Positions 1 to 64,000 of a DNA stretch of 64,000 nucleotides are shown in pieces. The first letter of the stretch is position 1; every line of letters starts with the position of its first letter. The notes beneath the pieces were generated by a model. The model did not search any database and had not been told where the DNA came from. It saw only the letters and a list, made by a program, of their open reading frames with translations. Source of the DNA: Bacteroidota bacterium (GTDB lineage: Bacteria; Bacteroidota; Bacteroidia; Bacteroidales; Lentimicrobiaceae); contig WSXX01000026.1 in NCBI GenBank assembly GCA_009773515.1, positions 1 to 64,000 of the forward strand, read 5' to 3'. Position numbers and translations under genes: made by a program.

Positions 1-1
1 T

Positions 2-898
2 TCCTCTTATGAAGTATTTGTTGACTCGGTAAGTGCAGGCATAGTGAACAGTCCGGCACTTTCAATTGCCCTTTCAGGACTTACTCCAGGCACAACATAT
101 CAGTTGGCAGTTACTGCCACAGACGAAGCCGGTAATACTTCAGCTTACAGCAACCCGCTTGAAGTTACCACAGAAGCACCTGACACCACACCGCCTTCGG
201 TTCCTGAAAATCTGATTGCAACCGACATTTCAAAAAACACACTTACGCTAAACTGGAACCCTTCATCAGATAATATAGAAGTAACCGGATATGAGATATA
301 TCAGGATCACATAAGCATTGGCCAAACCACTAACCAGTCACTATCCTTTCCGGCAAGTGGTCTCAGCGCTGCCACAACATACGCATTCTCAGTTGTTGCT
401 TTTGATGCTGCAGGAAATACATCCGCATTTAGCGACACCCTGCTGATAACAACACTCGATGTGATAGTTTACACAGATTTAAATGCCAACAACATCAATG
501 TGGACTGGACAGCCCGCGATCTTCATATTGCCGGCACAGTTGGCATTCAGACACAGCCCGACTCTGTCTATTTGCTTTCGGTTAACGGCGCCATTCGTGC
601 CAAAGAAATAGTAGTTGAGACCGGATGGGCAGACTTTGTTTTTGAAGAAGGATACCCGCTTCCTGCACTCAGTGAAGTAGAAGAGCACATCAGAAAACAT
701 GGACACCTCAAAGACATACCATCTGCAGCTGACATTGCCCGCGACGGGACCAATCTGGGCGATATTAGTGTTAAGCTGCTGCAAAAGATAGAAGAACTGA
801 CCCTTTATTCCATTGAACTTGAAAAGAGGTTGCAGAAACTTGAAGCAGAAAACTCTTCCCTGAAAAAAAACAAACGGAAAAAGAAGACCAACCATTGA
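2..898 (+). CDS. Fibronectin type III surface protein, 5' end missing
   Basis: The reading frame is open at the left edge, so this is only the C-terminal ~298 residues of a larger protein. I see the end of one fibronectin type III domain, a second complete one opening with PSVPENLIATD and closing near AGNTSAFSDTLLITT, a linker, and then a Bacteroidota C-terminal module (LSVNGAIRAKE, ETGWADFVF, GHLKDIPSAADI) like the ends of tail-fibre or S74-like surface proteins. The last ~50 residues form a coiled coil (LLQKIEELTLYSIELEKRLQKL broken by no proline) and a basic tail. There is no T9SS sorting domain. The role is probably extracellular adhesion or structure, but this is inference. Confidence 0.75.
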   Translation, partial: SSYEVFVDSVSAGIVNSPALSIALSGLTPGTTYQLAVTATDEAGNTSAYSNPLEVTTEAPDTTPPSVPENLIATDISKNTLTLNWNPSSDNIEVTGYEIYQDHISIGQTTNQSLSFPASGLSAATTYAFSVVAFDAAGNTSAFSDTLLITTLDVIVYTDLNANNINVDWTARDLHIAGTVGIQTQPDSVYLLSVNGAIRAKEIVVETGWADFVFEEGYPLPALSEVEEHIRKHGHLKDIPSAADIARDGTNLGDISVKLLQKIEELTLYSIELEKRLQKLEAENSSLKKNKRKKKTNH

Positions 899-965
899 AA
901 AAAAGAAGCAGTTATACTTCGAATATTAACGATTTATCAATTGGTTGACTTTAAAAACAACAAAC

Positions 966-2333
966 ATGGCACGATTAATAACACTTCTGATTTTACTTAT
1001 AAGTTCAGTATCATTACATAGCCAGAGTATCCGTAAAAATTACACAGAAATGACCGGATATGAAAAAGCTGCACTTGTAAACGGATTCTTCGAACTCCGA
1101 AACAATGGAGATTTGATAAATGACCTGTCGCAATTTCACAATGACTTCTTTAATTTTGATAATACTTTCGATCCGACAAGGCTTGACATACATTTTAACT
1201 TACCGGATGAACCTGAGAGAGATATTTTTTGCGCCTGGCACCGCAGACAAATGTTTGAAATGGAACAGGCATTGCAACATATCGATCCACTTATCAGCCT
1301 GCCTTTCTGGAATTCAACCATTGATCAATCGCCTGCTTCACCGCTTTGGGATCAGAACTTTATGGGGCAATTCAATGCTGCCTGGGGATTAAACAGAAAT
1401 CTTGGGGCAACCGGAGTTCTGCCAAGTCCGCAAGATCTTACCAACGTTCAATCGATAACTGACTTTCTGGTTTACTCCAACACCCTGGAAAGGGGTGTAG
1501 TTCATGCCGGTGCACACCGTTGGACTGGTGGCATTATGTCAGGGCCACCTTCACCACGAGATCCTATCTTTTATCTTCATCACACCTTTATTGATAAAGT
1601 ATGGCAGGAATGGCAGGAAGTGAACCAGACATCGTCATTCATCATTACCTCCATGCTCCGGTACGATGGCACATACAGTTTCAACGGACAACTTCTTCCA
1701 CTTGTGAACCCTAACGACATTGTAGATTCCAGGTCATTGGGTGTGTTTTATGCAGATAATCAACAGGTTGTGATGGACTATTATACAGTCAGTAACACAT
1801 ACCAGACTCCTGAAACTTTCTTTTATCAGTATAATATTGAAGTCTGTGATAATTTTGTCATTCCACAGGAAAAAGAAAGCCAGATTATTTCAGCGAACAG
1901 AATTGTTCTGAAACCGGGCTTCCATGCAGCAAATGGTTCAAAATTCCATGCCAGAATCGATGAAGAAACAACATCTGCATCATCGCAGCAACTGCTTGCA
2001 TCAGCTCCTCCTGCTTACAATACCAAACAATTTGAGCAGATTGATTATCAGAAAAATGTTTACGCTGATTTATCAGAAAACAGAGAAGAAGTAAAATATA
2101 AGGTTCACCCTAATCCCTTTGTCGGTGCTTTAGAATTGAACCTTGAAGGCAATGCAGAAAGAATTGACATCTGGATCAGCGACATCAGGGGCATTGAACT
2201 AAGGAGAACTTCGGCAGGCAATACTTCGCGGATTGCCCTAAGCGGTTTGGAAAATCTTGCCCCTGGTATGTACATCATTAATATACAGGTAAATGGAGGC
2301 AGGATAATGGGCGAAAAAATAATAAAAAGATAA
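966..2333 (+). CDS. Secreted tyrosinase-family copper protein with T9SS sorting domain
   Basis: This 455-residue protein starts at the ATG at 966, which gives a clean signal peptide (MARLITLLILLISSVSLHSQ); an in-frame TTG at 945 is less likely. The tyrosinase fold is shown by both copper sites: CuA H58, H76 and H92 (CAWHRRQMFEMEQ) and CuB H180, H184 and H205/H206 (VVHAGAHRW, then DPIFYLHHTFIDKVWQEW). After the enzyme domain come a NRIVLKPGFHA segment common in Bacteroidota secreted proteins and a C-terminal Por-type sorting domain (KVHPNPFVG to GEKIIKR), so export through T9SS is expected. By family it would oxidise phenols or catechols with O2. The substrate is unknown, and it stands alone as a transcription unit. 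Confidence 0.85.
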   Translation: MARLITLLILLISSVSLHSQSIRKNYTEMTGYEKAALVNGFFELRNNGDLINDLSQFHNDFFNFDNTFDPTRLDIHFNLPDEPERDIFCAWHRRQMFEMEQALQHIDPLISLPFWNSTIDQSPASPLWDQNFMGQFNAAWGLNRNLGATGVLPSPQDLTNVQSITDFLVYSNTLERGVVHAGAHRWTGGIMSGPPSPRDPIFYLHHTFIDKVWQEWQEVNQTSSFIITSMLRYDGTYSFNGQLLPLVNPNDIVDSRSLGVFYADNQQVVMDYYTVSNTYQTPETFFYQYNIEVCDNFVIPQEKESQIISANRIVLKPGFHAANGSKFHARIDEETTSASSQQLLASAPPAYNTKQFEQIDYQKNVYADLSENREEVKYKVHPNPFVGALELNLEGNAERIDIWISDIRGIELRRTSAGNTSRIALSGLENLAPGMYIINIQVNGGRIMGEKIIKR

Positions 2334-2414
2334 AAGCCGGCAGGAATGTGAGTTTGTCTCAAAAAACTTCACACTTTTTTTATCATATCGGAATTATTCA
2401 CGATTAAATATTCT

Positions 2415-2422
2415 TACTTTTG
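2415..2422 (+). promoter_or_regulatory. Candidate -7 box for the tRNA unit
   Basis: TACTTTTG fits the Bacteroidota -7 consensus TAnnTTTG and lies 25 bp before tRNA-Pro. No clear TTG stands 19-21 bp upstream. Confidence 0.45.
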
Positions 2423-2447
2423 CACCTCAGAACCCAACAAGTCCTTT

Positions 2448-2524
2448 CGGGATGTAGCGCAGCCTGGTAGCGTGCTTCGTTCGGGACGAAGAGGTCGCAA
2501 GTTCGAATCTTGTCATCCCGACCA
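2448..2524 (+). tRNA. tRNA-Pro (anticodon CGG)
   Basis: A full cloverleaf can be folded. The acceptor stem is CGGGATG with CATCCCG, the anticodon stem CTTCG/CGAAG closes the loop TTCGGGA (anticodon CGG), and the T-loop is TTCGAAT. The CCA end is encoded (ACCA at 2521-2524). Confidence 0.95.
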
Positions 2525-2534
2525 TATTATTCAA

Positions 2535-2565
2535 AGCCTGCTTGTTATTTTCAGGCAGGTTTTTT
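2535..2565 (+). terminator. Rho-independent terminator after tRNA-Pro
   Basis: The stem AGCCTGC pairs with GCAGGTT (one G-T pair) and is followed by a run of six T. It separates the two tRNA genes, although read-through into tRNA-Thr cannot be excluded. Confidence 0.6.
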
Positions 2566-2622
2566 GCCACAATAATCAGCCTTGGCTGGTCAGAATTGCA
2601 GAGATTTTAACCATTAAAAAAA

Positions 2623-2695
2623 GCCACTTTAGCTCAGTCGGTAGAGCAGCGCATTCGTAATGCGCGGGTCGGGGGTTCGAGTCCCCTGAGTGGCT
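2623..2695 (+). tRNA. tRNA-Thr (anticodon CGT)
   Basis: The acceptor stem GCCACTT pairs with GAGTGGC, the anticodon stem GCGCA/TGCGC encloses TTCGTAA (anticodon CGT), and the T-arm is GGGGG-TTCGAGT-CCCCT. The discriminator base is T at 2695. CCA is not encoded, unlike in the neighbouring tRNA-Pro. Confidence 0.95.
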
Positions 2696-2697
2696 CA

Positions 2698-2720
2698 AAA
2701 GCCGGGTAATTCCGGCTTTC
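2698..2720. terminator. Bidirectional terminator between tRNA-Thr and the TerC gene
   Basis: AAAGCCGG-gtaatt-CCGGCTTT forms a hairpin with A and T flanks. It lies between convergent genes and could serve both strands. The T-run is short, so strength is uncertain. Confidence 0.55.
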
Positions 2721-2734
2721 TGCATTTATAAACC

Positions 2735-3790
2735 TTATGCAGCCCGCTTCTCTGGAAACACAAGCGATGCTATAATACTGACAGCCAGTATCCCAACGAT
2801 AACATACAAGGAATGAGCCGTTGTAAAACCAACATCTTTCAACCAGGTATGCGCAAGCATTTTTATCCCGATAAAAACCAGCAGCACAGCCAAACCAGTT
2901 TTCAGGTAACGGAAAATATCAATAATATTTACCACCATAAAGAAGAGTGCCCTGAGCCCAAGAATGGCGAATATATTGGAAAAGAATACTATATACGGAT
3001 CTTTGGTTACAGCAAAAATAGCTGGAATGGAATCCACCGCGAAAATCAGATCAGTAAATTCAATCACCATCAGTACAATAAATAATGGGGTGATAAATAA
3101 CTTCCCTTCACTACGCACAAAAAAGTAATGCCTGACAAAAACCGGATAAACCGGCAGGTATTTTGAAGCAAACTTAACGACAGGGTGATTGGCTGCGTCA
3201 ATTTTATCTTTCTGATTGCGGGTGATAAACATTTTGATTCCGGTAAAAACCAAAAGCCCTCCGAAGAGATAAAGCACCCATTCAAATTGCTGAATGATGG
3301 CAGAGGCTGAAAAAATAAAAACAAATCTGAAAATGATGGCTGCTAGAATACCATAGAACAATACCCGTCGATAATAGCGGGATTCAACCCCAAAAGCGAA
3401 GAACACCATGACCATTACAAAAATATTATCGACTGATAGCGCTTTTTCAATCAGGTATCCCGTCAAAAATTCCAGCGCCAGATTGTTCTTATAAACCCTC
3501 AATGCGGCTTCGTAATCCAATCCATCAATTTTTACAGGATGGCTGAATTTCTGAATCAGTGCCTGAATATCAGCAACAGTGCCCTGATTTCCGAGATGAA
3601 TCCATTCTCCGTGGGTCAGTAGCAGAACATAAAACCCGAGTGAAAGTCCGATCCACAGCAATGTCCAGAACAAAGCTTCCTTGAAAGGTATTATATGATT
3701 CCTGCGATCAAAAACACCCAGATCGAGCAGAAGCACTCCGGTAATAACTGAAATAAAGACAGAGAAAAAAAGTAGTTCGTTCGGGTTCAT
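2735..3790 (-). CDS. TerC/Alx family integral membrane protein
   Basis: This 351-residue polytopic membrane protein carries the family's acidic membrane motifs: DNIFVMVMVFFAFGV in the middle and TDLIFAVDSIPAIFAVT followed by SNIFAILGLRALFFMV further on. By family knowledge these proteins are linked to tellurite resistance or to manganese and pH homeostasis (Alx); the substrate here is inferred only. I take the ATG at 3790 (MNPNELLFF) rather than the upstream TTG, because a -7 box at 3812-3819 would leave no room for the longer form. It is convergent with the tRNA genes and divergent from glutamine synthetase. Confidence 0.88.
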   Translation of the reverse strand: MNPNELLFFSVFISVITGVLLLDLGVFDRRNHIIPFKEALFWTLLWIGLSLGFYVLLLTHGEWIHLGNQGTVADIQALIQKFSHPVKIDGLDYEAALRVYKNNLALEFLTGYLIEKALSVDNIFVMVMVFFAFGVESRYYRRVLFYGILAAIIFRFVFIFSASAIIQQFEWVLYLFGGLLVFTGIKMFITRNQKDKIDAANHPVVKFASKYLPVYPVFVRHYFFVRSEGKLFITPLFIVLMVIEFTDLIFAVDSIPAIFAVTKDPYIVFFSNIFAILGLRALFFMVVNIIDIFRYLKTGLAVLLVFIGIKMLAHTWLKDVGFTTAHSLYVIVGILAVSIIASLVFPEKRAA

Positions 3791-3811
3791 GATCTGGTTA
3801 AAAAATAACTG

Positions 3812-3819
3812 CAAATTTA
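3812..3819 (-). promoter_or_regulatory. Candidate -7 box for the TerC gene
   Basis: On the minus strand this reads TAAATTTG, matching TAnnTTTG, about 22 bp before the chosen ATG. No good -33 element was seen. Confidence 0.45.
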
Positions 3820-3912
3820 ACCTTTATGTAAGTCAGAGACAGCTTATTATTTATAAACATTATATGTTACAGAATTGACCAAAGAAAATTCTTAACACTG
3901 GAAAAAACTTTC

Positions 3913-3920
3913 TAATTTTG
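3913..3920 (+). promoter_or_regulatory. Candidate -7 box for glutamine synthetase
   Basis: TAATTTTG matches TAnnTTTG and would give a leader of about 90 nt before the ATG at 4011. No clear -33 element is present. Confidence 0.35.
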
Positions 3921-4010
3921 AACACTTTTTTATCCGTAATCTACGAAAAACACAAAAACCACTCTTGCTGTAATTACATCAGGAATCACTCATAAAAACT
4001 TAATAATTCC

Positions 4011-5513
4011 ATGTCAAGTTTCACTGAATTAAACCCGAATCCGCTGGTTCAATACCTGAACAAGCCTGCTGAAGAATTTACAAAAGCTGATCTTGTAAAA
4101 TATGTTGAAGACCACAACATTGAAATGATTAATTTCAGATACACAGGAGGAGATGGCAGGCTAAAATCTTTAAACTTTGTAATCAGTTCGCGCGAGCACC
4201 TGAACAGCATCCTTTCCACCGGCGAGCGCGTGGATGGCTCTAGTTTATTTCCATTTATTGAAGCCGGATCAAGCGACCTTTATGTTGTGCCCCGCTACCG
4301 CACAGCTTTTGTCAATCCTTTTTCAGAAGTCCCGGCATTAGACATTCTTTGCTCTTATTACAACAAAGACGGAGAACCACTGGAAAGCTCACCTGAGTAC
4401 ATTCTGCGCAAAGCCCACAAAGCATTAAAAGAACAAACAGGGCTCACATTTCATGTAATGGGAGAACTTGAATATTACATTATCAGCGAAGAAGAAGATA
4501 TTTTCAGGGCTGTTGATCAGAAAGGTTATCACGAATCATTTCCATTCGCAAAATGGGAATTTCTCCGCCTCGAAGCCATGACAGCAATGGCAAAAGCAGG
4601 CTGTCTCATAAAATATGGACACTCCGAAGTCGGAAATTTTTCGCAGGATGGAAAACTTTACGAGCAAAATGAGATTGAGTTTATGCCAACCAATCTCGAA
4701 GAAGCTGCTGATCAGCTGGTTATCGCCAAATGGATACTCAGATCACTCTCCTATAAATACGGTGTAACTGTAACATTTTCACCAAAAATTACCGTAGGCA
4801 AAGCTGGCAGCGGCTTGCACGTTCATACCAAACTTGTAAAAGATGGCAAGAATCAAATGGTTGAAAACGGAAAACTGAGCGATACGGCCAAAAGAGCAAT
4901 AGCCGGTTATCTTGACCTGGCTCCATCTCTTACTGCTTTCGGGAATACCAATCCAACTTCATATTTCAGGCTGGTTCCACATCAGGAAGCTCCTACCAAC
5001 ATTTGCTGGGGCGACCGCAACCGAAGTGTACTTGTTAGGGTTCCCCTGGGATGGACAAAAGGTAACTCGATGATTTATCATGCAAATCCGATTGAAAAAC
5101 CAAACGGAGATGATCTTACCCAGCTTCAGACAGTTGAATTCCGTTGCCCGGACGGATCTGCAGATATTTACCTGCTTCTCGCCGGACTTACAGTTGCCGC
5201 ACGTCATGGACTTGAAATGGAAAATGCACTTGAAGCTGCTAAGGAAACCTATGTTGATGTTAATATCTTTGATGATAAACACAAAGAACGTTTGTCACAA
5301 TTAAACAAATTGCCGGTATCATGCTGGGAATCAGCAAATATGCTTGAACAGCAAGCTGATATCTATCTTAAATATGATGTTTTCTCAAAAGGGGTAATTG
5401 ACGGTATTGCCAAAAAACTGAGAAACTACAAGGATGAGCACCTAAGGGATGATATTCACTGCAAAAAAGAGAAAATCATGACCTTGGTAGAAAAATATTT
5501 CCATTGCGGATAA
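4011..5513 (+). CDS. glnA: Glutamine synthetase (type I-like)
   Basis: This 500-residue protein should make glutamine from glutamate, ammonia and ATP. The catalytic signatures are all visible: metal ligands in GELEYYI and QNEIEFMP, the GSGLHVHTKL loop with its His, SYFRLVPHQEAP, the RNRSVLVRVP arginines, and TVEFRCPD near the ATP and glutamate sites. The length fits bacterial GSI-like enzymes rather than the ~730-residue type III form. I do not see the usual GSI-beta adenylylation-loop context (NLYDLP), so covalent control is doubtful. It is a single-gene unit ending at a strong hairpin. Confidence 0.88.
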   Translation: MSSFTELNPNPLVQYLNKPAEEFTKADLVKYVEDHNIEMINFRYTGGDGRLKSLNFVISSREHLNSILSTGERVDGSSLFPFIEAGSSDLYVVPRYRTAFVNPFSEVPALDILCSYYNKDGEPLESSPEYILRKAHKALKEQTGLTFHVMGELEYYIISEEEDIFRAVDQKGYHESFPFAKWEFLRLEAMTAMAKAGCLIKYGHSEVGNFSQDGKLYEQNEIEFMPTNLEEAADQLVIAKWILRSLSYKYGVTVTFSPKITVGKAGSGLHVHTKLVKDGKNQMVENGKLSDTAKRAIAGYLDLAPSLTAFGNTNPTSYFRLVPHQEAPTNICWGDRNRSVLVRVPLGWTKGNSMIYHANPIEKPNGDDLTQLQTVEFRCPDGSADIYLLLAGLTVAARHGLEMENALEAAKETYVDVNIFDDKHKERLSQLNKLPVSCWESANMLEQQADIYLKYDVFSKGVIDGIAKKLRNYKDEHLRDDIHCKKEKIMTLVEKYFHCG

Positions 5514-5539
5514 AGATTCAGATTTATCAGATTCGGTCA

Positions 5540-5573
5540 AACCCTTCAGTTTTTAGTTTCTGAAGGGTTTTTC
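5540..5573. terminator. Bidirectional terminator between glnA and the LPG-synthase-like gene
   Basis: ACCCTTCAG and CTGAAGGGT form a 9-bp stem followed by T-rich sequence (TTTTTC). The stop codon of the convergent minus-strand gene (5546-5548) lies within the stem. Confidence 0.8.
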
Positions 5574-6664
5574 TTTGTTTTGCTGAAACGAATCAGTTTA
5601 CGACCCAGATAAACCCTTCTTAACCAGAGGGGCAAAACAATTGCACCGATAATCAGGTAAGGGTAATAGCTCACTACTCTCCATGTAAGGGCTACAAGGG
5701 TGGTGAGATCACCTGAAGAACCGGCAATAAATTCACGAAGAAATATCGGAAAGAAATATTCAGCGATTCCGCTACCGCCAGGCGTAGGACTAATGAGCAT
5801 AATCACCCACATCATAAGCTGACGGGCATAAATGAGCATATTATCACCTAAACTTATAGGTCCAATAAATGCCATAATTAAAAAATTCACTACCCAAAAT
5901 CTTGCTGTCCACGAAAATACGGTTGAGCCAAAAGCTTTTGCCCAAAAGCCAGCTGATTTTCCACGAAGTTCTGCTGAAGTAATAATAACCTGATCACCGG
6001 TGGTATTGGCTCCTTCGCGAAATTTGCGCAAAGGCTTCAGCGAGGTAATTTTTAAAAGTAGCCACTTAAAACCTCCCGGATTGATAAAAATGCCATATGC
6101 TATCAAAAGTGTCAGAAATACAATAACCGAATATCCTATAAAAAAGACATTCATGGTGCTGAAAGTGCTTCCGGCAATCAGAATCTCAGGCCCTGCCACT
6201 GAAGCCCGGCTATATCCTGCTACCAGAAATATAATAGGAACCGTTACAATGTAGAACAATTCATCAAGCATGGCGGTAACCACAACAATTGCAGTGGATC
6301 GGCCAATACCTAGTTTCTCCTTGGTAAGAATAAAAATAGCAATGGCTGAACCGCCAACAACCGAAGGCGTAACGCTTGAAGCAAACTCCCACAGCATAAT
6401 AATATCGAACGACTTCCTCCAGCTAAACGCTTTACCGGTAAGTAACCTGATGCGGTACATATAGGCCACATCGCGCACTATCATCATCATAAAGGCAAGA
6501 AAAAAGTACAGAACCGAGTACCATCTCCAGTTGATTGTTGCAAGGTCACTTTTGGTAAGATCACTGATTATCATGTAAATAATCACAATCATCCCAAGAA
6601 TTACCGGAATTATTATCCTGCGGAAAGCAAATATATTTAGAATTTTACGCTGTTGACTGGGCAT
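5546..6664 (-). CDS. Lysylphosphatidylglycerol synthase TM-region / flippase-like family protein
   Basis: This 372-residue protein has about eight hydrophobic segments and belongs to the LPG_synthase_TM (UPF0104, YbhN/AglD-like) family. Supporting features are the N-terminal helix after a short basic stretch, the FASSVTPSVVGGSAIAIFIL segment, and the conserved SPTPGGSGIAEYFFP stretch near residue 300. Members are integral inner-membrane proteins connected with lipid or polyprenyl-lipid translocation. No aminoacyl-transferase domain follows, so lysylation is not expected. The substrate cannot be told from sequence. It is divergent from hsp20 with a 256-bp spacer. Confidence 0.8.
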   Translation of the reverse strand: MPSQQRKILNIFAFRRIIIPVILGMIVIIYMIISDLTKSDLATINWRWYSVLYFFLAFMMMIVRDVAYMYRIRLLTGKAFSWRKSFDIIMLWEFASSVTPSVVGGSAIAIFILTKEKLGIGRSTAIVVVTAMLDELFYIVTVPIIFLVAGYSRASVAGPEILIAGSTFSTMNVFFIGYSVIVFLTLLIAYGIFINPGGFKWLLLKITSLKPLRKFREGANTTGDQVIITSAELRGKSAGFWAKAFGSTVFSWTARFWVVNFLIMAFIGPISLGDNMLIYARQLMMWVIMLISPTPGGSGIAEYFFPIFLREFIAGSSGDLTTLVALTWRVVSYYPYLIIGAIVLPLWLRRVYLGRKLIRFSKTKKNPSETKN

Positions 6665-6787
6665 ACTGAGTGTTGATGAACTTTACGAAATTAATAAAAA
6701 ACAAGGATACAGACATTAAATTCCTGCTATTTATCTTCTGACAACCAACCATCATAATTCCTGTCTGAATAAAAGACCTATAAATAT

Positions 6788-6829
6788 GCCATTATGTCAG
6801 CTAGTCTAAAAAAAGCCAGCCATTTTGTC
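6788..6829 (+). promoter_or_regulatory. Direct repeat upstream of hsp20, candidate operator
   Basis: GCCATTATGTC (6788-6798) recurs as GCCATTTTGTC (6819-6829), 31 bp apart, close to three helical turns on the same face. It lies about 95 bp before the hsp20 start, where a stress regulator might bind. It is not the CIRCE element. Confidence 0.35.
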
Positions 6830-6905
6830 GCCTTTTAAGAGATTTATTCAAATGGAATAAAACTTGAAGACAAGGAATCAAACAAAAATCAAAAACCACT
6901 AAAAC

Positions 6906-6913
6906 AAGGAGGA
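6906..6913 (+). promoter_or_regulatory. Strong Shine-Dalgarno site of hsp20
   Basis: AAGGAGGA ends 7 nt before the ATG at 6921. Such a full anti-16S match is rare in this window, so it fixes the start and suggests high translation. Confidence 0.75.
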
Positions 6914-6920
6914 CCTTAAA

Positions 6921-7328
6921 ATGACAATGATCCGCTTTCACAATCATCCTGCCATGGGCAATGTTATGGAAAATTTCTTCAACAATCCAACCCGCTCTAA
7001 CCACTCTGCCTCTACTCCGGCCAATATTTACGAAAATGATAATTCGTTCGTAATTGAGTTGGCTGTACCCGGTTACAGCAAAGAAGATTTCAGCATTACC
7101 CTGGATCAGCAAATACTTAAAATCTCTGCAGAAGCAAAACAACACCAGATAAATGATGAGAAGTTTTTGCGCAAAGAATTTGGGTTTAACGCAATAAACA
7201 GAAGTTTTGTATTGCCAAAAACCATCGACACTGATAGCATCTCTGCCGATTTCAATAATGGAATTCTGAGCATCCGGCTTCCATTGATGAAGGATGCCAA
7301 CATTAAAAAAGAGATAGCAATTTCATAA
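6921..7328 (+). CDS. Hsp20/alpha-crystallin small heat-shock protein
   Basis: This 135-residue protein is a typical bacterial small heat-shock chaperone, an ATP-independent holdase of unfolding cytosolic proteins. The alpha-crystallin domain runs from about residue 32 (PANIYENDNSFVIELAVPGY) to the end, with the diagnostic ADFNNGILSIRLP strand near the C-terminus. The short N-terminal arm (MIRFHNHPAMGNVMENFF) matches Bacteroidota homologues. The start is set by the strong ribosome-binding site at 6906-6913. It is a single-gene unit with its own terminator and a repeated upstream motif that may control it. Confidence 0.93.
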   Translation: MTMIRFHNHPAMGNVMENFFNNPTRSNHSASTPANIYENDNSFVIELAVPGYSKEDFSITLDQQILKISAEAKQHQINDEKFLRKEFGFNAINRSFVLPKTIDTDSISADFNNGILSIRLPLMKDANIKKEIAIS

Positions 7329-7345
7329 TCATTCCAACTGAAATG

Positions 7346-7380
7346 AAATGCCGCAAGCAATTATGTTTGCGGCATTTTTT
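7346..7380 (+). terminator. Terminator of hsp20
   Basis: AAATGCCGCAA pairs with TTGCGGCATTT, followed by TTTT. It is a strong rho-independent terminator 18 bp after the stop. Confidence 0.85.
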
Positions 7381-7446
7381 ATTCCTGCGGGTCAACTACA
7401 ATGGGAATAAAAATCACGACATTTGCTGACCGGAATCTACTCGATT

Positions 7447-8367
7447 ATGCTATCAACTGCGGGTCGTGCGCATGCTGCACTTTTGTTTTCAGGAATATTA
7501 TTCGGCGCCAATTATTGGATTGCCAAAGGACTTATGCCTGCCTTCATGCAGCCTATGCAGATCATTTTCTACAGGGGGCTGATTACTGTTCTGCTTTTCT
7601 ACTTTTTTTCACTCTTCTCAGGAAATCAGAAAATTGAAAAAGGCGACATGGCAAAACTCGCCCTTTGCGGATTACTTGGTGTGGCAGTAAATCAGGTGTT
7701 TTTCTTCACAGGATTAAATTACACCAGCCCGGTTGACACTGCCTTGATTCATGCCGGCAGTCCGCTTATGGTTTTGGGATTCTCCGCCTGGGTAAATAAA
7801 GAAAAAGCCGGATATATGAAAATAGCCGGGATACTGCTGGGAGGCACTGGTGCAATTATGCTTGTGTTGCAGGGCTACAGCGGAAGTGCCGGAAGCAATC
7901 ATTTACTGGGAAATCTTCTGATTTTTATCAATATTCTTGCTTATAGCCTTTACCTTGTGCTCGTTAAACCACTGATGCAAAAATACAATGCCATTACAGT
8001 TTTAAAATGGGTATTTGCTTTCGGGTTTCTGATGGTTTTACCTTTTTCCATCACTGAAGCCCATACCGTTAATTGGAGCACATTCACATTGAATGCCTGG
8101 ATATCAATAGTGTATATTATTGTTGGCACAACCTTTCTCACCTATCTCCTCACTACATTTTCGTTACGCACGCTCAGCGCAGGCACAGCAGGATATTACA
8201 TTTATATGCAGCCATTTATAGCTTCCTTTATCGGAATTATATTTTACGACGAAAAAATCACGTTAATCAAAGTATCAGCGGCTGTTGTAGTTTTTGCGGG
8301 AGTATTTATGGTATTGCGTCCCGAAGTTAAAAAAGGTGCCGGAAAGGGGTTAAAAGCCATCCCATAA
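7447..8367 (+). CDS. EamA/DMT family transporter
   Basis: This protein of about 306 residues has ten hydrophobic segments in two EamA repeats. The first half carries FSGILFGANYWIAKG and NYTSPVDTALIHAGSPLMV, and the second half carries NILAYSLYLVLVKPLM, TFLTYLLTTFSLRTLSAG and FYDEKITLIKV, all usual for drug/metabolite exporters. The substrate is unknown. I chose the ATG at 7447; a TTG at 7423 would add eight residues. Its last 41 bp overlap the convergent phospholipase-D-like gene. Confidence 0.85.
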   Translation: MLSTAGRAHAALLFSGILFGANYWIAKGLMPAFMQPMQIIFYRGLITVLLFYFFSLFSGNQKIEKGDMAKLALCGLLGVAVNQVFFFTGLNYTSPVDTALIHAGSPLMVLGFSAWVNKEKAGYMKIAGILLGGTGAIMLVLQGYSGSAGSNHLLGNLLIFINILAYSLYLVLVKPLMQKYNAITVLKWVFAFGFLMVLPFSITEAHTVNWSTFTLNAWISIVYIIVGTTFLTYLLTTFSLRTLSAGTAGYYIYMQPFIASFIGIIFYDEKITLIKVSAAVVVFAGVFMVLRPEVKKGAGKGLKAIP

Positions 8368-9403
8368 TTTTCTCAAAAAGCGGGCGGGTTCTCCAGGTAT
8401 CATAATTAAAAGGAATACACATACTTAAAGTCTGATCGATATGCGCCCTCAACTGAGAAACAATTTCATTGTTCCGCCCAAACAACATAATTTCATGCTG
8501 ATACCTGAAACTTCGGTAATCGAAATTTGACGATCCGATTGCAAATATTTCATCATCAACCAACACGCATTTTGAGTGCAGGTTATCAGGTGTAAAATAG
8601 TGGACTTTAATTTTGTTTTTATGGTAAAACTCCATGTATTTCCCCCGCAGAAAATCGACAGACCTGACATCTGAATGCAAAGGCATAATCACATTTACAT
8701 CAACACCACGCCGGGCGGCAAGCATCATCAGCTTCCGAAGCTTATATCCGGGAAGAAAGTAGGGGGTTTCTATAAAAATTCCGCGTTTTGCCTTCCTGAA
8801 AATCACCTCATACCTTTTCTTGATCAGCTGCCGGTAGATTGAAGGCAAATCCTGAACAATTTCAAAATCACCATTGGTTATTGTTTTCTTAAAGGCAAAC
8901 TTATTGAAAATGTACTTCCGGTAAATACGGTATGAATCGTAGAATGTTTTTTTTAAATCATGCACAACAGGCCCTTCCAACCGCAACACAAGTTCGCGCC
9001 ATTTCACTGAATATGCTGTGATGTTGGCCGAGCCCAGAAAAGCAACCCTATCATCAACAACAAGGAGTTTACGATGGTTTCGGCGATGATTTTTAGTAAA
9101 GAAATCAACAAAGAATTTGATTTTTTTAAAATACCTGACTTCACCGCCATTCATTGTGATCATATTGAAAAATGAAGCCGGCACATCAGTTCCCCATGAA
9201 TCGAGAAGCAATTTCACTTTAATACCTTCTTTGCATCTGGCGGCAAGTGCATCTCTGAAGCGCCGGCCAGCCTCATCATTATTGAAGCGATATACTTCGA
9301 GCAAAATACTTTCTTTGGCCAAAGCAATATCGGCAAGCATAGCTTCCTGAAAAAGCACAGAATTACTGTATAATGTGGATTTATGCAGATCGGACCAGTT
9401 CAC
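8327..9403 (-). CDS. Phospholipase D / cardiolipin synthase-like protein
   Basis: This 358-residue protein has two HKD motifs, which together form one PLD active site: H110-K112-D117 (NHRKLLVVDD) and H276-K278-D283 (LHSKCVLVDDE), each followed by the expected GSxN (GSANI, GSSNFDYRS). There is no N-terminal membrane segment, unlike classical Cls. By family it would transfer phosphatidyl groups, perhaps making cardiolipin, or act as a phosphodiesterase. The start is a GTG at 9403, because a stop lies just upstream in frame. Its 3' end overlaps the EamA transporter gene by 41 bp. Confidence 0.88.
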   Translation of the reverse strand: MNWSDLHKSTLYSNSVLFQEAMLADIALAKESILLEVYRFNNDEAGRRFRDALAARCKEGIKVKLLLDSWGTDVPASFFNMITMNGGEVRYFKKIKFFVDFFTKNHRRNHRKLLVVDDRVAFLGSANITAYSVKWRELVLRLEGPVVHDLKKTFYDSYRIYRKYIFNKFAFKKTITNGDFEIVQDLPSIYRQLIKKRYEVIFRKAKRGIFIETPYFLPGYKLRKLMMLAARRGVDVNVIMPLHSDVRSVDFLRGKYMEFYHKNKIKVHYFTPDNLHSKCVLVDDEIFAIGSSNFDYRSFRYQHEIMLFGRNNEIVSQLRAHIDQTLSMCIPFNYDTWRTRPLFEKIMGWLLTPFRHLF

Positions 9404-9435
9404 TTCTTCCTGAGTCTAGTTAATGGTGTTCTCTG

Positions 9436-9443
9436 CAAAAATA
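9436..9443 (-). promoter_or_regulatory. Candidate -7 box for the PLD-family gene
   Basis: On the minus strand this reads TATTTTTG, matching TAnnTTTG, about 32 bp before the GTG start. The -33 element is not convincing. Confidence 0.35.
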
Positions 9444-9523
9444 CCAAATACCTCAGCAAATAAACCAGCGTGAAAATAAAAATGAAAGATCTTTTGCCGA
9501 ACAGCCTTTAATAAATCACTAAA

Positions 9524-9850
9524 TCAGCCGCGGCTTGGCTTTCCGGAGACTTGCTTAAATGTATTAATTGTTTCATTTATCTCTCTGCCGGCTTTTTCAG
9601 AAAAACCGCGCCCACTAAAATGGCGCCGGGCAACTGATTCAATCATAACATTTACACCTGCGAAAGTATTTGTTATTCCAACATTGATAACATTCTTCAA
9701 CGGGATAGACATTGATTTATAGGAAACTGAAAAAAAACGTTTTCGCCTCAAGGTGATAAACACATCATCAATTTCAATAATATCGCGGGAAAACAATTTT
9801 CCGCCATGCAAGATACTGGACTTAAATCTTATAGTACGATCATGATTCAT
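9524..9850 (-). CDS. Small hypothetical protein, possibly PH-like
   Basis: The gene encodes about 108 residues from the ATG at 9850. I do not recognise a named family with certainty. The predicted alternation of strands (IRFKSSILHGGKLF, IIEIDDVFITLRRK, SYKSMSIPLKNVINVGI) and a final helix (KAGREINETINTFKQV) resembles bacterial PH-like domains. There is no signal peptide or membrane segment. It lies 11 bp after the Cys-containing small gene on the same strand, suggesting co-transcription. Function is unknown. Confidence 0.5.
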   Translation of the reverse strand: MNHDRTIRFKSSILHGGKLFSRDIIEIDDVFITLRRKRFFSVSYKSMSIPLKNVINVGITNTFAGVNVMIESVARRHFSGRGFSEKAGREINETINTFKQVSGKPSRG

Positions 9851-9861
9851 CACAAACAATC

Positions 9862-10101
9862 TTAATCTTGAAATCTTTTAACACACAGACTACTGAAATC
9901 CTTTCTGCCATTTATACAGGCTGAATGCTGCTCATATAATGCTGCTAATTCGGCATCTGTTAATGATCTGACATATCCAAAAAACTGCTTTGTTGAGAGA
10001 CTTTTTTTTAATGCCATTGTAGGACACGAAGGAATAGGCTCCCCGAACGGACATTCTATCATTGCTCCCAACAGAAAGATAACCATATAATTTCTATCCA
10101 T
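9862..10101 (-). CDS. Small cysteine-containing hypothetical protein
   Basis: This 79-residue protein carries two Cys-Pro pairs early (ECPFGEPIPSCPTM) and later Cys residues in HSACINGR and SSLCVKRF. The middle (LSTKQFFGYVRSLTDAELAALYEQH) should be helical. Paired Cys and a His between them could bind metal, but that is inference. The family is not one I can name. It is just upstream of the PH-like small gene, in the same direction. Confidence 0.5.
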   Translation of the reverse strand: MDRNYMVIFLLGAMIECPFGEPIPSCPTMALKKSLSTKQFFGYVRSLTDAELAALYEQHSACINGRKDFSSLCVKRFQD

Positions 10102-10244
10102 TGAGAAGCCCCATTCGGATTAAACAAATTGCTGCTTATAATCAGCAATAATATGACAAAACTGAGTTAAAAGGCACTTAAATGAACAATCGTACGGGTT
10201 TATTTAGTAAACGTATGCAAAATAGCCCATAAGTGTATCTTTTT

Positions 10245-10994
10245 TCAGAGAGTTTTTAAAATTTTTAACAGTTCATTGCGCTTTCGAAATGAAACCGGCA
10301 CTTCAGTATTATCCTTCAAAACGCAAAAAAGTTCGTCTTTTTTAAATCGCTTCAAAAAATTCATATTTATCATGTGCGAATGGTGCACTCGGAAAAAGTT
10401 GCGTTCTTCAAGAACATCAGCAAACTCTTTTATGGACTTTGAAACCATAATTTTTTCGCCCTCATTCAAATAAAATCGGGTGTAGTTGCTATCAGACTCG
10501 CACCTTATTATTTCATCGGCATCAACAATATGTATTGCCTCCGCGGTTTTCAAGACTATCTTTTTATTCTCCGCCCGCATCGGCTTCATATAGTCATTCA
10601 GCATTTGCTTCAGATTGTCATTAATATTCTCTGAATTAATAGTTATTGACACCTTTGAAACGGCAGTTTTTAATTCGTCGGGGTCAACCGGCTTGGTAAT
10701 ATAATCTATTGCATTAAATTTAAAGGCTTTAATGGCATATTCTTCGTACGCAGTTATAAAAATCAACTTGAAGTCAATTGGCAACAACTGTCTTAAAAGA
10801 TCGAATCCTGAACCATCGGGCATTTTAATATCTAAAAATACAAGATCTGGATTCAGACTTCGGATGGCTTTTACGCCTGATTTCACATCTTCACCTTCTC
10901 CAACAACTTCAACTTCACTGCAATATAGTTTTAACATTTCACGAAGGGTTTCGCGCGATCTGATTTCATCATCAATAATTACGGCTCTGGTCAT
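10245..10994 (-). CDS. LytTR-family response regulator
   Basis: This 249-residue protein has a receiver domain (residues 1-120) with acidic pocket DDE, phospho-acceptor D55 (LVFLDIKMPDG), and conserved K101 (YITKPVD). It is followed by a LytTR DNA-binding domain (about 140-248; IIRCESDSNYTRFYL, FFRVHHSHMINMNFL). It should bind direct-repeat promoter sites when phosphorylated by a LytS/YesM-type histidine kinase. No kinase gene lies next to it in this window, so it is an orphan here. Targets are unknown. Confidence 0.93.
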   Translation of the reverse strand: MTRAVIIDDEIRSRETLREMLKLYCSEVEVVGEGEDVKSGVKAIRSLNPDLVFLDIKMPDGSGFDLLRQLLPIDFKLIFITAYEEYAIKAFKFNAIDYITKPVDPDELKTAVSKVSITINSENINDNLKQMLNDYMKPMRAENKKIVLKTAEAIHIVDADEIIRCESDSNYTRFYLNEGEKIMVSKSIKEFADVLEERNFFRVHHSHMINMNFLKRFKKDELFCVLKDNTEVPVSFRKRNELLKILKTL

Positions 10995-11252
10995 GTTAAT
11001 TATTTAAAAAGTAGAAAAATGGTTTTCCTTTACAGGGAAGTAAAATTAGTAAATAACTTTCATTCCTGAACCAAAAGCACACCTGTACCTGACTTATTTG
11101 CAGTTTTGTATTTTTGAGTTACCTGAATTTTCTTATAACAGGTCAACTAAATCAGTATTCTGAAGTATTCCGGTTCAATTCATCCGGATAAAATCAATTG
11201 AAGCAATATTTTTATAGGTGAAGAATTTAAGACCCTTGCATCTAAAAAACGT

Positions 11253-11260
11253 ATTTTTGT
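11253..11260 (+). promoter_or_regulatory. Candidate -7 box for the yicC operon
   Basis: TATTTTTG matches TAnnTTTG and sits 18 bp before the yicC ATG. A TTG at 11237-11239 is too close (13 bp) to be a normal -33. Confidence 0.4.
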
Positions 11261-11278
11261 CAGCTAAAGAAAAAATCT

Positions 11279-12151
11279 ATGCTTAAGTCCATGACCGGTT
11301 TCGGTAAATCATCAGTTTCATTAAAGGGCAAAACAATAACCTTTGAGATCCGATCGCTCAACAGCAAACAACTCGACCTGAATATGCGCCTGCCATCAAT
11401 GCTCCGCGACCTGGAGCCCGAAATCAGAAGGATGGTGAACATTGCAGCCGAAAGAGGAAAAATAGAGATTAATGCTTCAGTTGATATTACCAATGGCGAA
11501 TTACCGGCGGCTATTAACAAACCGCTCGCAATCGCCTATTACCGTGAACTTCAAGCTCTTGCCGAAGAATTGAATGCATCCTCAGCCGATCTGCTTTCCA
11601 TTGTTATGAAGATGCCTGAAATAAGTAAAAGTTCCCGCGAAGAAATTTCTGACGAAGATCATACAGCAATAATTTCAACTGTCAGCGAAGCGCTGGTTCT
11701 TTTCGACGAATTCAGGAAACACGAGGGAATGCTCCTTGAAAATGACTTTTCGGAAAGAATCAATACAATATTAAGGTGCCTTGAAGAGGTTAACCCATTT
11801 GAAGAGCAACGGAATATACAAATGCGTGAAAAGTTAAAAACCAGCTTCTCAGGCTTTAACGAGAACAACACTTTCGACACCAACCGTTTTGAGCAGGAAA
11901 TCATCTACTATCTCGAAAAACTTGACATTACCGAAGAGAAAGTCCGTTTACGCAAACATTGCGATTATTTTCTCGAAACATTGAACGAAGAAGGAGCCAA
12001 TGGACGCAAATTGTCATTCGTTTCTCAGGAAATCGGTCGTGAAATAAATACCCTCGGTTCAAAAGCCAGTGAAGCCAATATTCAAAAGATTGTGGTTCGG
12101 ATGAAAGATGAACTGGAAAAAATAAAAGAACAGCTTGCCAATATTCTTTAG
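11279..12151 (+). CDS. yicC: YicC/YloC family endoribonuclease
   Basis: This 290-residue protein has the usual family length and both conserved ends: MLKSMTGFGKSS at the N-terminus and LSFVSQEIGREINTLGSKAS near the C-terminus, the latter being the DUF1732 signature. YicC is known as a stress-linked endoribonuclease that acts on small RNA or mRNA; the role here is by homology. Its TAG stop abuts the gmk start (a GTG at 12151 overlaps it and the ATG is at 12154), so it heads a tightly coupled operon with gmk, a cyclase and nadD. Confidence 0.92.
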   Translation: MLKSMTGFGKSSVSLKGKTITFEIRSLNSKQLDLNMRLPSMLRDLEPEIRRMVNIAAERGKIEINASVDITNGELPAAINKPLAIAYYRELQALAEELNASSADLLSIVMKMPEISKSSREEISDEDHTAIISTVSEALVLFDEFRKHEGMLLENDFSERINTILRCLEEVNPFEEQRNIQMREKLKTSFSGFNENNTFDTNRFEQEIIYYLEKLDITEEKVRLRKHCDYFLETLNEEGANGRKLSFVSQEIGREINTLGSKASEANIQKIVVRMKDELEKIKEQLANIL

Positions 12152-12153
12152 TG

Positions 12154-12732
12154 ATGAACCGAAACAGCAAGGGTAAATTAATCATTGTGTCAGCGCCATC
12201 AGGAGCCGGAAAAACCACACTGGTAAAACATCTTTTAAACAGTAGTCTTAATCTCGGATTTTCTGTTTCTGCAACCAGCCGCCCTAAAAGAACCGGAGAA
12301 ACTGACGGAAAAGACTATTTTTTTCTCACCACGGAGGACTTCCGCGAAAAGATAAAAAACGGTGATCTCCTGGAATGGGAAGAGGTTTATGAAGGCAGTT
12401 ATTACGGAACATTAAAAACAGAAGTAGAAAAGTTGCTTTTTGCAGGAAAAAATGTTATATTTGACGTTGATGTCGTAGGCGGACTAAACATTAAAAAAAT
12501 ATACGGAAAACGAGCATTATCAGTGTTTATCAGCCCACCTTCAATTGAGGTACTTGAACTTCGTTTGACCAATCGCGGTACAGACAGTGCTGCAACCATC
12601 GCCCACAGAATGGAAAAAGCCCGGTGGGAACTAGACTTTGCTCCTCAGTTTGATCTCATATTGATTAACGACAACCTTGAAGCAGCCAAACAACTGCTCC
12701 TCGATAAGGTAAAAGAGTTTACAGCGTGCTAA
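12154..12732 (+). CDS. gmk: Guanylate kinase
   Basis: This 192-residue enzyme phosphorylates GMP to GDP. The P-loop is APSGAGKTT at residues 14-22, followed by the GMP-binding segment (SATSRPKRTGETDGKDYFF) and the lid region (LTNRGTDSAATIAHRM). The length is normal. It follows yicC with no gap, the common yicC-gmk pairing. The GTG three bases upstream could also be used, adding one residue. Confidence 0.96.
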   Translation: MNRNSKGKLIIVSAPSGAGKTTLVKHLLNSSLNLGFSVSATSRPKRTGETDGKDYFFLTTEDFREKIKNGDLLEWEEVYEGSYYGTLKTEVEKLLFAGKNVIFDVDVVGGLNIKKIYGKRALSVFISPPSIEVLELRLTNRGTDSAATIAHRMEKARWELDFAPQFDLILINDNLEAAKQLLLDKVKEFTAC

Positions 12733-12744
12733 ATACAAACTGTG

Positions 12745-13812
12745 ATGCAAAAAAATGAAGTAGTTCTTATGTTCTCCGACATTCGCGGATACTCGAGATT
12801 GCTCGAGCTTGATGAGCAGGAGGCATTGGAAATACTTTCGAAACACAACGAAATATCGCAGCAACTCATCAGCGAATACAATGGCAACCTGATTAAAAGG
12901 CTGGATGATTCAATCCTGGCTACTTTCCCTTCGGTAAATGATGCATTTTTATGTGCAACTGATTTTCAGGCCAGAATCAAAGAATTTAACCTGAACCGGA
13001 AAAAGCCCAAAAGATTATTGGTAAGCATTGGTCTTCATAAAGGCGAAGCAGAATTTCGCTTCAATACCCTTGCTGGTGAGCAGGTAAACATTACCGCACG
13101 CCTGCAGTCGATGGCAGAGCCAGGCGCTATTTGTATGTCAGGATGTTTTTATTCGGCCATAAGCCGGATGATTGAACCCAAGGTGATTGAATACCGCGAT
13201 GTTTCAATTGAAAATCTTGAAGGCAGTCATAATGTTTACAAAACCCTGTCAATTTATCCCACTGAGTTCAAAGCCGAAAGACCTGTTATACATCAAAGAT
13301 CAGATTTCAGATACCGCATTAAGGACATTGAGCACATCAAGGGAACAGGTTCTTCATTTTTGGGCACTACACTTGTTGCATTAACCGGCTTATCAACATT
13401 TATTTTCTTAATTGCGGGGTTACAATCACAGCAATCCCAAGACAGTGCAATGGTGCTGATCGGTGCATGGTTTACTGCACCGGCTACTTATTTTGCATTA
13501 ATACCGGCTTCACTGTTTTTTGCCGCACTTTATGCCCGCCGCAAAATGCGGGCAGTTTTCGAAGACATACGCGATGTGGATAGAATCCTTGCGTACATTA
13601 TGGCACAGCTGGGCTACCGGCAGCCGATATACCAAAAAGGATTCCTGTTGTTCAGGCCTGAACCCGGAAACTACTTTATTCTGGGAATGAGAAAATTCAG
13701 AGCCCGGGTTGATGGAAATACCATAATTCTTCAAGGTCCATATCTTTACATGTCCCGATTGATCAAGATGCTGAAAAACTATGAACAAACCGGCAAAACA
13801 GAAATCAGTTAA
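12745..13812 (+). CDS. Class III adenylyl cyclase with C-terminal membrane segments
   Basis: Residues 1-175 of this 355-residue protein form a class III nucleotide cyclase domain: metal Asp D12 (FSDIRGYSRL) and D55, Lys K51 for base recognition, and N115/R119 (GEQVNITARL) for the transition state. T108 sits where classical enzymes have Asp, as in class IIIb, so ATP is the likely substrate and cAMP the product. The Gly normally before the second metal Asp is Asp54. Two hydrophobic helices follow (about 205-230 and 240-265), then a ~85-residue cytosolic tail of unknown type. It starts 12 bp after gmk, and its end overlaps nadD by 32 bp. ATG 12745 was preferred over GTG 12742. Confidence 0.82.
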   Translation: MQKNEVVLMFSDIRGYSRLLELDEQEALEILSKHNEISQQLISEYNGNLIKRLDDSILATFPSVNDAFLCATDFQARIKEFNLNRKKPKRLLVSIGLHKGEAEFRFNTLAGEQVNITARLQSMAEPGAICMSGCFYSAISRMIEPKVIEYRDVSIENLEGSHNVYKTLSIYPTEFKAERPVIHQRSDFRYRIKDIEHIKGTGSSFLGTTLVALTGLSTFIFLIAGLQSQQSQDSAMVLIGAWFTAPATYFALIPASLFFAALYARRKMRAVFEDIRDVDRILAYIMAQLGYRQPIYQKGFLLFRPEPGNYFILGMRKFRARVDGNTIILQGPYLYMSRLIKMLKNYEQTGKTEIS

Positions 13813-14386
13813 ACCTACCGGACTCTTCTTCGGATCATTTAATCCCATTCACAACGGCCATCTTTGTATTGCCGAGTATATGGTTGAATTTGGCGAGTTG
13901 GAAGAAGTGTGGTTTATTGTATCTCCCCTCAACCCTTTAAAAGATAAATCAACCCTTCTTTCCGATCAGTATCGCCTTGACATGGTAGAAGCTGCCATAA
14001 AAGATGATGAACGTTTCAGGGTGCTGGATATTGAATTCAGGATGCCGCGCCCTTCATATACCATTGATACACTTACCCGCCTTTCAGAATTACACCCAAA
14101 CCGTCAGTTTGTATTGATTGCCGGCACCGATGTATTGCCATCCTTTCACAAATGGAAAAATTATGAACAATTGCTTGATCAATACCAGTTTATAATTTAT
14201 CCCCGGCATGGCGATGAGAACCACCCATTGCTGAGCCATCCATCTGTAAAACTGCTCAATTCGCCCCGCATTGAAATTTCTGCCAGCTTTATCCGTGATG
14301 CCATAAAAAACGAAAAAGGCATCAGGTACTTCATTCCTGAAAAAGTACGTGAGATGATTGAAAAAATGGGGTTTTACAAAAGGTAG
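13781..14386 (+). CDS. nadD: Nicotinate-nucleotide adenylyltransferase
   Basis: This 201-residue enzyme joins nicotinate mononucleotide to AMP in NAD synthesis. It shows the nucleotidyltransferase HxGH motif (GSFNPIHNGHL, H24 and H27), the PLNPLKDK loop, the RPSYTIDTL segment and the IEISASFIRDAI motif that contacts phosphate. Its first 32 bp lie within the cyclase gene, so translational coupling is likely. It is the last gene of the yicC-gmk-cyclase-nadD operon, and its last 13 bp overlap the convergent hydrolase. Confidence 0.95.
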   Translation: MNKPAKQKSVKPTGLFFGSFNPIHNGHLCIAEYMVEFGELEEVWFIVSPLNPLKDKSTLLSDQYRLDMVEAAIKDDERFRVLDIEFRMPRPSYTIDTLTRLSELHPNRQFVLIAGTDVLPSFHKWKNYEQLLDQYQFIIYPRHGDENHPLLSHPSVKLLNSPRIEISASFIRDAIKNEKGIRYFIPEKVREMIEKMGFYKR

Positions 14387-15177
14387 GTTCTTCGGAAAAA
14401 GTCGCGCAATGCCGGAAATATCTTCTCCGGGGCTTCAAGAAATCCCATATGTCCTACCTTATCGAGCAACATCACCTGTACATTTCGTGCCATCATTGCC
14501 TGAGCCATTACTTTATTGTAAGGCATGCGACTGTCGCTGCGACCGATCACAAAGTAGAGCGGAATTTCGGTTTCTATCAGAAAATCAAGGCTGCCTGTGC
14601 GTAATCGCATCCCTTCAAGAGAAGCAACAATCGACTTTGCTGAAGTAGAGGCTGCCCGGTTGCGCATTATCTGTATCTTTTCAGCCAACCTTTCACGGTT
14701 TTCTTCAGCAAACAAATCAGGAATAAACTGGTGAATAAAGCTGGAATGATCCTGCATGACCACATTGATCATACGACCACGGTTTTCTTTGGCTTTATCA
14801 TCATCAGGCGCTGCATGGGAGTGAAACAACACCAGCCCTTTAATCCTGCCGCTGTAACGCGAGGCTAAATCAAGCGCCACATAACCACCCATGCTGTGGC
14901 CGCACACCACAAACTGTTCAATTCCGATATCATCGGCAACAGCAATTACCGCATCAGCCATTTCTGACATTGAATGCACCTCCCCCATCAGGCCGCTGCG
15001 ACCGTGTCCGGGAAGATCAACACTCAGTATGCTGAACTCCTTTTCCAGTTCAGAAGTTAAATCATTCCATATTTCAAGCGACTCCATAAAGCCGTGAAGA
15101 AATATCAGCCATGGCCCGGTGCCCGACCTGCGGTAATGCACTGGAGTTTCGCGAAAGAGAAAAAAATCGTTCATCAT
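14374..15177 (-). CDS. Alpha/beta hydrolase
   Basis: This 267-residue protein has the alpha/beta-hydrolase fold with a complete triad: nucleophile S95 in GHSMGG, D215 (IGRSDSRMP) and H243 (VGHMGFLEAP). The oxyanion region is LIFLHGFMES. There is no signal peptide, so it is probably cytosolic. The substrate is not predictable; lactonase, esterase and BioH-like roles are all possible. The first or second of two adjacent ATG codons could be used. It lies 82 bp downstream of an aminopeptidase gene in the same direction. Confidence 0.88.
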   Translation of the reverse strand: MMNDFFLFRETPVHYRRSGTGPWLIFLHGFMESLEIWNDLTSELEKEFSILSVDLPGHGRSGLMGEVHSMSEMADAVIAVADDIGIEQFVVCGHSMGGYVALDLASRYSGRIKGLVLFHSHAAPDDDKAKENRGRMINVVMQDHSSFIHQFIPDLFAEENRERLAEKIQIMRNRAASTSAKSIVASLEGMRLRTGSLDFLIETEIPLYFVIGRSDSRMPYNKVMAQAMMARNVQVMLLDKVGHMGFLEAPEKIFPALRDFFRRTYLL

Positions 15178-15259
15178 TTTATAATTTAAAAACCGCTGAT
15201 CAGCTGCCAGGCCAACCAGCGGATATCAAAACTGTGATTAATCCCAATAAGAAGACAAG

Positions 15260-16651
15260 TTACTTTGCCATTATTGCCTCAATATCAGCAACTGTTTTCG
15301 GAATTGGTTTCCCAAGAACGCGGTTACCGGTTTCGGTTACAAGCACATCGTCTTCGATGCGGATTCCACCAAAATCCTTATAAGTCTCAACTTTATCGTA
15401 ATTGATAAATTCAATAAATTTTCCTTCGGCTTTCCACTGATCGATCAGCGCGGGAATGAAATAAATTCCGGGCTCAACCGTGAGTACAAATCCGGGTTGC
15501 AAGCGGCGGCCCAGGCGGAGAAATGCAGTTCCGAACTGTTTTGAACGCACAGTTTCGTCATCATAACCTACAAAGTTTTCGCCCAGATTTTCCATATCAT
15601 GCACATCCATACCCATCATATGACCAAGTCCGTGAGGGAAAAACAGCGCATGTGCACCGGCAGCAACTGCGGCATCGGTATCACCTTTCATCAGACCGGC
15701 ATTTTTCAGCCCTTCGGCTACTGCTTTGGCAGCAATCATATGAACTTCACGATAAGGAATGCCTGGCTTGATGGCTTCGATGGCTTTCATGTTGGCGTTA
15801 AGCACGATTTCATAAATCTCTTTCTGTCGGGGGCTAAACTTTCCTCCAACCGGAACGGTTCGGGTAATATCGCTTGAATAAAGTGTTTTTTCTGATTCGC
15901 ATCCGGAATCGACCACCAGCATACGGCCTTCAACCAGTGTATTTCCATGATAATGATTGTGCAGCGTTTGCCCGTCCATACTCAGGATAACAGGAAAAGA
16001 AACCGGACCTGCATTGGCCAATGCAACACCTTCGATGGTACCGGCAATCTCTTGCTCAACAATACCCGGATGTGCCATTTTCATGGCAGTGGTATGCATC
16101 AGGTAAGCAACATCTACCATTTTTTCAATTTCAACAATTTCTTCGGCCGATTTAATGCTGCGAAGTTTCACCACGCCACGAATCAGTTCTTCAGAAGCAG
16201 CAGCTTTCAACCCGGCGGGAGCAATACCCAGCAAATCGGAAAGCATAATTTTGGTTTCACCCCGGTATGGAGGAAGAAAATGAACTTTACGGCCATTGGA
16301 AACCGCTTCTTTTACATAAGATTCAAAATCAGCAAGGGGCGAGGTATTTTTGACTCCAACAAGAGCTCCCCGGTCAACCATTGAGGGCTGAGGACCCATC
16401 CAGATGATGTCATCCATATCCACATCGTTGCCAAACAGAATTTCTGAACGATTGTCAAAATCAATGATACCGGCCAGATCGGGTTGATTTAACCCGAAAA
16501 AATAGCTGAAAGTACTGTCCTGCCTGAAATGGTAAGTATTTGCAGGATAATTGAAAGAGGCTTCCACATTTCCCGGGAAAATGGCTATGCCTGATTTTAC
16601 TTCAGCACGAAGCGCATTGCGACGTCCTGAATAGGTTTCTGGTTTGAACAT
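15260..16651 (-). CDS. Aminopeptidase P family metallopeptidase (Xaa-Pro peptidase)
   Basis: This 463-residue M24 peptidase cleaves the N-terminal residue before proline. The five metal ligands are present: two Asp (VVDSG, SSDITRT), His (FFPHGLGHMMG) and two Glu (TVEPGIYF, GIRIEDDVLV). The N-terminal half is the usual creatinase-like domain (SFNYPANTYHFRQDSTFSY), which in this family often helps tetramer formation. No signal peptide is seen. It has its own promoter at 16693-16725. Its paralogue lies directly upstream. Confidence 0.93.
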   Translation of the reverse strand: MFKPETYSGRRNALRAEVKSGIAIFPGNVEASFNYPANTYHFRQDSTFSYFFGLNQPDLAGIIDFDNRSEILFGNDVDMDDIIWMGPQPSMVDRGALVGVKNTSPLADFESYVKEAVSNGRKVHFLPPYRGETKIMLSDLLGIAPAGLKAAASEELIRGVVKLRSIKSAEEIVEIEKMVDVAYLMHTTAMKMAHPGIVEQEIAGTIEGVALANAGPVSFPVILSMDGQTLHNHYHGNTLVEGRMLVVDSGCESEKTLYSSDITRTVPVGGKFSPRQKEIYEIVLNANMKAIEAIKPGIPYREVHMIAAKAVAEGLKNAGLMKGDTDAAVAAGAHALFFPHGLGHMMGMDVHDMENLGENFVGYDDETVRSKQFGTAFLRLGRRLQPGFVLTVEPGIYFIPALIDQWKAEGKFIEFINYDKVETYKDFGGIRIEDDVLVTETGNRVLGKPIPKTVADIEAIMAK

Positions 16652-16692
16652 ATAAATGAGATTTTAAATTTCCGCGTTCGAAGATTGACTTA

Positions 16693-16725
16693 CAAAAGTA
16701 GCATTTTAAGGCTAACCGGAGCAAA
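16693..16725 (-). promoter_or_regulatory. Bacteroidota-type promoter of the 15.3-16.7 kb aminopeptidase
   Basis: On the minus strand TTTG (16725-16722) is followed after 21 bp by TACTTTTG (16700-16693), matching the -33/-7 consensus. It lies about 42 bp before the ATG. Confidence 0.7.
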
Positions 16726-16765
16726 ACATTGCAATCAGCTACTCCCCTTTAACGGGAAATAATTG

Positions 16766-18052
16766 TTACTTTGCCATCAATGCCTCAATGTCATCCGGTT
16801 CAATAGGAATATGTGCCATTAGATCTATTGGCTCCGTATCGACAAGAATATCGTTTTCGAGCCGGATGCCAAAACCTTCCTCAGGAATGTAAATCGCCGG
16901 TTCGCAACTAAGCACCATTCCCTTTCGCAACGGATATTGTTTGCTACCAACATCGTGCACATCAAGACCCATAAAATGGGACGTTCCATGCATATAGTAC
17001 TTGAAAAACAAGGGGTTTGCAGGATCCTGATTCTCAACATCTTTGCGGGTAAATAAACCAAGCCCGATCAGTTCAGCTTCAATGAATTTACATACTTCGG
17101 CATGATACTTATCGATGGTAGTACCGGGAACCAGCATTTTTGAAGCTTTGCGGAGCACACGCAATACAGCTTCATAAACCTGGCGCTGCCTTGGCGTGAA
17201 CTTGCCATTAACCGGGATGGTGCGTGAACAATCGCCGGCATAATTTGCGTATTCGGCACCAAAATCGAGCAACAGTAAATCCCCGTCTTTGCATTCCTGA
17301 TCATTCTGATTGTAATGAAGAATACAATTGTTCTCACCTGAAGCTACAATTGGCGGGTATGCGTGCCCTGAAGCTCCGTTGCGTATAAACTCATGGGCAA
17401 TTTCCGCTTCCACTTCATACTCTTTAACTCCGGGTTTAACAAAATTAAGAATACGCCCGAAAGCATCTCCCGTGATTTCGCAAGCACGTTCAATTAACTT
17501 TATTTCTTCTGCATCTTTTACAATACGCAGATCGGTAAGCAATGGAGCCAACCTTTCAAATGAATGCAAAGGATAATCCATACGGAGTTTTTGCATAAAA
17601 CGGAGATCGCGAGAAGGCACATCCGTTGTGAACCGCGGGTTTTCATTCTGATTAAGGTAAACAAAATCAGCACGGGCCATCAGATCGCGAAAAGTGCTTT
17701 CGAAATCATCGAGCCATTTCACAGTTTTTACGCCCGAAATCTCAGTAACCTGCTCAAGGTTGTATTTATGTCCGTACCATGTAACCATCTGGTCGTTGGT
17801 TTTAACTGTAAATACAATCTCCCGCATAGCCTCAACAGGATGATTGGGGAATAAAGTGAGTATGCATTTTTCCTGATCGAGGCCGGTAAGGTAAAACATA
17901 TCGCTGTGCTGCCTGAAAGGGAAGCATTGGTCACCGTTACGGGGCATTTCGTCATTAGAATGAATGACAGCCAATGCATTGGGCTTTAGTTTCTTTTCAA
18001 GCCGCTCTCTGTTTTTGCCAAACAGAAGGGGATTAATGGGTAGATAGCGCAT
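16766..18052 (-). CDS. pepP: Aminopeptidase P (Xaa-Pro aminopeptidase) paralogue
   Basis: This 428-residue M24 enzyme begins with an AMP_N domain (about residues 1-135; GDQCFPFRQHSDMFYLTGL) and then the catalytic pita-bread domain. The ligands are LLLDFGAEYANYAGDCSRT (two Asp), YMHGTSHFMGLDVHD (His), and CEPAIYI with GFGIRLENDIL (two Glu). It is closer to classical PepP than its neighbour, and the pair probably differ in peptide preference. It is divergent from the succinate dehydrogenase operon. Confidence 0.93.
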   Translation of the reverse strand: MRYLPINPLLFGKNRERLEKKLKPNALAVIHSNDEMPRNGDQCFPFRQHSDMFYLTGLDQEKCILTLFPNHPVEAMREIVFTVKTNDQMVTWYGHKYNLEQVTEISGVKTVKWLDDFESTFRDLMARADFVYLNQNENPRFTTDVPSRDLRFMQKLRMDYPLHSFERLAPLLTDLRIVKDAEEIKLIERACEITGDAFGRILNFVKPGVKEYEVEAEIAHEFIRNGASGHAYPPIVASGENNCILHYNQNDQECKDGDLLLLDFGAEYANYAGDCSRTIPVNGKFTPRQRQVYEAVLRVLRKASKMLVPGTTIDKYHAEVCKFIEAELIGLGLFTRKDVENQDPANPLFFKYYMHGTSHFMGLDVHDVGSKQYPLRKGMVLSCEPAIYIPEEGFGIRLENDILVDTEPIDLMAHIPIEPDDIEALMAK

Positions 18053-18092
18053 TAGTTTACTATTTAGAAAGATTATTTTTTATTAACAGAGC

Positions 18093-18122
18093 TTGCATTT
18101 AGCCTGATAATGGCTAAATTTG
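18093..18122 (+). promoter_or_regulatory. Promoter of the succinate dehydrogenase operon
   Basis: TTG (18093-18095), 19 bp, then TAAATTTG (18115-18122) matches the Bacteroidota consensus exactly. The predicted leader to the ATG at 18237 is about 110 nt. Confidence 0.75.
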
Positions 18123-18236
18123 TTTGCGCATATATCGAATTGTGTCAATATATGACAAGGGAACAAATATAATAACATAATTGTTGCCGGAATAAAAAGC
18201 ATTTTAATTTTCTGTTAACTATAATCCATAAAAAAC

Positions 18237-18899
18237 ATGGCATTGAAGTACTCATCCATCACAAAAAAGGTCATTATGGCGCTGGCTGGACTTTTCCTGA
18301 TCAGTTTCCTTGTTGTGCACCTTGGCATTAACCTCTTGATCCTTAAGAATGACAACCGGGAATCATTCAACTTTGCGGCCCATTTTATGGTCACAAATCC
18401 AGTCATTCAAAGTATGCAATGGATACTTTTCGGAGGTTTTATTCTTCACATCCTTCTTGGAATTGCGCTGCAAATCCAGAACTGGATGGCCCGCCCGCAA
18501 CGATACAAAGTTGAAGGCTTTTCGCATACTTCGTTTTTCTCCAAATACATGATACACACAGGAGCAATTGTTTTTGCTTTCCTGATTTTACATCTGATCA
18601 ACTTCTTTTTTAAAGCGAAGTTCGGTGATATTCCGCACATTATGATCAACGGACAGGAATATGAGGACATGGGTATTCTGGTAATTGAGAAATTCAAAGA
18701 ACTGCCTTATGTGCTTATGTATGTTGTATGGCTGCTGTTCCTTGGTTTCCACCTTGATCATGCATTTCATTCAGCATTGCAATCGCTGGGGCTTAATCAC
18801 AGCAAATACACTCCGGTTGCTTTCGGTTTAAGCAGAGCTCTGGCAATATTGATTGCCGGTGGGTTCATTCTTATTCCGGTTCTGATTTACATTAGTTAA
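18237..18899 (+). CDS. sdhC: Succinate dehydrogenase/fumarate reductase cytochrome b subunit
   Basis: This 220-residue protein has five membrane helices with conserved His residues that can hold two hemes b (LVVHLGINLL, ILHILLGIAL, LILHLINFFF, FLGFHLDHAFHSALQSLG). This is the Bacteroidota single-anchor form (type B), which replaces separate SdhC and SdhD. It anchors the flavoprotein and iron-sulfur subunits to the inner membrane and passes electrons to or from menaquinone. It is the first of three genes, 30 bp before sdhA. Confidence 0.93.
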   Translation: MALKYSSITKKVIMALAGLFLISFLVVHLGINLLILKNDNRESFNFAAHFMVTNPVIQSMQWILFGGFILHILLGIALQIQNWMARPQRYKVEGFSHTSFFSKYMIHTGAIVFAFLILHLINFFFKAKFGDIPHIMINGQEYEDMGILVIEKFKELPYVLMYVVWLLFLGFHLDHAFHSALQSLGLNHSKYTPVAFGLSRALAILIAGGFILIPVLIYIS

Positions 18900-18929
18900 T
18901 TATTTACTGATCAAAAAAGTATTTCCGAA

Positions 18930-20870
18930 ATGGCCGAATTAAACTCAAAAATACCCAAGGGGCAACTAGCCGAGAAATGGAACAACTATAAAGCACACAC
19001 CAATCTGGTGAATCCTGCCAATAAACGCAGGCTTGAAGTGATTGTAGTTGGAACCGGACTTGCCGGCGCATCAGCCGCAGCAAGTCTGGCTGAACTGGGC
19101 TTTAAAGTAAAAAATTACTGTTACCAGGACAGCCCTCGCCGCGCTCACAGCATTGCAGCACAGGGAGGTATCAACGCAGCCAAAAATTACCAGAATGACG
19201 GCGACAGCGTTTATCGCCTGTTTTATGACACCATCAAAGGTGGCGATTACCGTTCACGCGAAGCCAATGTATACCGGTTGGCCGAAGTAAGTAATTCCAT
19301 CATTGATCAATGTGTAGCGCAAGGCGTTCCGTTTGCCCGCGAATATGGCGGATTGCTCGACAATCGTTCATTCGGAGGCGCACAGGTCTCACGAACCTTT
19401 TATGCCCGTGGACAAACCGGACAGCAATTGCTTCTGGGAGCCTACAGTGCATTGAGCCGTCAGGTAAAAAAAGGCAATGTAGAACTTTTTACCCGTCATG
19501 AAATGCTTGATGTGGTGCTGGTTGAAGGTCGTGCCCGCGGAATTATTGTTCGTGACATGATTTCAGGAGCCATTGAGCGGCATGCTGCTCATGCAGTGGT
19601 GCTTGCCACTGGTGGTTATGGAAACGTATTCTTCCTTTCGACCAATGCCATGGGTTCAAATGCGACTGCCGTATGGAAAGCTTACAAACGTGGCGCATTT
19701 TTCGGCAACCCGAGCTTCACACAGATTCATCCGACCTGCATTCCGGTGCATGGAGATTTCCAATCGAAACTGACGCTTATGAGCGAAAGTCTCAGAAATG
19801 ATGGTCGTATCTGGGTGCCAAAAAATAAGGAAGACGCAGAAAAAATAAGACATGGAAAACTCCAGCCAACACAACTGGCTGAAGAAGACAGAGATTACTA
19901 CCTCGAACGCAGATATCCGGCGTTTGGAAATCTGGTGCCACGCGATGTGGCTTCACGTGCTGCCAAAGAACGTTGCGATGCCGGATACGGTGTCGGGGAA
20001 ACCGGACTTGCTGTTTACCTTGACTTCAGCGATTCAATCAACCGCCTTGGCAAAAACGTTATTGAAGCCCGTTATGGAAATCTCTTTCAGATGTATGAAA
20101 AAATCGTTGACGAGAATCCATATAAAACCCCGATGATGATTTACCCGGCGGTGCATTACACCATGGGTGGTCTTTGGGTTGATTATGAACTGATGACCAC
20201 CGTTCCCGGATTATTTGCCATTGGAGAAGCTAATTTCAGCGATCACGGCGCCAACCGCCTGGGAGCATCTGCATTGATGCAGGGATTGGCTGACGGCTAC
20301 TTCGTGCTGCCATACACCATTCAGAATTATCTTTCTGACCAGATCAGGGTGCCGAACTTTTCACCCGACCTGCCTGAATTTTTGCGCACAGAGACAGAAG
20401 CTAAAGCCAGACTTCAAAAACTGATGGATGTTAAAGGCAATCAAACTGTTGACAGTTTCCATAAACGGCTTGGTCACTTTATGTGGGAATATGTTGGCAT
20501 GGGTCGAAATGCCGAAGGCTTAAAGAAGGCCATCACTGAAATAGCCAAATTACGCGAAGAATTCTGGAAAGATGTAAAAATCCCCGGAGAGCTTAATGAG
20601 ATCAATCCCGAACTTGAAAAAGCAGGCCGTGTTGCCGATTTTCTTGAACTCGGAGAACTTATGGCCCGCGATGCACTTGATCGTAAGGAATCATGCGGCG
20701 GTCACTTCCGTGAAGAATATCAGACACCTGAAGGCGAAGCATTGCGCGACGACCAGAATCTGATGTTTGTTTCGGCATGGGAATTCACCGGCGAAAATAA
20801 GGAACCCATAATGAACAAAGAGCCGCTCGATTACGAGTTTGTGGAAGTTAAACAGAGGAATTACAAGTAA
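18930..20870 (+). CDS. sdhA: Succinate dehydrogenase/fumarate reductase flavoprotein subunit
   Basis: This 646-residue catalytic subunit interconverts succinate and fumarate. It has the Rossmann FAD site ([19 protein letters not shown]), the His that binds FAD covalently ([17 protein letters not shown]), the active-site region ([11 protein letters not shown]) and the [10 protein letters not shown] and [18 protein letters not shown] segments. The C-terminal helical domain (about 490-600) is complete. The length matches Bacteroidota homologues. It is followed by sdhB after 12 bp. Direction of reaction (respiration or fumarate reduction) cannot be decided from sequence. Confidence 0.96.
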
Positions 20871-20882
20871 AAACCACAGAGC

Positions 20883-21656
20883 ATGAACCTAACACTCAAA
20901 ATATGGCGTCAGAAAAACGCCACCAGCAAAGGCAAATTCGTTACTTACAAAGTAAATGATATCTCGCCCAACAGTTCGTTTCTTGAAATGATGGATATTC
21001 TCAATGAGTCAATAGTACTTAAAGGAGAAGATCCGGTAGCATTCGATCATGATTGCCGCGAAGGAATCTGTGGCGCCTGCAGCATGTATATCAACGGCCG
21101 CCCGCATGGACCCGACAAAGCCATCACCACCTGCCAGTTGCATATGCGCCGGTTTAAGGATGGTGAAACCATCGTAATTGAACCATGGCGGGCACGTCCA
21201 TTCCCGGTGCTGAAAGATCTGATTGTTGACAGAACATCTTTCGACAAAATCATACAGGCTGGTGGATATATTTCAGTAAATACAGGCGGTATTCCTGATG
21301 CAAACGCTATACCGATTCCAAAAGTAGATTCAGACCTTTCGATGGATGCCGCTTCGTGTATTGGATGTGGCGCATGTGTGGCTGCATGTAAAAATGCTTC
21401 AGCCATGCTATTTGTTTCGGCCAAAGTTTCGCAGTTTGCTTTACTTCCTCAGGGAAAAATTGAGGCCGCTGAGCGCGTACACAATATGGTCGCAGAAATG
21501 GACCGCCTCGGTTTTGGCAATTGCACCAATACCGGAGCCTGCGAAGCTGAGTGCCCAAAAGAGATTTCAATTTCGAACATTGCGCGTTTAAACCGGGAAT
21601 TTCTTTGCTCCAAAATCGGTGCACCAAAGGTAAAAGAAGAGACCGGTGGATTCTGA
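20883..21656 (+). CDS. sdhB: Succinate dehydrogenase/fumarate reductase iron-sulfur subunit
   Basis: This 257-residue protein carries the three clusters of the complex. The [2Fe-2S] ligands are in [12 protein letters not shown] and ITTCQLH. The [4Fe-4S] site is [12 protein letters not shown], and the third cluster uses the Cys residues of [15 protein letters not shown] with the last Cys of the previous motif. It wires electrons between FAD in SdhA and the quinone in SdhC. It is the last gene of the sdhCAB operon. Confidence 0.96.
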
Positions 21657-21697
21657 TTCACATGCCTGAATAACAGGATTTTTAATTCCAGACACTG

Positions 21698-24600
21698 ATG
21701 TTATCCTACATAAGCATGCTGCTCACTGCCTTTTTGGTGGTGGGCAGTTTTGGTCAGATTAGCTCTCAGAATCCGGCAAAAAGCACGGCTTCAAGGGGCG
21801 TTGAACGTTCCCTTCAGAAAGGAATGGACTTCCCTGATTTTCCCCAACTGGAGAGCAATAAGATAAACCGATCCATCACACTTCCCGCAGTAGTTGATAA
21901 CTCAACGCAACCTTACCTTCGTCCGATATTCGCTCAATCGGGTGCTTCCTGCGGACAATCAGCATCAGTGGCTTATAATTTTTGCTACGAAATCAACAGA
22001 CTCAGGCAAATTCCATCTGACACAATTTCAAACACCTACCCTGATCATTTCACCTGGAACTTCATGAACGCTACGTTTCCGTATTATGGTGAAGGGGTCA
22101 GCTATTTCCAAACCTTTGACATTCTCTACGATGCCGGAAATCCTACCGAAGAGGTTTATGGGCCAATCACAATGGATGATTCTTATTTCTGGATGAGTGG
22201 CTATGAAAAATATCTTTCGGCCATGTATAACCGGATTTCCGGAGCAAACTCAATACATGTCGGAACTCCTCAGGGCCTGGAAATACTTAAACACTGGTTG
22301 CACAACCATCTTGACGGTTCCGAAGTGGGAGGAGTGGCAAACTTCTATGCAGGAATATCCTACATTTCACACCTTCCACCGAATTCGCCGGAGGCAGGCA
22401 AATCAGTAATTACAACATGGTTGCCAAACGCAAGTCACGCCATGACTATTGTTGGCTATAATGACTCCATACGATTTGACAGTAATGGCGACGGTATGTT
22501 TACCAATCACCTCGATATTAACAACGATGGTGTAGTTGATATGAGAGACTGGGAAATTGGTGGGCTGAAATTTGCAAACTCCTATGGCGATTATTGGGGA
22601 AACGACGGCTTTGCCTATTTGATGTATTCCACATTGGCCATGCCTTACGGGTTTGGAGGCATATGGAATAATTCGGCACATGTAATTTATCCTGACACGG
22701 CCTATAAGCCAAAACTTACCCTTAGAGCAAAAATAAAACACAATAAAAGAGGCCGATTGAAATTGTCGGCTGGCGTAAGCCCTGACACCAGTAATTATTA
22801 CCCCTCACATATTGTTGAATTCCCAATATTCAACCACCAGGGCGGTGATTTCAATATGACCGGAAATCCTCTGGCAGCCGGGCAAACCCTTGAGCTGGGA
22901 CTGGATATTACTTCACTGCTTTCACACTTTGAACCAGGGACTCCTGCCCGTGTTTTTCTGGTAGTTGATGAAAAAGATGCGGACAATAAAGGAAATGGAG
23001 AAATTCAGGAATTTGAAATATTCTGCCACGCTGAAAATGGCGAAGTTACTTCATATTCATCCACAGATACACCTACCGGCGTTGCAAACAACAGCAGGAC
23101 ACTGGTATCGGCAGCAGTTGATTTGTGTGGCAACCCTCCTCAATTACAGGTTGAAGAATTGGTTGCTGTAACTCCCGGGCAAACTATTAATCTTGAAGCT
23201 TCTGTTGAAGGCGGACAAGCTCCTTATCAATGGAAATTGCGCCAGGTTTATTACACTTCCGACAGCTTGTCCGATTATCCCGGGCCTCAGGGAGAAGAAA
23301 TTGTACCTACCAACAATACTGGCGGATATGCAGCAGTAAACCTGCCATTCAGCTTCTCTTTTTATGGAAATGTGTATGATACGGTGTATATGCATACCGA
23401 TGGATACATAATGTTCTCCCGAAGTGACATGCCTTATACTTATCTTCTTAATGAAGACCATTATATGCGCAGCATAACTGCAATTTCTCCGTTTATGCAC
23501 AGCGAACTGGGGCTTTTTAAACCTTCTGATTACCTCATGCATGAGACTGATGGAACAAAAGTCAGGTTTTACTGGAAATTGTCGAAAAATGCAAGCGGAG
23601 GCTCAGTTATGTTTGCTGTTGAACTTACCTCTGAAGGTTTGATCAGATATCATTATGGAGAGAATACCCTTGAAGAAATAATACCGGTGATTGGCATCAG
23701 CCCGGGAACAGAGCGCAAATACATGAAATCGTCGCGCAGCCAGTGGATGCCGGCAAACGGTGAAATCAGGAGTTTTATCCCTGCTTTGCCTTATGGTGCG
23801 GCAACACTTACCGGTGAAGGGCAGATTTCCATCAGCACTCCGGAAAACTTTACTGCCGGAGAATTTATTCTGGCCGTTGAGGATTCAGACAGACTGACTG
23901 ATGAAAAAACTGTTACAATAAGTTCAGGAATAAGAATAGAAACTGAACTGAAAAACGGGCTGAAAGTGCTTTTGCCGGGTCAATTGGCGCCTTTGGTTGT
24001 GAAAGTTACCAACTCAGGCCAGCAAAACATTACCAATGCTGCACTTAAGTTGAATCCGGGATTTATAAATACTGTAATTCAAGGAGGAGTTGTATCAGGT
24101 ATTGATTTGCCGGCTGGTGAATCACGCATTTTCGATGGTAATTTTTCGCTGCTTGCCCCTGACACAGCCACAATTGCTCAGGATTTATCTGTTGCAGGGG
24201 TTTTCAGTTCCGGCCAAAACGTTTTGACCAGCAGGCGGATTTTCCGGTTGGCAGTTCCGGGCCTAACTGTTAATCCTCCCGTGGTGATTGACAATAACAA
24301 TGCAGTAGCTGATCCCGGGGAAGAGGTTACCCTGAGTTTCAACATCATCAATACCGGAGAGGTTGATGCCGGCAATGTGGAATGCAGTGTAGCAGTCAAC
24401 AGCCCTTATGGCATAATCAACAGCGAATTGCCACTGCACCCCGGCTATTTAAAAGCCCTGAAACAGATAAACGTCAGGGTTAAACTTAAACTCAATGATT
24501 CGGCTCCGCATGGCAAGCTGCTGAATGTGCAGATTCTGGTAAACTCTGAATCAGCCGGACAGTTTCAGGGAAACTTTCCAATTACAATCGGAAATCCTGA

Positions 24601-25717
24601 TATTCTGGTTATTGATAAAGACAAAAACCATAATTCTTCCGTCCATATTGCTGCTGCCATCAGAAATTTAAACATAGCCTGCGATCAAATTGAGGAAATT
24701 GATACCCTGGTGAATAAATACTCAACCGTTTTCCTTTCGCTGGGCTTCTTCATGCAGAATCATCGGATTACCACTTACGAAGACAGTTTATTGGTGGAAT
24801 TTCTAAATAAAGGGGGCAAACTGTATCTTGAAGGAGGCGCTTTCTTTAAGCAGGATCCGGTTACTGAATTACGTGGAAAATTAGGTGTAACAGGCCTGAC
24901 CCAGGCATGGGTAAAACCTGCTGACACTTTGCTTGGTGCTTCAGGCACTCCTGTTCAGGAATTTAAAATTGATTATCGCGGAGACGCAGTACGGGGTGAA
25001 AACCTTATTGCTGTAGAGCCAGCAGAAACGTGGATGAGCGATAAAAATTCAGGTCTTAACTTTGTTGTGGCGCTGGATTCCGGCAATTACAAAACCATTG
25101 CTTCCACAGTTGAATTCGGAGGATTTTTTATGTTCGACAGCCCCGGCCGGCCAGAGCTTATGAGCCGGTATCTTAATTTTCTTGATTATCCGACTGAACC
25201 TCTTTGTGTTACTTTTCTGCCTTCAGCCCGACAGATATGCCCTGGAAACACCATTTCTTTCAAAGCGGCATACAGTAAACTTCCTGCAACCTGGAACTGG
25301 TCATTTCCGGGAGGTACTCCTGATACATGGAACGGGCCGCAACCTGAAATACAATATAAAACTGCCGGCACATATGATGTTAGTCTAACAGTAAGTGAAG
25401 GAACTGAAAGCAATACTTTTTTCATTGAAAATATGATAACCGTAAATGAGTGCCTTGGAATACAAGAAGTTGATACTCACCGGTTGAAAATATATCCGAA
25501 TCCTGCAAGTGATAAACTAACGATTGAATCAGAATCAATCATTGGTCTGGCTGAAATCAGCATGCTGGATTCCAAAGGAATGGAAGTATTCAGACAGGTT
25601 ATTCAATCAGACAACCACAGCCTTAGCGTGTCACTTCCACAGCTAAAAGCCGGATTTTACATTCTGATGTTAAACTGCGACAACAAAATCACCTGGTCGA
25701 AACTCATCATTCAATGA
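21698..25717 (+). CDS. Giant papain-like (C1A) T9SS cargo protein with PKD domain
   Basis: This 1339-residue protein has a signal peptide (MLSYISMLLTAFLVVGSFG), then a papain-like domain with Q80, C85 (SGASCGQSAS), H247 (NASHAMTIVGYND) and N294 (FANSYGDYWGNDGFAYLM). Between His and Asn lies a Ca-binding-type insert rich in DxNxDG (about residues 258-285). A ~200-residue jelly-roll-like part, CARDB-like repeats (about 745-960), a segment resembling a glutamine-amidotransferase-like fold (DILVIDKDKNH), a PKD domain (WNWSFPGGTPDTWNG) and a Por-type sorting domain (LKIYPNPASDKLTI) follow. It is predicted to be exported by T9SS and to cleave proteins outside the cell; the target is unknown. Confidence 0.82.
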   Translation: MLSYISMLLTAFLVVGSFGQISSQNPAKSTASRGVERSLQKGMDFPDFPQLESNKINRSITLPAVVDNSTQPYLRPIFAQSGASCGQSASVAYNFCYEINRLRQIPSDTISNTYPDHFTWNFMNATFPYYGEGVSYFQTFDILYDAGNPTEEVYGPITMDDSYFWMSGYEKYLSAMYNRISGANSIHVGTPQGLEILKHWLHNHLDGSEVGGVANFYAGISYISHLPPNSPEAGKSVITTWLPNASHAMTIVGYNDSIRFDSNGDGMFTNHLDINNDGVVDMRDWEIGGLKFANSYGDYWGNDGFAYLMYSTLAMPYGFGGIWNNSAHVIYPDTAYKPKLTLRAKIKHNKRGRLKLSAGVSPDTSNYYPSHIVEFPIFNHQGGDFNMTGNPLAAGQTLELGLDITSLLSHFEPGTPARVFLVVDEKDADNKGNGEIQEFEIFCHAENGEVTSYSSTDTPTGVANNSRTLVSAAVDLCGNPPQLQVEELVAVTPGQTINLEASVEGGQAPYQWKLRQVYYTSDSLSDYPGPQGEEIVPTNNTGGYAAVNLPFSFSFYGNVYDTVYMHTDGYIMFSRSDMPYTYLLNEDHYMRSITAISPFMHSELGLFKPSDYLMHETDGTKVRFYWKLSKNASGGSVMFAVELTSEGLIRYHYGENTLEEIIPVIGISPGTERKYMKSSRSQWMPANGEIRSFIPALPYGAATLTGEGQISISTPENFTAGEFILAVEDSDRLTDEKTVTISSGIRIETELKNGLKVLLPGQLAPLVVKVTNSGQQNITNAALKLNPGFINTVIQGGVVSGIDLPAGESRIFDGNFSLLAPDTATIAQDLSVAGVFSSGQNVLTSRRIFRLAVPGLTVNPPVVIDNNNAVADPGEEVTLSFNIINTGEVDAGNVECSVAVNSPYGIINSELPLHPGYLKALKQINVRVKLKLNDSAPHGKLLNVQILVNSESAGQFQGNFPITIGNPDILVIDKDKNHNSSVHIAAAIRNLNIACDQIEEIDTLVNKYSTVFLSLGFFMQNHRITTYEDSLLVEFLNKGGKLYLEGGAFFKQDPVTELRGKLGVTGLTQAWVKPADTLLGASGTPVQEFKIDYRGDAVRGENLIAVEPAETWMSDKNSGLNFVVALDSGNYKTIASTVEFGGFFMFDSPGRPELMSRYLNFLDYPTEPLCVTFLPSARQICPGNTISFKAAYSKLPATWNWSFPGGTPDTWNGPQPEIQYKTAGTYDVSLTVSEGTESNTFFIENMITVNECLGIQEVDTHRLKIYPNPASDKLTIESESIIGLAEISMLDSKGMEVFRQVIQSDNHSLSVSLPQLKAGFYILMLNCDNKITWSKLIIQ

Positions 25718-25769
25718 AGATCAATTGTATAAAAACCCTTAATTTCGCAGTTCAATCCAATACCCTCAG

Positions 25770-26903
25770 ATGAAGTTCAGCGATATTATTGGCAGAGAAG
25801 AGATTAAAGAGCGATTAAGGCGTTCGGTAAAGGAGAACAGGGTTAGTCATGCACAGTTGTTTCTTGGACCTGAGGGTTCAGGCAAACTTGCACTTGCGCT
25901 CGCCTATGCACAATACATCAATTGCACCCGGCGCACTCCGGTTGATTCGTGTGGTGAGTGCCCATCCTGCACAAAATACGGGAAACTTGTCCACCCTGAC
26001 CTTCACTTTGTCTATCCTGTGGCAAAGACCAAAGAAATTGATGACAAACCCCTCAGCAAACTCTTTATCACATATTGGAGAGACCTTGTAATTAAGAAAA
26101 AGGCGGTTTTTAACCAACATGACTGGCATGAGCACATTGGCCTTGAAAACAAACAAGGTATAATCAATGCCGAGGATTGCAACGAAATCATCAGGACTCT
26201 GAGTTATAAATCTTATGAATCGGAATACAAAGTGGTGATAATGTGGATGGTGGAAAAGTTATTTCATGCCGCTGCGCCCAAAATTCTTAAAATACTGGAA
26301 GAGCCACCCGAAAAAACACTTTTTATTCTGATTGCTGAAAAGCCAGAACTTATTCTGCCCACCATTCTTTCAAGAACGCAGTTGGTTAAATTTAACAGGT
26401 TAGCTGATGAGGAGCTATCAGCAGCTTTGATATTTCACACTTCATGCACTCCAGAAGAATCCGGTAAAATCAAATACATTGCAGATGGAAATCTGACTGT
26501 AGCCATCAAAATAATTGAATCTGGAGAATCGGATCAATTGAATTTTGAAACATTCAGAACCTGGATGAGGCTTTGCTTTAAAAGGGATTTTGCAGAAATA
26601 TTCAGGTTAACCAATGATTTCAGTAAGTTGGGCCGCGAAAATCAGAAACGTTTTTTTAATTATTGCCTGAAAGCTACCCGTTTTTGTTTGCTTAACCGCT
26701 TCGACAACACCGATCAGATACGTTCGGAAGGAGATGAATTGAAATTTATCCGCGACTTTTCACCATTTATAAATCCTGCAAATGCGGGTTTACTTAATGA
26801 GGCTTTCAATCAAGCGTACTATCATATTGAAAGAAACGGGACACCAAACATTATCTTTTTAGATCTGTCGATCAACGTAATGCGCTGGCTGAAAATGAAG
26901 TAA
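25770..26903 (+). CDS. holB: DNA polymerase III subunit delta' (AAA+ clamp-loader ATPase)
   Basis: This 377-residue AAA+ protein is part of the clamp loader. It shows a P-loop-like GPEGSGK (residues 33-39), the zinc-binding Cys set C52, C61, C64 and C67 (NCTRRTPVDSCGECPSC), the KILEEPPEKTLFILIAE sensor region and the LPTILSRTQLVKF motif typical of delta' and tau. It is not DnaX, being too short and lacking the longer C-terminal part. It precedes the convergent DivIC gene by 2 bp. Confidence 0.88.
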   Translation: MKFSDIIGREEIKERLRRSVKENRVSHAQLFLGPEGSGKLALALAYAQYINCTRRTPVDSCGECPSCTKYGKLVHPDLHFVYPVAKTKEIDDKPLSKLFITYWRDLVIKKKAVFNQHDWHEHIGLENKQGIINAEDCNEIIRTLSYKSYESEYKVVIMWMVEKLFHAAAPKILKILEEPPEKTLFILIAEKPELILPTILSRTQLVKFNRLADEELSAALIFHTSCTPEESGKIKYIADGNLTVAIKIIESGESDQLNFETFRTWMRLCFKRDFAEIFRLTNDFSKLGRENQKRFFNYCLKATRFCLLNRFDNTDQIRSEGDELKFIRDFSPFINPANAGLLNEAFNQAYYHIERNGTPNIIFLDLSINVMRWLKMK

Positions 26904-26905
26904 CC

Positions 26906-27208
26906 TTATTTTTCCTTTTTCTCTTTAACGATCAAATAAACATCTTCATCGTCTTTCTTCATTATATACTTTTCGCGGCCGAATTTTTCGAGGGAAACGG
27001 TATCTGACATTAATTCATGCATTGAAATGCTGTCTCTTTTGATTTCATCAAGATAAAAATCCTTCTGTACCCTTTTTTCTGTAAGTATCTGTCCCAGACG
27101 AACCTGAGAGATAAAGTTGTTCCGGTCGAAAAAGGTGAGCCAAACCAGAAAAGCGGTTACGACCAGAACGTACTTATTACGAAAAAAAGGAGGAATTTTT
27201 TGCCACAT
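26906..27208 (-). CDS. DivIC/FtsB-like septum formation protein
   Basis: This 100-residue protein has one N-terminal membrane helix (KYVLVVTAFLVWLTFF) and a coiled coil (RLGQILTEKRVQKDFYLDEIKRD). The conserved C-terminal LEKFGREKYIMKKDDEDVYLI is the family signature. It should join FtsL and FtsQ in the division complex. It carries its own promoter at 27230-27261. Confidence 0.88.
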   Translation of the reverse strand: MWQKIPPFFRNKYVLVVTAFLVWLTFFDRNNFISQVRLGQILTEKRVQKDFYLDEIKRDSISMHELMSDTVSLEKFGREKYIMKKDDEDVYLIVKEKKEK

Positions 27209-27229
27209 AATTTCTGAGAATATCTTCTA

Positions 27230-27261
27230 CAAAAGTAGCAAATTGACGAAGCTCAATCAAA
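27230..27261 (-). promoter_or_regulatory. Bacteroidota-type promoter of the DivIC gene
   Basis: On the minus strand TTTG (27261-27258), 20 bp, then TACTTTTG (27237-27230) matches the consensus. The ATG at 27208 is about 22 nt downstream. Confidence 0.7.
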
Positions 27262-27299
27262 TAAAAATTGAGCACAATTATAGGCAGAGCCAAAAAAAA

Positions 27300-27551
27300 T
27301 TACCTGAAAAGGTCTGAGATATTGATCTGACTTTCGTACAAATGAATAACATCATCAAGCTTAACAAGAATAACCTTATCAATTCGGTTGGTGGTCTGGT
27401 GATACCAGATTTCTACAAACAGATTTTCAAGCTTATAAAGCCTGATCACATAGTAAACATGTATCCTGTCAAGTAATTCAGCACCACGCCCGAGTACTGT
27501 GGTTACCTGTTCAGGAACAGGCATTTTTTGAAATTCAAGTTCTGTAATCAT
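27300..27551 (-). CDS. Hypothetical protein, unknown family
   Basis: The gene encodes 83 residues from the ATG at 27551 (MITELEFQKMPVPEQ). A longer start at 27587 would overlap the upstream gene and is less likely. The sequence looks alpha/beta with no signal peptide or membrane helix (VYYVIRLYKLENLFVEIWY). It lies 16 bp after the 241-residue unknown gene, in the same direction. I do not recognise it. Confidence 0.6.
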   Translation of the reverse strand: MITELEFQKMPVPEQVTTVLGRGAELLDRIHVYYVIRLYKLENLFVEIWYHQTTNRIDKVILVKLDDVIHLYESQINISDLFR

Positions 27552-27567
27552 GATTCCTGACAAATAA

Positions 27568-28293
27568 TTAAAGGCGTGAAACTTCAATACTGTATTTCTC
27601 TTTCAGATAACTGAGGCGATCAATATTGGTTTTTTTATCGAAAATACGCACCAGCTCAATGACACCTTTTTTGTTGTAAACGCCTGCCTGAGCTGCATCG
27701 TAAACCTTATGCTCCCAGTTGTTTCGGATAGAAATGCTGATTCGCTCAAACTGATCCCACGGCATATATTTATCCACAACCAGATAATAGGTATCTGCCA
27801 TCTCTGTGTCTTTGTATATTCCGCTGGCCATTTTATCAAGTATCATATACTTGCGAATGGAAATCAGACTGATATAAGGCTTAACTGAACGGCTGGCCAG
27901 AAAATCAATGCCGTTTTTGCTGTATTGTTCAATAATCTGCGGAAGCATGCCATAATCATTCATGTTAATACGAATACAGCCGGTAATTGCATTTTGCAGC
28001 TCAAGCCATCCCATCACAGCATCAAAATTCAGTCCTGTTTCATTCTTGATTCTTACTGTTGTACGGATAAAATCATCCATATCGTCCAAACCTCTGTTTT
28101 TGATTACTGCAAAAACTGAACGTGGCTTTTGTTCTTCTTCATTCATTGGAATATGAAAATGGTCGTAAAAACCCGGGAACGGATCTAAATCCTCCAATAT
28201 CAATTCACTGAATTTGTAATCTGATGCCAGGGTGGCAACTTTTTCCTTTTTTAATACAAAGCCAAGTGATTCAATCCGCTGTTGATTCTCCAT
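27568..28293 (-). CDS. Hypothetical protein, unknown family
   Basis: This 241-residue soluble protein has no signal peptide, no membrane segment and no motif I can name. Acidic and basic residues are mixed, and there are few Cys. Stretches such as ITGCIRINMNDYGMLPQIIEQY and GVIELVRIFDKKTNIDRL look like alternating strands and helices. It forms a two-gene unit with the 83-residue gene downstream and lies between DivIC and phosphatidylserine synthase. A role cannot be given. Confidence 0.65.
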   Translation of the reverse strand: MENQQRIESLGFVLKKEKVATLASDYKFSELILEDLDPFPGFYDHFHIPMNEEEQKPRSVFAVIKNRGLDDMDDFIRTTVRIKNETGLNFDAVMGWLELQNAITGCIRINMNDYGMLPQIIEQYSKNGIDFLASRSVKPYISLISIRKYMILDKMASGIYKDTEMADTYYLVVDKYMPWDQFERISISIRNNWEHKVYDAAQAGVYNKKGVIELVRIFDKKTNIDRLSYLKEKYSIEVSRL

Positions 28294-28500
28294 AGAACAG
28301 TTTTTTTTGATTAACCCGAATTTAACATACAGGCACTAAGTTAACTGCTCATATAACAGTAAAACCAGAAAAATGTTAAACAAAATAAAATAGTTCTGCA
28401 AATTGTGGGTTGAAATATTTCCCTTCTGCAATTTGCGATCTGAAAACAGGCATTTCCACTTAAAAAAAGCGGTATTTTAATAAGCTGGAGCGGAAAGTAT

Positions 28501-28508
28501 TAAATTTG
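28501..28508 (+). promoter_or_regulatory. Candidate -7 box of pssA
   Basis: TAAATTTG matches TAnnTTTG and lies 16 bp before the GTG start. The -33 region has only TTTA at suitable spacing. Confidence 0.45.
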
Positions 28509-28524
28509 TCAAAAATATATTCCT

Positions 28525-29253
28525 GTGAAACTTTCCGGCATTAAATCTCAAATTCCCAATACGCTTACACTCCTTAATCTTATGCTTGGCTCTGCAGCCA
28601 TAATTCATGTGATGACGGGCGATCTGAAACTAGCTGCGATTTTGGTAGCCATAGCAGCAATTTGCGATTTTTTTGATGGATTTGTTGCAAGATTATTGAA
28701 TGTGAAGTCAGAAATGGGCAAGGAACTCGATTCACTTGCCGACGTGGTTTCATTTGGAGTGGCACCTTCCGTTTTCCTTTATACTGCCATTAAAGCCAAT
28801 CCTGATCCGGGAATGTTCGCAGGAATGCTAGATACAATCGCTTATGCTGCTTTACTTATCGGTGCATTTTCGGGTTATCGGCTGGCTAAATTTAATCTGG
28901 ACAAAAGACAAACAGATTCATTTCTGGGTCTTCCCACGCCAGCCAATGCTATTTTCATTATATCGGTTTCATTGCTTGGCACTGAGGTACTCTCTTCAAA
29001 TTCCGGATTTATCTATCAGGTATCTTCAAACATATGGTTTCAGCTCTTAATAATACCCGTAAGTTGCTGGTTGCTGATTTCCGAAATCCCGCTGTTTGCA
29101 CTGAAATTTAATAAAGGATTTGGATTTAATGCCAATCGTGCAAGGTATATTTTTCTGCTTTTCAGCATGTTAAATATTGTGCTTTTCGGCTGGGCAGGGC
29201 TTCCGCTTGTAATTATCCTTTATATAGCTATATCGCTAACAATCAAACGTTAA
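28525..29253 (+). CDS. pssA: CDP-diacylglycerol-serine O-phosphatidyltransferase family
   Basis: This 242-residue membrane enzyme would make phosphatidylserine from CDP-diacylglycerol and serine. The CDP-alcohol phosphotransferase motif is perfect: D48xxD51G52xxA55R56, then G65xxxD69xxxD73 (CDFFDGFVAR and GKELDSLAD). The N-terminal PNTLTLLNLMLGS and later GFGFNANRARYIFLL match PssA type II. The start is a GTG at 28525, placed 16 bp after the -7 box. Phosphatidylglycerol synthase is an alternative, but the N-terminal part favours PssA. Confidence 0.88.
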   Translation: MKLSGIKSQIPNTLTLLNLMLGSAAIIHVMTGDLKLAAILVAIAAICDFFDGFVARLLNVKSEMGKELDSLADVVSFGVAPSVFLYTAIKANPDPGMFAGMLDTIAYAALLIGAFSGYRLAKFNLDKRQTDSFLGLPTPANAIFIISVSLLGTEVLSSNSGFIYQVSSNIWFQLLIIPVSCWLLISEIPLFALKFNKGFGFNANRARYIFLLFSMLNIVLFGWAGLPLVIILYIAISLTIKR

Positions 29254-29295
29254 ACATTTTTTTAAAAATTTATAGTGTTAGTAAAGTAATTTAAT

Positions 29296-29303
29296 TAATT
29301 TTG
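29296..29303 (+). promoter_or_regulatory. Candidate -7 box of the beta-lactamase-like gene
   Basis: TAATTTTG matches TAnnTTTG and lies 42 bp before the ATG at 29346. There is no clear -33. Confidence 0.35.
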
Positions 29304-29345
29304 CGATCTACCCTTGCTTAAACGACAAAGCTGTTAAATTAATTG

Positions 29346-30710
29346 ATGAAGAAACTACTTAAAGTAGCATTAGTTTTACTGTTTGCCTTTTTAAATACTG
29401 GCAATTCCGTTCAGATTTCAAGTGCGAATCACAACGAAAGTGAGATTCTTACTGAATTTGAATCCCTTGAACTTACCAAAATAATTGAGTCAAAATTATT
29501 GCGAAACCTCGATTCGGTTGCTGAGCTATACGCCATACAAAAAGGTTTCAGCGGCAATATTCTGGTGGCTATTGATGGCTTTAATGTTTTTGAAAAATCA
29601 GTAAGGTATTCCGATCCCATAAAAAAGTCTCCGCTTTCAACATCCAGTATTTTTCAATTGGCTTCGGTAAGCAAACAATTTACAGCTGCAGCCATTTTAC
29701 TTCTCAAATCAGACAATCGCCTGGAGCTTGACGATGATCTGAGAAAATATATACCAGAACTGCCTTATAAGAATATAACCATCAGGCATCTGTTGCACCA
29801 TACCGCCGGGCTGCCTAATTACATGTATCTGGTTGACAAATACTGGACGAAAGAACAGCATCCTGACAATGATGACGTTATTGATTTGATGGCTAAGTAT
29901 AAATTGCCGGTTTTTTTTCAGGCCGGATCTAAATTTGACTACTCCAACACAGGATATGTTATGCTGGCTTCGGTGGTTGAAAGGGTTTCAGGAATGAGCC
30001 TGAATGAATTTCTTCAACGAAGGATATTCAACCCTCTGGGGATGAGAAACACTTATGTTTACAGCTCTGCTGATACGAATATTACACGCCGGCAGACGGA
30101 TGGGTTTCGCGCGCTCAAACAAGGATATTCCCGCATAGAGGAAACCAAAAACAATGGCCCTGTTGGCGATAAAGGCGTGTGTTCCACCGCCGGAGATTTA
30201 TTTCTATGGGATCAGGCACTCTACAACGGATCTCCATTGCCATTTGAACTTATTGAAGAAGCATTTTTGCCAACAAAAACAAAAACCGGCAAAGAAGTGG
30301 CTTATGGCTATGGCTTCAGGCTGAGGTCAGCAAATGAGCAACCGGTAGTATACCACAATGGCGTTTGGGAAGGTTTTCGTACAAATTTTCACCGTTATCC
30401 CACTTCAAGAAACACCATCATTGTGCTGAACAATACCAGCACACGTGTAAACCACGAACTGGTCAGGCAAATTGAATTTCTGATAAACAGCCAACCGCCT
30501 CACGATTACACAAAGATGATTATCAATATTTCGATTGAGGAGGGATTAACAGCAGCCATAGAATCAATTGAAGAATTGAGAAAAACCTATGCTGATGCAA
30601 GTTTCAACTTCCGAACTATAATGAATGCTGCAGATTTTCTTGAGCAATCAGGTAAACCCACTAAAGCTGCTGAACTGAAATCACTTGTTGCACTGCTGAC
30701 AAGCAGCTAA
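29346..30710 (+). CDS. Serine hydrolase (class C beta-lactamase / PBP-like family)
   Basis: This 454-residue protein has a signal peptide (MKKLLKVALVLLFAFLNTGN) and a Beta-lactamase (Pfam PF00144-type) domain. The active-site SxxK is S107-K110 (QLASVSKQFTAAA), the YxN is Y199-S-N201 (FDYSNTGYVML), and a third motif near VYHNGVWEGF fits HxG. This family includes D-aminopeptidases, esterases and PBP4-like enzymes as well as true class C lactamases, so antibiotic resistance should not be assumed. Location is likely periplasmic. Confidence 0.87.
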   Translation: MKKLLKVALVLLFAFLNTGNSVQISSANHNESEILTEFESLELTKIIESKLLRNLDSVAELYAIQKGFSGNILVAIDGFNVFEKSVRYSDPIKKSPLSTSSIFQLASVSKQFTAAAILLLKSDNRLELDDDLRKYIPELPYKNITIRHLLHHTAGLPNYMYLVDKYWTKEQHPDNDDVIDLMAKYKLPVFFQAGSKFDYSNTGYVMLASVVERVSGMSLNEFLQRRIFNPLGMRNTYVYSSADTNITRRQTDGFRALKQGYSRIEETKNNGPVGDKGVCSTAGDLFLWDQALYNGSPLPFELIEEAFLPTKTKTGKEVAYGYGFRLRSANEQPVVYHNGVWEGFRTNFHRYPTSRNTIIVLNNTSTRVNHELVRQIEFLINSQPPHDYTKMIINISIEEGLTAAIESIEELRKTYADASFNFRTIMNAADFLEQSGKPTKAAELKSLVALLTSS

Positions 30711-30743
30711 TCCCGAATAAACCTTGCCTGATCAAGGACCTTT

Positions 30744-31469
30744 CTATTTTCTAAGTTCGAAGTTTTTTCCCAGATAAACATTTCTTACCTGTTCATCGGC
30801 TGCAAGTTCTTCGGCTGAGCCTGATTTCAATACCGAACCTTCAAACAACAGGTAGGCACGATCGGTTATGGTGAGGGTTTCATGCACATTGTGATCGGTA
30901 ATAAGTATTCCGATGTTTTTATCGCGCAGTTTGGAAACAATATTCTGAATATCCTCAACAGCAATAGGATCAACACCTGCAAATGGCTCATCAAGCAAAA
31001 TAAACTTTGGATCAACAGCCAGTGCTCTGGCTATTTCAGTTCTTCTGCGTTCGCCACCAGATAGTTGAATTCCCATACTTTTTCTCACATGAACCAAACC
31101 AAATTCCGACAACAAAGATTCCAGCCGTTCTTTTTGATCAGCTTTGCTCAGTTTTGTAAATTCAAGAACCGCTTTGATATTATCCTCAACACTGAGACTT
31201 CTGAAAACTGACGCTTCCTGAGCAAGGTAACCAATTCCCAGCTGAGCCCGTTTATACATGGGCAGGTCAGTAATTTCAACATTTTCAAGAAACACTTTGC
31301 CCGACAAAGGTTTTATGAGGCCAACAATCATGTAAAATGATGTGGTTTTGCCTGCTCCGTTCGGCCCAAGCAATCCAACAATTTCGCCTTGCTTTACTTC
31401 AACACTCACCTGGTTAACCACGGTGCGGTTCCTGTATTTTTTTACAAGGTTTTCGGTTCTTAATATCAT
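30744..31469 (-). CDS. lptB: LPS export ABC transporter ATP-binding protein
   Basis: This 241-residue ABC ATPase powers LPS extraction by LptFG. It has Walker [18 protein letters not shown]-loop region [19 protein letters not shown], signature [15 protein letters not shown] and Walker [14 protein letters not shown]. The PAxxYlxxxL details and the [13 protein letters not shown] start fit LptB. I take the ATG at 31469; an ATG at 31481 adds four residues. It ends the minus-strand operon kdsD-CMD-DUF5686-lptB. Confidence 0.93.
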
Positions 31470-31500
31470 TGATTCACCCATAACGGCAAAATTAGTGTTT

Positions 31501-34008
31501 TTAAAAGTCTAACTGCATCGAAACCATTACCCCGAACTTTTTAATATCAGGATGATCGTAATAACTCAACCTCCAGACAGCGTCAACCCTGAAAATTCTG
31601 AAAATATTTTCAATGCCGAGACCAGCTTCAAAATAAGGCTTACTAATGGTGTAAGTTCCTTTGGGGAGCAGAGAATAAGCCAGATTTTTACTGCTGACAT
31701 TGCCGATAACACCCTTTACCTGCGCAACTTCTCTCCATTTTAATTTCCTAAGCAAAGGAACTTTATTAAGAAATACACCCACAAAATGATGGGTGTAATA
31801 GAAAGTAAGATACTGATCGCTCACAAATTCATAATAATTCATCAGGTTAAAAGCCGATTCATCAAAAATATAGGTCTCGTTTCCTGGATGAATTTTCAGG
31901 AAAGGATAAGGCACTTCACCCCATATCTTCCCTGCCTCAATATAATACCGCGACCAGCCCCACGACAACACATTGAACCAATGCCGCACTGAGACATTAA
32001 GTTTATGATACTCAAAATCACTTCTGAAAACTCCGGGCATGCCATAGGTATAATTGAGCTCAAGAACCGGGTATTTCCCCCCAAGACTTACCCGCTCAAA
32101 CTCACCCATAACAAAACGTTCCTGAAAAGAAACACGGGTATTCAGGCTTATCTCAGTAGTGCGAAGCACATGAGTTTGTGTCAGGCAGCCGCTATTACAA
32201 AACAGGCTGAATGGAACCCTGCCTGTACTCCATATGCCCAGACGTGAGAAAGTAATTGAATTTGAAAACCCGTTAAACCATTCATGCTCGTAAGATCCCT
32301 GATACTTTTCAACCAACGACATTTTATCAGCAGGGTTTCTCCGAAACAGCGAAGCCAGCAGAAAATCTTCACGAAAAGCATTCTGACTCTGCCCGAGCTG
32401 CTCAATATCATAATTTAGGTTGGCTTTAAGAACGCGCCTTGGATTTTTGTCGAGCATATACATAAATCCGGTGCCATATTTAATCTGCTTATCGTTAAGC
32501 CCGTATGCGGCAAATCCTTCGAGCATCAGCTTGGTGCTGAAAGCATTGCTTGTACGCCCGCTGAGTCTGAAGCGGTGACCTTCCAACTGGTTAAAGCTAT
32601 AGGTTGACATGTACGGGCCCCATTCCATTTTGCCTTTTACATAATAACCCGAAACTACCATTTGTATTATATCGATCCAGGTATTAAAAACCGGCAAGGT
32701 TTTCAGCGTATCAATCATCTGATAAATATCTGATTCTCTGTTGGTCAGACTCTCATGCCGCGATTCCGTCCAATACTGTTCATCTTTATTGCCTGCGTCA
32801 TCATCAATTATGGTAACAACAGGAGTATTGTAAAACTCCTTTTCTTTCGGCTGATTGATGACAAAGTTTTTATAGCTGGAAGTTTTGGTGCCGAAGAAGC
32901 CAATATTTTTTGCCGAATCACGCGAAGTAACATTAAAATCACTCACCAGCTTATCTCTTGTCAGCATCCAGTTCTTTCCATCAATCAAAGTAAATTCCTG
33001 TTGAATAACAAGATCGTTGATAAAGTTAATGTTTGCATCTTCGGCTATCTGTATCTCAAATTGCTTTACGGCGTAAGTTGTGTCGTGAATCCACATATTG
33101 CCAACAAAAGTAAATTCCTGTTTACGCCGTGGCTTAAATGCCAGTTTATAACACCATTGGCCATTTATTGAAGCACTGTCAACCAGATAATACCGGTATG
33201 ACAAAAGTCCAGCCCCGGAAACGGGACTGATAAAGTTTTTATAGAACAGGGTGATATAATTATCATAAATATTTACCTGTTGTATCATATCGCCCATAAG
33301 TTGCGAAATGCTTGAATTGTCAATTCCTGAGACCCTGGAAGCCTTAATAACTTCGCGTCTTGCTTTCGGGTTTGATCGATAATAAACATCTGATACAGTC
33401 TCAGAGAGAAAAACCGGCAGATAAGTTTTTCCTGAGATTGATGAAGTATCAACATAATCGAAGATAAATTCAAATGGTTTGAGAATTTTCCGGTTTTTGA
33501 ATTTCTCGGTTATATTATTTGCATCAAAAGCTATTTTGGTGTAGGCTTCATACTGGGTATAATCGAGTTTGTCGCTGTTGTGCAGTGGTTTGTTTGCGAT
33601 AACCTTTCGAAGCAGAATTTCGGCAGGGTTTTCACCGGCTCTGATAACGACTTCCGAAAGGCTGATCTGATCAGGAGTAAGCTGGAAATTTACCTCCTGA
33701 AACTTATTACGTTGAATAAGCTTAACTGCTGAAATATAGCCAACCGAAGAAACCGCCACAGAATCAGCTGCTTGCCGCGATTCAAGAGAATAAAAACCAT
33801 TTAAATCAGTTGTGGTGCCAATGGTGGTGCCTTTAAAATAAACATTCACAAAGGGCATCGCTTCGCCGGTTACACCATCGGTTACCTTGCCTCTTACCTT
33901 TGTTATCTGGGCAGAAGCAGAGGCATATAAAAACATCATCAAAAGCAATAAAATCCCCTTGGTCAGAGGGGATTTTATCAGAGATATAGTGCTGGTATTC
34001 TGCTTCAT
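31501..34008 (-). CDS. DUF5686 outer-membrane protein with carboxypeptidase-like regulatory domain
   Basis: This 835-residue protein has a signal peptide ([16 protein letters not shown]), a carboxypeptidase-regulatory-like beta-sandwich (about 38-115; [23 protein letters not shown]), then DUF5686, a predicted outer-membrane beta barrel ending in an aromatic C-terminal residue (MVSMQLDF). Bacteroidota proteins of this type resemble TonB-dependent-receptor relatives without a plug. Its place between a Kdo-pathway gene and lptB suggests a role in outer-membrane building, which is inference. It lies 31 bp before lptB. Confidence 0.85.
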
Positions 34009-34042
34009 TGTATTTCCGGCTGCTAAACAAATACAGTGAAAC

Positions 34043-34387
34043 TCAGGAGTTCAGGTCATCCCAGAACTCAATTGCCCGGCGTGTGTGTGGAATAACAATT
34101 GTACCTCCAACAAGATTGGCAATTCCCATAACTTCCATCAGTTCAGATTCACTCATTCCGGTTTCATGACATTTTATCAGGTGGTATTTTACACAATCGT
34201 CACATCTTAAAACCAAAGAAGCAACCAAACCAAGCATTTCTTTTGTTTTTACCGATAGCTCTCCTTCGAGGTAAGCATTGGTATCGACATTAAAAATTCG
34301 CTTAATTACTTTGTTGTTATCAGCGGAGAGAATCCGGTCGTTCATCAATTGCCGGTATTCGTTAAAAGCATCAAGTTTTGATCCCAT
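34043..34387 (-). CDS. Carboxymuconolactone decarboxylase-like (AhpD-like) protein
   Basis: This 114-residue protein has the CMD fold with a redox-type CxxC and nearby His (VLRCDDCVKYHLIKC), as in AhpD-like peroxide-linked enzymes, and the C-terminal helix (VGGTIVIPHTRRAIEFW). The start is the ATG at 34387; the upstream TTG at 34429 overlaps the kdsD stop. It lies between kdsD and DUF5686 with short gaps, so it belongs to the same operon. Function is unknown; a thiol-redox role is plausible. Confidence 0.8.
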   Translation of the reverse strand: MGSKLDAFNEYRQLMNDRILSADNNKVIKRIFNVDTNAYLEGELSVKTKEMLGLVASLVLRCDDCVKYHLIKCHETGMSESELMEVMGIANLVGGTIVIPHTRRAIEFWDDLNS

Positions 34388-34425
34388 ATTTAAGCAGTAA
34401 AGTTCAGTGTTCAGAAAATTAAATT

Positions 34426-35397
34426 TCAAATAATTCCTTCTTTCAGGATATCGTGAAGATGCACCACACCGGCATAATCTCCATTATCGAGCACCAGAAT
34501 CTGGGTAATGTTATTTTTCCGCATAATATCCAAGGCATCAGCAATAAGAATGTCGGCATTTATTGTGAGTGGATCGCGGGTCATGATGTCGAATGCAGTA
34601 AGATTCTCGATTGGTGTTTCGCGGTGCAACATACGCCTGATGTCACCATCAGTAATAATGCCTACCAGCTTTCCTTCTTTTAAAACAGCAGTGGCCCCCA
34701 ATCTTTTTGATGAAATTTCGAGCAAGACAGAACGCATATCATCATTGGCCTGTACTTCTGGTTTTTCATTATTTGTGTAAAGATCTGATACCCGCAGATA
34801 AAGTCTTTTTCCCAGGGCTCCGCCCGGATGATATCTGGCAAAATCTTCGCGTGTAAAACCGCGACATTCTAGCAAAGCCACAGCAAGTGCATCTCCCATA
34901 ACGAGTTGTGCTGTAGTGCTGGCAGTAGGTGCCAGATTATTAGGACATGCCTCTCTGTTGACTGTTGCATTTAAAATATAATCAGCATTGCGCGCCAGAT
35001 ACGAATCGGTATTGCCTACCAATCCTATCAGTTTGTTGCCCATAAGTTTCAGCAATGGAACAAGCACCTTAATTTCAGGAGTATCACCACTTTTCGAAAG
35101 GCAGATAATTACATCCTCATTCCTGATCATTCCCAGGTCGCCGTGAATTGCATCAGCAGCATGCATAAAAGATGCCGGAGTGCCCGTGCTGTTGAAAGTA
35201 CTCACCAGTTTGGCTGCAATGTTTGCACTTTTTCCTATTCCGGTAACAATTACACGCCCGTTTGAATTAAGAATTACATCAACACAGGCATAAAAATCAT
35301 TGGTCAGATAATTTACCAGCTGACCTATGGCAGTAGCTTCTTCGTTTATGGTGCGAAGTGCAATCTGCATAATTTGCTCCGGAGTATTCATTTGCAT
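34426..35397 (-). CDS. kdsD: KpsF/GutQ arabinose-5-phosphate isomerase
   Basis: This 323-residue enzyme turns ribulose-5-phosphate into arabinose-5-phosphate, the first step toward Kdo. It has a SIS domain (about residues 30-165; GIGKSANIAAKLVSTF, SKSGDTPEIKVL, HPGGALGKRL) and two CBS repeats at the C-terminus. I chose the ATG at 35397 (MQMNTPEQIM) because the -7 box at 35422-35429 lies inside the longer form. It heads the operon, is divergent from recQ across an 838-bp gap, and its link to lptB fits LPS synthesis. Confidence 0.93.
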   Translation of the reverse strand: MQMNTPEQIMQIALRTINEEATAIGQLVNYLTNDFYACVDVILNSNGRVIVTGIGKSANIAAKLVSTFNSTGTPASFMHAADAIHGDLGMIRNEDVIICLSKSGDTPEIKVLVPLLKLMGNKLIGLVGNTDSYLARNADYILNATVNREACPNNLAPTASTTAQLVMGDALAVALLECRGFTREDFARYHPGGALGKRLYLRVSDLYTNNEKPEVQANDDMRSVLLEISSKRLGATAVLKEGKLVGIITDGDIRRMLHRETPIENLTAFDIMTRDPLTINADILIADALDIMRKNNITQILVLDNGDYAGVVHLHDILKEGII

Positions 35398-35421
35398 TGC
35401 GATTGTTGATATAAGTATCCG

Positions 35422-35429
35422 CAAAGATA
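35422..35429 (-). promoter_or_regulatory. Candidate -7 box of the kdsD operon
   Basis: On the minus strand this reads TATCTTTG, matching TAnnTTTG, 25 bp before the ATG at 35397. It argues against an upstream start. Confidence 0.5.
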
Positions 35430-36176
35430 CAACTAATTTATTCGGACTATAAACCGGCTTCAGGTGCAGTCGTTATTCAACTGTTGCGCCGGGTGAACTG
35501 GCCTGTGTCCGGATTTTCAATAAAATTTCGCAATGCTAACTGTTAATATGTGTTAATGACTGGTTAAAATTGAAAATTTTTGCACATCTCCGGCATTTTT
35601 TAATTAACTTTACACAAATCAAAGGCTAAAATTATCAGGTAGCTAAAAATAATCCGGAAGTTTTCAGGCAATAGAAATATTGCTCATCAATTGAGGATTA
35701 TTTGAAACCCGGCAAATCTGATTTTATTCTACCCTTGATTTTTAAAAGAAATACCTGAGTTTTGTTTGACCAGCAGATTGATTTAAACCTTGTCGGTTTG
35801 ATAACATGAGGGAGATTTTTTTAAGAAAAAGTGTGCAAAAGAATTGCAAAAAAACAGATTTTTAGAAAGTTGCGTTTTTGAATTGTTTTTTTTAGAAATT
35901 TGCACTCCTTTTGATTTGGGCTCAAACTTTGCTTAGGGATGAAGCAAAAAATTCAACAAAGCCTGATCAACAGTGAAACAACTGCATTTCTTTTTGAAAT
36001 GAGTTATGCTTATAATTGAGGGTGGCAGTGGTGAGAATATGGTATGACATGATTTTTCTGCTTCAATCCTGAAGTCAGTTAAGTTCAAAAGTGTTAACTT
36101 TAACCTAAAAAAGTCTTGCATTTGAGACATTTTGTGGTTTTATCAAGAAATTCTTTTTTTTTCCTGAAAGAAGAGT

Positions 36177-36184
36177 TAAATTTG
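36177..36184 (+). promoter_or_regulatory. Candidate -7 box of recQ
   Basis: TAAATTTG matches TAnnTTTG and lies about 52 bp before the recQ ATG. There is no good -33. Confidence 0.35.
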
Positions 36185-36235
36185 TTTTAAAGAAGTATCG
36201 CCGGGAAAAAACCGGGAAACGAAAATATAGCCAAC

Positions 36236-38434
36236 ATGAAGAAAGTGGATGATTATTCGCTTAATGAATTATTAAAGAAGATTTTTGGATTTGATTCCTT
36301 CAAAGGGAACCAGGAGCCTATTATAAAGAACCTGCTCGATGGCAAAGATACTTTTGTAATTATGCCTACCGGAGGTGGTAAATCAATGTGTTATCAACTG
36401 CCTGCAATTACCAGTCCGGGTACAGCCATAATAATATCTCCGCTGATTGCATTGATGAAAAACCAGGTAGATGCCATCCGAAATTTCGGAGCAGAGCAGG
36501 GTATCGCCCATTTTTTGAATTCATCACTGACAAAAGCCGAAATTACTGACGTAAGAAGAGACCTTACCACGGGCAAAACCAAGCTTTTATATGTTGCTCC
36601 TGAATCTCTTACCAAAGAAGAAAATGTTCAGTTTTTTCAGGAAATCGACATCTCGTTTTTTGCCATAGATGAAGCCCACTGTATTTCAGAATGGGGGCAC
36701 GATTTCAGGCCTGAATACCGTCGTTTGCGACCAATTATTGAAGCAATTGGCAAAAAAGTGCCTATTATTGCGCTCACCGCCACTGCTACTCCAAAAGTGC
36801 AGCAGGATATTCAAAAGAACCTGAATATGGTTGATGCATCACTTTTTATCTCTTCATTCAACAGGCCAAACCTGTATTATGAAGTAAGACCAAAAGGTGA
36901 TGAACCCATTAAGGACATCATTAAATACATAAAATCTCAGGCCGGGAAATCTGGAATTATCTACTGCCTCAGCCGTAAAAAAGTTGAAGAGATAGCCGAA
37001 AGCCTTCAGGTAAACGGAATCAAAGCACTGCCCTACCATGCGGGCCTCGACTCTGCAACCCGGGTTACCAATCAGGATAAATTCCTGATGGAAGAAATTG
37101 ATGTTATTGTTGCAACCATCGCCTTTGGAATGGGAATCGACAAGCCTGATGTCAGGTATGTGATTCATCACGATATGCCAAAGAGCCTTGAAGGATACTA
37201 TCAGGAAACCGGTCGGTCAGGTCGCGATGATGGCGAAGGAAATTGTATTGCATTTTACAGCTACGACGATATTCAGAAACTTGAAAAGTTCAATAAAAAC
37301 AAATCAGTTGCTGAGCAGGAAATAGCCGGTCAGTTGTTGCTCGAAACAGTTGCCTATGCTGAATCTTCGGTTTGCCGAAGAAAACAATTGCTGCACTATT
37401 TTGGCGAAGTTTACAATCAGGATAATTGCGGAAGTTGTGATAATTGCCTGCACCCGCGTTCAAAATTTGAAGGTAAAGATGCTGTTGAACTTGTATTGGA
37501 AACAGTACTTGCAGTTAAACAGCTTTTTAAAGCCAAACACATCATCAGTGTAATAACCGGAAAAGTTTCGGCCAACAATAAATCATTCAAGCATAACCAG
37601 CTTGAAGTGTTTGGCAAAGGATCGGAACATGATGAGAAGTACTGGAATGCCGTAATCAGGCAAATGCTGATTGAACGCCTGCTTGCAAAGGATATTGAGA
37701 ATTACGGGCTGCTGAAGATTACGCCCGAAGGAACAAAATTCCTGAAAAAGCCTTATTCCATTCTGCTCACCCGCGATCATGACTATGAAAACACTGAAGA
37801 TGATGATTTCTTCGCCGGTGGTGGTGCCAAAACCAGCACAGCCGATAAGAATCTCTTTTCAATGCTCAAAGATCTGAGGAAAGAGATTTCGAGAAAAGAA
37901 AACCTGCCTCCTTTTGTTATTTTCCAGGATCCTTCGCTCGAAGACATGGCCATCCAATATCCGATCTCATTCGATGAACTGAAGCAGATAACGGGTGTTG
38001 GCGCCGGAAAAGCACAAAAATATGGCAAACCATTTCTTGAACTGATAAAAACCTATGTTGAGGAAAATGAGATTATCAGACCCATGGATATGGTAGTCAA
38101 ATCGGTAGTCAATAAGTCCGGCCTCAAGGTTTATATCATTCAGAACATCGATAGAAAAATTTCACTCGAAGATCTGGCCTTTGCCAAAAGTATGACAATC
38201 AGCGAATTGCTGACCGAAGTAGAAAGAATTGTTGCTTCAGGGACTAAACTTGATCTCACTTATTATGTGAATGAATATGTTGACCCCTATCATCAGGAAG
38301 AAATTTACGATTATTTCCGTGAAGCAGAAAGCGACTCTATTGAACATGCGCTCAGAGAACTGGGAGAAGATGAATTTAATGAGGAAGAGATTCGCCTGAT
38401 GAGGATAAAATTTATGTCAGATCTGGGCAATTAA
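36236..38434 (+). CDS. recQ: RecQ family ATP-dependent DNA helicase
   Basis: This 732-residue SF2 helicase unwinds DNA during recombination and repair. It shows Walker A MPTGGGKSMCYQLPA (around 43-57), DEAH box AIDEAHCISEWGHDFRPEY (about 144), motif VI GYYQETGRSGRDDG, the RQC zinc Cys (CRRKQLL, CGSCDNC), a winged-helix region (IISVITGKVSANN) and an HRDC domain (about 555-625; LPPFVIFQDPSLEDMA). A C-terminal extension of about 100 residues (DLTYYVNEYVDPYHQEE) follows, as in Bacteroidota RecQ. It ends at a strong terminator. Confidence 0.95.
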   Translation: MKKVDDYSLNELLKKIFGFDSFKGNQEPIIKNLLDGKDTFVIMPTGGGKSMCYQLPAITSPGTAIIISPLIALMKNQVDAIRNFGAEQGIAHFLNSSLTKAEITDVRRDLTTGKTKLLYVAPESLTKEENVQFFQEIDISFFAIDEAHCISEWGHDFRPEYRRLRPIIEAIGKKVPIIALTATATPKVQQDIQKNLNMVDASLFISSFNRPNLYYEVRPKGDEPIKDIIKYIKSQAGKSGIIYCLSRKKVEEIAESLQVNGIKALPYHAGLDSATRVTNQDKFLMEEIDVIVATIAFGMGIDKPDVRYVIHHDMPKSLEGYYQETGRSGRDDGEGNCIAFYSYDDIQKLEKFNKNKSVAEQEIAGQLLLETVAYAESSVCRRKQLLHYFGEVYNQDNCGSCDNCLHPRSKFEGKDAVELVLETVLAVKQLFKAKHIISVITGKVSANNKSFKHNQLEVFGKGSEHDEKYWNAVIRQMLIERLLAKDIENYGLLKITPEGTKFLKKPYSILLTRDHDYENTEDDDFFAGGGAKTSTADKNLFSMLKDLRKEISRKENLPPFVIFQDPSLEDMAIQYPISFDELKQITGVGAGKAQKYGKPFLELIKTYVEENEIIRPMDMVVKSVVNKSGLKVYIIQNIDRKISLEDLAFAKSMTISELLTEVERIVASGTKLDLTYYVNEYVDPYHQEEIYDYFREAESDSIEHALRELGEDEFNEEEIRLMRIKFMSDLGN

Positions 38435-38457
38435 TCCGATGCATGCCGATATTTTAA

Positions 38458-38496
38458 GCGAGGCACAGGCTGTTATGGCTTTTGCCTCGCTTTTTT
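38458..38496 (+). terminator. Terminator of recQ
   Basis: GCGAGGC pairs with GCCTCGC, followed by six T. This is a strong rho-independent terminator. Confidence 0.88.
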
Positions 38497-38500
38497 CACT

Positions 38501-38508
38501 TAATTTTG
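38501..38508 (+). promoter_or_regulatory. Candidate -7 box of the OmpH-like/DUF4296 operon
   Basis: TAATTTTG matches TAnnTTTG and lies directly after the recQ terminator and 34 bp before the ATG at 38543. Confidence 0.45.
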
Positions 38509-38542
38509 CGCTCTGAAATTTCAATTTTAAATAAAACAGATC

Positions 38543-39208
38543 ATGCAGGAAGAAAACGCCACCCAAATCAGTGAAACAACCGTTAAGCCTAAATCCAATA
38601 ACAATACGGTACTCACAATCATCAACGCAGTGCTGCTTATTGGATTAATAATTCTTTATTTTATTGTTCTTAAGCCAGGCAATAAAAGTGAAGTTGACAA
38701 TTCAGCCATTCAGCAAAAACTCTCTTCAGGAAGCATATCTGTTGCCTATGTGAACAGCGACAGCATTCTGGCGCACTATGATCTGGTAAAATCGATGAGA
38801 ACTTCGCTCGAATCAAAATCCTCTGCACTTGAGAGTGAACTGAAAAGAAAACAGGCTACTTTCGAAAAAGATGCAGCCTATTTTCAGGAACAGGTAAATA
38901 AACAAACCATTTCTGAGTCTTCGGCACAGGAGATTTACACACAACTTATGGCAGAGCAGCAAAAGCTTTATGAGCTCAGAGAAAAATATTCAGCAGAAAT
39001 TGCCCGTCAGGAATACGATCTTAACCTGGTTTTGATTGATAGTCTTAATAATTTCCTGTCAAGGTATAACAAAACAGTGAATTATGATTACATATTGTCT
39101 TACACCAGAGGGGGCAATATTCTGGTAGCCAATGATTCTCTTGATATCACCAACAGTGTATTAAAACTGATAAATCAGGAATTTACCACTTCAAAATCAG
39201 ATAAATAA
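38543..39208 (+). CDS. OmpH/Skp-family periplasmic chaperone-like protein
   Basis: This 221-residue protein has a single hydrophobic segment near the N-terminus (VLTIINAVLLIGLIILYFIV), preceded by about 20 polar residues, so it is probably an inner-membrane-anchored protein with its bulk in the periplasm. Its OmpH domain begins IAYVNSDSILAHYDLV-like (here VAYVNSDSILAHYD) and continues as a coiled coil rich in K, E and Q. It ends in YDYILSYTRGGNILVAND. It should help outer-membrane protein folding, though distance from classical Skp leaves this uncertain. The DUF4296 gene follows after 9 bp. Confidence 0.88.
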   Translation: MQEENATQISETTVKPKSNNNTVLTIINAVLLIGLIILYFIVLKPGNKSEVDNSAIQQKLSSGSISVAYVNSDSILAHYDLVKSMRTSLESKSSALESELKRKQATFEKDAAYFQEQVNKQTISESSAQEIYTQLMAEQQKLYELREKYSAEIARQEYDLNLVLIDSLNNFLSRYNKTVNYDYILSYTRGGNILVANDSLDITNSVLKLINQEFTTSKSDK

Positions 39209-39217
39209 GCTAAGGCG

Positions 39218-39625
39218 ATGAAGAGGATTTCAGCAATTGCCGGACTTATCCTGTTTCTGCTTACCATAAGCCCGGGGTGCAACAGGTCAGCAAAACATGC
39301 TGACGGCGCAGAAGTTATTCCCCGCGATATGATGGTCAGGATTATGACGGACATTGAGATTACGGAAGCCTCATTGCGATTCCTTCAGTCAAAAGTAAAT
39401 AAGGATAGCCTCAATAAAATCTCAGAACAAGCCTTTGATTCGCTTTACAGTTTTCACAAAATAACTCCCGCACAGTTCAACAAAAACCTTGATATGTATC
39501 AGGAAGATCTGGCTGATTTTGAAAAGATGATGGATGAGGTAATGCTCGCAATCACAAAAGCAAAAGACAGTCTGAGCAACACTCCTGAAATAAAGACTGA
39601 TACCGTTGTAATTGTGAAGAAATAA
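39218..39625 (+). CDS. DUF4296 domain lipoprotein
   Basis: This 135-residue protein has a lipoprotein-type signal peptide ending in SPGCNRS; the lipobox is imperfect but Cys follows Gly. The mature part is the DUF4296 domain: DIEITEASLRFLQSK, AFDSLYSFHKITPAQFN and a helical C-terminal half. DUF4296 proteins are found mostly in Bacteroidota and lack a known function. It is co-transcribed with the OmpH-like gene, which hints at an envelope role. Confidence 0.82.
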   Translation: MKRISAIAGLILFLLTISPGCNRSAKHADGAEVIPRDMMVRIMTDIEITEASLRFLQSKVNKDSLNKISEQAFDSLYSFHKITPAQFNKNLDMYQEDLADFEKMMDEVMLAITKAKDSLSNTPEIKTDTVVIVKK

Positions 39626-39677
39626 TTTCAATTTACGATTCAAAAACCGGAATTTAACCGGGTCAGAAATCAAAAGA

Positions 39678-39715
39678 AAATGCCGGAAACTGGAATTTCA
39701 GTTTCCGGCATTTTT
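39678..39715. terminator. Strong bidirectional terminator
   Basis: AAATGCCGGAAACTG and CAGTTTCCGGCATTT enclose gaattt and are followed by T-rich sequence, with A-rich sequence on the left flank. It sits between convergent genes. Confidence 0.88.
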
Positions 39716-39738
39716 ACATTTAAGAATCTGACTTATAT

Positions 39739-40167
39739 CTATTTGGTTGCCACCGCAGTAAATGATTCCATATCGCTGCCTGCAATGATGGTATATTCCC
39801 AGTTCATGGTACTCAGGTCCGACATTGTGCCTGAACCACTTACCTGAAACCCAGTTGTAATTTCCTGTGAAGGAACTGTTATTCTATTGTTGGTAACAAT
39901 ACCGTATGCAGAATACGACCCTCCAACATTTGCAAAATTTCTTAGCAAAACCTGTGCAGTATTTCCCGGGTCGTAGGAAATGGTAACTGTATAATTAATT
40001 GCATCAACACCACGGCTTATCTTAGTTTCATCAAATCGCCAGGTACCGATAAATTTATCACGATCATCATCTGAATCCGGATCAAGATCTCCTTCAGGGA
40101 CACATGAAACCATGATTCCGAGAAGGAATGCAAATAGTGCAAAAGATTTTAAATACCTGGCATACAT
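39739..40167 (-). CDS. Small lipoprotein, unknown function
   Basis: This 142-residue protein starts at the ATG at 40167 (MYARYLKSFALFAFLLGI), giving a signal peptide with lipobox MVSC. An upstream start at 40257 would precede the signal peptide and is rejected. After an acidic linker (DLDPDSDDDRD) comes a beta-rich domain beginning FIGTWRFDE, reminiscent of lipocalin-like domains in Bacteroidota. It is probably periplasmic or outer-membrane attached. Function is unknown. Confidence 0.75.
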   Translation of the reverse strand: MYARYLKSFALFAFLLGIMVSCVPEGDLDPDSDDDRDKFIGTWRFDETKISRGVDAINYTVTISYDPGNTAQVLLRNFANVGGSYSAYGIVTNNRITVPSQEITTGFQVSGSGTMSDLSTMNWEYTIIAGSDMESFTAVATK

Positions 40168-40560
40168 AACTTTAAAATTTAAAGTGAAATTTTTATGACC
40201 ATTTTTATTACCAGCTGTAAAGGTAATCAATTCAGTAATTAACAAATATTGATCCAATCTATTATTTCCTGAAAATTTAAGAAACCATAAGCTGAATTAT
40301 GATCACCGTCAAAACACGAACTAAAGATATTACTGTGAAAGAACTTCAGACAGCAAATCGCAAATCAGAAAACTTAAGTACAAAATTTTTCAGGTAATTG
40401 CCTTACGGTTATTTATCAGATCAGGAACTGTGATTTAAATTAGTCAAACCCAGACTTACGGATTTCAGGTCTTATAATTCATCCTTCTGATGAAAAAGTA
40501 AAAATGTTGAATAATTCATATAAGATTTTAACTTTGCCTTAAAACTAACGACAAATTCAT
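40168..40560. other. 393-bp intergenic region between the lipoprotein and acyl-CoA synthetase genes
   Basis: The genes on both sides point outward, so this holds two divergent promoters. The plus-strand promoter is at 40507-40536. I see no gene or RNA motif in the rest, which is AT-rich. Confidence 0.6.
40507..40536 (+). promoter_or_regulatory. Promoter of the acyl-CoA synthetase gene
   Basis: TTG (40507-40509), 19 bp, then TAACTTTG (40529-40536) is an exact match to the Bacteroidota consensus. The ATG at 40561 is 24 nt downstream. Confidence 0.78.
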
Positions 40561-42474
40561 ATGCGTAACCTGATCGATTTGCTTGATGTTGCAGTTGAGA
40601 AATTTCCCGACAATACATATCTTCATGAAAAAAGGGGAAGTGAATGGCATCAGCGCACCTATACACAAACCAGGGAAAAAGTTCATGCATTCGGTGCCGG
40701 CCTTCTGAAGCTCGGCGTTGAATACGGTGATCGTATTGCATTACTCTCCGAAGGTCGCGACAGTTGGATTATTTCGGAACTTGGATTGCTTTGCACCGGT
40801 TGTTGCAGTGTACCCCTGTCGGTAAAACTTACACCTGCCGAAATTTCATTCCGCATCAAACACAGCGGAGCTAAAGTTGCCATCGTTTCTGAAAACCAGT
40901 TGTATAAAATCAAGGAGATTCAGCAGGAATTAACTGAGCTTGAACATATCATATTGCTCGACAAAACATCGGTAAAACAAAGTGGCGATTATTACTTTGA
41001 AGACATCTGTGAAGAAGGTGCCGCTATTATGAAGTCAAATCCCGATGTCCTCCGGGAAACCATCAATAAATTACAACCTGAAACCATTGCAAATATAACT
41101 TACACCTCGGGTACAACAGCTGATCCGAAGGGGGTTATGATATCTCACGGAAATTACATTTCAAACGTAGAGCAATCGCTTACGCTAATGGAAATCCCTG
41201 ACAATTACCGCACACTTGCAATTCTTCCCTGGGATCATTGCTTTGCACACACAGCATGTTTGTATTGTTTTATTGCAAAAGGCGCATCGGTTGCTTCAGT
41301 TCAGGCAGGAAAAACCGCCAACGAAACCCTGAAAAACATTCCGATAAATATTAAAGAAATTAAGCCCAATCTGTTGATGAGTGTGCCGGCTTTGTCAAAA
41401 AATTTCCGCAAAAACATTGAATCTGGCATCGCAAAAAAAGGTAAAATCGCGGTTACACTTTTCAATGCAGGCATTAAGGTTGCTTACGCATACAATGGCA
41501 TCGGAATAAATCAGGGAAAAGGGTTCAGGGCTTTGCTCAAGCCTTTGGTCTTGCTTTTCGACAAGATACTTTTCAGTAAAATACGTGAGGGATTTGGGGG
41601 AGAGTTGAAGTTTTTTATAGGCGGAGGAGCATTGCTTGATGCTGAACTTCAGCGCTTTTTTCTTGCCATCGGAATCCCGGTTTGTCAGGGATATGGACTT
41701 TCAGAAGCATCGCCGGTAATTTCGTCAAATTCAGTCAAAAACCTGAAAATAGGAACATCGGGCAAACTCGTAAAACCTCTTGAACTGAAAATATGCGATC
41801 CCGATGGAAATGAATTACCCAAAGGTCAATCCGGTGAAATTGTAATCAAAGGTGGAAACGTAATGATGGGATATTGGAAAAACCCTGAATCAACTGCAGA
41901 AACCATCAAAAATGGCTGGCTCTACACCGGCGACCTTGGCTATATGGATAACGATGATTACCTGGTAGTTAAAGGAAGGTTTAAGAGTCTGCTGATAGGC
42001 AGTGATGGTGAGAAATTCAGTCCGGAAGGAATAGAAGAAGCATTGATTGACAACTCTGCGCTGATTGACCAATGTATGCTTCACAATAATCAGGATCCAT
42101 ATACAGTTGGGTTGATTGTTCCAAACACAGCTGAATTGAAACGCCTTATCAAAAAACAGGGTTTTGAACCTTCAACCGAAGATGGGCTGGAGGCCGGCAT
42201 CAGCATAATCGCCCATGAAATTGAATCATACTTTGGCAAGGGCAAACATTCAGGAATTTTCCCTGAAAGGTGGCTCCCGGCGTGCTTTGTAATTTTACCA
42301 GAAGCATTTACCGAGAAAAACCATATGGTAAACTCAACCTTAAAAATGGTTCGGGGCAAAATCAATGAAAGCTATATTTCTACCTTCGCTTTCTTATATA
42401 CGCCCGCTGCAAAAAATCCGGTCAACGCTGTAAACAAAGACAATCTGCGAAAGCTATTTTCAACAACCGAATAA
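40561..42474 (+). CDS. AMP-dependent synthetase / long-chain acyl-CoA synthetase
   Basis: This 637-residue enzyme adenylates a fatty acid and moves it to CoA. The core motifs are YTSGTTADPKGVMISHGNY (AMP-binding P-loop), GYGLSEASPVIS, YTGDLGYMD and KGRFKSLLIGSDGEKFSPEGIE. The length fits long-chain acyl-CoA synthetases of the FadD15-like type rather than acetate or propionate enzymes. Chain length preference is unknown. It stands alone behind a strong promoter. Confidence 0.92.
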   Translation: MRNLIDLLDVAVEKFPDNTYLHEKRGSEWHQRTYTQTREKVHAFGAGLLKLGVEYGDRIALLSEGRDSWIISELGLLCTGCCSVPLSVKLTPAEISFRIKHSGAKVAIVSENQLYKIKEIQQELTELEHIILLDKTSVKQSGDYYFEDICEEGAAIMKSNPDVLRETINKLQPETIANITYTSGTTADPKGVMISHGNYISNVEQSLTLMEIPDNYRTLAILPWDHCFAHTACLYCFIAKGASVASVQAGKTANETLKNIPINIKEIKPNLLMSVPALSKNFRKNIESGIAKKGKIAVTLFNAGIKVAYAYNGIGINQGKGFRALLKPLVLLFDKILFSKIREGFGGELKFFIGGGALLDAELQRFFLAIGIPVCQGYGLSEASPVISSNSVKNLKIGTSGKLVKPLELKICDPDGNELPKGQSGEIVIKGGNVMMGYWKNPESTAETIKNGWLYTGDLGYMDNDDYLVVKGRFKSLLIGSDGEKFSPEGIEEALIDNSALIDQCMLHNNQDPYTVGLIVPNTAELKRLIKKQGFEPSTEDGLEAGISIIAHEIESYFGKGKHSGIFPERWLPACFVILPEAFTEKNHMVNSTLKMVRGKINESYISTFAFLYTPAAKNPVNAVNKDNLRKLFSTTE

Positions 42475-42566
42475 GTTGCCCTGCAACCTCCGGCATCTAC
42501 TTATTAAAATATGTTAATTCCAGAATCTAACCAATCGTTTGACCGCGAAAAATCGCTTACTTTTTA

Positions 42567-42574
42567 TATTTTTG
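42567..42574 (+). promoter_or_regulatory. Candidate -7 box immediately before tilS
   Basis: TATTTTTG matches TAnnTTTG and ends 4 bp before the ATG at 42579. If used, the mRNA would be nearly or fully leaderless. Confidence 0.35.
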
Positions 42575-42578
42575 CGGC

Positions 42579-43913
42579 ATGCTAGCGCAATTCAAACAAT
42601 ATATTTCGGATTATCATCTTTTTGATGAAAATGATCCGGTTCTCATTGCTGTAAGTGGAGGTGTTGACTCGATGGTTATGGCTGAGCTTTTTCACCGTGC
42701 AGGATACAATTTCGCCATTGCTCACTGCAATTTCGGGCTCAGAGGTTCAGAGTCGAATCTTGATGAAAAATTTGTAGCCTCCATGGCTGAATCTTATGGT
42801 GTAAAATTTCACGTTAATCACTTTAAAACACGTGAATATGCCGGTTTTAACAAGATTTCGGTGCAAATGGCTGCACGCACCCTCAGGTATGAATGGTTTG
42901 ATGAGCTGATTGCTGCTGAAGGATATAAATCTGTTGCAACGGCACACCACCTTGACGATCAGATAGAAACATTTTTTATCAATATCCTCCGGGGTACCGG
43001 CATCAGCGGACTTCACGGCATAATGCCTAACCGCCGTCAGGTGGTACACCCTATGATGTTTGCTTTCAGGAGAGACATAGAAGAATTTGCCGGGGATGAA
43101 GCCATTGGTTATCGCGAAGACAGCTCGAACCGATCCTCAAAATATGTGAGAAACAAACTCAGGAATGACCTTATGCCACTTCTGGCAGAAATCAATCCCG
43201 AATTCAGGAAGACCATCACTTTTACTGTGAGCAGAATGCGCGAAACTGAAATGCTGCTCAATCATTATCTGGAAAGCATCCGCAAGAAAGTTGAGACGAT
43301 TGAGGGTGGAGTAATTTCACTCAACATTGCGGAATTATCATTGCTAAAACCTTGTGATGCTTATCTTTACGAGATTCTGCAACCATATGGCTTCAACAGA
43401 AGTGTTTCTGATGAAGTTGCTTATGGTCTTGAAGAACTTTCCGGAAAACAATTCTTTTCACCAACTCACCGCCTGATAAAAGACCGCGATTTCTTATTGA
43501 TCACAGAGCTTGGCCCGGCCGGCAGTCAGCCGATAGGCGAAATTTTGATTGAGCAAGGCATTACAGAAATGAAAAAACCTGTTCAACTCAGGTTTACCAC
43601 CTTCAAAAATCTCCCCGGCACAAGAATCAACAAAAGCGGATCAATTGCCATGCTTGATGCAGATAAAATTACATGGCCACTGAGTTTGCGTAAATGGAAT
43701 GAAGGAGACACTTTCGTTCCCTTTGGCATGACCAACAGTAAAAAACTCAGCGATTTCTTTATCGATAACAAATTCTCAATAGTTGAAAAAGAAAATGCCT
43801 GGCTCCTGATTTCAGGAAATAAAATAGCATGGCTGGTAGGCCACCGTATTGGTAATCCATTCAGAATAACTTCTGAAACTGAAACCATCCTTCAGATTGA
43901 GCAGCTGGACTAA
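42579..43913 (+). CDS. tilS: tRNA(Ile)-lysidine synthetase
   Basis: This 444-residue enzyme adds lysine to C34 of tRNA-Ile(CAU) so it reads AUA instead of AUG. It has the PP-loop SGGVDS (S26-S31) and the family motif HHLDDQIETFFINILRG. After the N-terminal catalytic part come the TilS substrate-binding region and a C-terminal domain with RKWNEGDTFVPFGM and KKLSDFFIDNK, both typical. The length is complete. Confidence 0.94.
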   Translation: MLAQFKQYISDYHLFDENDPVLIAVSGGVDSMVMAELFHRAGYNFAIAHCNFGLRGSESNLDEKFVASMAESYGVKFHVNHFKTREYAGFNKISVQMAARTLRYEWFDELIAAEGYKSVATAHHLDDQIETFFINILRGTGISGLHGIMPNRRQVVHPMMFAFRRDIEEFAGDEAIGYREDSSNRSSKYVRNKLRNDLMPLLAEINPEFRKTITFTVSRMRETEMLLNHYLESIRKKVETIEGGVISLNIAELSLLKPCDAYLYEILQPYGFNRSVSDEVAYGLEELSGKQFFSPTHRLIKDRDFLLITELGPAGSQPIGEILIEQGITEMKKPVQLRFTTFKNLPGTRINKSGSIAMLDADKITWPLSLRKWNEGDTFVPFGMTNSKKLSDFFIDNKFSIVEKENAWLLISGNKIAWLVGHRIGNPFRITSETETILQIEQLD

Positions 43914-43953
43914 ATTGTAAATAATTGGTTTAATCAACATAAATACCCAATAA

Positions 43954-46050
43954 ATGAAACATCATCCTAAACTCCTTCTGGCAGTTTTGCTGATCGGGAT
44001 TCAGTCCTTCACTTTCTCTTACGGGCAGATTCTGAAACCTGTAAAATGGAGTTTCAGCACAAAACAGATTTCACCGGCAGAAGTACAATTGGTTCTCACC
44101 GCAACCATTGACCCAACATGGCATTTGTACTCGCAGGACATCCCGCCCGATGGACCGGTTCCAACTTCATTTACTTTTGAGAAAAGTGCTGATTACAAGC
44201 TTATCGGTAAAGTAAAAGAACCAAAAGCCAAAGAAGAGTTCGACAAAAACTTTGATATGGTGGTTAAGTATTTTGCCGATAAAGCGGTATTTACTCAAAA
44301 TATTGAAGTTTTAACTGATAAAGATTTCCAGATTAAAGGATTTCTTGAATTTATGTGTTGCGACGACGGGAGGTGCTTGCCTCCTGATGAAGTAGATTTT
44401 ACCTTCAAGATAAAAGGCAATCCCGACATTGCAAAGACTGCTGAACCCGTGCCTGGAGAAACCACTGCCAGTGTAGCCGAAGTACAGGATACAGTAGCCC
44501 TGCCAGTTGCTGCATCTTCCGATACTGTGGCAGGCACGCTAAACACAGCAGAAGCAATTGATACTGCAGCCGAAAAAGAAGATAAGTCATCATTGTGGAC
44601 ATTGTTTTTCTTTGCATTTCTTGCCGGTCTCGCCGCCATTCTCACTCCCTGTGTATTCCCTATGATACCCATGACGGTGACATTTTTCCTGAAAGAAAAA
44701 GATAAAGTAAAAGCCAAATTTCAGGCACTTTCCTATGGTGTTTCTATTATTCTGATTTACACTTTAATCGGAACAGTGGTTGCCATTACGCTTGGTGCAA
44801 ATTTTGCAAATTTCCTGAGTACACACTGGATTCCGAATGTATTCTTTTTCCTGATTTTTATGTTTTTTGCCGCTTCGTTTCTGGGAATGTTCGAAATTAC
44901 ACTTCCCAGCTGGCTGATCAACAAATCAGATTCTCAGGCCGACAGAGGTGGAATTATCGGAGCATTTTTCATGGCTTTTACACTGGTACTTGTTTCTTTT
45001 TCGTGTACCGGACCAATCGTAGGAGCCATTCTGGTGGCCTCGGCCAGTGGAGAAATACTGGAACCCATTATCGGAATGCTCGGATTCTCGCTCGCGTTTG
45101 CACTGCCATTTACACTGTTTGCCTTCTTCCCCCGCTGGCTGAACAGTATGCCAAAATCAGGCGGATGGCTCAATTCTGTTAAAGTTGTACTTGGATTTAT
45201 TGAACTGGCGCTTGGGCTGAAATTCCTCAGCATTGCCGATCAGACTTATCATTGGGGCATTCTCGACCGCGAGGTTTACCTTGCCTTCTGGATCATTATA
45301 TTTACCCTCATGGGACTCTACCTTTTGGGCAAGCTCAAATTTGCGCACGACAGCGATTTAAAGTTCATCAGTGTGCCGCGGCTTTCCATGGCAATTGTCA
45401 CTTTTGCTTTTGTGATTTATATGATTCCCGGAATGTTCGGTGCTCCGCTTCAGGTCTTGTCGGGATATCTTCCACCACAGGCAACCCACGATTTTGACCT
45501 GAATAAAATTGTGAGGGATAATGTTCAGGTATTTGGCTCAGGCGGAGGAACCACCGAAAAACCTTCAAGCCTATGCGATAAACCCAAACATGGTGAATTG
45601 CTTCACCTGCCTCATGGACTTGAAGGTTATTTCGATTATGAACAAGGTCTTGCTTGTGCAGCACAGGTAAATAAACCGGTTTTTATTGACTTTACCGGCC
45701 ACGGGTGTGTAAATTGCCGCGAAATGGAAGCACGCGTCTGGGCTGATCCAAGGGTTTTGAAAAAGCTACGCGAAGAATTTATTATTGTGGCCCTGTATGT
45801 TGATGACAAAACCACACTTCCTGAATCGGAATGGATTACTTCTACCTACGACGGAAAAGTAAAGAAAACCATCGGAAAGAAATATGCCGATTTCCAGATC
45901 AGTAAGTTTAACGTCAATGCACAACCCTATTACGTGTTGCTTGATACCAAAGGAAATGTGATGGTTCCACCGTTGGCTTACGATCTTGATGTTGAGAATT
46001 TTCTCGATTTCCTCGACAGAGGCCTGAAAGAGTTTAAGGAAAGACAATAA
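43954..46050 (+). CDS. dsbD: DsbD-family thiol:disulfide interchange protein
   Basis: This 698-residue protein passes reducing power from the cytosol to the periplasm. It has a signal peptide, an N-terminal DsbD-like domain with LEFMCCDDGRCLPP (C135, C136, C141), a low-complexity linker (about 150-210), eight membrane helices with TPCVFPMIPMT and FSCTGPIVG Cys residues, and a C-terminal thioredoxin-like domain with C585-VN-C588 (GHGCVNCREME). All three thiol relay centres appear present. Partners in cytochrome c maturation or in surface-protein folding are possible. Confidence 0.9.
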   Translation: MKHHPKLLLAVLLIGIQSFTFSYGQILKPVKWSFSTKQISPAEVQLVLTATIDPTWHLYSQDIPPDGPVPTSFTFEKSADYKLIGKVKEPKAKEEFDKNFDMVVKYFADKAVFTQNIEVLTDKDFQIKGFLEFMCCDDGRCLPPDEVDFTFKIKGNPDIAKTAEPVPGETTASVAEVQDTVALPVAASSDTVAGTLNTAEAIDTAAEKEDKSSLWTLFFFAFLAGLAAILTPCVFPMIPMTVTFFLKEKDKVKAKFQALSYGVSIILIYTLIGTVVAITLGANFANFLSTHWIPNVFFFLIFMFFAASFLGMFEITLPSWLINKSDSQADRGGIIGAFFMAFTLVLVSFSCTGPIVGAILVASASGEILEPIIGMLGFSLAFALPFTLFAFFPRWLNSMPKSGGWLNSVKVVLGFIELALGLKFLSIADQTYHWGILDREVYLAFWIIIFTLMGLYLLGKLKFAHDSDLKFISVPRLSMAIVTFAFVIYMIPGMFGAPLQVLSGYLPPQATHDFDLNKIVRDNVQVFGSGGGTTEKPSSLCDKPKHGELLHLPHGLEGYFDYEQGLACAAQVNKPVFIDFTGHGCVNCREMEARVWADPRVLKKLREEFIIVALYVDDKTTLPESEWITSTYDGKVKKTIGKKYADFQISKFNVNAQPYYVLLDTKGNVMVPPLAYDLDVENFLDFLDRGLKEFKERQ

Positions 46051-46169
46051 ATTAATAATTGATCCATGATTCGCTGATGTCAGGGCTTGACTTGATATTT
46101 GTTAGTTTCAACAAAATGCTTGTTTTCAATTAGTCAAACCCTGATTTTCTGATTTTGGGCTGATCTTTT

Positions 46170-46199
46170 AAAAGGCTACCGGGAAAGGTGGCCTTTTTT
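46170..46199 (+). terminator. Terminator downstream of dsbD
   Basis: AAAAGGCTACC and GGTGGCCTTTT form an 11-bp stem with one G-T pair around gggaa, then T-run. It lies 120 bp after the stop. Confidence 0.65.
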
Positions 46200-46299
46200 A
46201 ATTTTAAGAAGCATTCTGAAAATGTCAAAAATCAGATATGCACAAAACAGCATGTATTTAAAATCTTTGTTGTAATTTCACCCCGAAAAAAATTCCCGG

Positions 46300-48027
46300 A
46301 TGAAAAAAATATACCTCCTTCTCCTGCTTTCTTTCTGCATTACCGGCTTTGCCCATGCTCAGCCATTTGTAAATATATATTCTGCACTTGAAGGAATTGG
46401 ACGCGGTTCAGTGCTTTTTGCCGATTTCGACAACGACAATGATCTTGATCTTTTTATTGCAGGTCAGGATAGTAATTACAATCCGTTTGCAGGAATTTAT
46501 CTGAATGAAGGCGGAAGTTTTGTTTATACAGAAAGTGGAATCGCAGGTTTGGAGAACTGCGCTGCAGCAACTGCAGATTATGATCTTGACGGATTAATGG
46601 ATATAGTAATTACCGGTGCTGATTTCGATGGGAATAAAACAGTTTTGTACCGGAATACAGGCAATGGGCAATTTGTGGCAATGCCGGTAAACTTATATCC
46701 TATAGGAGCAGGCGGCGATCTGGCCTGGGGTGATTTTAACAACGACGGTTATCCTGATCTTGTAATTTCAGGAAACTGGAATACCAAGCTTTATGCAAAC
46801 AACGGCGATGGCACTTTTTCGGCTGAAGAAGCCGGTCTTATCGGCATGAATTCCCCTTCGCTTGCCTGGGGTGACTGCGACAACGACGGAGACCTGGATT
46901 TATTGATGGTTGGAGATGACGGATCTGTTGGAGAAACATACATCTACCTGAATGACAATGGTATATTTAACAGACTGGAAGCTCAGATTGAAGGAGCTGT
47001 CGGCGGTGATGCGCAGTGGGGTGATTTTGACAATGATGGAAATCTTGACATACTTATCACAGGAAAAGATGCCTCTTTAACTCCGGTCTCATATGTTTAC
47101 AGGAACAATGGTGACAACACTTTCAGTTTTGCAAATGCCGGTTTGGTGGGCACCGCGCTTGGCCCGGCCAACTGGATAGACTACGACAATGACGGAGATC
47201 TTGATATTATGCTTTCAGGGCAAAATGCCGGTTGCGGAAACGCTTCCACTCGCTTGTATGCAAACAATGGTGTTGGCGATTTCAGTGAATTTCCAGCAGG
47301 ATTGTCATTTGTAGAAAGAGCAGCTTCGGCCTGGGGAGATTTTGACAACGATGGCGACTACGATCTGGTACTTACCGGAATTTCGGGATCACATATCACA
47401 AAACTTTACCGTAATGACCTGAATACTTCTTCGTTTCAGCAAAATACACCTCCAACAATCCCTCAGAACTTATACACCTATGTTTTGGGTGGATATGCTG
47501 TAATCAGCTGGGAAAGATCGACAGATGTGCAATCGCCATCAGAATCAATTACTTATAATGTAATGATGGGCAGTGCTTCCGGCAGCATTGACAAAATCAG
47601 CCCTATGGCAAATCCGGTGAACGGTCAGAGATATATTTCAGCAATCGGGAACACCGGTCAGAATGATTTTATGGTTTTCCGAAACCTCGCTCCCGGAGAT
47701 TATTATTTCAGGGTGCAGGCCATTGACCAGGCCTATGCCGGATCAGATTTTTCAGAGGAAGGCAGTTTCACCATTCTGGGAACATCCACAGAAAATATCC
47801 AGCCCAAAGAGGAATGGCTGAGTATTTCGGGAAACATGCTTCAACTCAGTGGATTCAAAACAGTTGTTAACAGAATTGTAATCAGCAGCATTGACGGGAA
47901 AATATTACTTGACAAATACAAACCAGGAAGCGATATTGAGATTCCTTTGTCAGGATATACATCAGGCGTTTATGTGATCAGGGTTTATATTGAAGATGAT
48001 TTATTTGTCAGGAAGTTTCTGAAGTAA
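46300..48027 (+). CDS. VCBS/FG-GAP repeat protein with T9SS sorting domain
   Basis: This 575-residue protein has a signal peptide (MKKIYLLLLLSFCITGFAHA) and seven FG-GAP/VCBS repeats, each with a Ca-binding-type loop (DFDNDNDLDLF, DYDLDGLMDIV, DFNNDGYPDLV, DCDNDGDLDLL, DFDNDGNLDIL, DYDNDGDLDIM, DFDNDGDYDLV), likely one beta-propeller. A fibronectin-III-like domain (about 385-485) and a C-terminal Por-type sorting domain ending in VRKFLK follow. It is predicted to be exported by T9SS to the surface and to bind Ca2+ and partner proteins or sugars; no enzyme motif is seen. Confidence 0.87.
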   Translation: MKKIYLLLLLSFCITGFAHAQPFVNIYSALEGIGRGSVLFADFDNDNDLDLFIAGQDSNYNPFAGIYLNEGGSFVYTESGIAGLENCAAATADYDLDGLMDIVITGADFDGNKTVLYRNTGNGQFVAMPVNLYPIGAGGDLAWGDFNNDGYPDLVISGNWNTKLYANNGDGTFSAEEAGLIGMNSPSLAWGDCDNDGDLDLLMVGDDGSVGETYIYLNDNGIFNRLEAQIEGAVGGDAQWGDFDNDGNLDILITGKDASLTPVSYVYRNNGDNTFSFANAGLVGTALGPANWIDYDNDGDLDIMLSGQNAGCGNASTRLYANNGVGDFSEFPAGLSFVERAASAWGDFDNDGDYDLVLTGISGSHITKLYRNDLNTSSFQQNTPPTIPQNLYTYVLGGYAVISWERSTDVQSPSESITYNVMMGSASGSIDKISPMANPVNGQRYISAIGNTGQNDFMVFRNLAPGDYYFRVQAIDQAYAGSDFSEEGSFTILGTSTENIQPKEEWLSISGNMLQLSGFKTVVNRIVISSIDGKILLDKYKPGSDIEIPLSGYTSGVYVIRVYIEDDLFVRKFLK

Positions 48028-48251
48028 GTTCATTCACTGAAATTCAGCTGCATTTACATTTTTTCTTTCCCCTCTCATCGTCAGCTTATTGCTGGCTATT
48101 TCAATGAACCATTTTAATGGCGAAAATGTTATTGTCACACAGGCAATAGCTCAGCCATTTTAAAATGATTAACGGCTGCACGCTGAACCTATGTTTAACT
48201 GAGTAATGCAGGCAAAACTCCACAAAACCAATTCACTGAATCTGATCTGAC

Positions 48252-49172
48252 ATGAAATCAATATTTTACCTGATCCTCTTCCTGCTCACCTATTCAGCAG
48301 TCAGGGCACAAAGCATCAAAATCAAGGAGCCGGTTCAGTTTCTGGCGCTGGGTGATTCATACACCATCGGCCAAAGTGTGGCTGTGAACGAACGCTGGCC
48401 TGAACAGTTTTTTGATGAACTTACCCGCCTCAGTTATAGTGTGGCAGAGTTGAAAATAATCGCACAAACCGGCTGGCGCACCGACAACCTGAAAAATGCA
48501 ATCAACCAGCAAATGCCGTTGAATGGCTATAATCTGGTTTCGCTGCTGATTGGAGTTAACAATCAATATCAGGGAGGGAACATTCAAACCTATGCAAAAG
48601 AGTTCGAAGAACTTCTTAATCAGGCCATTGCGCTTGCCGGATATGACCGATCGCACGTTTTTGTACTTTCAATACCCGATTATGCTTACACTCCTTTCGG
48701 AAACGGGAATCCGAACATCAGCATTCAGATAGATCAGTTCAACAACATAAACCGCACTATTACTGAGAATTACAATGTTAAATACATCGATATCACACCA
48801 ATATCAAGAAATGGACTGACTATGCCCGCACTGGTTGCCAGCGACGGACTACATCCTTCTGGTCTGATGTATTCATTGTGGGTTGAGGAAATTATCCGCC
48901 ACATTGAAAGAGAATTGAGCATTGATGAATTCCCGGATCCAAACAAAAGCATAACCTTCACGCTTTCAGACCGGCAGCTGACATTCAGCTCAATTTCCCA
49001 GGCTTCTGAAATTCATATTTTCAATGCTGCCGGGGTTTTGGTGAGAAAAAGAAATCAGCCTGAAAATTCCTCAGCTACCATAAACCTTAATGATCTTGCT
49101 GCCGGCATCTATTTTGTCAGGATAATTACAGAAAGTAGTCAGGCATTCAGCTGGAAGATAATGTTGATCTGA
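48252..49172 (+). CDS. SGNH/GDSL hydrolase with T9SS sorting domain
   Basis: This 306-residue protein has a signal peptide (MKSIFYLILFLLTYSAVRAQ) and an SGNH hydrolase domain: nucleophile S36 in ALGDSYTIG, GVNNQYQGG block with Asn, and D198-x-x-H201 in DGLHPSG. The remaining ~80 residues form a T9SS-type C-terminal domain (FTLSDRQLTFSSISQ, AGIYFVRIITE). Homologues act on esters of sugars, peptidoglycan or lipids. It is predicted to be exported across the outer membrane. Confidence 0.88.
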   Translation: MKSIFYLILFLLTYSAVRAQSIKIKEPVQFLALGDSYTIGQSVAVNERWPEQFFDELTRLSYSVAELKIIAQTGWRTDNLKNAINQQMPLNGYNLVSLLIGVNNQYQGGNIQTYAKEFEELLNQAIALAGYDRSHVFVLSIPDYAYTPFGNGNPNISIQIDQFNNINRTITENYNVKYIDITPISRNGLTMPALVASDGLHPSGLMYSLWVEEIIRHIERELSIDEFPDPNKSITFTLSDRQLTFSSISQASEIHIFNAAGVLVRKRNQPENSSATINLNDLAAGIYFVRIITESSQAFSWKIMLI

Positions 49173-49186
49173 AATACTGATAGTGC

Positions 49187-49229
49187 AAAAAAAACCTGCC
49201 GGAGCATAAAATCCGGCAGGTTTTTTTTT
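49187..49229. terminator. Strong bidirectional terminator
   Basis: CCTGCCGGA pairs with TCCGGCAGG around gcataaaa, flanked by eight A on the left and nine T on the right. It can stop both the SGNH gene and the convergent dipeptidase gene. Confidence 0.92.
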
Positions 49230-49275
49230 AATAAAAGTTCAGACTTTACGATTCAAGTCTTGCACCTGGATTTCG

Positions 49276-50637
49276 CTATTCGCAATAGAACTTATAGAAA
49301 TACGGAATGGTTTCAATTCCTTTGTAGAAGTTGAAAAGCGGATAATTTTCATTGGGTGAGTGAATGGCATCAGACTCAAGTCCGAATCCCATAAGGATGG
49401 ATTTCACGCCCAAAACGCGTTCAAACGTTGAAATAATCGGAATACTTCCGCCACTGCGAACGGGAACCGGTTTTTTGCCGAAAGTAGTTTCATAAGCCTT
49501 GCTTGCTGCGCGATAAGCTTTTGTATCGGTTGGCGAAACATAACCCTGACCACCATGAAGGTTGGTAACTTTCACTTTAACTGAAGGAGGAGCCAGTTTC
49601 ATAAAATGCGCTTCAAACAGATTTGAGATTTCAAGATGATCCTGGTGAGGAACCAAACGCATAGATATTTTGGCATAAGCTTTTGACGGAAGCACTGTTT
49701 TTGCGCCTTCGCCGGTATATCCACCCCAGATTCCGCAAACATCAAGCGTTGGCCTGATTCCTGTGCGTTCCATGGTTGAAAATCCGGTTTCGCCCGAAAC
49801 TTCAGCAACATCAATGGCTGCTTTGTAGTCATCAAGGTTGAAAGGAGCTTTGGCCATTTCTGCACGCTCTTCGGCGGAAAGTTCAAGTACCTTGTCGTAA
49901 AAACCAGCTACAGTTATGCGGTTTTGCTCATCGGTGAGAGAAGCAATCATTTTCGACAAAACATTGATGGGGTTGGCAACAGCACCACCAAACAAGCCTG
50001 AGTGAAGGTCGCGGTTTGGTCCGGTTACCTCAACTTCGAGATAAGCCAATCCACGCAAACCTACAGTAATAGATGGAATATCAGGGGCAATCATTCCTGT
50101 ATCTGAAACCAGGATTATGTCGGCCTTTAGCATATCTTTATGATCAACGCAGAATTTCTCGAGATTGGGAGATCCGATTTCTTCTTCGCCTTCAATCATA
50201 AATTTAATATTACACGGCAAAGTACCAGTCTGCACCATCGCTTCAAAAGCCTTGGCATGCATAAAAGCCTGACCTTTGTCATCATCGGCACCACGGGCAA
50301 AAATTTTCCCATCACGGATTTCCGGCTCAAACGGAGGTGAAGTCCACAAGTTGAGCGGATCAACCGGCATTACATCATAATGACCATAAACCAGAACAGT
50401 TGGTTTTGCCGGATCAATTATTTTTTCGCCATATACTACCGGATTACCAGCTGTAGCGATAATTTCCACTTTATCGGCACCGGCTTTAAGGATGGTATCT
50501 TTCCAATACTCAGCGGCCCTTAACATATCGGGCTTGTGATCAGTAATTGAACTGATTGAAGGAATACGGATAAGTCCAAAAAGCTCATCCAGGAAACGTT
50601 GTTTGTTCGTTTCGAGATAGGTGTTTAGTTTTTCCAT
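49276..50637 (-). CDS. M20 family dipeptidase
   Basis: This 453-residue zinc peptidase of the M20A/ArgE-DapE type cuts dipeptides or acylated amino acids. Metal and catalytic residues are visible: H86-D88 (VYGHYDVMPVDP), D118-D120 region (ARGADDDKGQ), the E149-E153 cluster (IEGEEEIGSPN), and the C-terminal His in GLESDAIHSPNE. The dimerisation lid insertion lies in the middle. No signal peptide is present, so it acts in the cytosol. It is a single gene. Confidence 0.92.
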   Translation of the reverse strand: MEKLNTYLETNKQRFLDELFGLIRIPSISSITDHKPDMLRAAEYWKDTILKAGADKVEIIATAGNPVVYGEKIIDPAKPTVLVYGHYDVMPVDPLNLWTSPPFEPEIRDGKIFARGADDDKGQAFMHAKAFEAMVQTGTLPCNIKFMIEGEEEIGSPNLEKFCVDHKDMLKADIILVSDTGMIAPDIPSITVGLRGLAYLEVEVTGPNRDLHSGLFGGAVANPINVLSKMIASLTDEQNRITVAGFYDKVLELSAEERAEMAKAPFNLDDYKAAIDVAEVSGETGFSTMERTGIRPTLDVCGIWGGYTGEGAKTVLPSKAYAKISMRLVPHQDHLEISNLFEAHFMKLAPPSVKVKVTNLHGGQGYVSPTDTKAYRAASKAYETTFGKKPVPVRSGGSIPIISTFERVLGVKSILMGFGLESDAIHSPNENYPLFNFYKGIETIPYFYKFYCE

Positions 50638-51141
50638 TGTTATTTATTGTGTTTGAAATTTTGGGGTTCAGGGCATAAAGATAGAAAAAAGAACTTTCAG
50701 GGGTGGACAGCGGCATGGACTTTAACCAATTTTAACTATTTTTCATTTTGGAAAACTTGCAGAAAACAGGATTTTTACTAATCCTTACATCAAGATCAAA
50801 ATCGCAAAAGGGAATCACCGGTGCCGGAAATTATTTAACCAATTAATGTTAGAGTAAATTGTATTTTATTCAGAGAAACCACAAATCCGCAGATATGGCG
50901 CTGATTTGTAGAAAGATTTATATTTCCTTCGAAATAGAGATAGATTTTCACACTGCGTTAATCCATCTTTCAGGCTTGGTTCCCGGCCAAGTTCATAACA
51001 ATTTTCAAAATCTTTTCCAAATTAAGTTCAGCGTTTTAAAAAATATTTAACTTTGTGATTCAGGGATTTCCCGATTATTTCCGGCCTGAAATGGTTTTCT
51101 CTTGTCCGGAATCTCTTATAACGACAAATAACCGCAGCATA
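50638..51141. other. 504-bp intergenic region before the choice-of-anchor L gene
   Basis: No supported gene is found. On the minus strand TATCTTTA (50679-50686) resembles a -7 box for the dipeptidase. The ACAAATC/GATTTGT arms at 50881-50909 form an imperfect hairpin without a U-run. The plus-strand TAACTTTG at 51048-51055 is the likely promoter of the next gene. Confidence 0.55.
51048..51055 (+). promoter_or_regulatory. Candidate -7 box of the choice-of-anchor L gene
   Basis: TAACTTTG matches TAnnTTTG, with a leader of about 85 nt to the ATG at 51142. A start upstream of that ATG would fall at the promoter, so it is rejected. Confidence 0.45.
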
Positions 51142-55582
<4,441 letters not shown>

Positions 55583-55610
55583 CCGGGAAAGCGGGAAGGA
55601 AACAAGAATA

Positions 55611-55850
55611 TTTGAACCACATAGAAACATAGAACACATAGTTTTATTTTCTATTTACCAATGTGCCAATGTGGTAAAAAAAAAGAAAAATTTGAACCAC
55701 ATAGAAACACAGAACACATAGTTTTATTCTCTATGTGGCCTATGTGCCTATGTGGTAAAAAAAGAAAAAAAGTGAATCACATAGAAACACAGAACACAAT
55801 AGTCTAAAATTCTATGTGACCTAAGTGCCTATGTGGTAAAAAAAAGTGAA
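55611..55850. repeat. Three tandem 80-bp hairpin-forming repeats
   Basis: Three copies begin near 55611, 55691 and 55771, with a steady 80-bp period. In the middle copy the arms are 55696-55721 and 55731-55756 (26 nt each, about 21 of 26 able to pair) around a 9-nt loop. Each arm is built from three copies of a CACATAG-type heptamer. A or A/G runs separate the units. On the minus strand each hairpin is followed by T-rich sequence, so the array could act as serial terminators for ppk1, or be a dispersed repeat of this genome. Confidence 0.9.
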
Positions 55851-55856
55851 CCAGGA

Positions 55857-57902
55857 TTAAGTCCCTTTCAGATATGCATAAATCTCTTCCTGCGATCTGA
55901 TTTTGGGTATTTTGTCTGTGTCCTTGTATTGGTTTGGAATGATATGATTTACCCATCTGGCCTTTGTATTGTCCTTCAGCTGAATAAGTAACATGGTTTT
56001 CAGTTCCTGCTGAAGTTTCGGGTCGTTAACCGGACAAGCAACTTCAACACGATTGTCGAGGTTACGCACCATCCAATCGGCCGATGAAATGTAATACTTT
56101 TCGTCACCACTATTATTAAACACAAAAACCCTGGAGTGCTCCAGAAATTTATCAACGATACTAATCACCTCAATATTTTCGCTTAATCCTTTCACTCCCG
56201 GTGTTAATGTGCAGGTTCCGCGGCAGATAATCCTCACTTTCACACCTGCTTTACCCGCCTGATAGAGTTTTTTGACGATTTTATCATCCACCAGGTTATT
56301 CAGTTTAATAATGCACCATGCTTCTTTACCACTATCTGCATTTTTAATCTCGTTGTTGATCATTCGGGTAAAAAAGTTGCGCATATGAAATGGGGCAACT
56401 ATCAGGCTTTTGAACTTTGGCGGATTGTACTTGCTTTCGATCAGTTGAAAAACTGCATTTACATCATTGGTAATGGATTGATCTGCAGTAAGGAGACTAT
56501 CATCGGCATAAATTCTTGCTGTTGCTTCGTTAAAATTTCCGGTTCCAACATTTGCATAATAAACATTCTTTAGACCTTCTTTACGCCTGATAAGCAACAA
56601 TTTGCAATGCACTTTAAATCCGGGGATTCCCTGAATCAGCTTCACCCCTTCTTCCTGAAGTTTTTCAGCCCAGAAAATATTGGCTTCTTCATCAAAACGG
56701 GCCTGAAGCTCCATAAAAACAGTTACTGATTTCCCATTTCTGGCAGCATTAATAAGTGCATTTACTACTTTTGATTCTTTCGCAACCCGATAAAGTGTCA
56801 TTTTTATTGATCTCACCTGAGGATCGATGGAAGCTTCGCGCAACAGATCTATAATGTATTGAAACGACTGGTAAGGATAGTGAATCATGATATCCTGATG
56901 CCTTAGTGTGCTCAGGATGCTCTCATTTCGGGGTAGCTTTCGGTGTTCCAGTGGTTTTCCCGGAGGAAACAGCAGATCAGGACGACCAACATCCGGAAAG
57001 GACATAAAATCCTTGAAATTATGATAACGTCCGCTTTTTGACAATGTATCAGTTTCTGAAATATCCAGTTTATTTTTCAGAATGCTCAATAATTCAGCCG
57101 GCATGGTTTTATCGTAAATAAACCTTACGGGAGCGCCAAGTTTTCGTTGCTTCAGACTCTCGCTCATAATTTCAAGAAAACTTTTGGATACATCGTTGTC
57201 TATATCAAGCTCAGCATCACGGGTAAACTTAAAAGTATATGCGTTGAAAGTGTCGTACCCGAACATCGAGAACACCTCGTTAAGGCAATACCTGATAACA
57301 TCGTCGAGCAGAATGATATATTTTTTGTGATTGTCAGAAGGCAGAATTACAAACCTTGACAATGGCTTTGACGGAACCCTGATCACAGCAAATTGCTGAA
57401 CTGCATTTCCTGAAGCAGATTCCAGTTTTAAAGCCAGATAAATTGATTTATCAACCAGCGATGATGATTTCAGATTATTCATCATAATGGGAAACAGCAA
57501 CGAACGCACATGATCGTTGAAGTATCTTCTTACAAATTCGCCCTGGCTGACTGTAAGTTCTTTTTCGTTTACAATCAGAATGTCTTCATGTGCCAGATCT
57601 CTGACTATGCCTCTGAAAATGCGTGAAAAATCTTTTTGCTGCTCTTTGTCGATTCTGTTGATTTCCTTCAGTATGCGACGGGTATTAAACCCAACTTCAT
57701 CTTTCTGACCATAGTCGCTTAACCGACTCAATGTGGCAACCCTTACCCTGAAAAATTCATCCAGATTATTGGAAAAAATCCCAAGAAATTTAATCCGCTC
57801 TATTAAAGGGGTTGATTGATCGGCAGCTTCCTGCAAAACTCTTGCATTAAACTCAAGCCAACTGGTTTCGCGGTTAACAATAAATTTTGAAATTCTGGTC
57901 AT
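55857..57902 (-). CDS. ppk1: Polyphosphate kinase 1
   Basis: This 681-residue enzyme reversibly polymerises phosphate from ATP. N-terminal domain signature ETSWLEFNARVLQEA and FFRVRVATL are followed by the FHVH-like catalytic region: the phospho-accepting His in GFKVHCKLLLIRRKEG and the second His in FLEHSRVFVFNNSGDEKYY, then SSADWMVRNLDNRVEVACP. The length and domain order match PPK1. A SixA-like phosphatase gene lies 78 bp upstream in the same direction. The 80-bp repeat array follows its stop. Confidence 0.95.
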   Translation of the reverse strand: MTRISKFIVNRETSWLEFNARVLQEAADQSTPLIERIKFLGIFSNNLDEFFRVRVATLSRLSDYGQKDEVGFNTRRILKEINRIDKEQQKDFSRIFRGIVRDLAHEDILIVNEKELTVSQGEFVRRYFNDHVRSLLFPIMMNNLKSSSLVDKSIYLALKLESASGNAVQQFAVIRVPSKPLSRFVILPSDNHKKYIILLDDVIRYCLNEVFSMFGYDTFNAYTFKFTRDAELDIDNDVSKSFLEIMSESLKQRKLGAPVRFIYDKTMPAELLSILKNKLDISETDTLSKSGRYHNFKDFMSFPDVGRPDLLFPPGKPLEHRKLPRNESILSTLRHQDIMIHYPYQSFQYIIDLLREASIDPQVRSIKMTLYRVAKESKVVNALINAARNGKSVTVFMELQARFDEEANIFWAEKLQEEGVKLIQGIPGFKVHCKLLLIRRKEGLKNVYYANVGTGNFNEATARIYADDSLLTADQSITNDVNAVFQLIESKYNPPKFKSLIVAPFHMRNFFTRMINNEIKNADSGKEAWCIIKLNNLVDDKIVKKLYQAGKAGVKVRIICRGTCTLTPGVKGLSENIEVISIVDKFLEHSRVFVFNNSGDEKYYISSADWMVRNLDNRVEVACPVNDPKLQQELKTMLLIQLKDNTKARWVNHIIPNQYKDTDKIPKIRSQEEIYAYLKGT

Positions 57903-57980
57903 AACACCTTAAAGGTACTGAAAAGTTGTGAAATGGGGGCTGTAAATTCTTTGATAATCGATAATCTGGTAAAAAAAGTG

Positions 57981-58475
57981 TTATTTGAACATTTTCGGAT
58001 AAACCAATAAAGTAACCTTACCGCCTGAAATCGGAATATTCTCCCATTTGTCGGTCGCAAAAACAATACTCACTATGCCTGAGGTTGGCAGATAATCAAT
58101 TTTCTCTTTCAGAAAAAAGTTGGCAAAATTGGTGATTGCCGGATTGTGCCCGACAATTAGCGTATGAGTAATTTTTTCGGGTAAATCAAAACAATGATCG
58201 TAATAACTATCAGCATCAGCAGTGTACAAAAGTTTCTCCACCCTTACAAACTCATTATCAATGCCAAAGGCATGCGCCATAATTCCTGCGGTTTCAGTTG
58301 CCCGCAAAGCATTACTGGTGATAATGTATTCCGGCTTAAAATCTTTGTCTTTTAAGTGATCAACAATCAATCGGGTGCGACTCAGTCCTTTCTGAATCAA
58401 AGGCCTGTCAAGGTCATTAAGACCTGCATCTTTCCATGATGATTTTGCATGGCGCATCAGGGTAATGGTTTTCAT
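57981..58475 (-). CDS. SixA-like histidine phosphatase
   Basis: This 164-residue protein belongs to the histidine phosphatase superfamily: RHA motif (TLMRHAKSSW) carries the phospho-His, and the later VGHNPAI His completes the site, with Arg in NALRATETA. It is close in size to E. coli SixA, which removes phosphate from phospho-His in phosphorelay or PTS proteins. Its position before ppk1 suggests phosphate-related regulation, but this is inference. No signal peptide is seen. Confidence 0.87.
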   Translation of the reverse strand: MKTITLMRHAKSSWKDAGLNDLDRPLIQKGLSRTRLIVDHLKDKDFKPEYIITSNALRATETAGIMAHAFGIDNEFVRVEKLLYTADADSYYDHCFDLPEKITHTLIVGHNPAITNFANFFLKEKIDYLPTSGIVSIVFATDKWENIPISGGKVTLLVYPKMFK

Positions 58476-59001
58476 AACCGCAAAGTATTAATGGCACTAT
58501 TGAACTTCATCAAAATTAGATAAATTACAAAAATGAAGACGCCTGTGCAATCATTTTAACAATTAATTAATATAACCTGCAAAGTTGTTAAATGTTGGTT
58601 ACTGACTCATATTAATCAAGCATTCGCATTCAGCACACATGCTGAAATCTGCGTTGAAATTTAATGGCAGATATTTCGTAATTTTGGGATTGAATTAAAT
58701 AAATTTCCTTTGACTCCACTACCAAATTACAGATTGTTCGTTTTATCCTTCGACTCCGCTCAGGAGGACATCGTATAGAATTGATAATTTGTGCATTAAG
58801 ATGAAACAGTGTACTCTCTAAACGGATGTCACACTGAGCGGAGTCGAAGTGTTTAATCGCTTGATTTAACTGTAATCTCCTCATTGTGCTCATTTTTTTT
58901 TGAGTTTCAACTCAGGAGGACTGTCAGTCTGATCGGAGTTAATGACAATTTTTCCTGACCAGACCACATTATATTGTATTTTCTTTTTGAGGTTCGGATG
59001 T
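58476..59001. other. 526-bp intergenic region holding a dispersed inverted repeat
   Basis: No supported gene is found. The minus-strand frame over 58630-58893 reads PPERSRR and HFDSAQCD-type peptides, which come from the repeat itself and look spurious. The inverted repeat at 58748-58849 occupies the centre. The rest is AT-rich. Confidence 0.6.
58748..58849. repeat. Inverted repeat CTTCGACTCCGCTCAG, 102 bp in all
   Basis: CTTCGACTCCGCTCAG (58748-58763) and its exact complement CTGAGCGGAGTCGAAG (58834-58849) flank 70 bp. I recall similar elements as scattered intergenic repeats in Bacteroidota genomes. No transposase is near, so it could be a MITE-like or REP-like element. Confidence 0.85.
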
Positions 59002-60405
59002 ATGGGTAATGATGAGCAGGTATCGCATGCGCGACAGGTGTTTTCACTCTTCGAAATTACGGAGAGTATTTCACGTATGTTTCGCAAACACTATGCTTCT
59101 CCTTACTGGATTAAGGCAGAGATTTCCAAACTGAACCTTTATCCGCACAGCGGGCATTGTTACCCCGATCTGGTTGACCGTGTTGATGGCAAAGTAAAAT
59201 CGCAGGTCAGAGGTATCATCTGGCGCGATGATCTTTTCGAAATAACACGAAGGTTCGAAAATGTCACCCGTGAACCTTTACGGGAAGGGATCAATATAAT
59301 GTTTCAGGCTTATGTAAAGTTTTCGTCGGAATATGGGCTTTCGCTTCAGATCATTGACATTGAGCCGCTCTTTACCCTTGGAGAACTGGCAAAAGAAAAA
59401 ATGGAAACCATTGCCCGTTTGAAAGATGAAGGAATTTTCAATCTCAACAGGGTACTTGAAATGCCGCTTTTACCGCAGCGGCTGGCAATAATATCGGCCA
59501 ATACCAGCAAGGGTTACAGCGATCTTATGGTTACCCTGAACGGAAATCAGTATGGATATAAGTTCCACACCCGGCTGTTTCATGCTGTGCTGCAGGGCGA
59601 AGGAGCCATAGAATCTATCAGGAAGCAGTTGCTGGTAATCAAAGATTTACGCCAGCAGTTTGATGCGGTACTTATCATTCGGGGAGGTGGCGACGAAATA
59701 GGTATGGCTTGTTATGACAGTTATATTCTATCCCGTGAAGTAGCAAGTTTTCCGTTACCGGTAATTTCAGGCATAGGCCATTCAACCAACGAAACTGTGG
59801 TTGAAATGGTTGCCAGCATCAATAAAATCACACCTACGGATGTTGCTTACTTCCTTATCGGATGTTTCCGCACCTTTCACGAAAGGATTGAAGCTGCGGC
59901 ACATATGCTTGAACTTGCATCAAAAGTAATTCTGGACACCAATGAAAACCGTTTCAGAATTTTAAGTCAGGATTTTTCATCAGCCAGTCAGATTTACATC
60001 AATCAACAGCATCAGGAATTAAGCTTTACTGCAATGTCGATACGCGACTCGGTAAATGCTGCCGTTTTTAATCATCGGATAGCTTTGAGCAGATACGAAA
60101 CTACTACACAATCCGGCCCAGGCAGAATTATCGCGCAATTTGCAAACATCCTGAAGGAAAAGGAAAAGCTGCTGATGTTTCACAATGGTCATCTTTTTAA
60201 GAAACACTCCACTTCCATCGATCATATCGAAAACAAAGTACGTCTTCTTGATCCTGTAAATGTGCTGAAACGGGGATTCTCCATTACAAGATTCAACGGC
60301 AAAGCTTTGGTACCCGGAATTAATCCCGCTGCCGGAGATAAACTTGAAACTGAAACCCTTACCGGAAAAATTCATAGTATTGTTACTGAAAATCAAACCA
60401 AATGA
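59002..60405 (+). CDS. xseA: Exodeoxyribonuclease VII large subunit
   Basis: This 467-residue subunit of ExoVII, which degrades single-stranded DNA to oligonucleotides, has the N-terminal OB-fold (WIKAEISKLNLYPHSGHCYPDL), then a catalytic domain (RLAIISANTSKGYSDLMV, VLIIRGGGDEIGMACYDSY, PVISGIGHSTNETVVEMVA) and a long coiled-coil C-terminal part, ending in RGFSITRFNGKAL. ATG 59002 is preferred over the ATG at 58942, which adds 20 residues. The stop overlaps xseB by 4 bp (ATGA). Confidence 0.94.
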   Translation: MGNDEQVSHARQVFSLFEITESISRMFRKHYASPYWIKAEISKLNLYPHSGHCYPDLVDRVDGKVKSQVRGIIWRDDLFEITRRFENVTREPLREGINIMFQAYVKFSSEYGLSLQIIDIEPLFTLGELAKEKMETIARLKDEGIFNLNRVLEMPLLPQRLAIISANTSKGYSDLMVTLNGNQYGYKFHTRLFHAVLQGEGAIESIRKQLLVIKDLRQQFDAVLIIRGGGDEIGMACYDSYILSREVASFPLPVISGIGHSTNETVVEMVASINKITPTDVAYFLIGCFRTFHERIEAAAHMLELASKVILDTNENRFRILSQDFSSASQIYINQQHQELSFTAMSIRDSVNAAVFNHRIALSRYETTTQSGPGRIIAQFANILKEKEKLLMFHNGHLFKKHSTSIDHIENKVRLLDPVNVLKRGFSITRFNGKALVPGINPAAGDKLETETLTGKIHSIVTENQTK

Positions 60406-60620
60406 GCAAAAATATCAATTACACCGAAGCCATTGTAGAACTTGAAGGCATTGTTTCAGATATTGAAAATGCTTCTATCGGCGTGGATGAGTTATCGGAA
60501 AAGGTTAAGAGAGCCGCTGAACTGATAAAATTCTGCAGAAGCAAACTGACTTCTACAGAAAAGGAGGTAAATTCAATTCTCAGCAGCCTGAGTACCGAAG
60601 AAAAGACTGACGAAAGTTAA
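60402..60620 (+). CDS. xseB: Exodeoxyribonuclease VII small subunit
   Basis: This 72-residue helical protein has the usual size and pattern: YTEAIVELEGIVSDIENASI, VDELSEKVKRAAELI and CRSKLTSTEKEV. It binds the XseA coiled coils. The ATGA overlap shows coupled translation with xseA. Confidence 0.93.
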   Translation: MSKNINYTEAIVELEGIVSDIENASIGVDELSEKVKRAAELIKFCRSKLTSTEKEVNSILSSLSTEEKTDES

Positions 60621-60665
60621 TCTGGAAATAAAACTGAAATTAACCTGAAAATTCATAAAGCCGGA

Positions 60666-62813
60666 ATGATTAAACTGAAGGGGAAGAGGAAGAGTTACAG
60701 TTCAATCCGCAACCTGGTTGTGGTTGGAGGCGCTGCATTGTTGTTATGGATTATTTTTAATGCAGGAAAACACATGAGTAATCTCCCTGCATCCCCGCTT
60801 ATTGACGCCCAATATGAAAGTCTGGTGCCAAGGTTGTTGCAAGGTATAAACATGCACCACCCTTTATCGGTTTTGATTCTGCAAATACTTGTGATTATTC
60901 TTGCTTCCAGGATTCTTGGATGGTTAATGTCGTTGATCAATCAGCCAACTGTAATCGGTGAGATTATCGCAGGAATCGCACTCGGGCCTTCCTTACTGGG
61001 ACTTTACTTTCCGGAAGTCACCAATTTCATTTTCCCTTTGGAATCCCTGGGCAACATCGAATTTCTGAGTCAGATCGGGTTAATTCTGTTCATGTTCATT
61101 ATTGGAATGGAGCTGGACATCAACATGTTGAAACAACGGGCAAGTTCAGCAGTTTTTATAAGCAATGTCAGCATTGTGGTTCCTTTTGTGATGGGGGCCG
61201 GACTTGCGTTGTATCTTTTTGATGATTTTGCACCGGTGGGAACCCGGTTTTTACCTTTTGCAATGTTTATGGGAATTGCGCTGAGTATTACTGCTTTTCC
61301 GGTGTTGGCCCGAATTGTTCAGGAGCGCGGAATAACGCGCACCCCATTGGGCATGACAGCAATCACCTGTGCGGCTATAAACGACATTACAGCATGGGGA
61401 ATCCTGGCGCTCGTTGTAGCCATTGCCAATGCCGGAGCCATTGAAGGAGCGCTCTTTACAATATTGTTATCTGTTGTCTATATAACTGTCATGCTTTTAG
61501 TTATCAGACCTTTACTGAATAAAATTGCCCATAAATATACAGTCCGCGAAACCATCAGCAAGGCAGTAGTTGCGCTGGTTCTCAGCACCATGCTTATATC
61601 AGCCTGGATTACTGAAGTGATAGGAATTCATGCACTTTTTGGTGCATTTATGGCAGGCGTTATCATTCCCGACAACGCCCGCTTTAAACAGATTATGTCG
61701 GAGAAAATTGAAGATGTCAGTCTTGTACTTCTGCTTCCGCTCTTTTTTGTTTATACCGGACTTCGCACGCAGATTGGTTTGCTGAATGAACCCGGACTTT
61801 GGGCAATAGCACTTCTGGTGATAGCAGTTGCCGTAATCGGGAAGTTTGCCGGAAGTGCCATTGCTTCGCGCTTAACCGGACAAACCTGGAAAGACAGCCT
61901 AATGATAGGTGCGCTGATGAACACCCGCGGACTGATTGAGTTGGTTGCTTTGAATATTGGTTATGACATTGGCGTGCTTTCGCCCGAAATTTTCACAATT
62001 CTGGTGATTGTTGCTCTTGTCACTACCTTTATGACAGGACCATTGATGGCACTTATTAACCTGTTAATTCCTTCGGTTGAAGCCAAAACAACAGTAACCG
62101 GCGCACTGAAAGTACTGGTAGCTTTTGGCCCACCTGAGGCCGGCGGAAAACTTACTTTACTGGTCAATTCTTTGTTTGGAGGAACAAAAAAGACTTTACA
62201 AATCTCCGCTCTTCATCTTACACCAAATACTGAAATTTCGAGGGAAAATGCCAAACGTTATGAAGAAGAAGCATTTGGATATGTAAAAAAGGTAACCGCT
62301 GATCAAGGCATTGAGGTAAAAACCATTTACCGTACCGCAGAAAATGTATCGCTTGAGATCATTAAAACTGCAAACCGCGGCAAATACGACTTGCTGGTGG
62401 TAGGAAGTTCCCGTCCGCTACTTAGTCAGGATGAAACCGGCGGAAAAGCCCGCTATTTCTTTGATAAAGCACAGTGTGATGTTGGTTTGTTTATTGGCAA
62501 AGAACAGAATGAAATCCGCAATATCCTGATAATAACAGAATCAGGTGAAGAAAGTGATCTTTATGGAATGGCGGAATTGTTAAATCCTTCGTTCAGGATT
62601 GATACTGCCTGTTTGCTTCCACCTTCAGTGCCAATTAATGAAACGGCTGTTTACAAATTTAAGCAGATTTTGCCTGATGAAGCAAATCAGAATTATTCAG
62701 CATACGACCTGATAATCTCCACACTGGATTGTTACCGCGATCAACGCGATGCCGGTGCTGCATGGGTGGACGGGAAAACCTCGATTCTGCTGATGAGCCA
62801 GCGGGGAAAGTAG
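60666..62813 (+). CDS. Cation:proton antiporter, CPA2 (Kef-type) family
   Basis: This 715-residue membrane protein has an extra N-terminal helix (about 18-36), a Na+/H+ exchanger domain of about 12 helices (60-465; GEIIAGIALGPSLLGLYF, MFIIGMELDINMLK, DITAWGILALVVAI, MNTRGLIELVALNIGYD) and a C-terminal cytosolic domain of about 240 residues that looks like a universal-stress-protein (UspA) fold (LLVVGSSRPLLSQ). It would move K+ or Na+ against protons. It follows xseB after 45 bp, so it may share a transcript with xseAB. Confidence 0.87.
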   Translation: MIKLKGKRKSYSSIRNLVVVGGAALLLWIIFNAGKHMSNLPASPLIDAQYESLVPRLLQGINMHHPLSVLILQILVIILASRILGWLMSLINQPTVIGEIIAGIALGPSLLGLYFPEVTNFIFPLESLGNIEFLSQIGLILFMFIIGMELDINMLKQRASSAVFISNVSIVVPFVMGAGLALYLFDDFAPVGTRFLPFAMFMGIALSITAFPVLARIVQERGITRTPLGMTAITCAAINDITAWGILALVVAIANAGAIEGALFTILLSVVYITVMLLVIRPLLNKIAHKYTVRETISKAVVALVLSTMLISAWITEVIGIHALFGAFMAGVIIPDNARFKQIMSEKIEDVSLVLLLPLFFVYTGLRTQIGLLNEPGLWAIALLVIAVAVIGKFAGSAIASRLTGQTWKDSLMIGALMNTRGLIELVALNIGYDIGVLSPEIFTILVIVALVTTFMTGPLMALINLLIPSVEAKTTVTGALKVLVAFGPPEAGGKLTLLVNSLFGGTKKTLQISALHLTPNTEISRENAKRYEEEAFGYVKKVTADQGIEVKTIYRTAENVSLEIIKTANRGKYDLLVVGSSRPLLSQDETGGKARYFFDKAQCDVGLFIGKEQNEIRNILIITESGEESDLYGMAELLNPSFRIDTACLLPPSVPINETAVYKFKQILPDEANQNYSAYDLIISTLDCYRDQRDAGAAWVDGKTSILLMSQRGK

Positions 62814-62839
62814 GTTGTTGTGGAATGCCGGTGAAATGA

Positions 62840-62857
62840 AATCCCGATATCGGGATT
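62840..62857. repeat. Perfect 18-bp palindrome at a convergent junction
   Basis: AATCCCGATATCGGGATT lies between the antiporter gene (ends 62813) and the convergent L,D-transpeptidase gene (ends 62878). It could be a terminator hairpin without U-run or a short dispersed repeat. Confidence 0.65.
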
Positions 62858-62877
62858 CCGCTTAAAGAGACTCACTT

Positions 62878-63561
62878 TCAGCCCTTTACTTTCTCGTAAC
62901 CGGGATGGTAAATAAAGATCAACGAGCCCTCTTTTACGGTGTTGATAAATTCTTCGGTAATTTCGGGTGGAATAGCAGGGCAACCCTGACTGCGGCCAAG
63001 CCTGCCATTTTGTTTGATAAATGATTCCGTTACATAGTCTGCCCCATGTACCACAATGGCTCGTTTCCATGCATTGTCGTTGATATTCTTTTCCAATCCT
63101 TTCAGGCGAAGCGAATTGCCGTGTTTACCAACATAAACATGATCGGTAAGATAAAATCCAAGGCTGCTTTGATATGATTGCGGAATGTTGGAAAAACTCT
63201 GTGCTACATCACTACCGGTATTCCGGCCATGAGCGACAAGAGAATTGAAAAGTATTTCGCCCGTTTCAAGATTGATTGTCCACAATCGTTTTGCGGTGCT
63301 TGGCAGCGAAAAATCAATCAGCGTTACAATACTGCTCTTTGCCAAAGGCAAAAATCCCGGCACTCTTTCCTTGAAACTCCGGATAAGCCCCGGGCTTAAA
63401 TTGTAAGCCAGCGCTGGAAGATTAAACGCATCAAACCTGCTGAATGCAACTTCAGGTTCATCAGCAATGCTTACCGGCATATAGGAATGCAGCACCAGAA
63501 TTGCAGTTAAAAAAAAGACTTTCAATACTTTAGAAAAGCTATTGTTTTTAATAAATCCCAT
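62878..63561 (-). CDS. Secreted L,D-transpeptidase-like protein (murein LDT catalytic family)
   Basis: This protein of about 227 residues starts at the ATG at 63561, giving a signal peptide (VLKVFFLTAILVLHSYMPV). The catalytic region has HG (IVVHGADYVTESF) and the active Cys in GRSQGCPAI, so the L,D-transpeptidase nucleophile is present. It is the type labelled murein L,D-transpeptidase catalytic domain family (YkuD-like 2), different from YcbB. It would act on peptidoglycan in the periplasm, making or opening crosslinks. Confidence 0.85.
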   Translation of the reverse strand: MGFIKNNSFSKVLKVFFLTAILVLHSYMPVSIADEPEVAFSRFDAFNLPALAYNLSPGLIRSFKERVPGFLPLAKSSIVTLIDFSLPSTAKRLWTINLETGEILFNSLVAHGRNTGSDVAQSFSNIPQSYQSSLGFYLTDHVYVGKHGNSLRLKGLEKNINDNAWKRAIVVHGADYVTESFIKQNGRLGRSQGCPAIPPEITEEFINTVKEGSLIFIYHPGYEKVKG

Positions 63562-63573
63562 TAATTCCCCTTT

Positions 63574-63587
63574 AGGTTTGCAAACCT
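63574..63587. promoter_or_regulatory. Palindrome upstream of the L,D-transpeptidase gene
   Basis: AGGTTTGCAAACCT is a perfect 14-bp palindrome starting 13 bp before the ATG on the minus strand. It could be an operator or an mRNA hairpin covering the start region. Confidence 0.4.
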
Positions 63588-63635
63588 CGGCATTAAAACA
63601 ACACAAAATCCACCTTTTATGATTTTTTTTGATTT

Positions 63636-64000
63636 CTATCTTTCAGGTTTTTCTTTCAGTGCTTTCAGCATTTCTTTATCCCGGTCATATATATCGCTTC
63701 GGTAATGAATTTTTCCGGCAGCAGTTCCCCAGGCAGTAAGATAATAGATATAAACCCCAACCGGAGATTTGAGCACAACTGTTCGCTCTGATCCGGAGTT
63801 CATAGCCTGACGAATGCGCTCAGGAGTCCAGTCAGGCATATCGGCCAACAGCAATTCAGCAAGTTCAAAAGGTTTTTCAATGCGAATACATCCGGAACTG
63901 AAAGTACGTTCATCGCGCTTAAAAAGCTCACGCGACGGCGTATCGTGCAGATAAACGTTGTGTTTATTGGGAAACATAAACTTTACCTTTCCCAAGGCAT
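63636..64000 (-). CDS. L,D-transpeptidase, YcbB-like, 5' end missing
   Basis: The reading frame continues past the right edge, so only the C-terminal ~121 residues are seen. LGKVKFMFPNKHNVYLHDTPS and FSSGCIRIEKPFELAE carry the catalytic Cys of the L,D-transpeptidase site, and the LSPVGVYIYYLTAW part (here LKSPVGVYIYYLTAW) is typical of YcbB. It should crosslink peptidoglycan stems. It lies 74 bp upstream of another L,D-transpeptidase-like gene in the same direction. Confidence 0.88.
   Translation of the reverse strand, partial: ALGKVKFMFPNKHNVYLHDTPSRELFKRDERTFSSGCIRIEKPFELAELLLADMPDWTPERIRQAMNSGSERTVVLKSPVGVYIYYLTAWGTAAGKIHYRSDIYDRDKEMLKALKEKPER

Follow-up and report, generated by a model that had tools for sequence, protein, structure and literature searches.

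A class III nucleotide cyclase with an invariant Asp-Asp hairpin and a putative orphan C-terminal domain between gmk and nadD in a genus of Bacteroidales

Why does a gene for a nucleotide cyclase lie between gmk and nadD, and is its product an active enzyme, a signalling protein or a partner of GMP and NAD synthesis? The window (the whole stretch of 64,000 nucleotides analysed here, from contig WSXX01000026.1 of a member of the Lentimicrobiaceae) contains an ORF of 355 amino acids on the plus strand (12745..13812), which begins with an ATG at 12745 and whose stop codon ends at 13812. Translation could alternatively start at a GTG (12742), but in each of the 11 other orthologues the match starts with the first residue of the ATG form. 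The ORF is preceded by yicC (11279..12151, plus strand; PF08340 and PF03755) and gmk, encoding guanylate kinase (12151..12732, plus strand; PF00625, E 9.9e-43), and because the gmk stop codon ends at 12732, a gap of 12 bp is left before the cyclase. The downstream gene (13781..14386, plus strand) encodes a cytidylyltransferase-like protein of the nicotinate-nucleotide adenylyltransferase type (PF01467, E 2.7e-20) and, judging from its family and context, is presumably nadD; its ATG at 13781 generates a 32-bp overlap with the 3' end of the cyclase gene. The ORF coordinates thus confirm the position, gap and overlap given by the first-pass annotation of this DNA. Promoter-like and terminator-like sites showed no excess over shuffled sequences beyond noise (4 versus 8.1 and 4 versus 3.6, respectively), and a repeat search revealed nothing of note. 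In the surroundings, a gene for a LytTR-type response regulator (PF00072 and PF04397; 10245-10994, minus strand) is located divergently upstream of yicC, and a gene for an alpha/beta hydrolase (PF00561; 14374-15177, minus strand) converges on nadD with a 13-base overlap with its 3' end. These are followed by tandem genes for aminopeptidase P-type M24 peptidases (15260-16651 and 16766-18052, minus strand), both containing PF00557 and PF05195.

The catalytic domain occupies residues 1-170 (12745..13254, plus strand) and belongs to class III by profile, fold and catalytic residues. PF00211 matches residues 2-160 with 38.1 bits (E 1.5e-9; cut-off 21.9), and the PDB sequence search matched the cyclase 3mr7 at E 3.6e-17. 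The structure model used here was the second one, built from the 44 aligned rows of alignment A3 (12 orthologues and 32 relatives; mean pLDDT 78); the first, built from 11 rows, was poor (mean pLDDT 58) and was set aside. By blocks, the pLDDT is 82-96 over residues 1-140, except for 71 at residues 101-110, and 67-85 over residues 141-170. The modelled domain superposes on Ma1120 of Mycobacterium avium (4wp8_B) with a Z score of 24.2 and an rmsd of 1.9 over 164 aligned residues, and also matches 3mr7_B (Z 23.8) and the Rv1900c cyclase domain (1ybu_B, Z 23.6). The same catalytic fold is therefore shared with Ma1120 (PDB 4wp8, 4wpa and 5d15) and Rv1900c, at a sequence identity of about 22-24%. 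The two metal-binding Asp residues (D12 and D55) and the transition-state Asn/Arg pair (N115 and R119) are invariant in all 44 rows of A3, including 12/12 orthologues; in the third of the cyclase panels used for comparison, an Ile is aligned with position 115 in 2 of 29 rows (L144 and L145), perhaps through an alignment slip. The metal Asps and the Arg also align in Ma1120, which differs in having a Gly before the second Asp and, according to PMC4215837, an Asp (Asp157) at the adenine site and an Ala in place of the transition-state Asn. The class III assignment of the first-pass annotation and its numbering of D12, K51, D54, D55, T108, N115 and R119 are upheld, and the structure prediction and HMM search that it had proposed for this domain recovered the class III fold and PF00211. 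The only NCBIfam matches, LipJ (44 bits) and TIGR04510 (16 bits), stayed below their cut-offs of 800 and 400, respectively; PHROG 34154, a family of unknown function, matches residues 8-79 (E 1.4e-4); and in Foldseek searches of the model, cyclases were among the top 50 PDB matches. Against viral proteins, Foldseek gave 11 matches with E < 0.001, including guanylate-cyclase-domain, kinase and unnamed proteins.

A distinctive feature of the domain is the segment K51-R52-L53-D54-D55 (12895..12909, plus strand), a KxxGD hairpin in which Asp replaces Gly. Asp54 is present in 12/12 orthologues, none of which retains the Gly. The equivalent position is Gly in all 85 other class III cyclase rows examined (30/30, 26/26 and 29/29 in three panels), although two of these rows (L019 and L105) are the same gene and the panels lean to Bacteroidota, the third also to the best profile scorers. 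The atypical Asp-Asp motif pointed out in the first-pass annotation is thus a fixed property of the orthologue group. In the structure model, residues 54 and 55 fall between strands 48-53 and 56-61, i.e. in the hairpin turn. To our knowledge, a Gly before the second metal Asp is near-universal in class III, although it stands outside the formal definition of the class, and we know of no assayed protein with Asp at this position. Among the literature matches listed, no account using the motif term KxxGD was found. Other Bacteroidetes cyclase-like proteins, distinct from this one, have been described with a Glu-Lys/Arg pair (PMC4886424).

Selection on the gene bears on how this replacement should be understood. 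In three close orthologue pairs with usable dS, dN/dS over residues 1-340 was 0.012, 0.019 and 0.044; three further pairs were saturated in dS when taken over their full length. These values indicate that the cyclase is functional and under strong purifying selection. When one pair (G000-G001) was divided into parts, dN/dS was 0.045 in the tail (at dS 2.7) and 0.32 in the membrane part (at dS 1.4). Asp is tolerated in tight turns where Gly is usual, and a purely structural role of Asp54 is therefore possible, but its fixation under strong selection argues for some role. As a fixed and selected change in the metal hairpin, Asp54 probably retunes the handling of metal or phosphate. A bolder reading, to which we would give a small but real chance, is that these proteins form a new class III subtype, in which the invariant Asp-Asp would add one more acidic group, the third, to the metal site, the base pocket would be relaxed, the metal need would differ or the product would not be cAMP, and a C-terminal domain without known relatives would gate the activity at the membrane. 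A strictly conserved natural Asp-Asp version under strong selection offers a direct test of the purpose of that Gly.

The base-binding positions are less constrained. In the order G000, G006, G013, G001, G005, G011, G017, G010, G007, G015, G012 and G004, the 12 orthologues carry T, S, V, V, V, V, A, A, L, Q, A and A at position 108 and L, I, L, L, L, L, N, N, L, N, N and N at position 53. Position 108 is thus never Asp, is mostly Val or Ala, and is Thr or Ser in only two proteins, one of which is that of the window (T108). Position 51 is Lys in 11 of the 12 and Arg in G007. Thr or Ser in place of the adenine-contacting Asp is a mark of class IIIb, and T108 had been taken as such a trait in the first-pass annotation. 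This assignment was rejected because position 108 varies among the orthologues and the dimerisation arm is short: the stretch from G100 up to N115 is 15 residues long in this cyclase, as it is in 19 relatives from the Bacteroidales, compared with 22-25 in the other 66 rows. A short arm is the feature by which class IIIc is recognised (PMC4626032). These proteins possess it, but they do not retain the adenine-binding Lys/Asp pair found in the class IIIc enzyme of M. phlei, given that position 108 is never Asp and Lys51 is kept in 11/12. Judged from the alignment, the canonical base contact is lost in this cyclase. The M. phlei adenylyl cyclase resembles the present protein in its short arm and in having a further domain, regulatory in that enzyme, behind the cyclase domain; it differs in carrying a YHS copper-sensor domain, through which copper activates the enzyme, an 8-residue linker and all six canonical catalytic residues (PMC4626032), and no such tail is present here.

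The closest catalytic relatives found outside the genus (E 7.5e-29 to 5.8e-20, in an order sample with at most 5 candidates per genome) are the 19 Bacteroidales loci with the 15-residue arm (L084-L102), which have long frames of 648-1031 aa. They differ in having Gly at position 54 in 19/19 and, at position 108, Asp in 17, Asn in one and Glu in one. Three of them (L084, L085 and L087), read by eye, carry long repeat-rich, TPR-like tails instead of a hairpin and a 90-aa domain. In the same order, genomes G579, G586, G676 and G741 each yielded at least five matches of the class III cyclase type.

The product may be considered in the light of this altered pocket. The retention of Lys51 in 11/12 orthologues and the six matches to the cNMP-binding domain PF00027 in the same genome make cAMP, in our view, the likeliest product. 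Loss of the contact at position 108 is by itself no argument against an adenylyl cyclase, since the D157G and D157T variants of Ma1120 are reported to keep making cAMP, at a 3-5 fold lower level (PMC4215837). An active class III cyclase with another main product (cGMP, a cyclic pyrimidine or a mixture) appears unlikely, but it draws on several observations. The canonical Asp/Thr has been lost from the pocket, positions 51, 53 and 108 all vary, and guanylyl cyclases are described with C, S, T, H, A or G at the Asp position; however, they are also described with Glu replacing the Lys (PMC4215837), the residue that is retained here in all but one orthologue. A comparison with the Pycsar cyclases, which share the class III fold and have variable base-reading residues (PMC11224242), is similarly two-sided. 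The cytidylate cyclase EaPycC is reported to read its base by F100, R142 and Q144 around D102 and D146 (PMC11224242), and by our own mapping, based on spacing, these residues may correspond to F10, K51 and L53 here. PADLOC gave PycC matches (best E 1.6e-6), but these are weak and can be explained by the shared PF00211 domain. Furthermore, the genes that immediately flank the cyclase are gmk and nadD in 12/12 carriers, and no Pycsar effector was found among these neighbours.

The catalytic domain is followed by a presumed transmembrane hairpin at about residues 204-264 (13354..13536, plus strand), delineated by two hydrophobic peaks, column invariance and helices in the model. The two hydrophobic segments, already noticed in the first-pass annotation, lie within residues 205-228 and 235-264, C-terminal to the catalytic domain, in 12/12 orthologues. 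The second peak is modest (1.28-1.80), and a peak within the catalytic domain (residues 57-76; 1.22-1.49) also exceeds the same hydrophobicity threshold in 9/12. Six Lys/Arg residues occur within residues 264-283 in each of the 12 orthologues and, together with the two segments, suggest a hairpin whose N- and C-terminal ends are both cytoplasmic. This region evolves rapidly, with 8 of 62 columns (residues 204-265) invariant among the orthologues, and it is weakly modelled (block pLDDT 56-79 over residues 201-270).

The remaining C-terminal domain, residues 266-355 (13540..13812, plus strand), is more conserved than the catalytic domain: 41 of 75 columns are invariant over residues 266-340, compared with 69 of 170 over residues 1-170. 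The last cyclase residues overlap nadD and are therefore under an extra constraint. The tail had been left unassigned in the first-pass annotation, and it had no significant match in Pfam (best DUF7940, E 0.77), in PHROG (best 34782, E 0.31) or among PDB sequences (none, or one at E 1.4); its soluble part had no Pfam match in 10/10 members. The structure comparison of the model was filled by residues 1-176, i.e. by the catalytic part. The longer tail profile, A2, matched only the source genome among 395 genomes of a phylum sample, and there gave a single match at E up to 10. Profile A4 matched 15 of 393 order genomes, including three strong matches, all within the genus; scoring in these tail searches was limited to the top candidates of each genome, up to 9 in the phylum sample and up to 13 for A4 in the order. 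The other 12 A4 matches (E 0.026-0.089) were short pieces, 8 of which contained internal stops, and were taken as chance. In the samples searched, the C-terminal domain thus appears to be an orphan, so far confined to the source genus. Being strongly conserved and linked to a single enzyme in a single genus, this unassigned module is a candidate for a new input into cyclic-nucleotide signalling.

The conservation of this domain also underlies a different interpretation, in which a catalytically weak or dead cyclase fold senses nucleotides or provides a scaffold, while the C-terminal domain does the actual work. The replacement of Gly by Asp, where 85/85 other rows have Gly, the loss of the base-specifying residue and the stronger conservation of the tail speak for such a protein. 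All 12 orthologues, however, retain the two metal Asps and the Asn/Arg pair, which a dead enzyme would have no need to do; we consider this interpretation distinctly improbable.

It is rather probable, on the basis of these comparisons, that the gene encodes an active, membrane-anchored, homodimeric class III cyclase that produces cAMP under the control of an orphan C-terminal domain. The N-terminal catalytic domains would form head-to-tail pairs in the cytoplasm with active sites shared between the two partners, in which D12 and D55 would serve as metal ligands and N115 and R119 would stabilise the transition state. The predicted transmembrane hairpin would anchor the enzyme, and the cytoplasmic C-terminal domain could act as a regulatory or docking module, possibly as a sensor; the M. 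phlei enzyme with its YHS domain provides a precedent for C-terminal regulators. The cAMP, as the most likely product, would be sensed by CRP/FNR-type cNMP-binding proteins that the genome also encodes. Three further cyclases with canonical motifs are encoded in this genome, so this one is not the sole source. The points that count against this proposal are that position 108 is never Asp, that G007 has Arg51, that no assayed protein with Asp at position 54 is known to us, that the three other cyclases exist, that the cyclase tree places G007 differently from the housekeeping tree, that the model is weak at residues 101-110 and in the membrane part, and that the second hydrophobic peak exceeds the peak within the catalytic domain by little. 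The fold and the catalytic residues are of a known kind; the novelty lies in an Asp-Asp hairpin that is invariant, a base position that is relaxed and an orphan tail linked to the membrane.

The relation of the cyclase to its operon can be judged from its distribution. A full-length orthologue was found in 12 of 19 genomes of the genus (the source included), and in 12/12 carriers the gene sits between gmk and nadD and overlaps the latter; the 11 further orthologues share 62-74% identity with the protein of the window. One genome (G002, 79% complete) had no gmk or nadD match and is thus uninformative, leaving 18 informative genomes, in six of which (G003, G008, G009, G014, G016 and G018) gmk is followed by nadD without a cyclase. 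No cyclase remnants were detected in these six gaps (best hmmsearch score -2.6). In G008 (locus L055), the gap is 186 nt long (about 2071-2256) and contains no detectable cyclase remnant. The orthologue was absent from 41 other order genomes searched, and in the order sample of 393 genomes, with at most 5 candidates scored per genome, full-length matches were confined to the genus (G000, G001 and G005). At six nadD loci outside the genus, gmk adjoins nadD without a cyclase in four, and no gmk lies within the stretch in two. A survey of gmk-nadD neighbourhoods had been proposed in the first-pass annotation, with absence from all close relatives as the outcome that would make the placement incidental; such a general absence did not occur.

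That annotation had also suggested that the cyclase is coupled to GMP or NAD synthesis. The constant site in 12/12 carriers and the overlap with nadD in all of them are in line with this suggestion, but a single insertion would be enough to account for the conserved order, without any coupling. In addition, 6 of the 18 informative genomes, and four of the six nadD loci outside the genus, keep gmk beside nadD without any cyclase. Because six relatives retain gmk-nadD but lack the cyclase, coupling is unsupported, and we regard it as very improbable indeed. By the measures used here, the cyclase gene is functional, yet the gmk-nadD operon can do without it. The cyclase would then share the expression of the operon, presumably by co-transcription, without serving GMP or NAD synthesis. 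In a limited literature search, no report was found that combined adenylate cyclase with either Lentimicrobium or gmk, nadD and an operon, and none of the Lentimicrobium matches listed concerned cAMP by title.

The carriers are dispersed over a tree built from YicC, Gmk and NadD, and four changes are required, two of which are forced by the starred branches alone; the outgroup branches of this tree are long, 7 of its 18 inner branches are open, and the row of G011 is 44% filled. A single clade of carriers was rejected (AU test, p 3e-10), so that losses or transfers are needed. Losses are favoured over transfers because every carrier has the same site and the same overlap, and one early gain in the sampled genus, presumably a single entry between gmk and nadD, followed by about three losses, fits these data best. 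The carrier G007 branches first on the YicC, Gmk and NadD tree with modest support (72/91), whereas the cyclase tree groups it with G011 and its neighbours (81/85), and this discordance leaves room for some exchange of the cyclase between species. Between close species, the cyclase diverges less than YicC, Gmk and NadD together, e.g. about 0.04 versus 0.12 changes per column between G012 and G004. The locus illustrates clearly how a signalling gene can settle in a conserved operon and yet be absent in a patchy manner from closely related genomes. The N-terminal extension of NadD (13781-13840), which overlaps the cyclase in the carriers, is shorter in the cyclase-free genomes G003, G008 and G009, but is of similar length in G018, G014 and G016, which fits a loss of the cyclase in the latter three.
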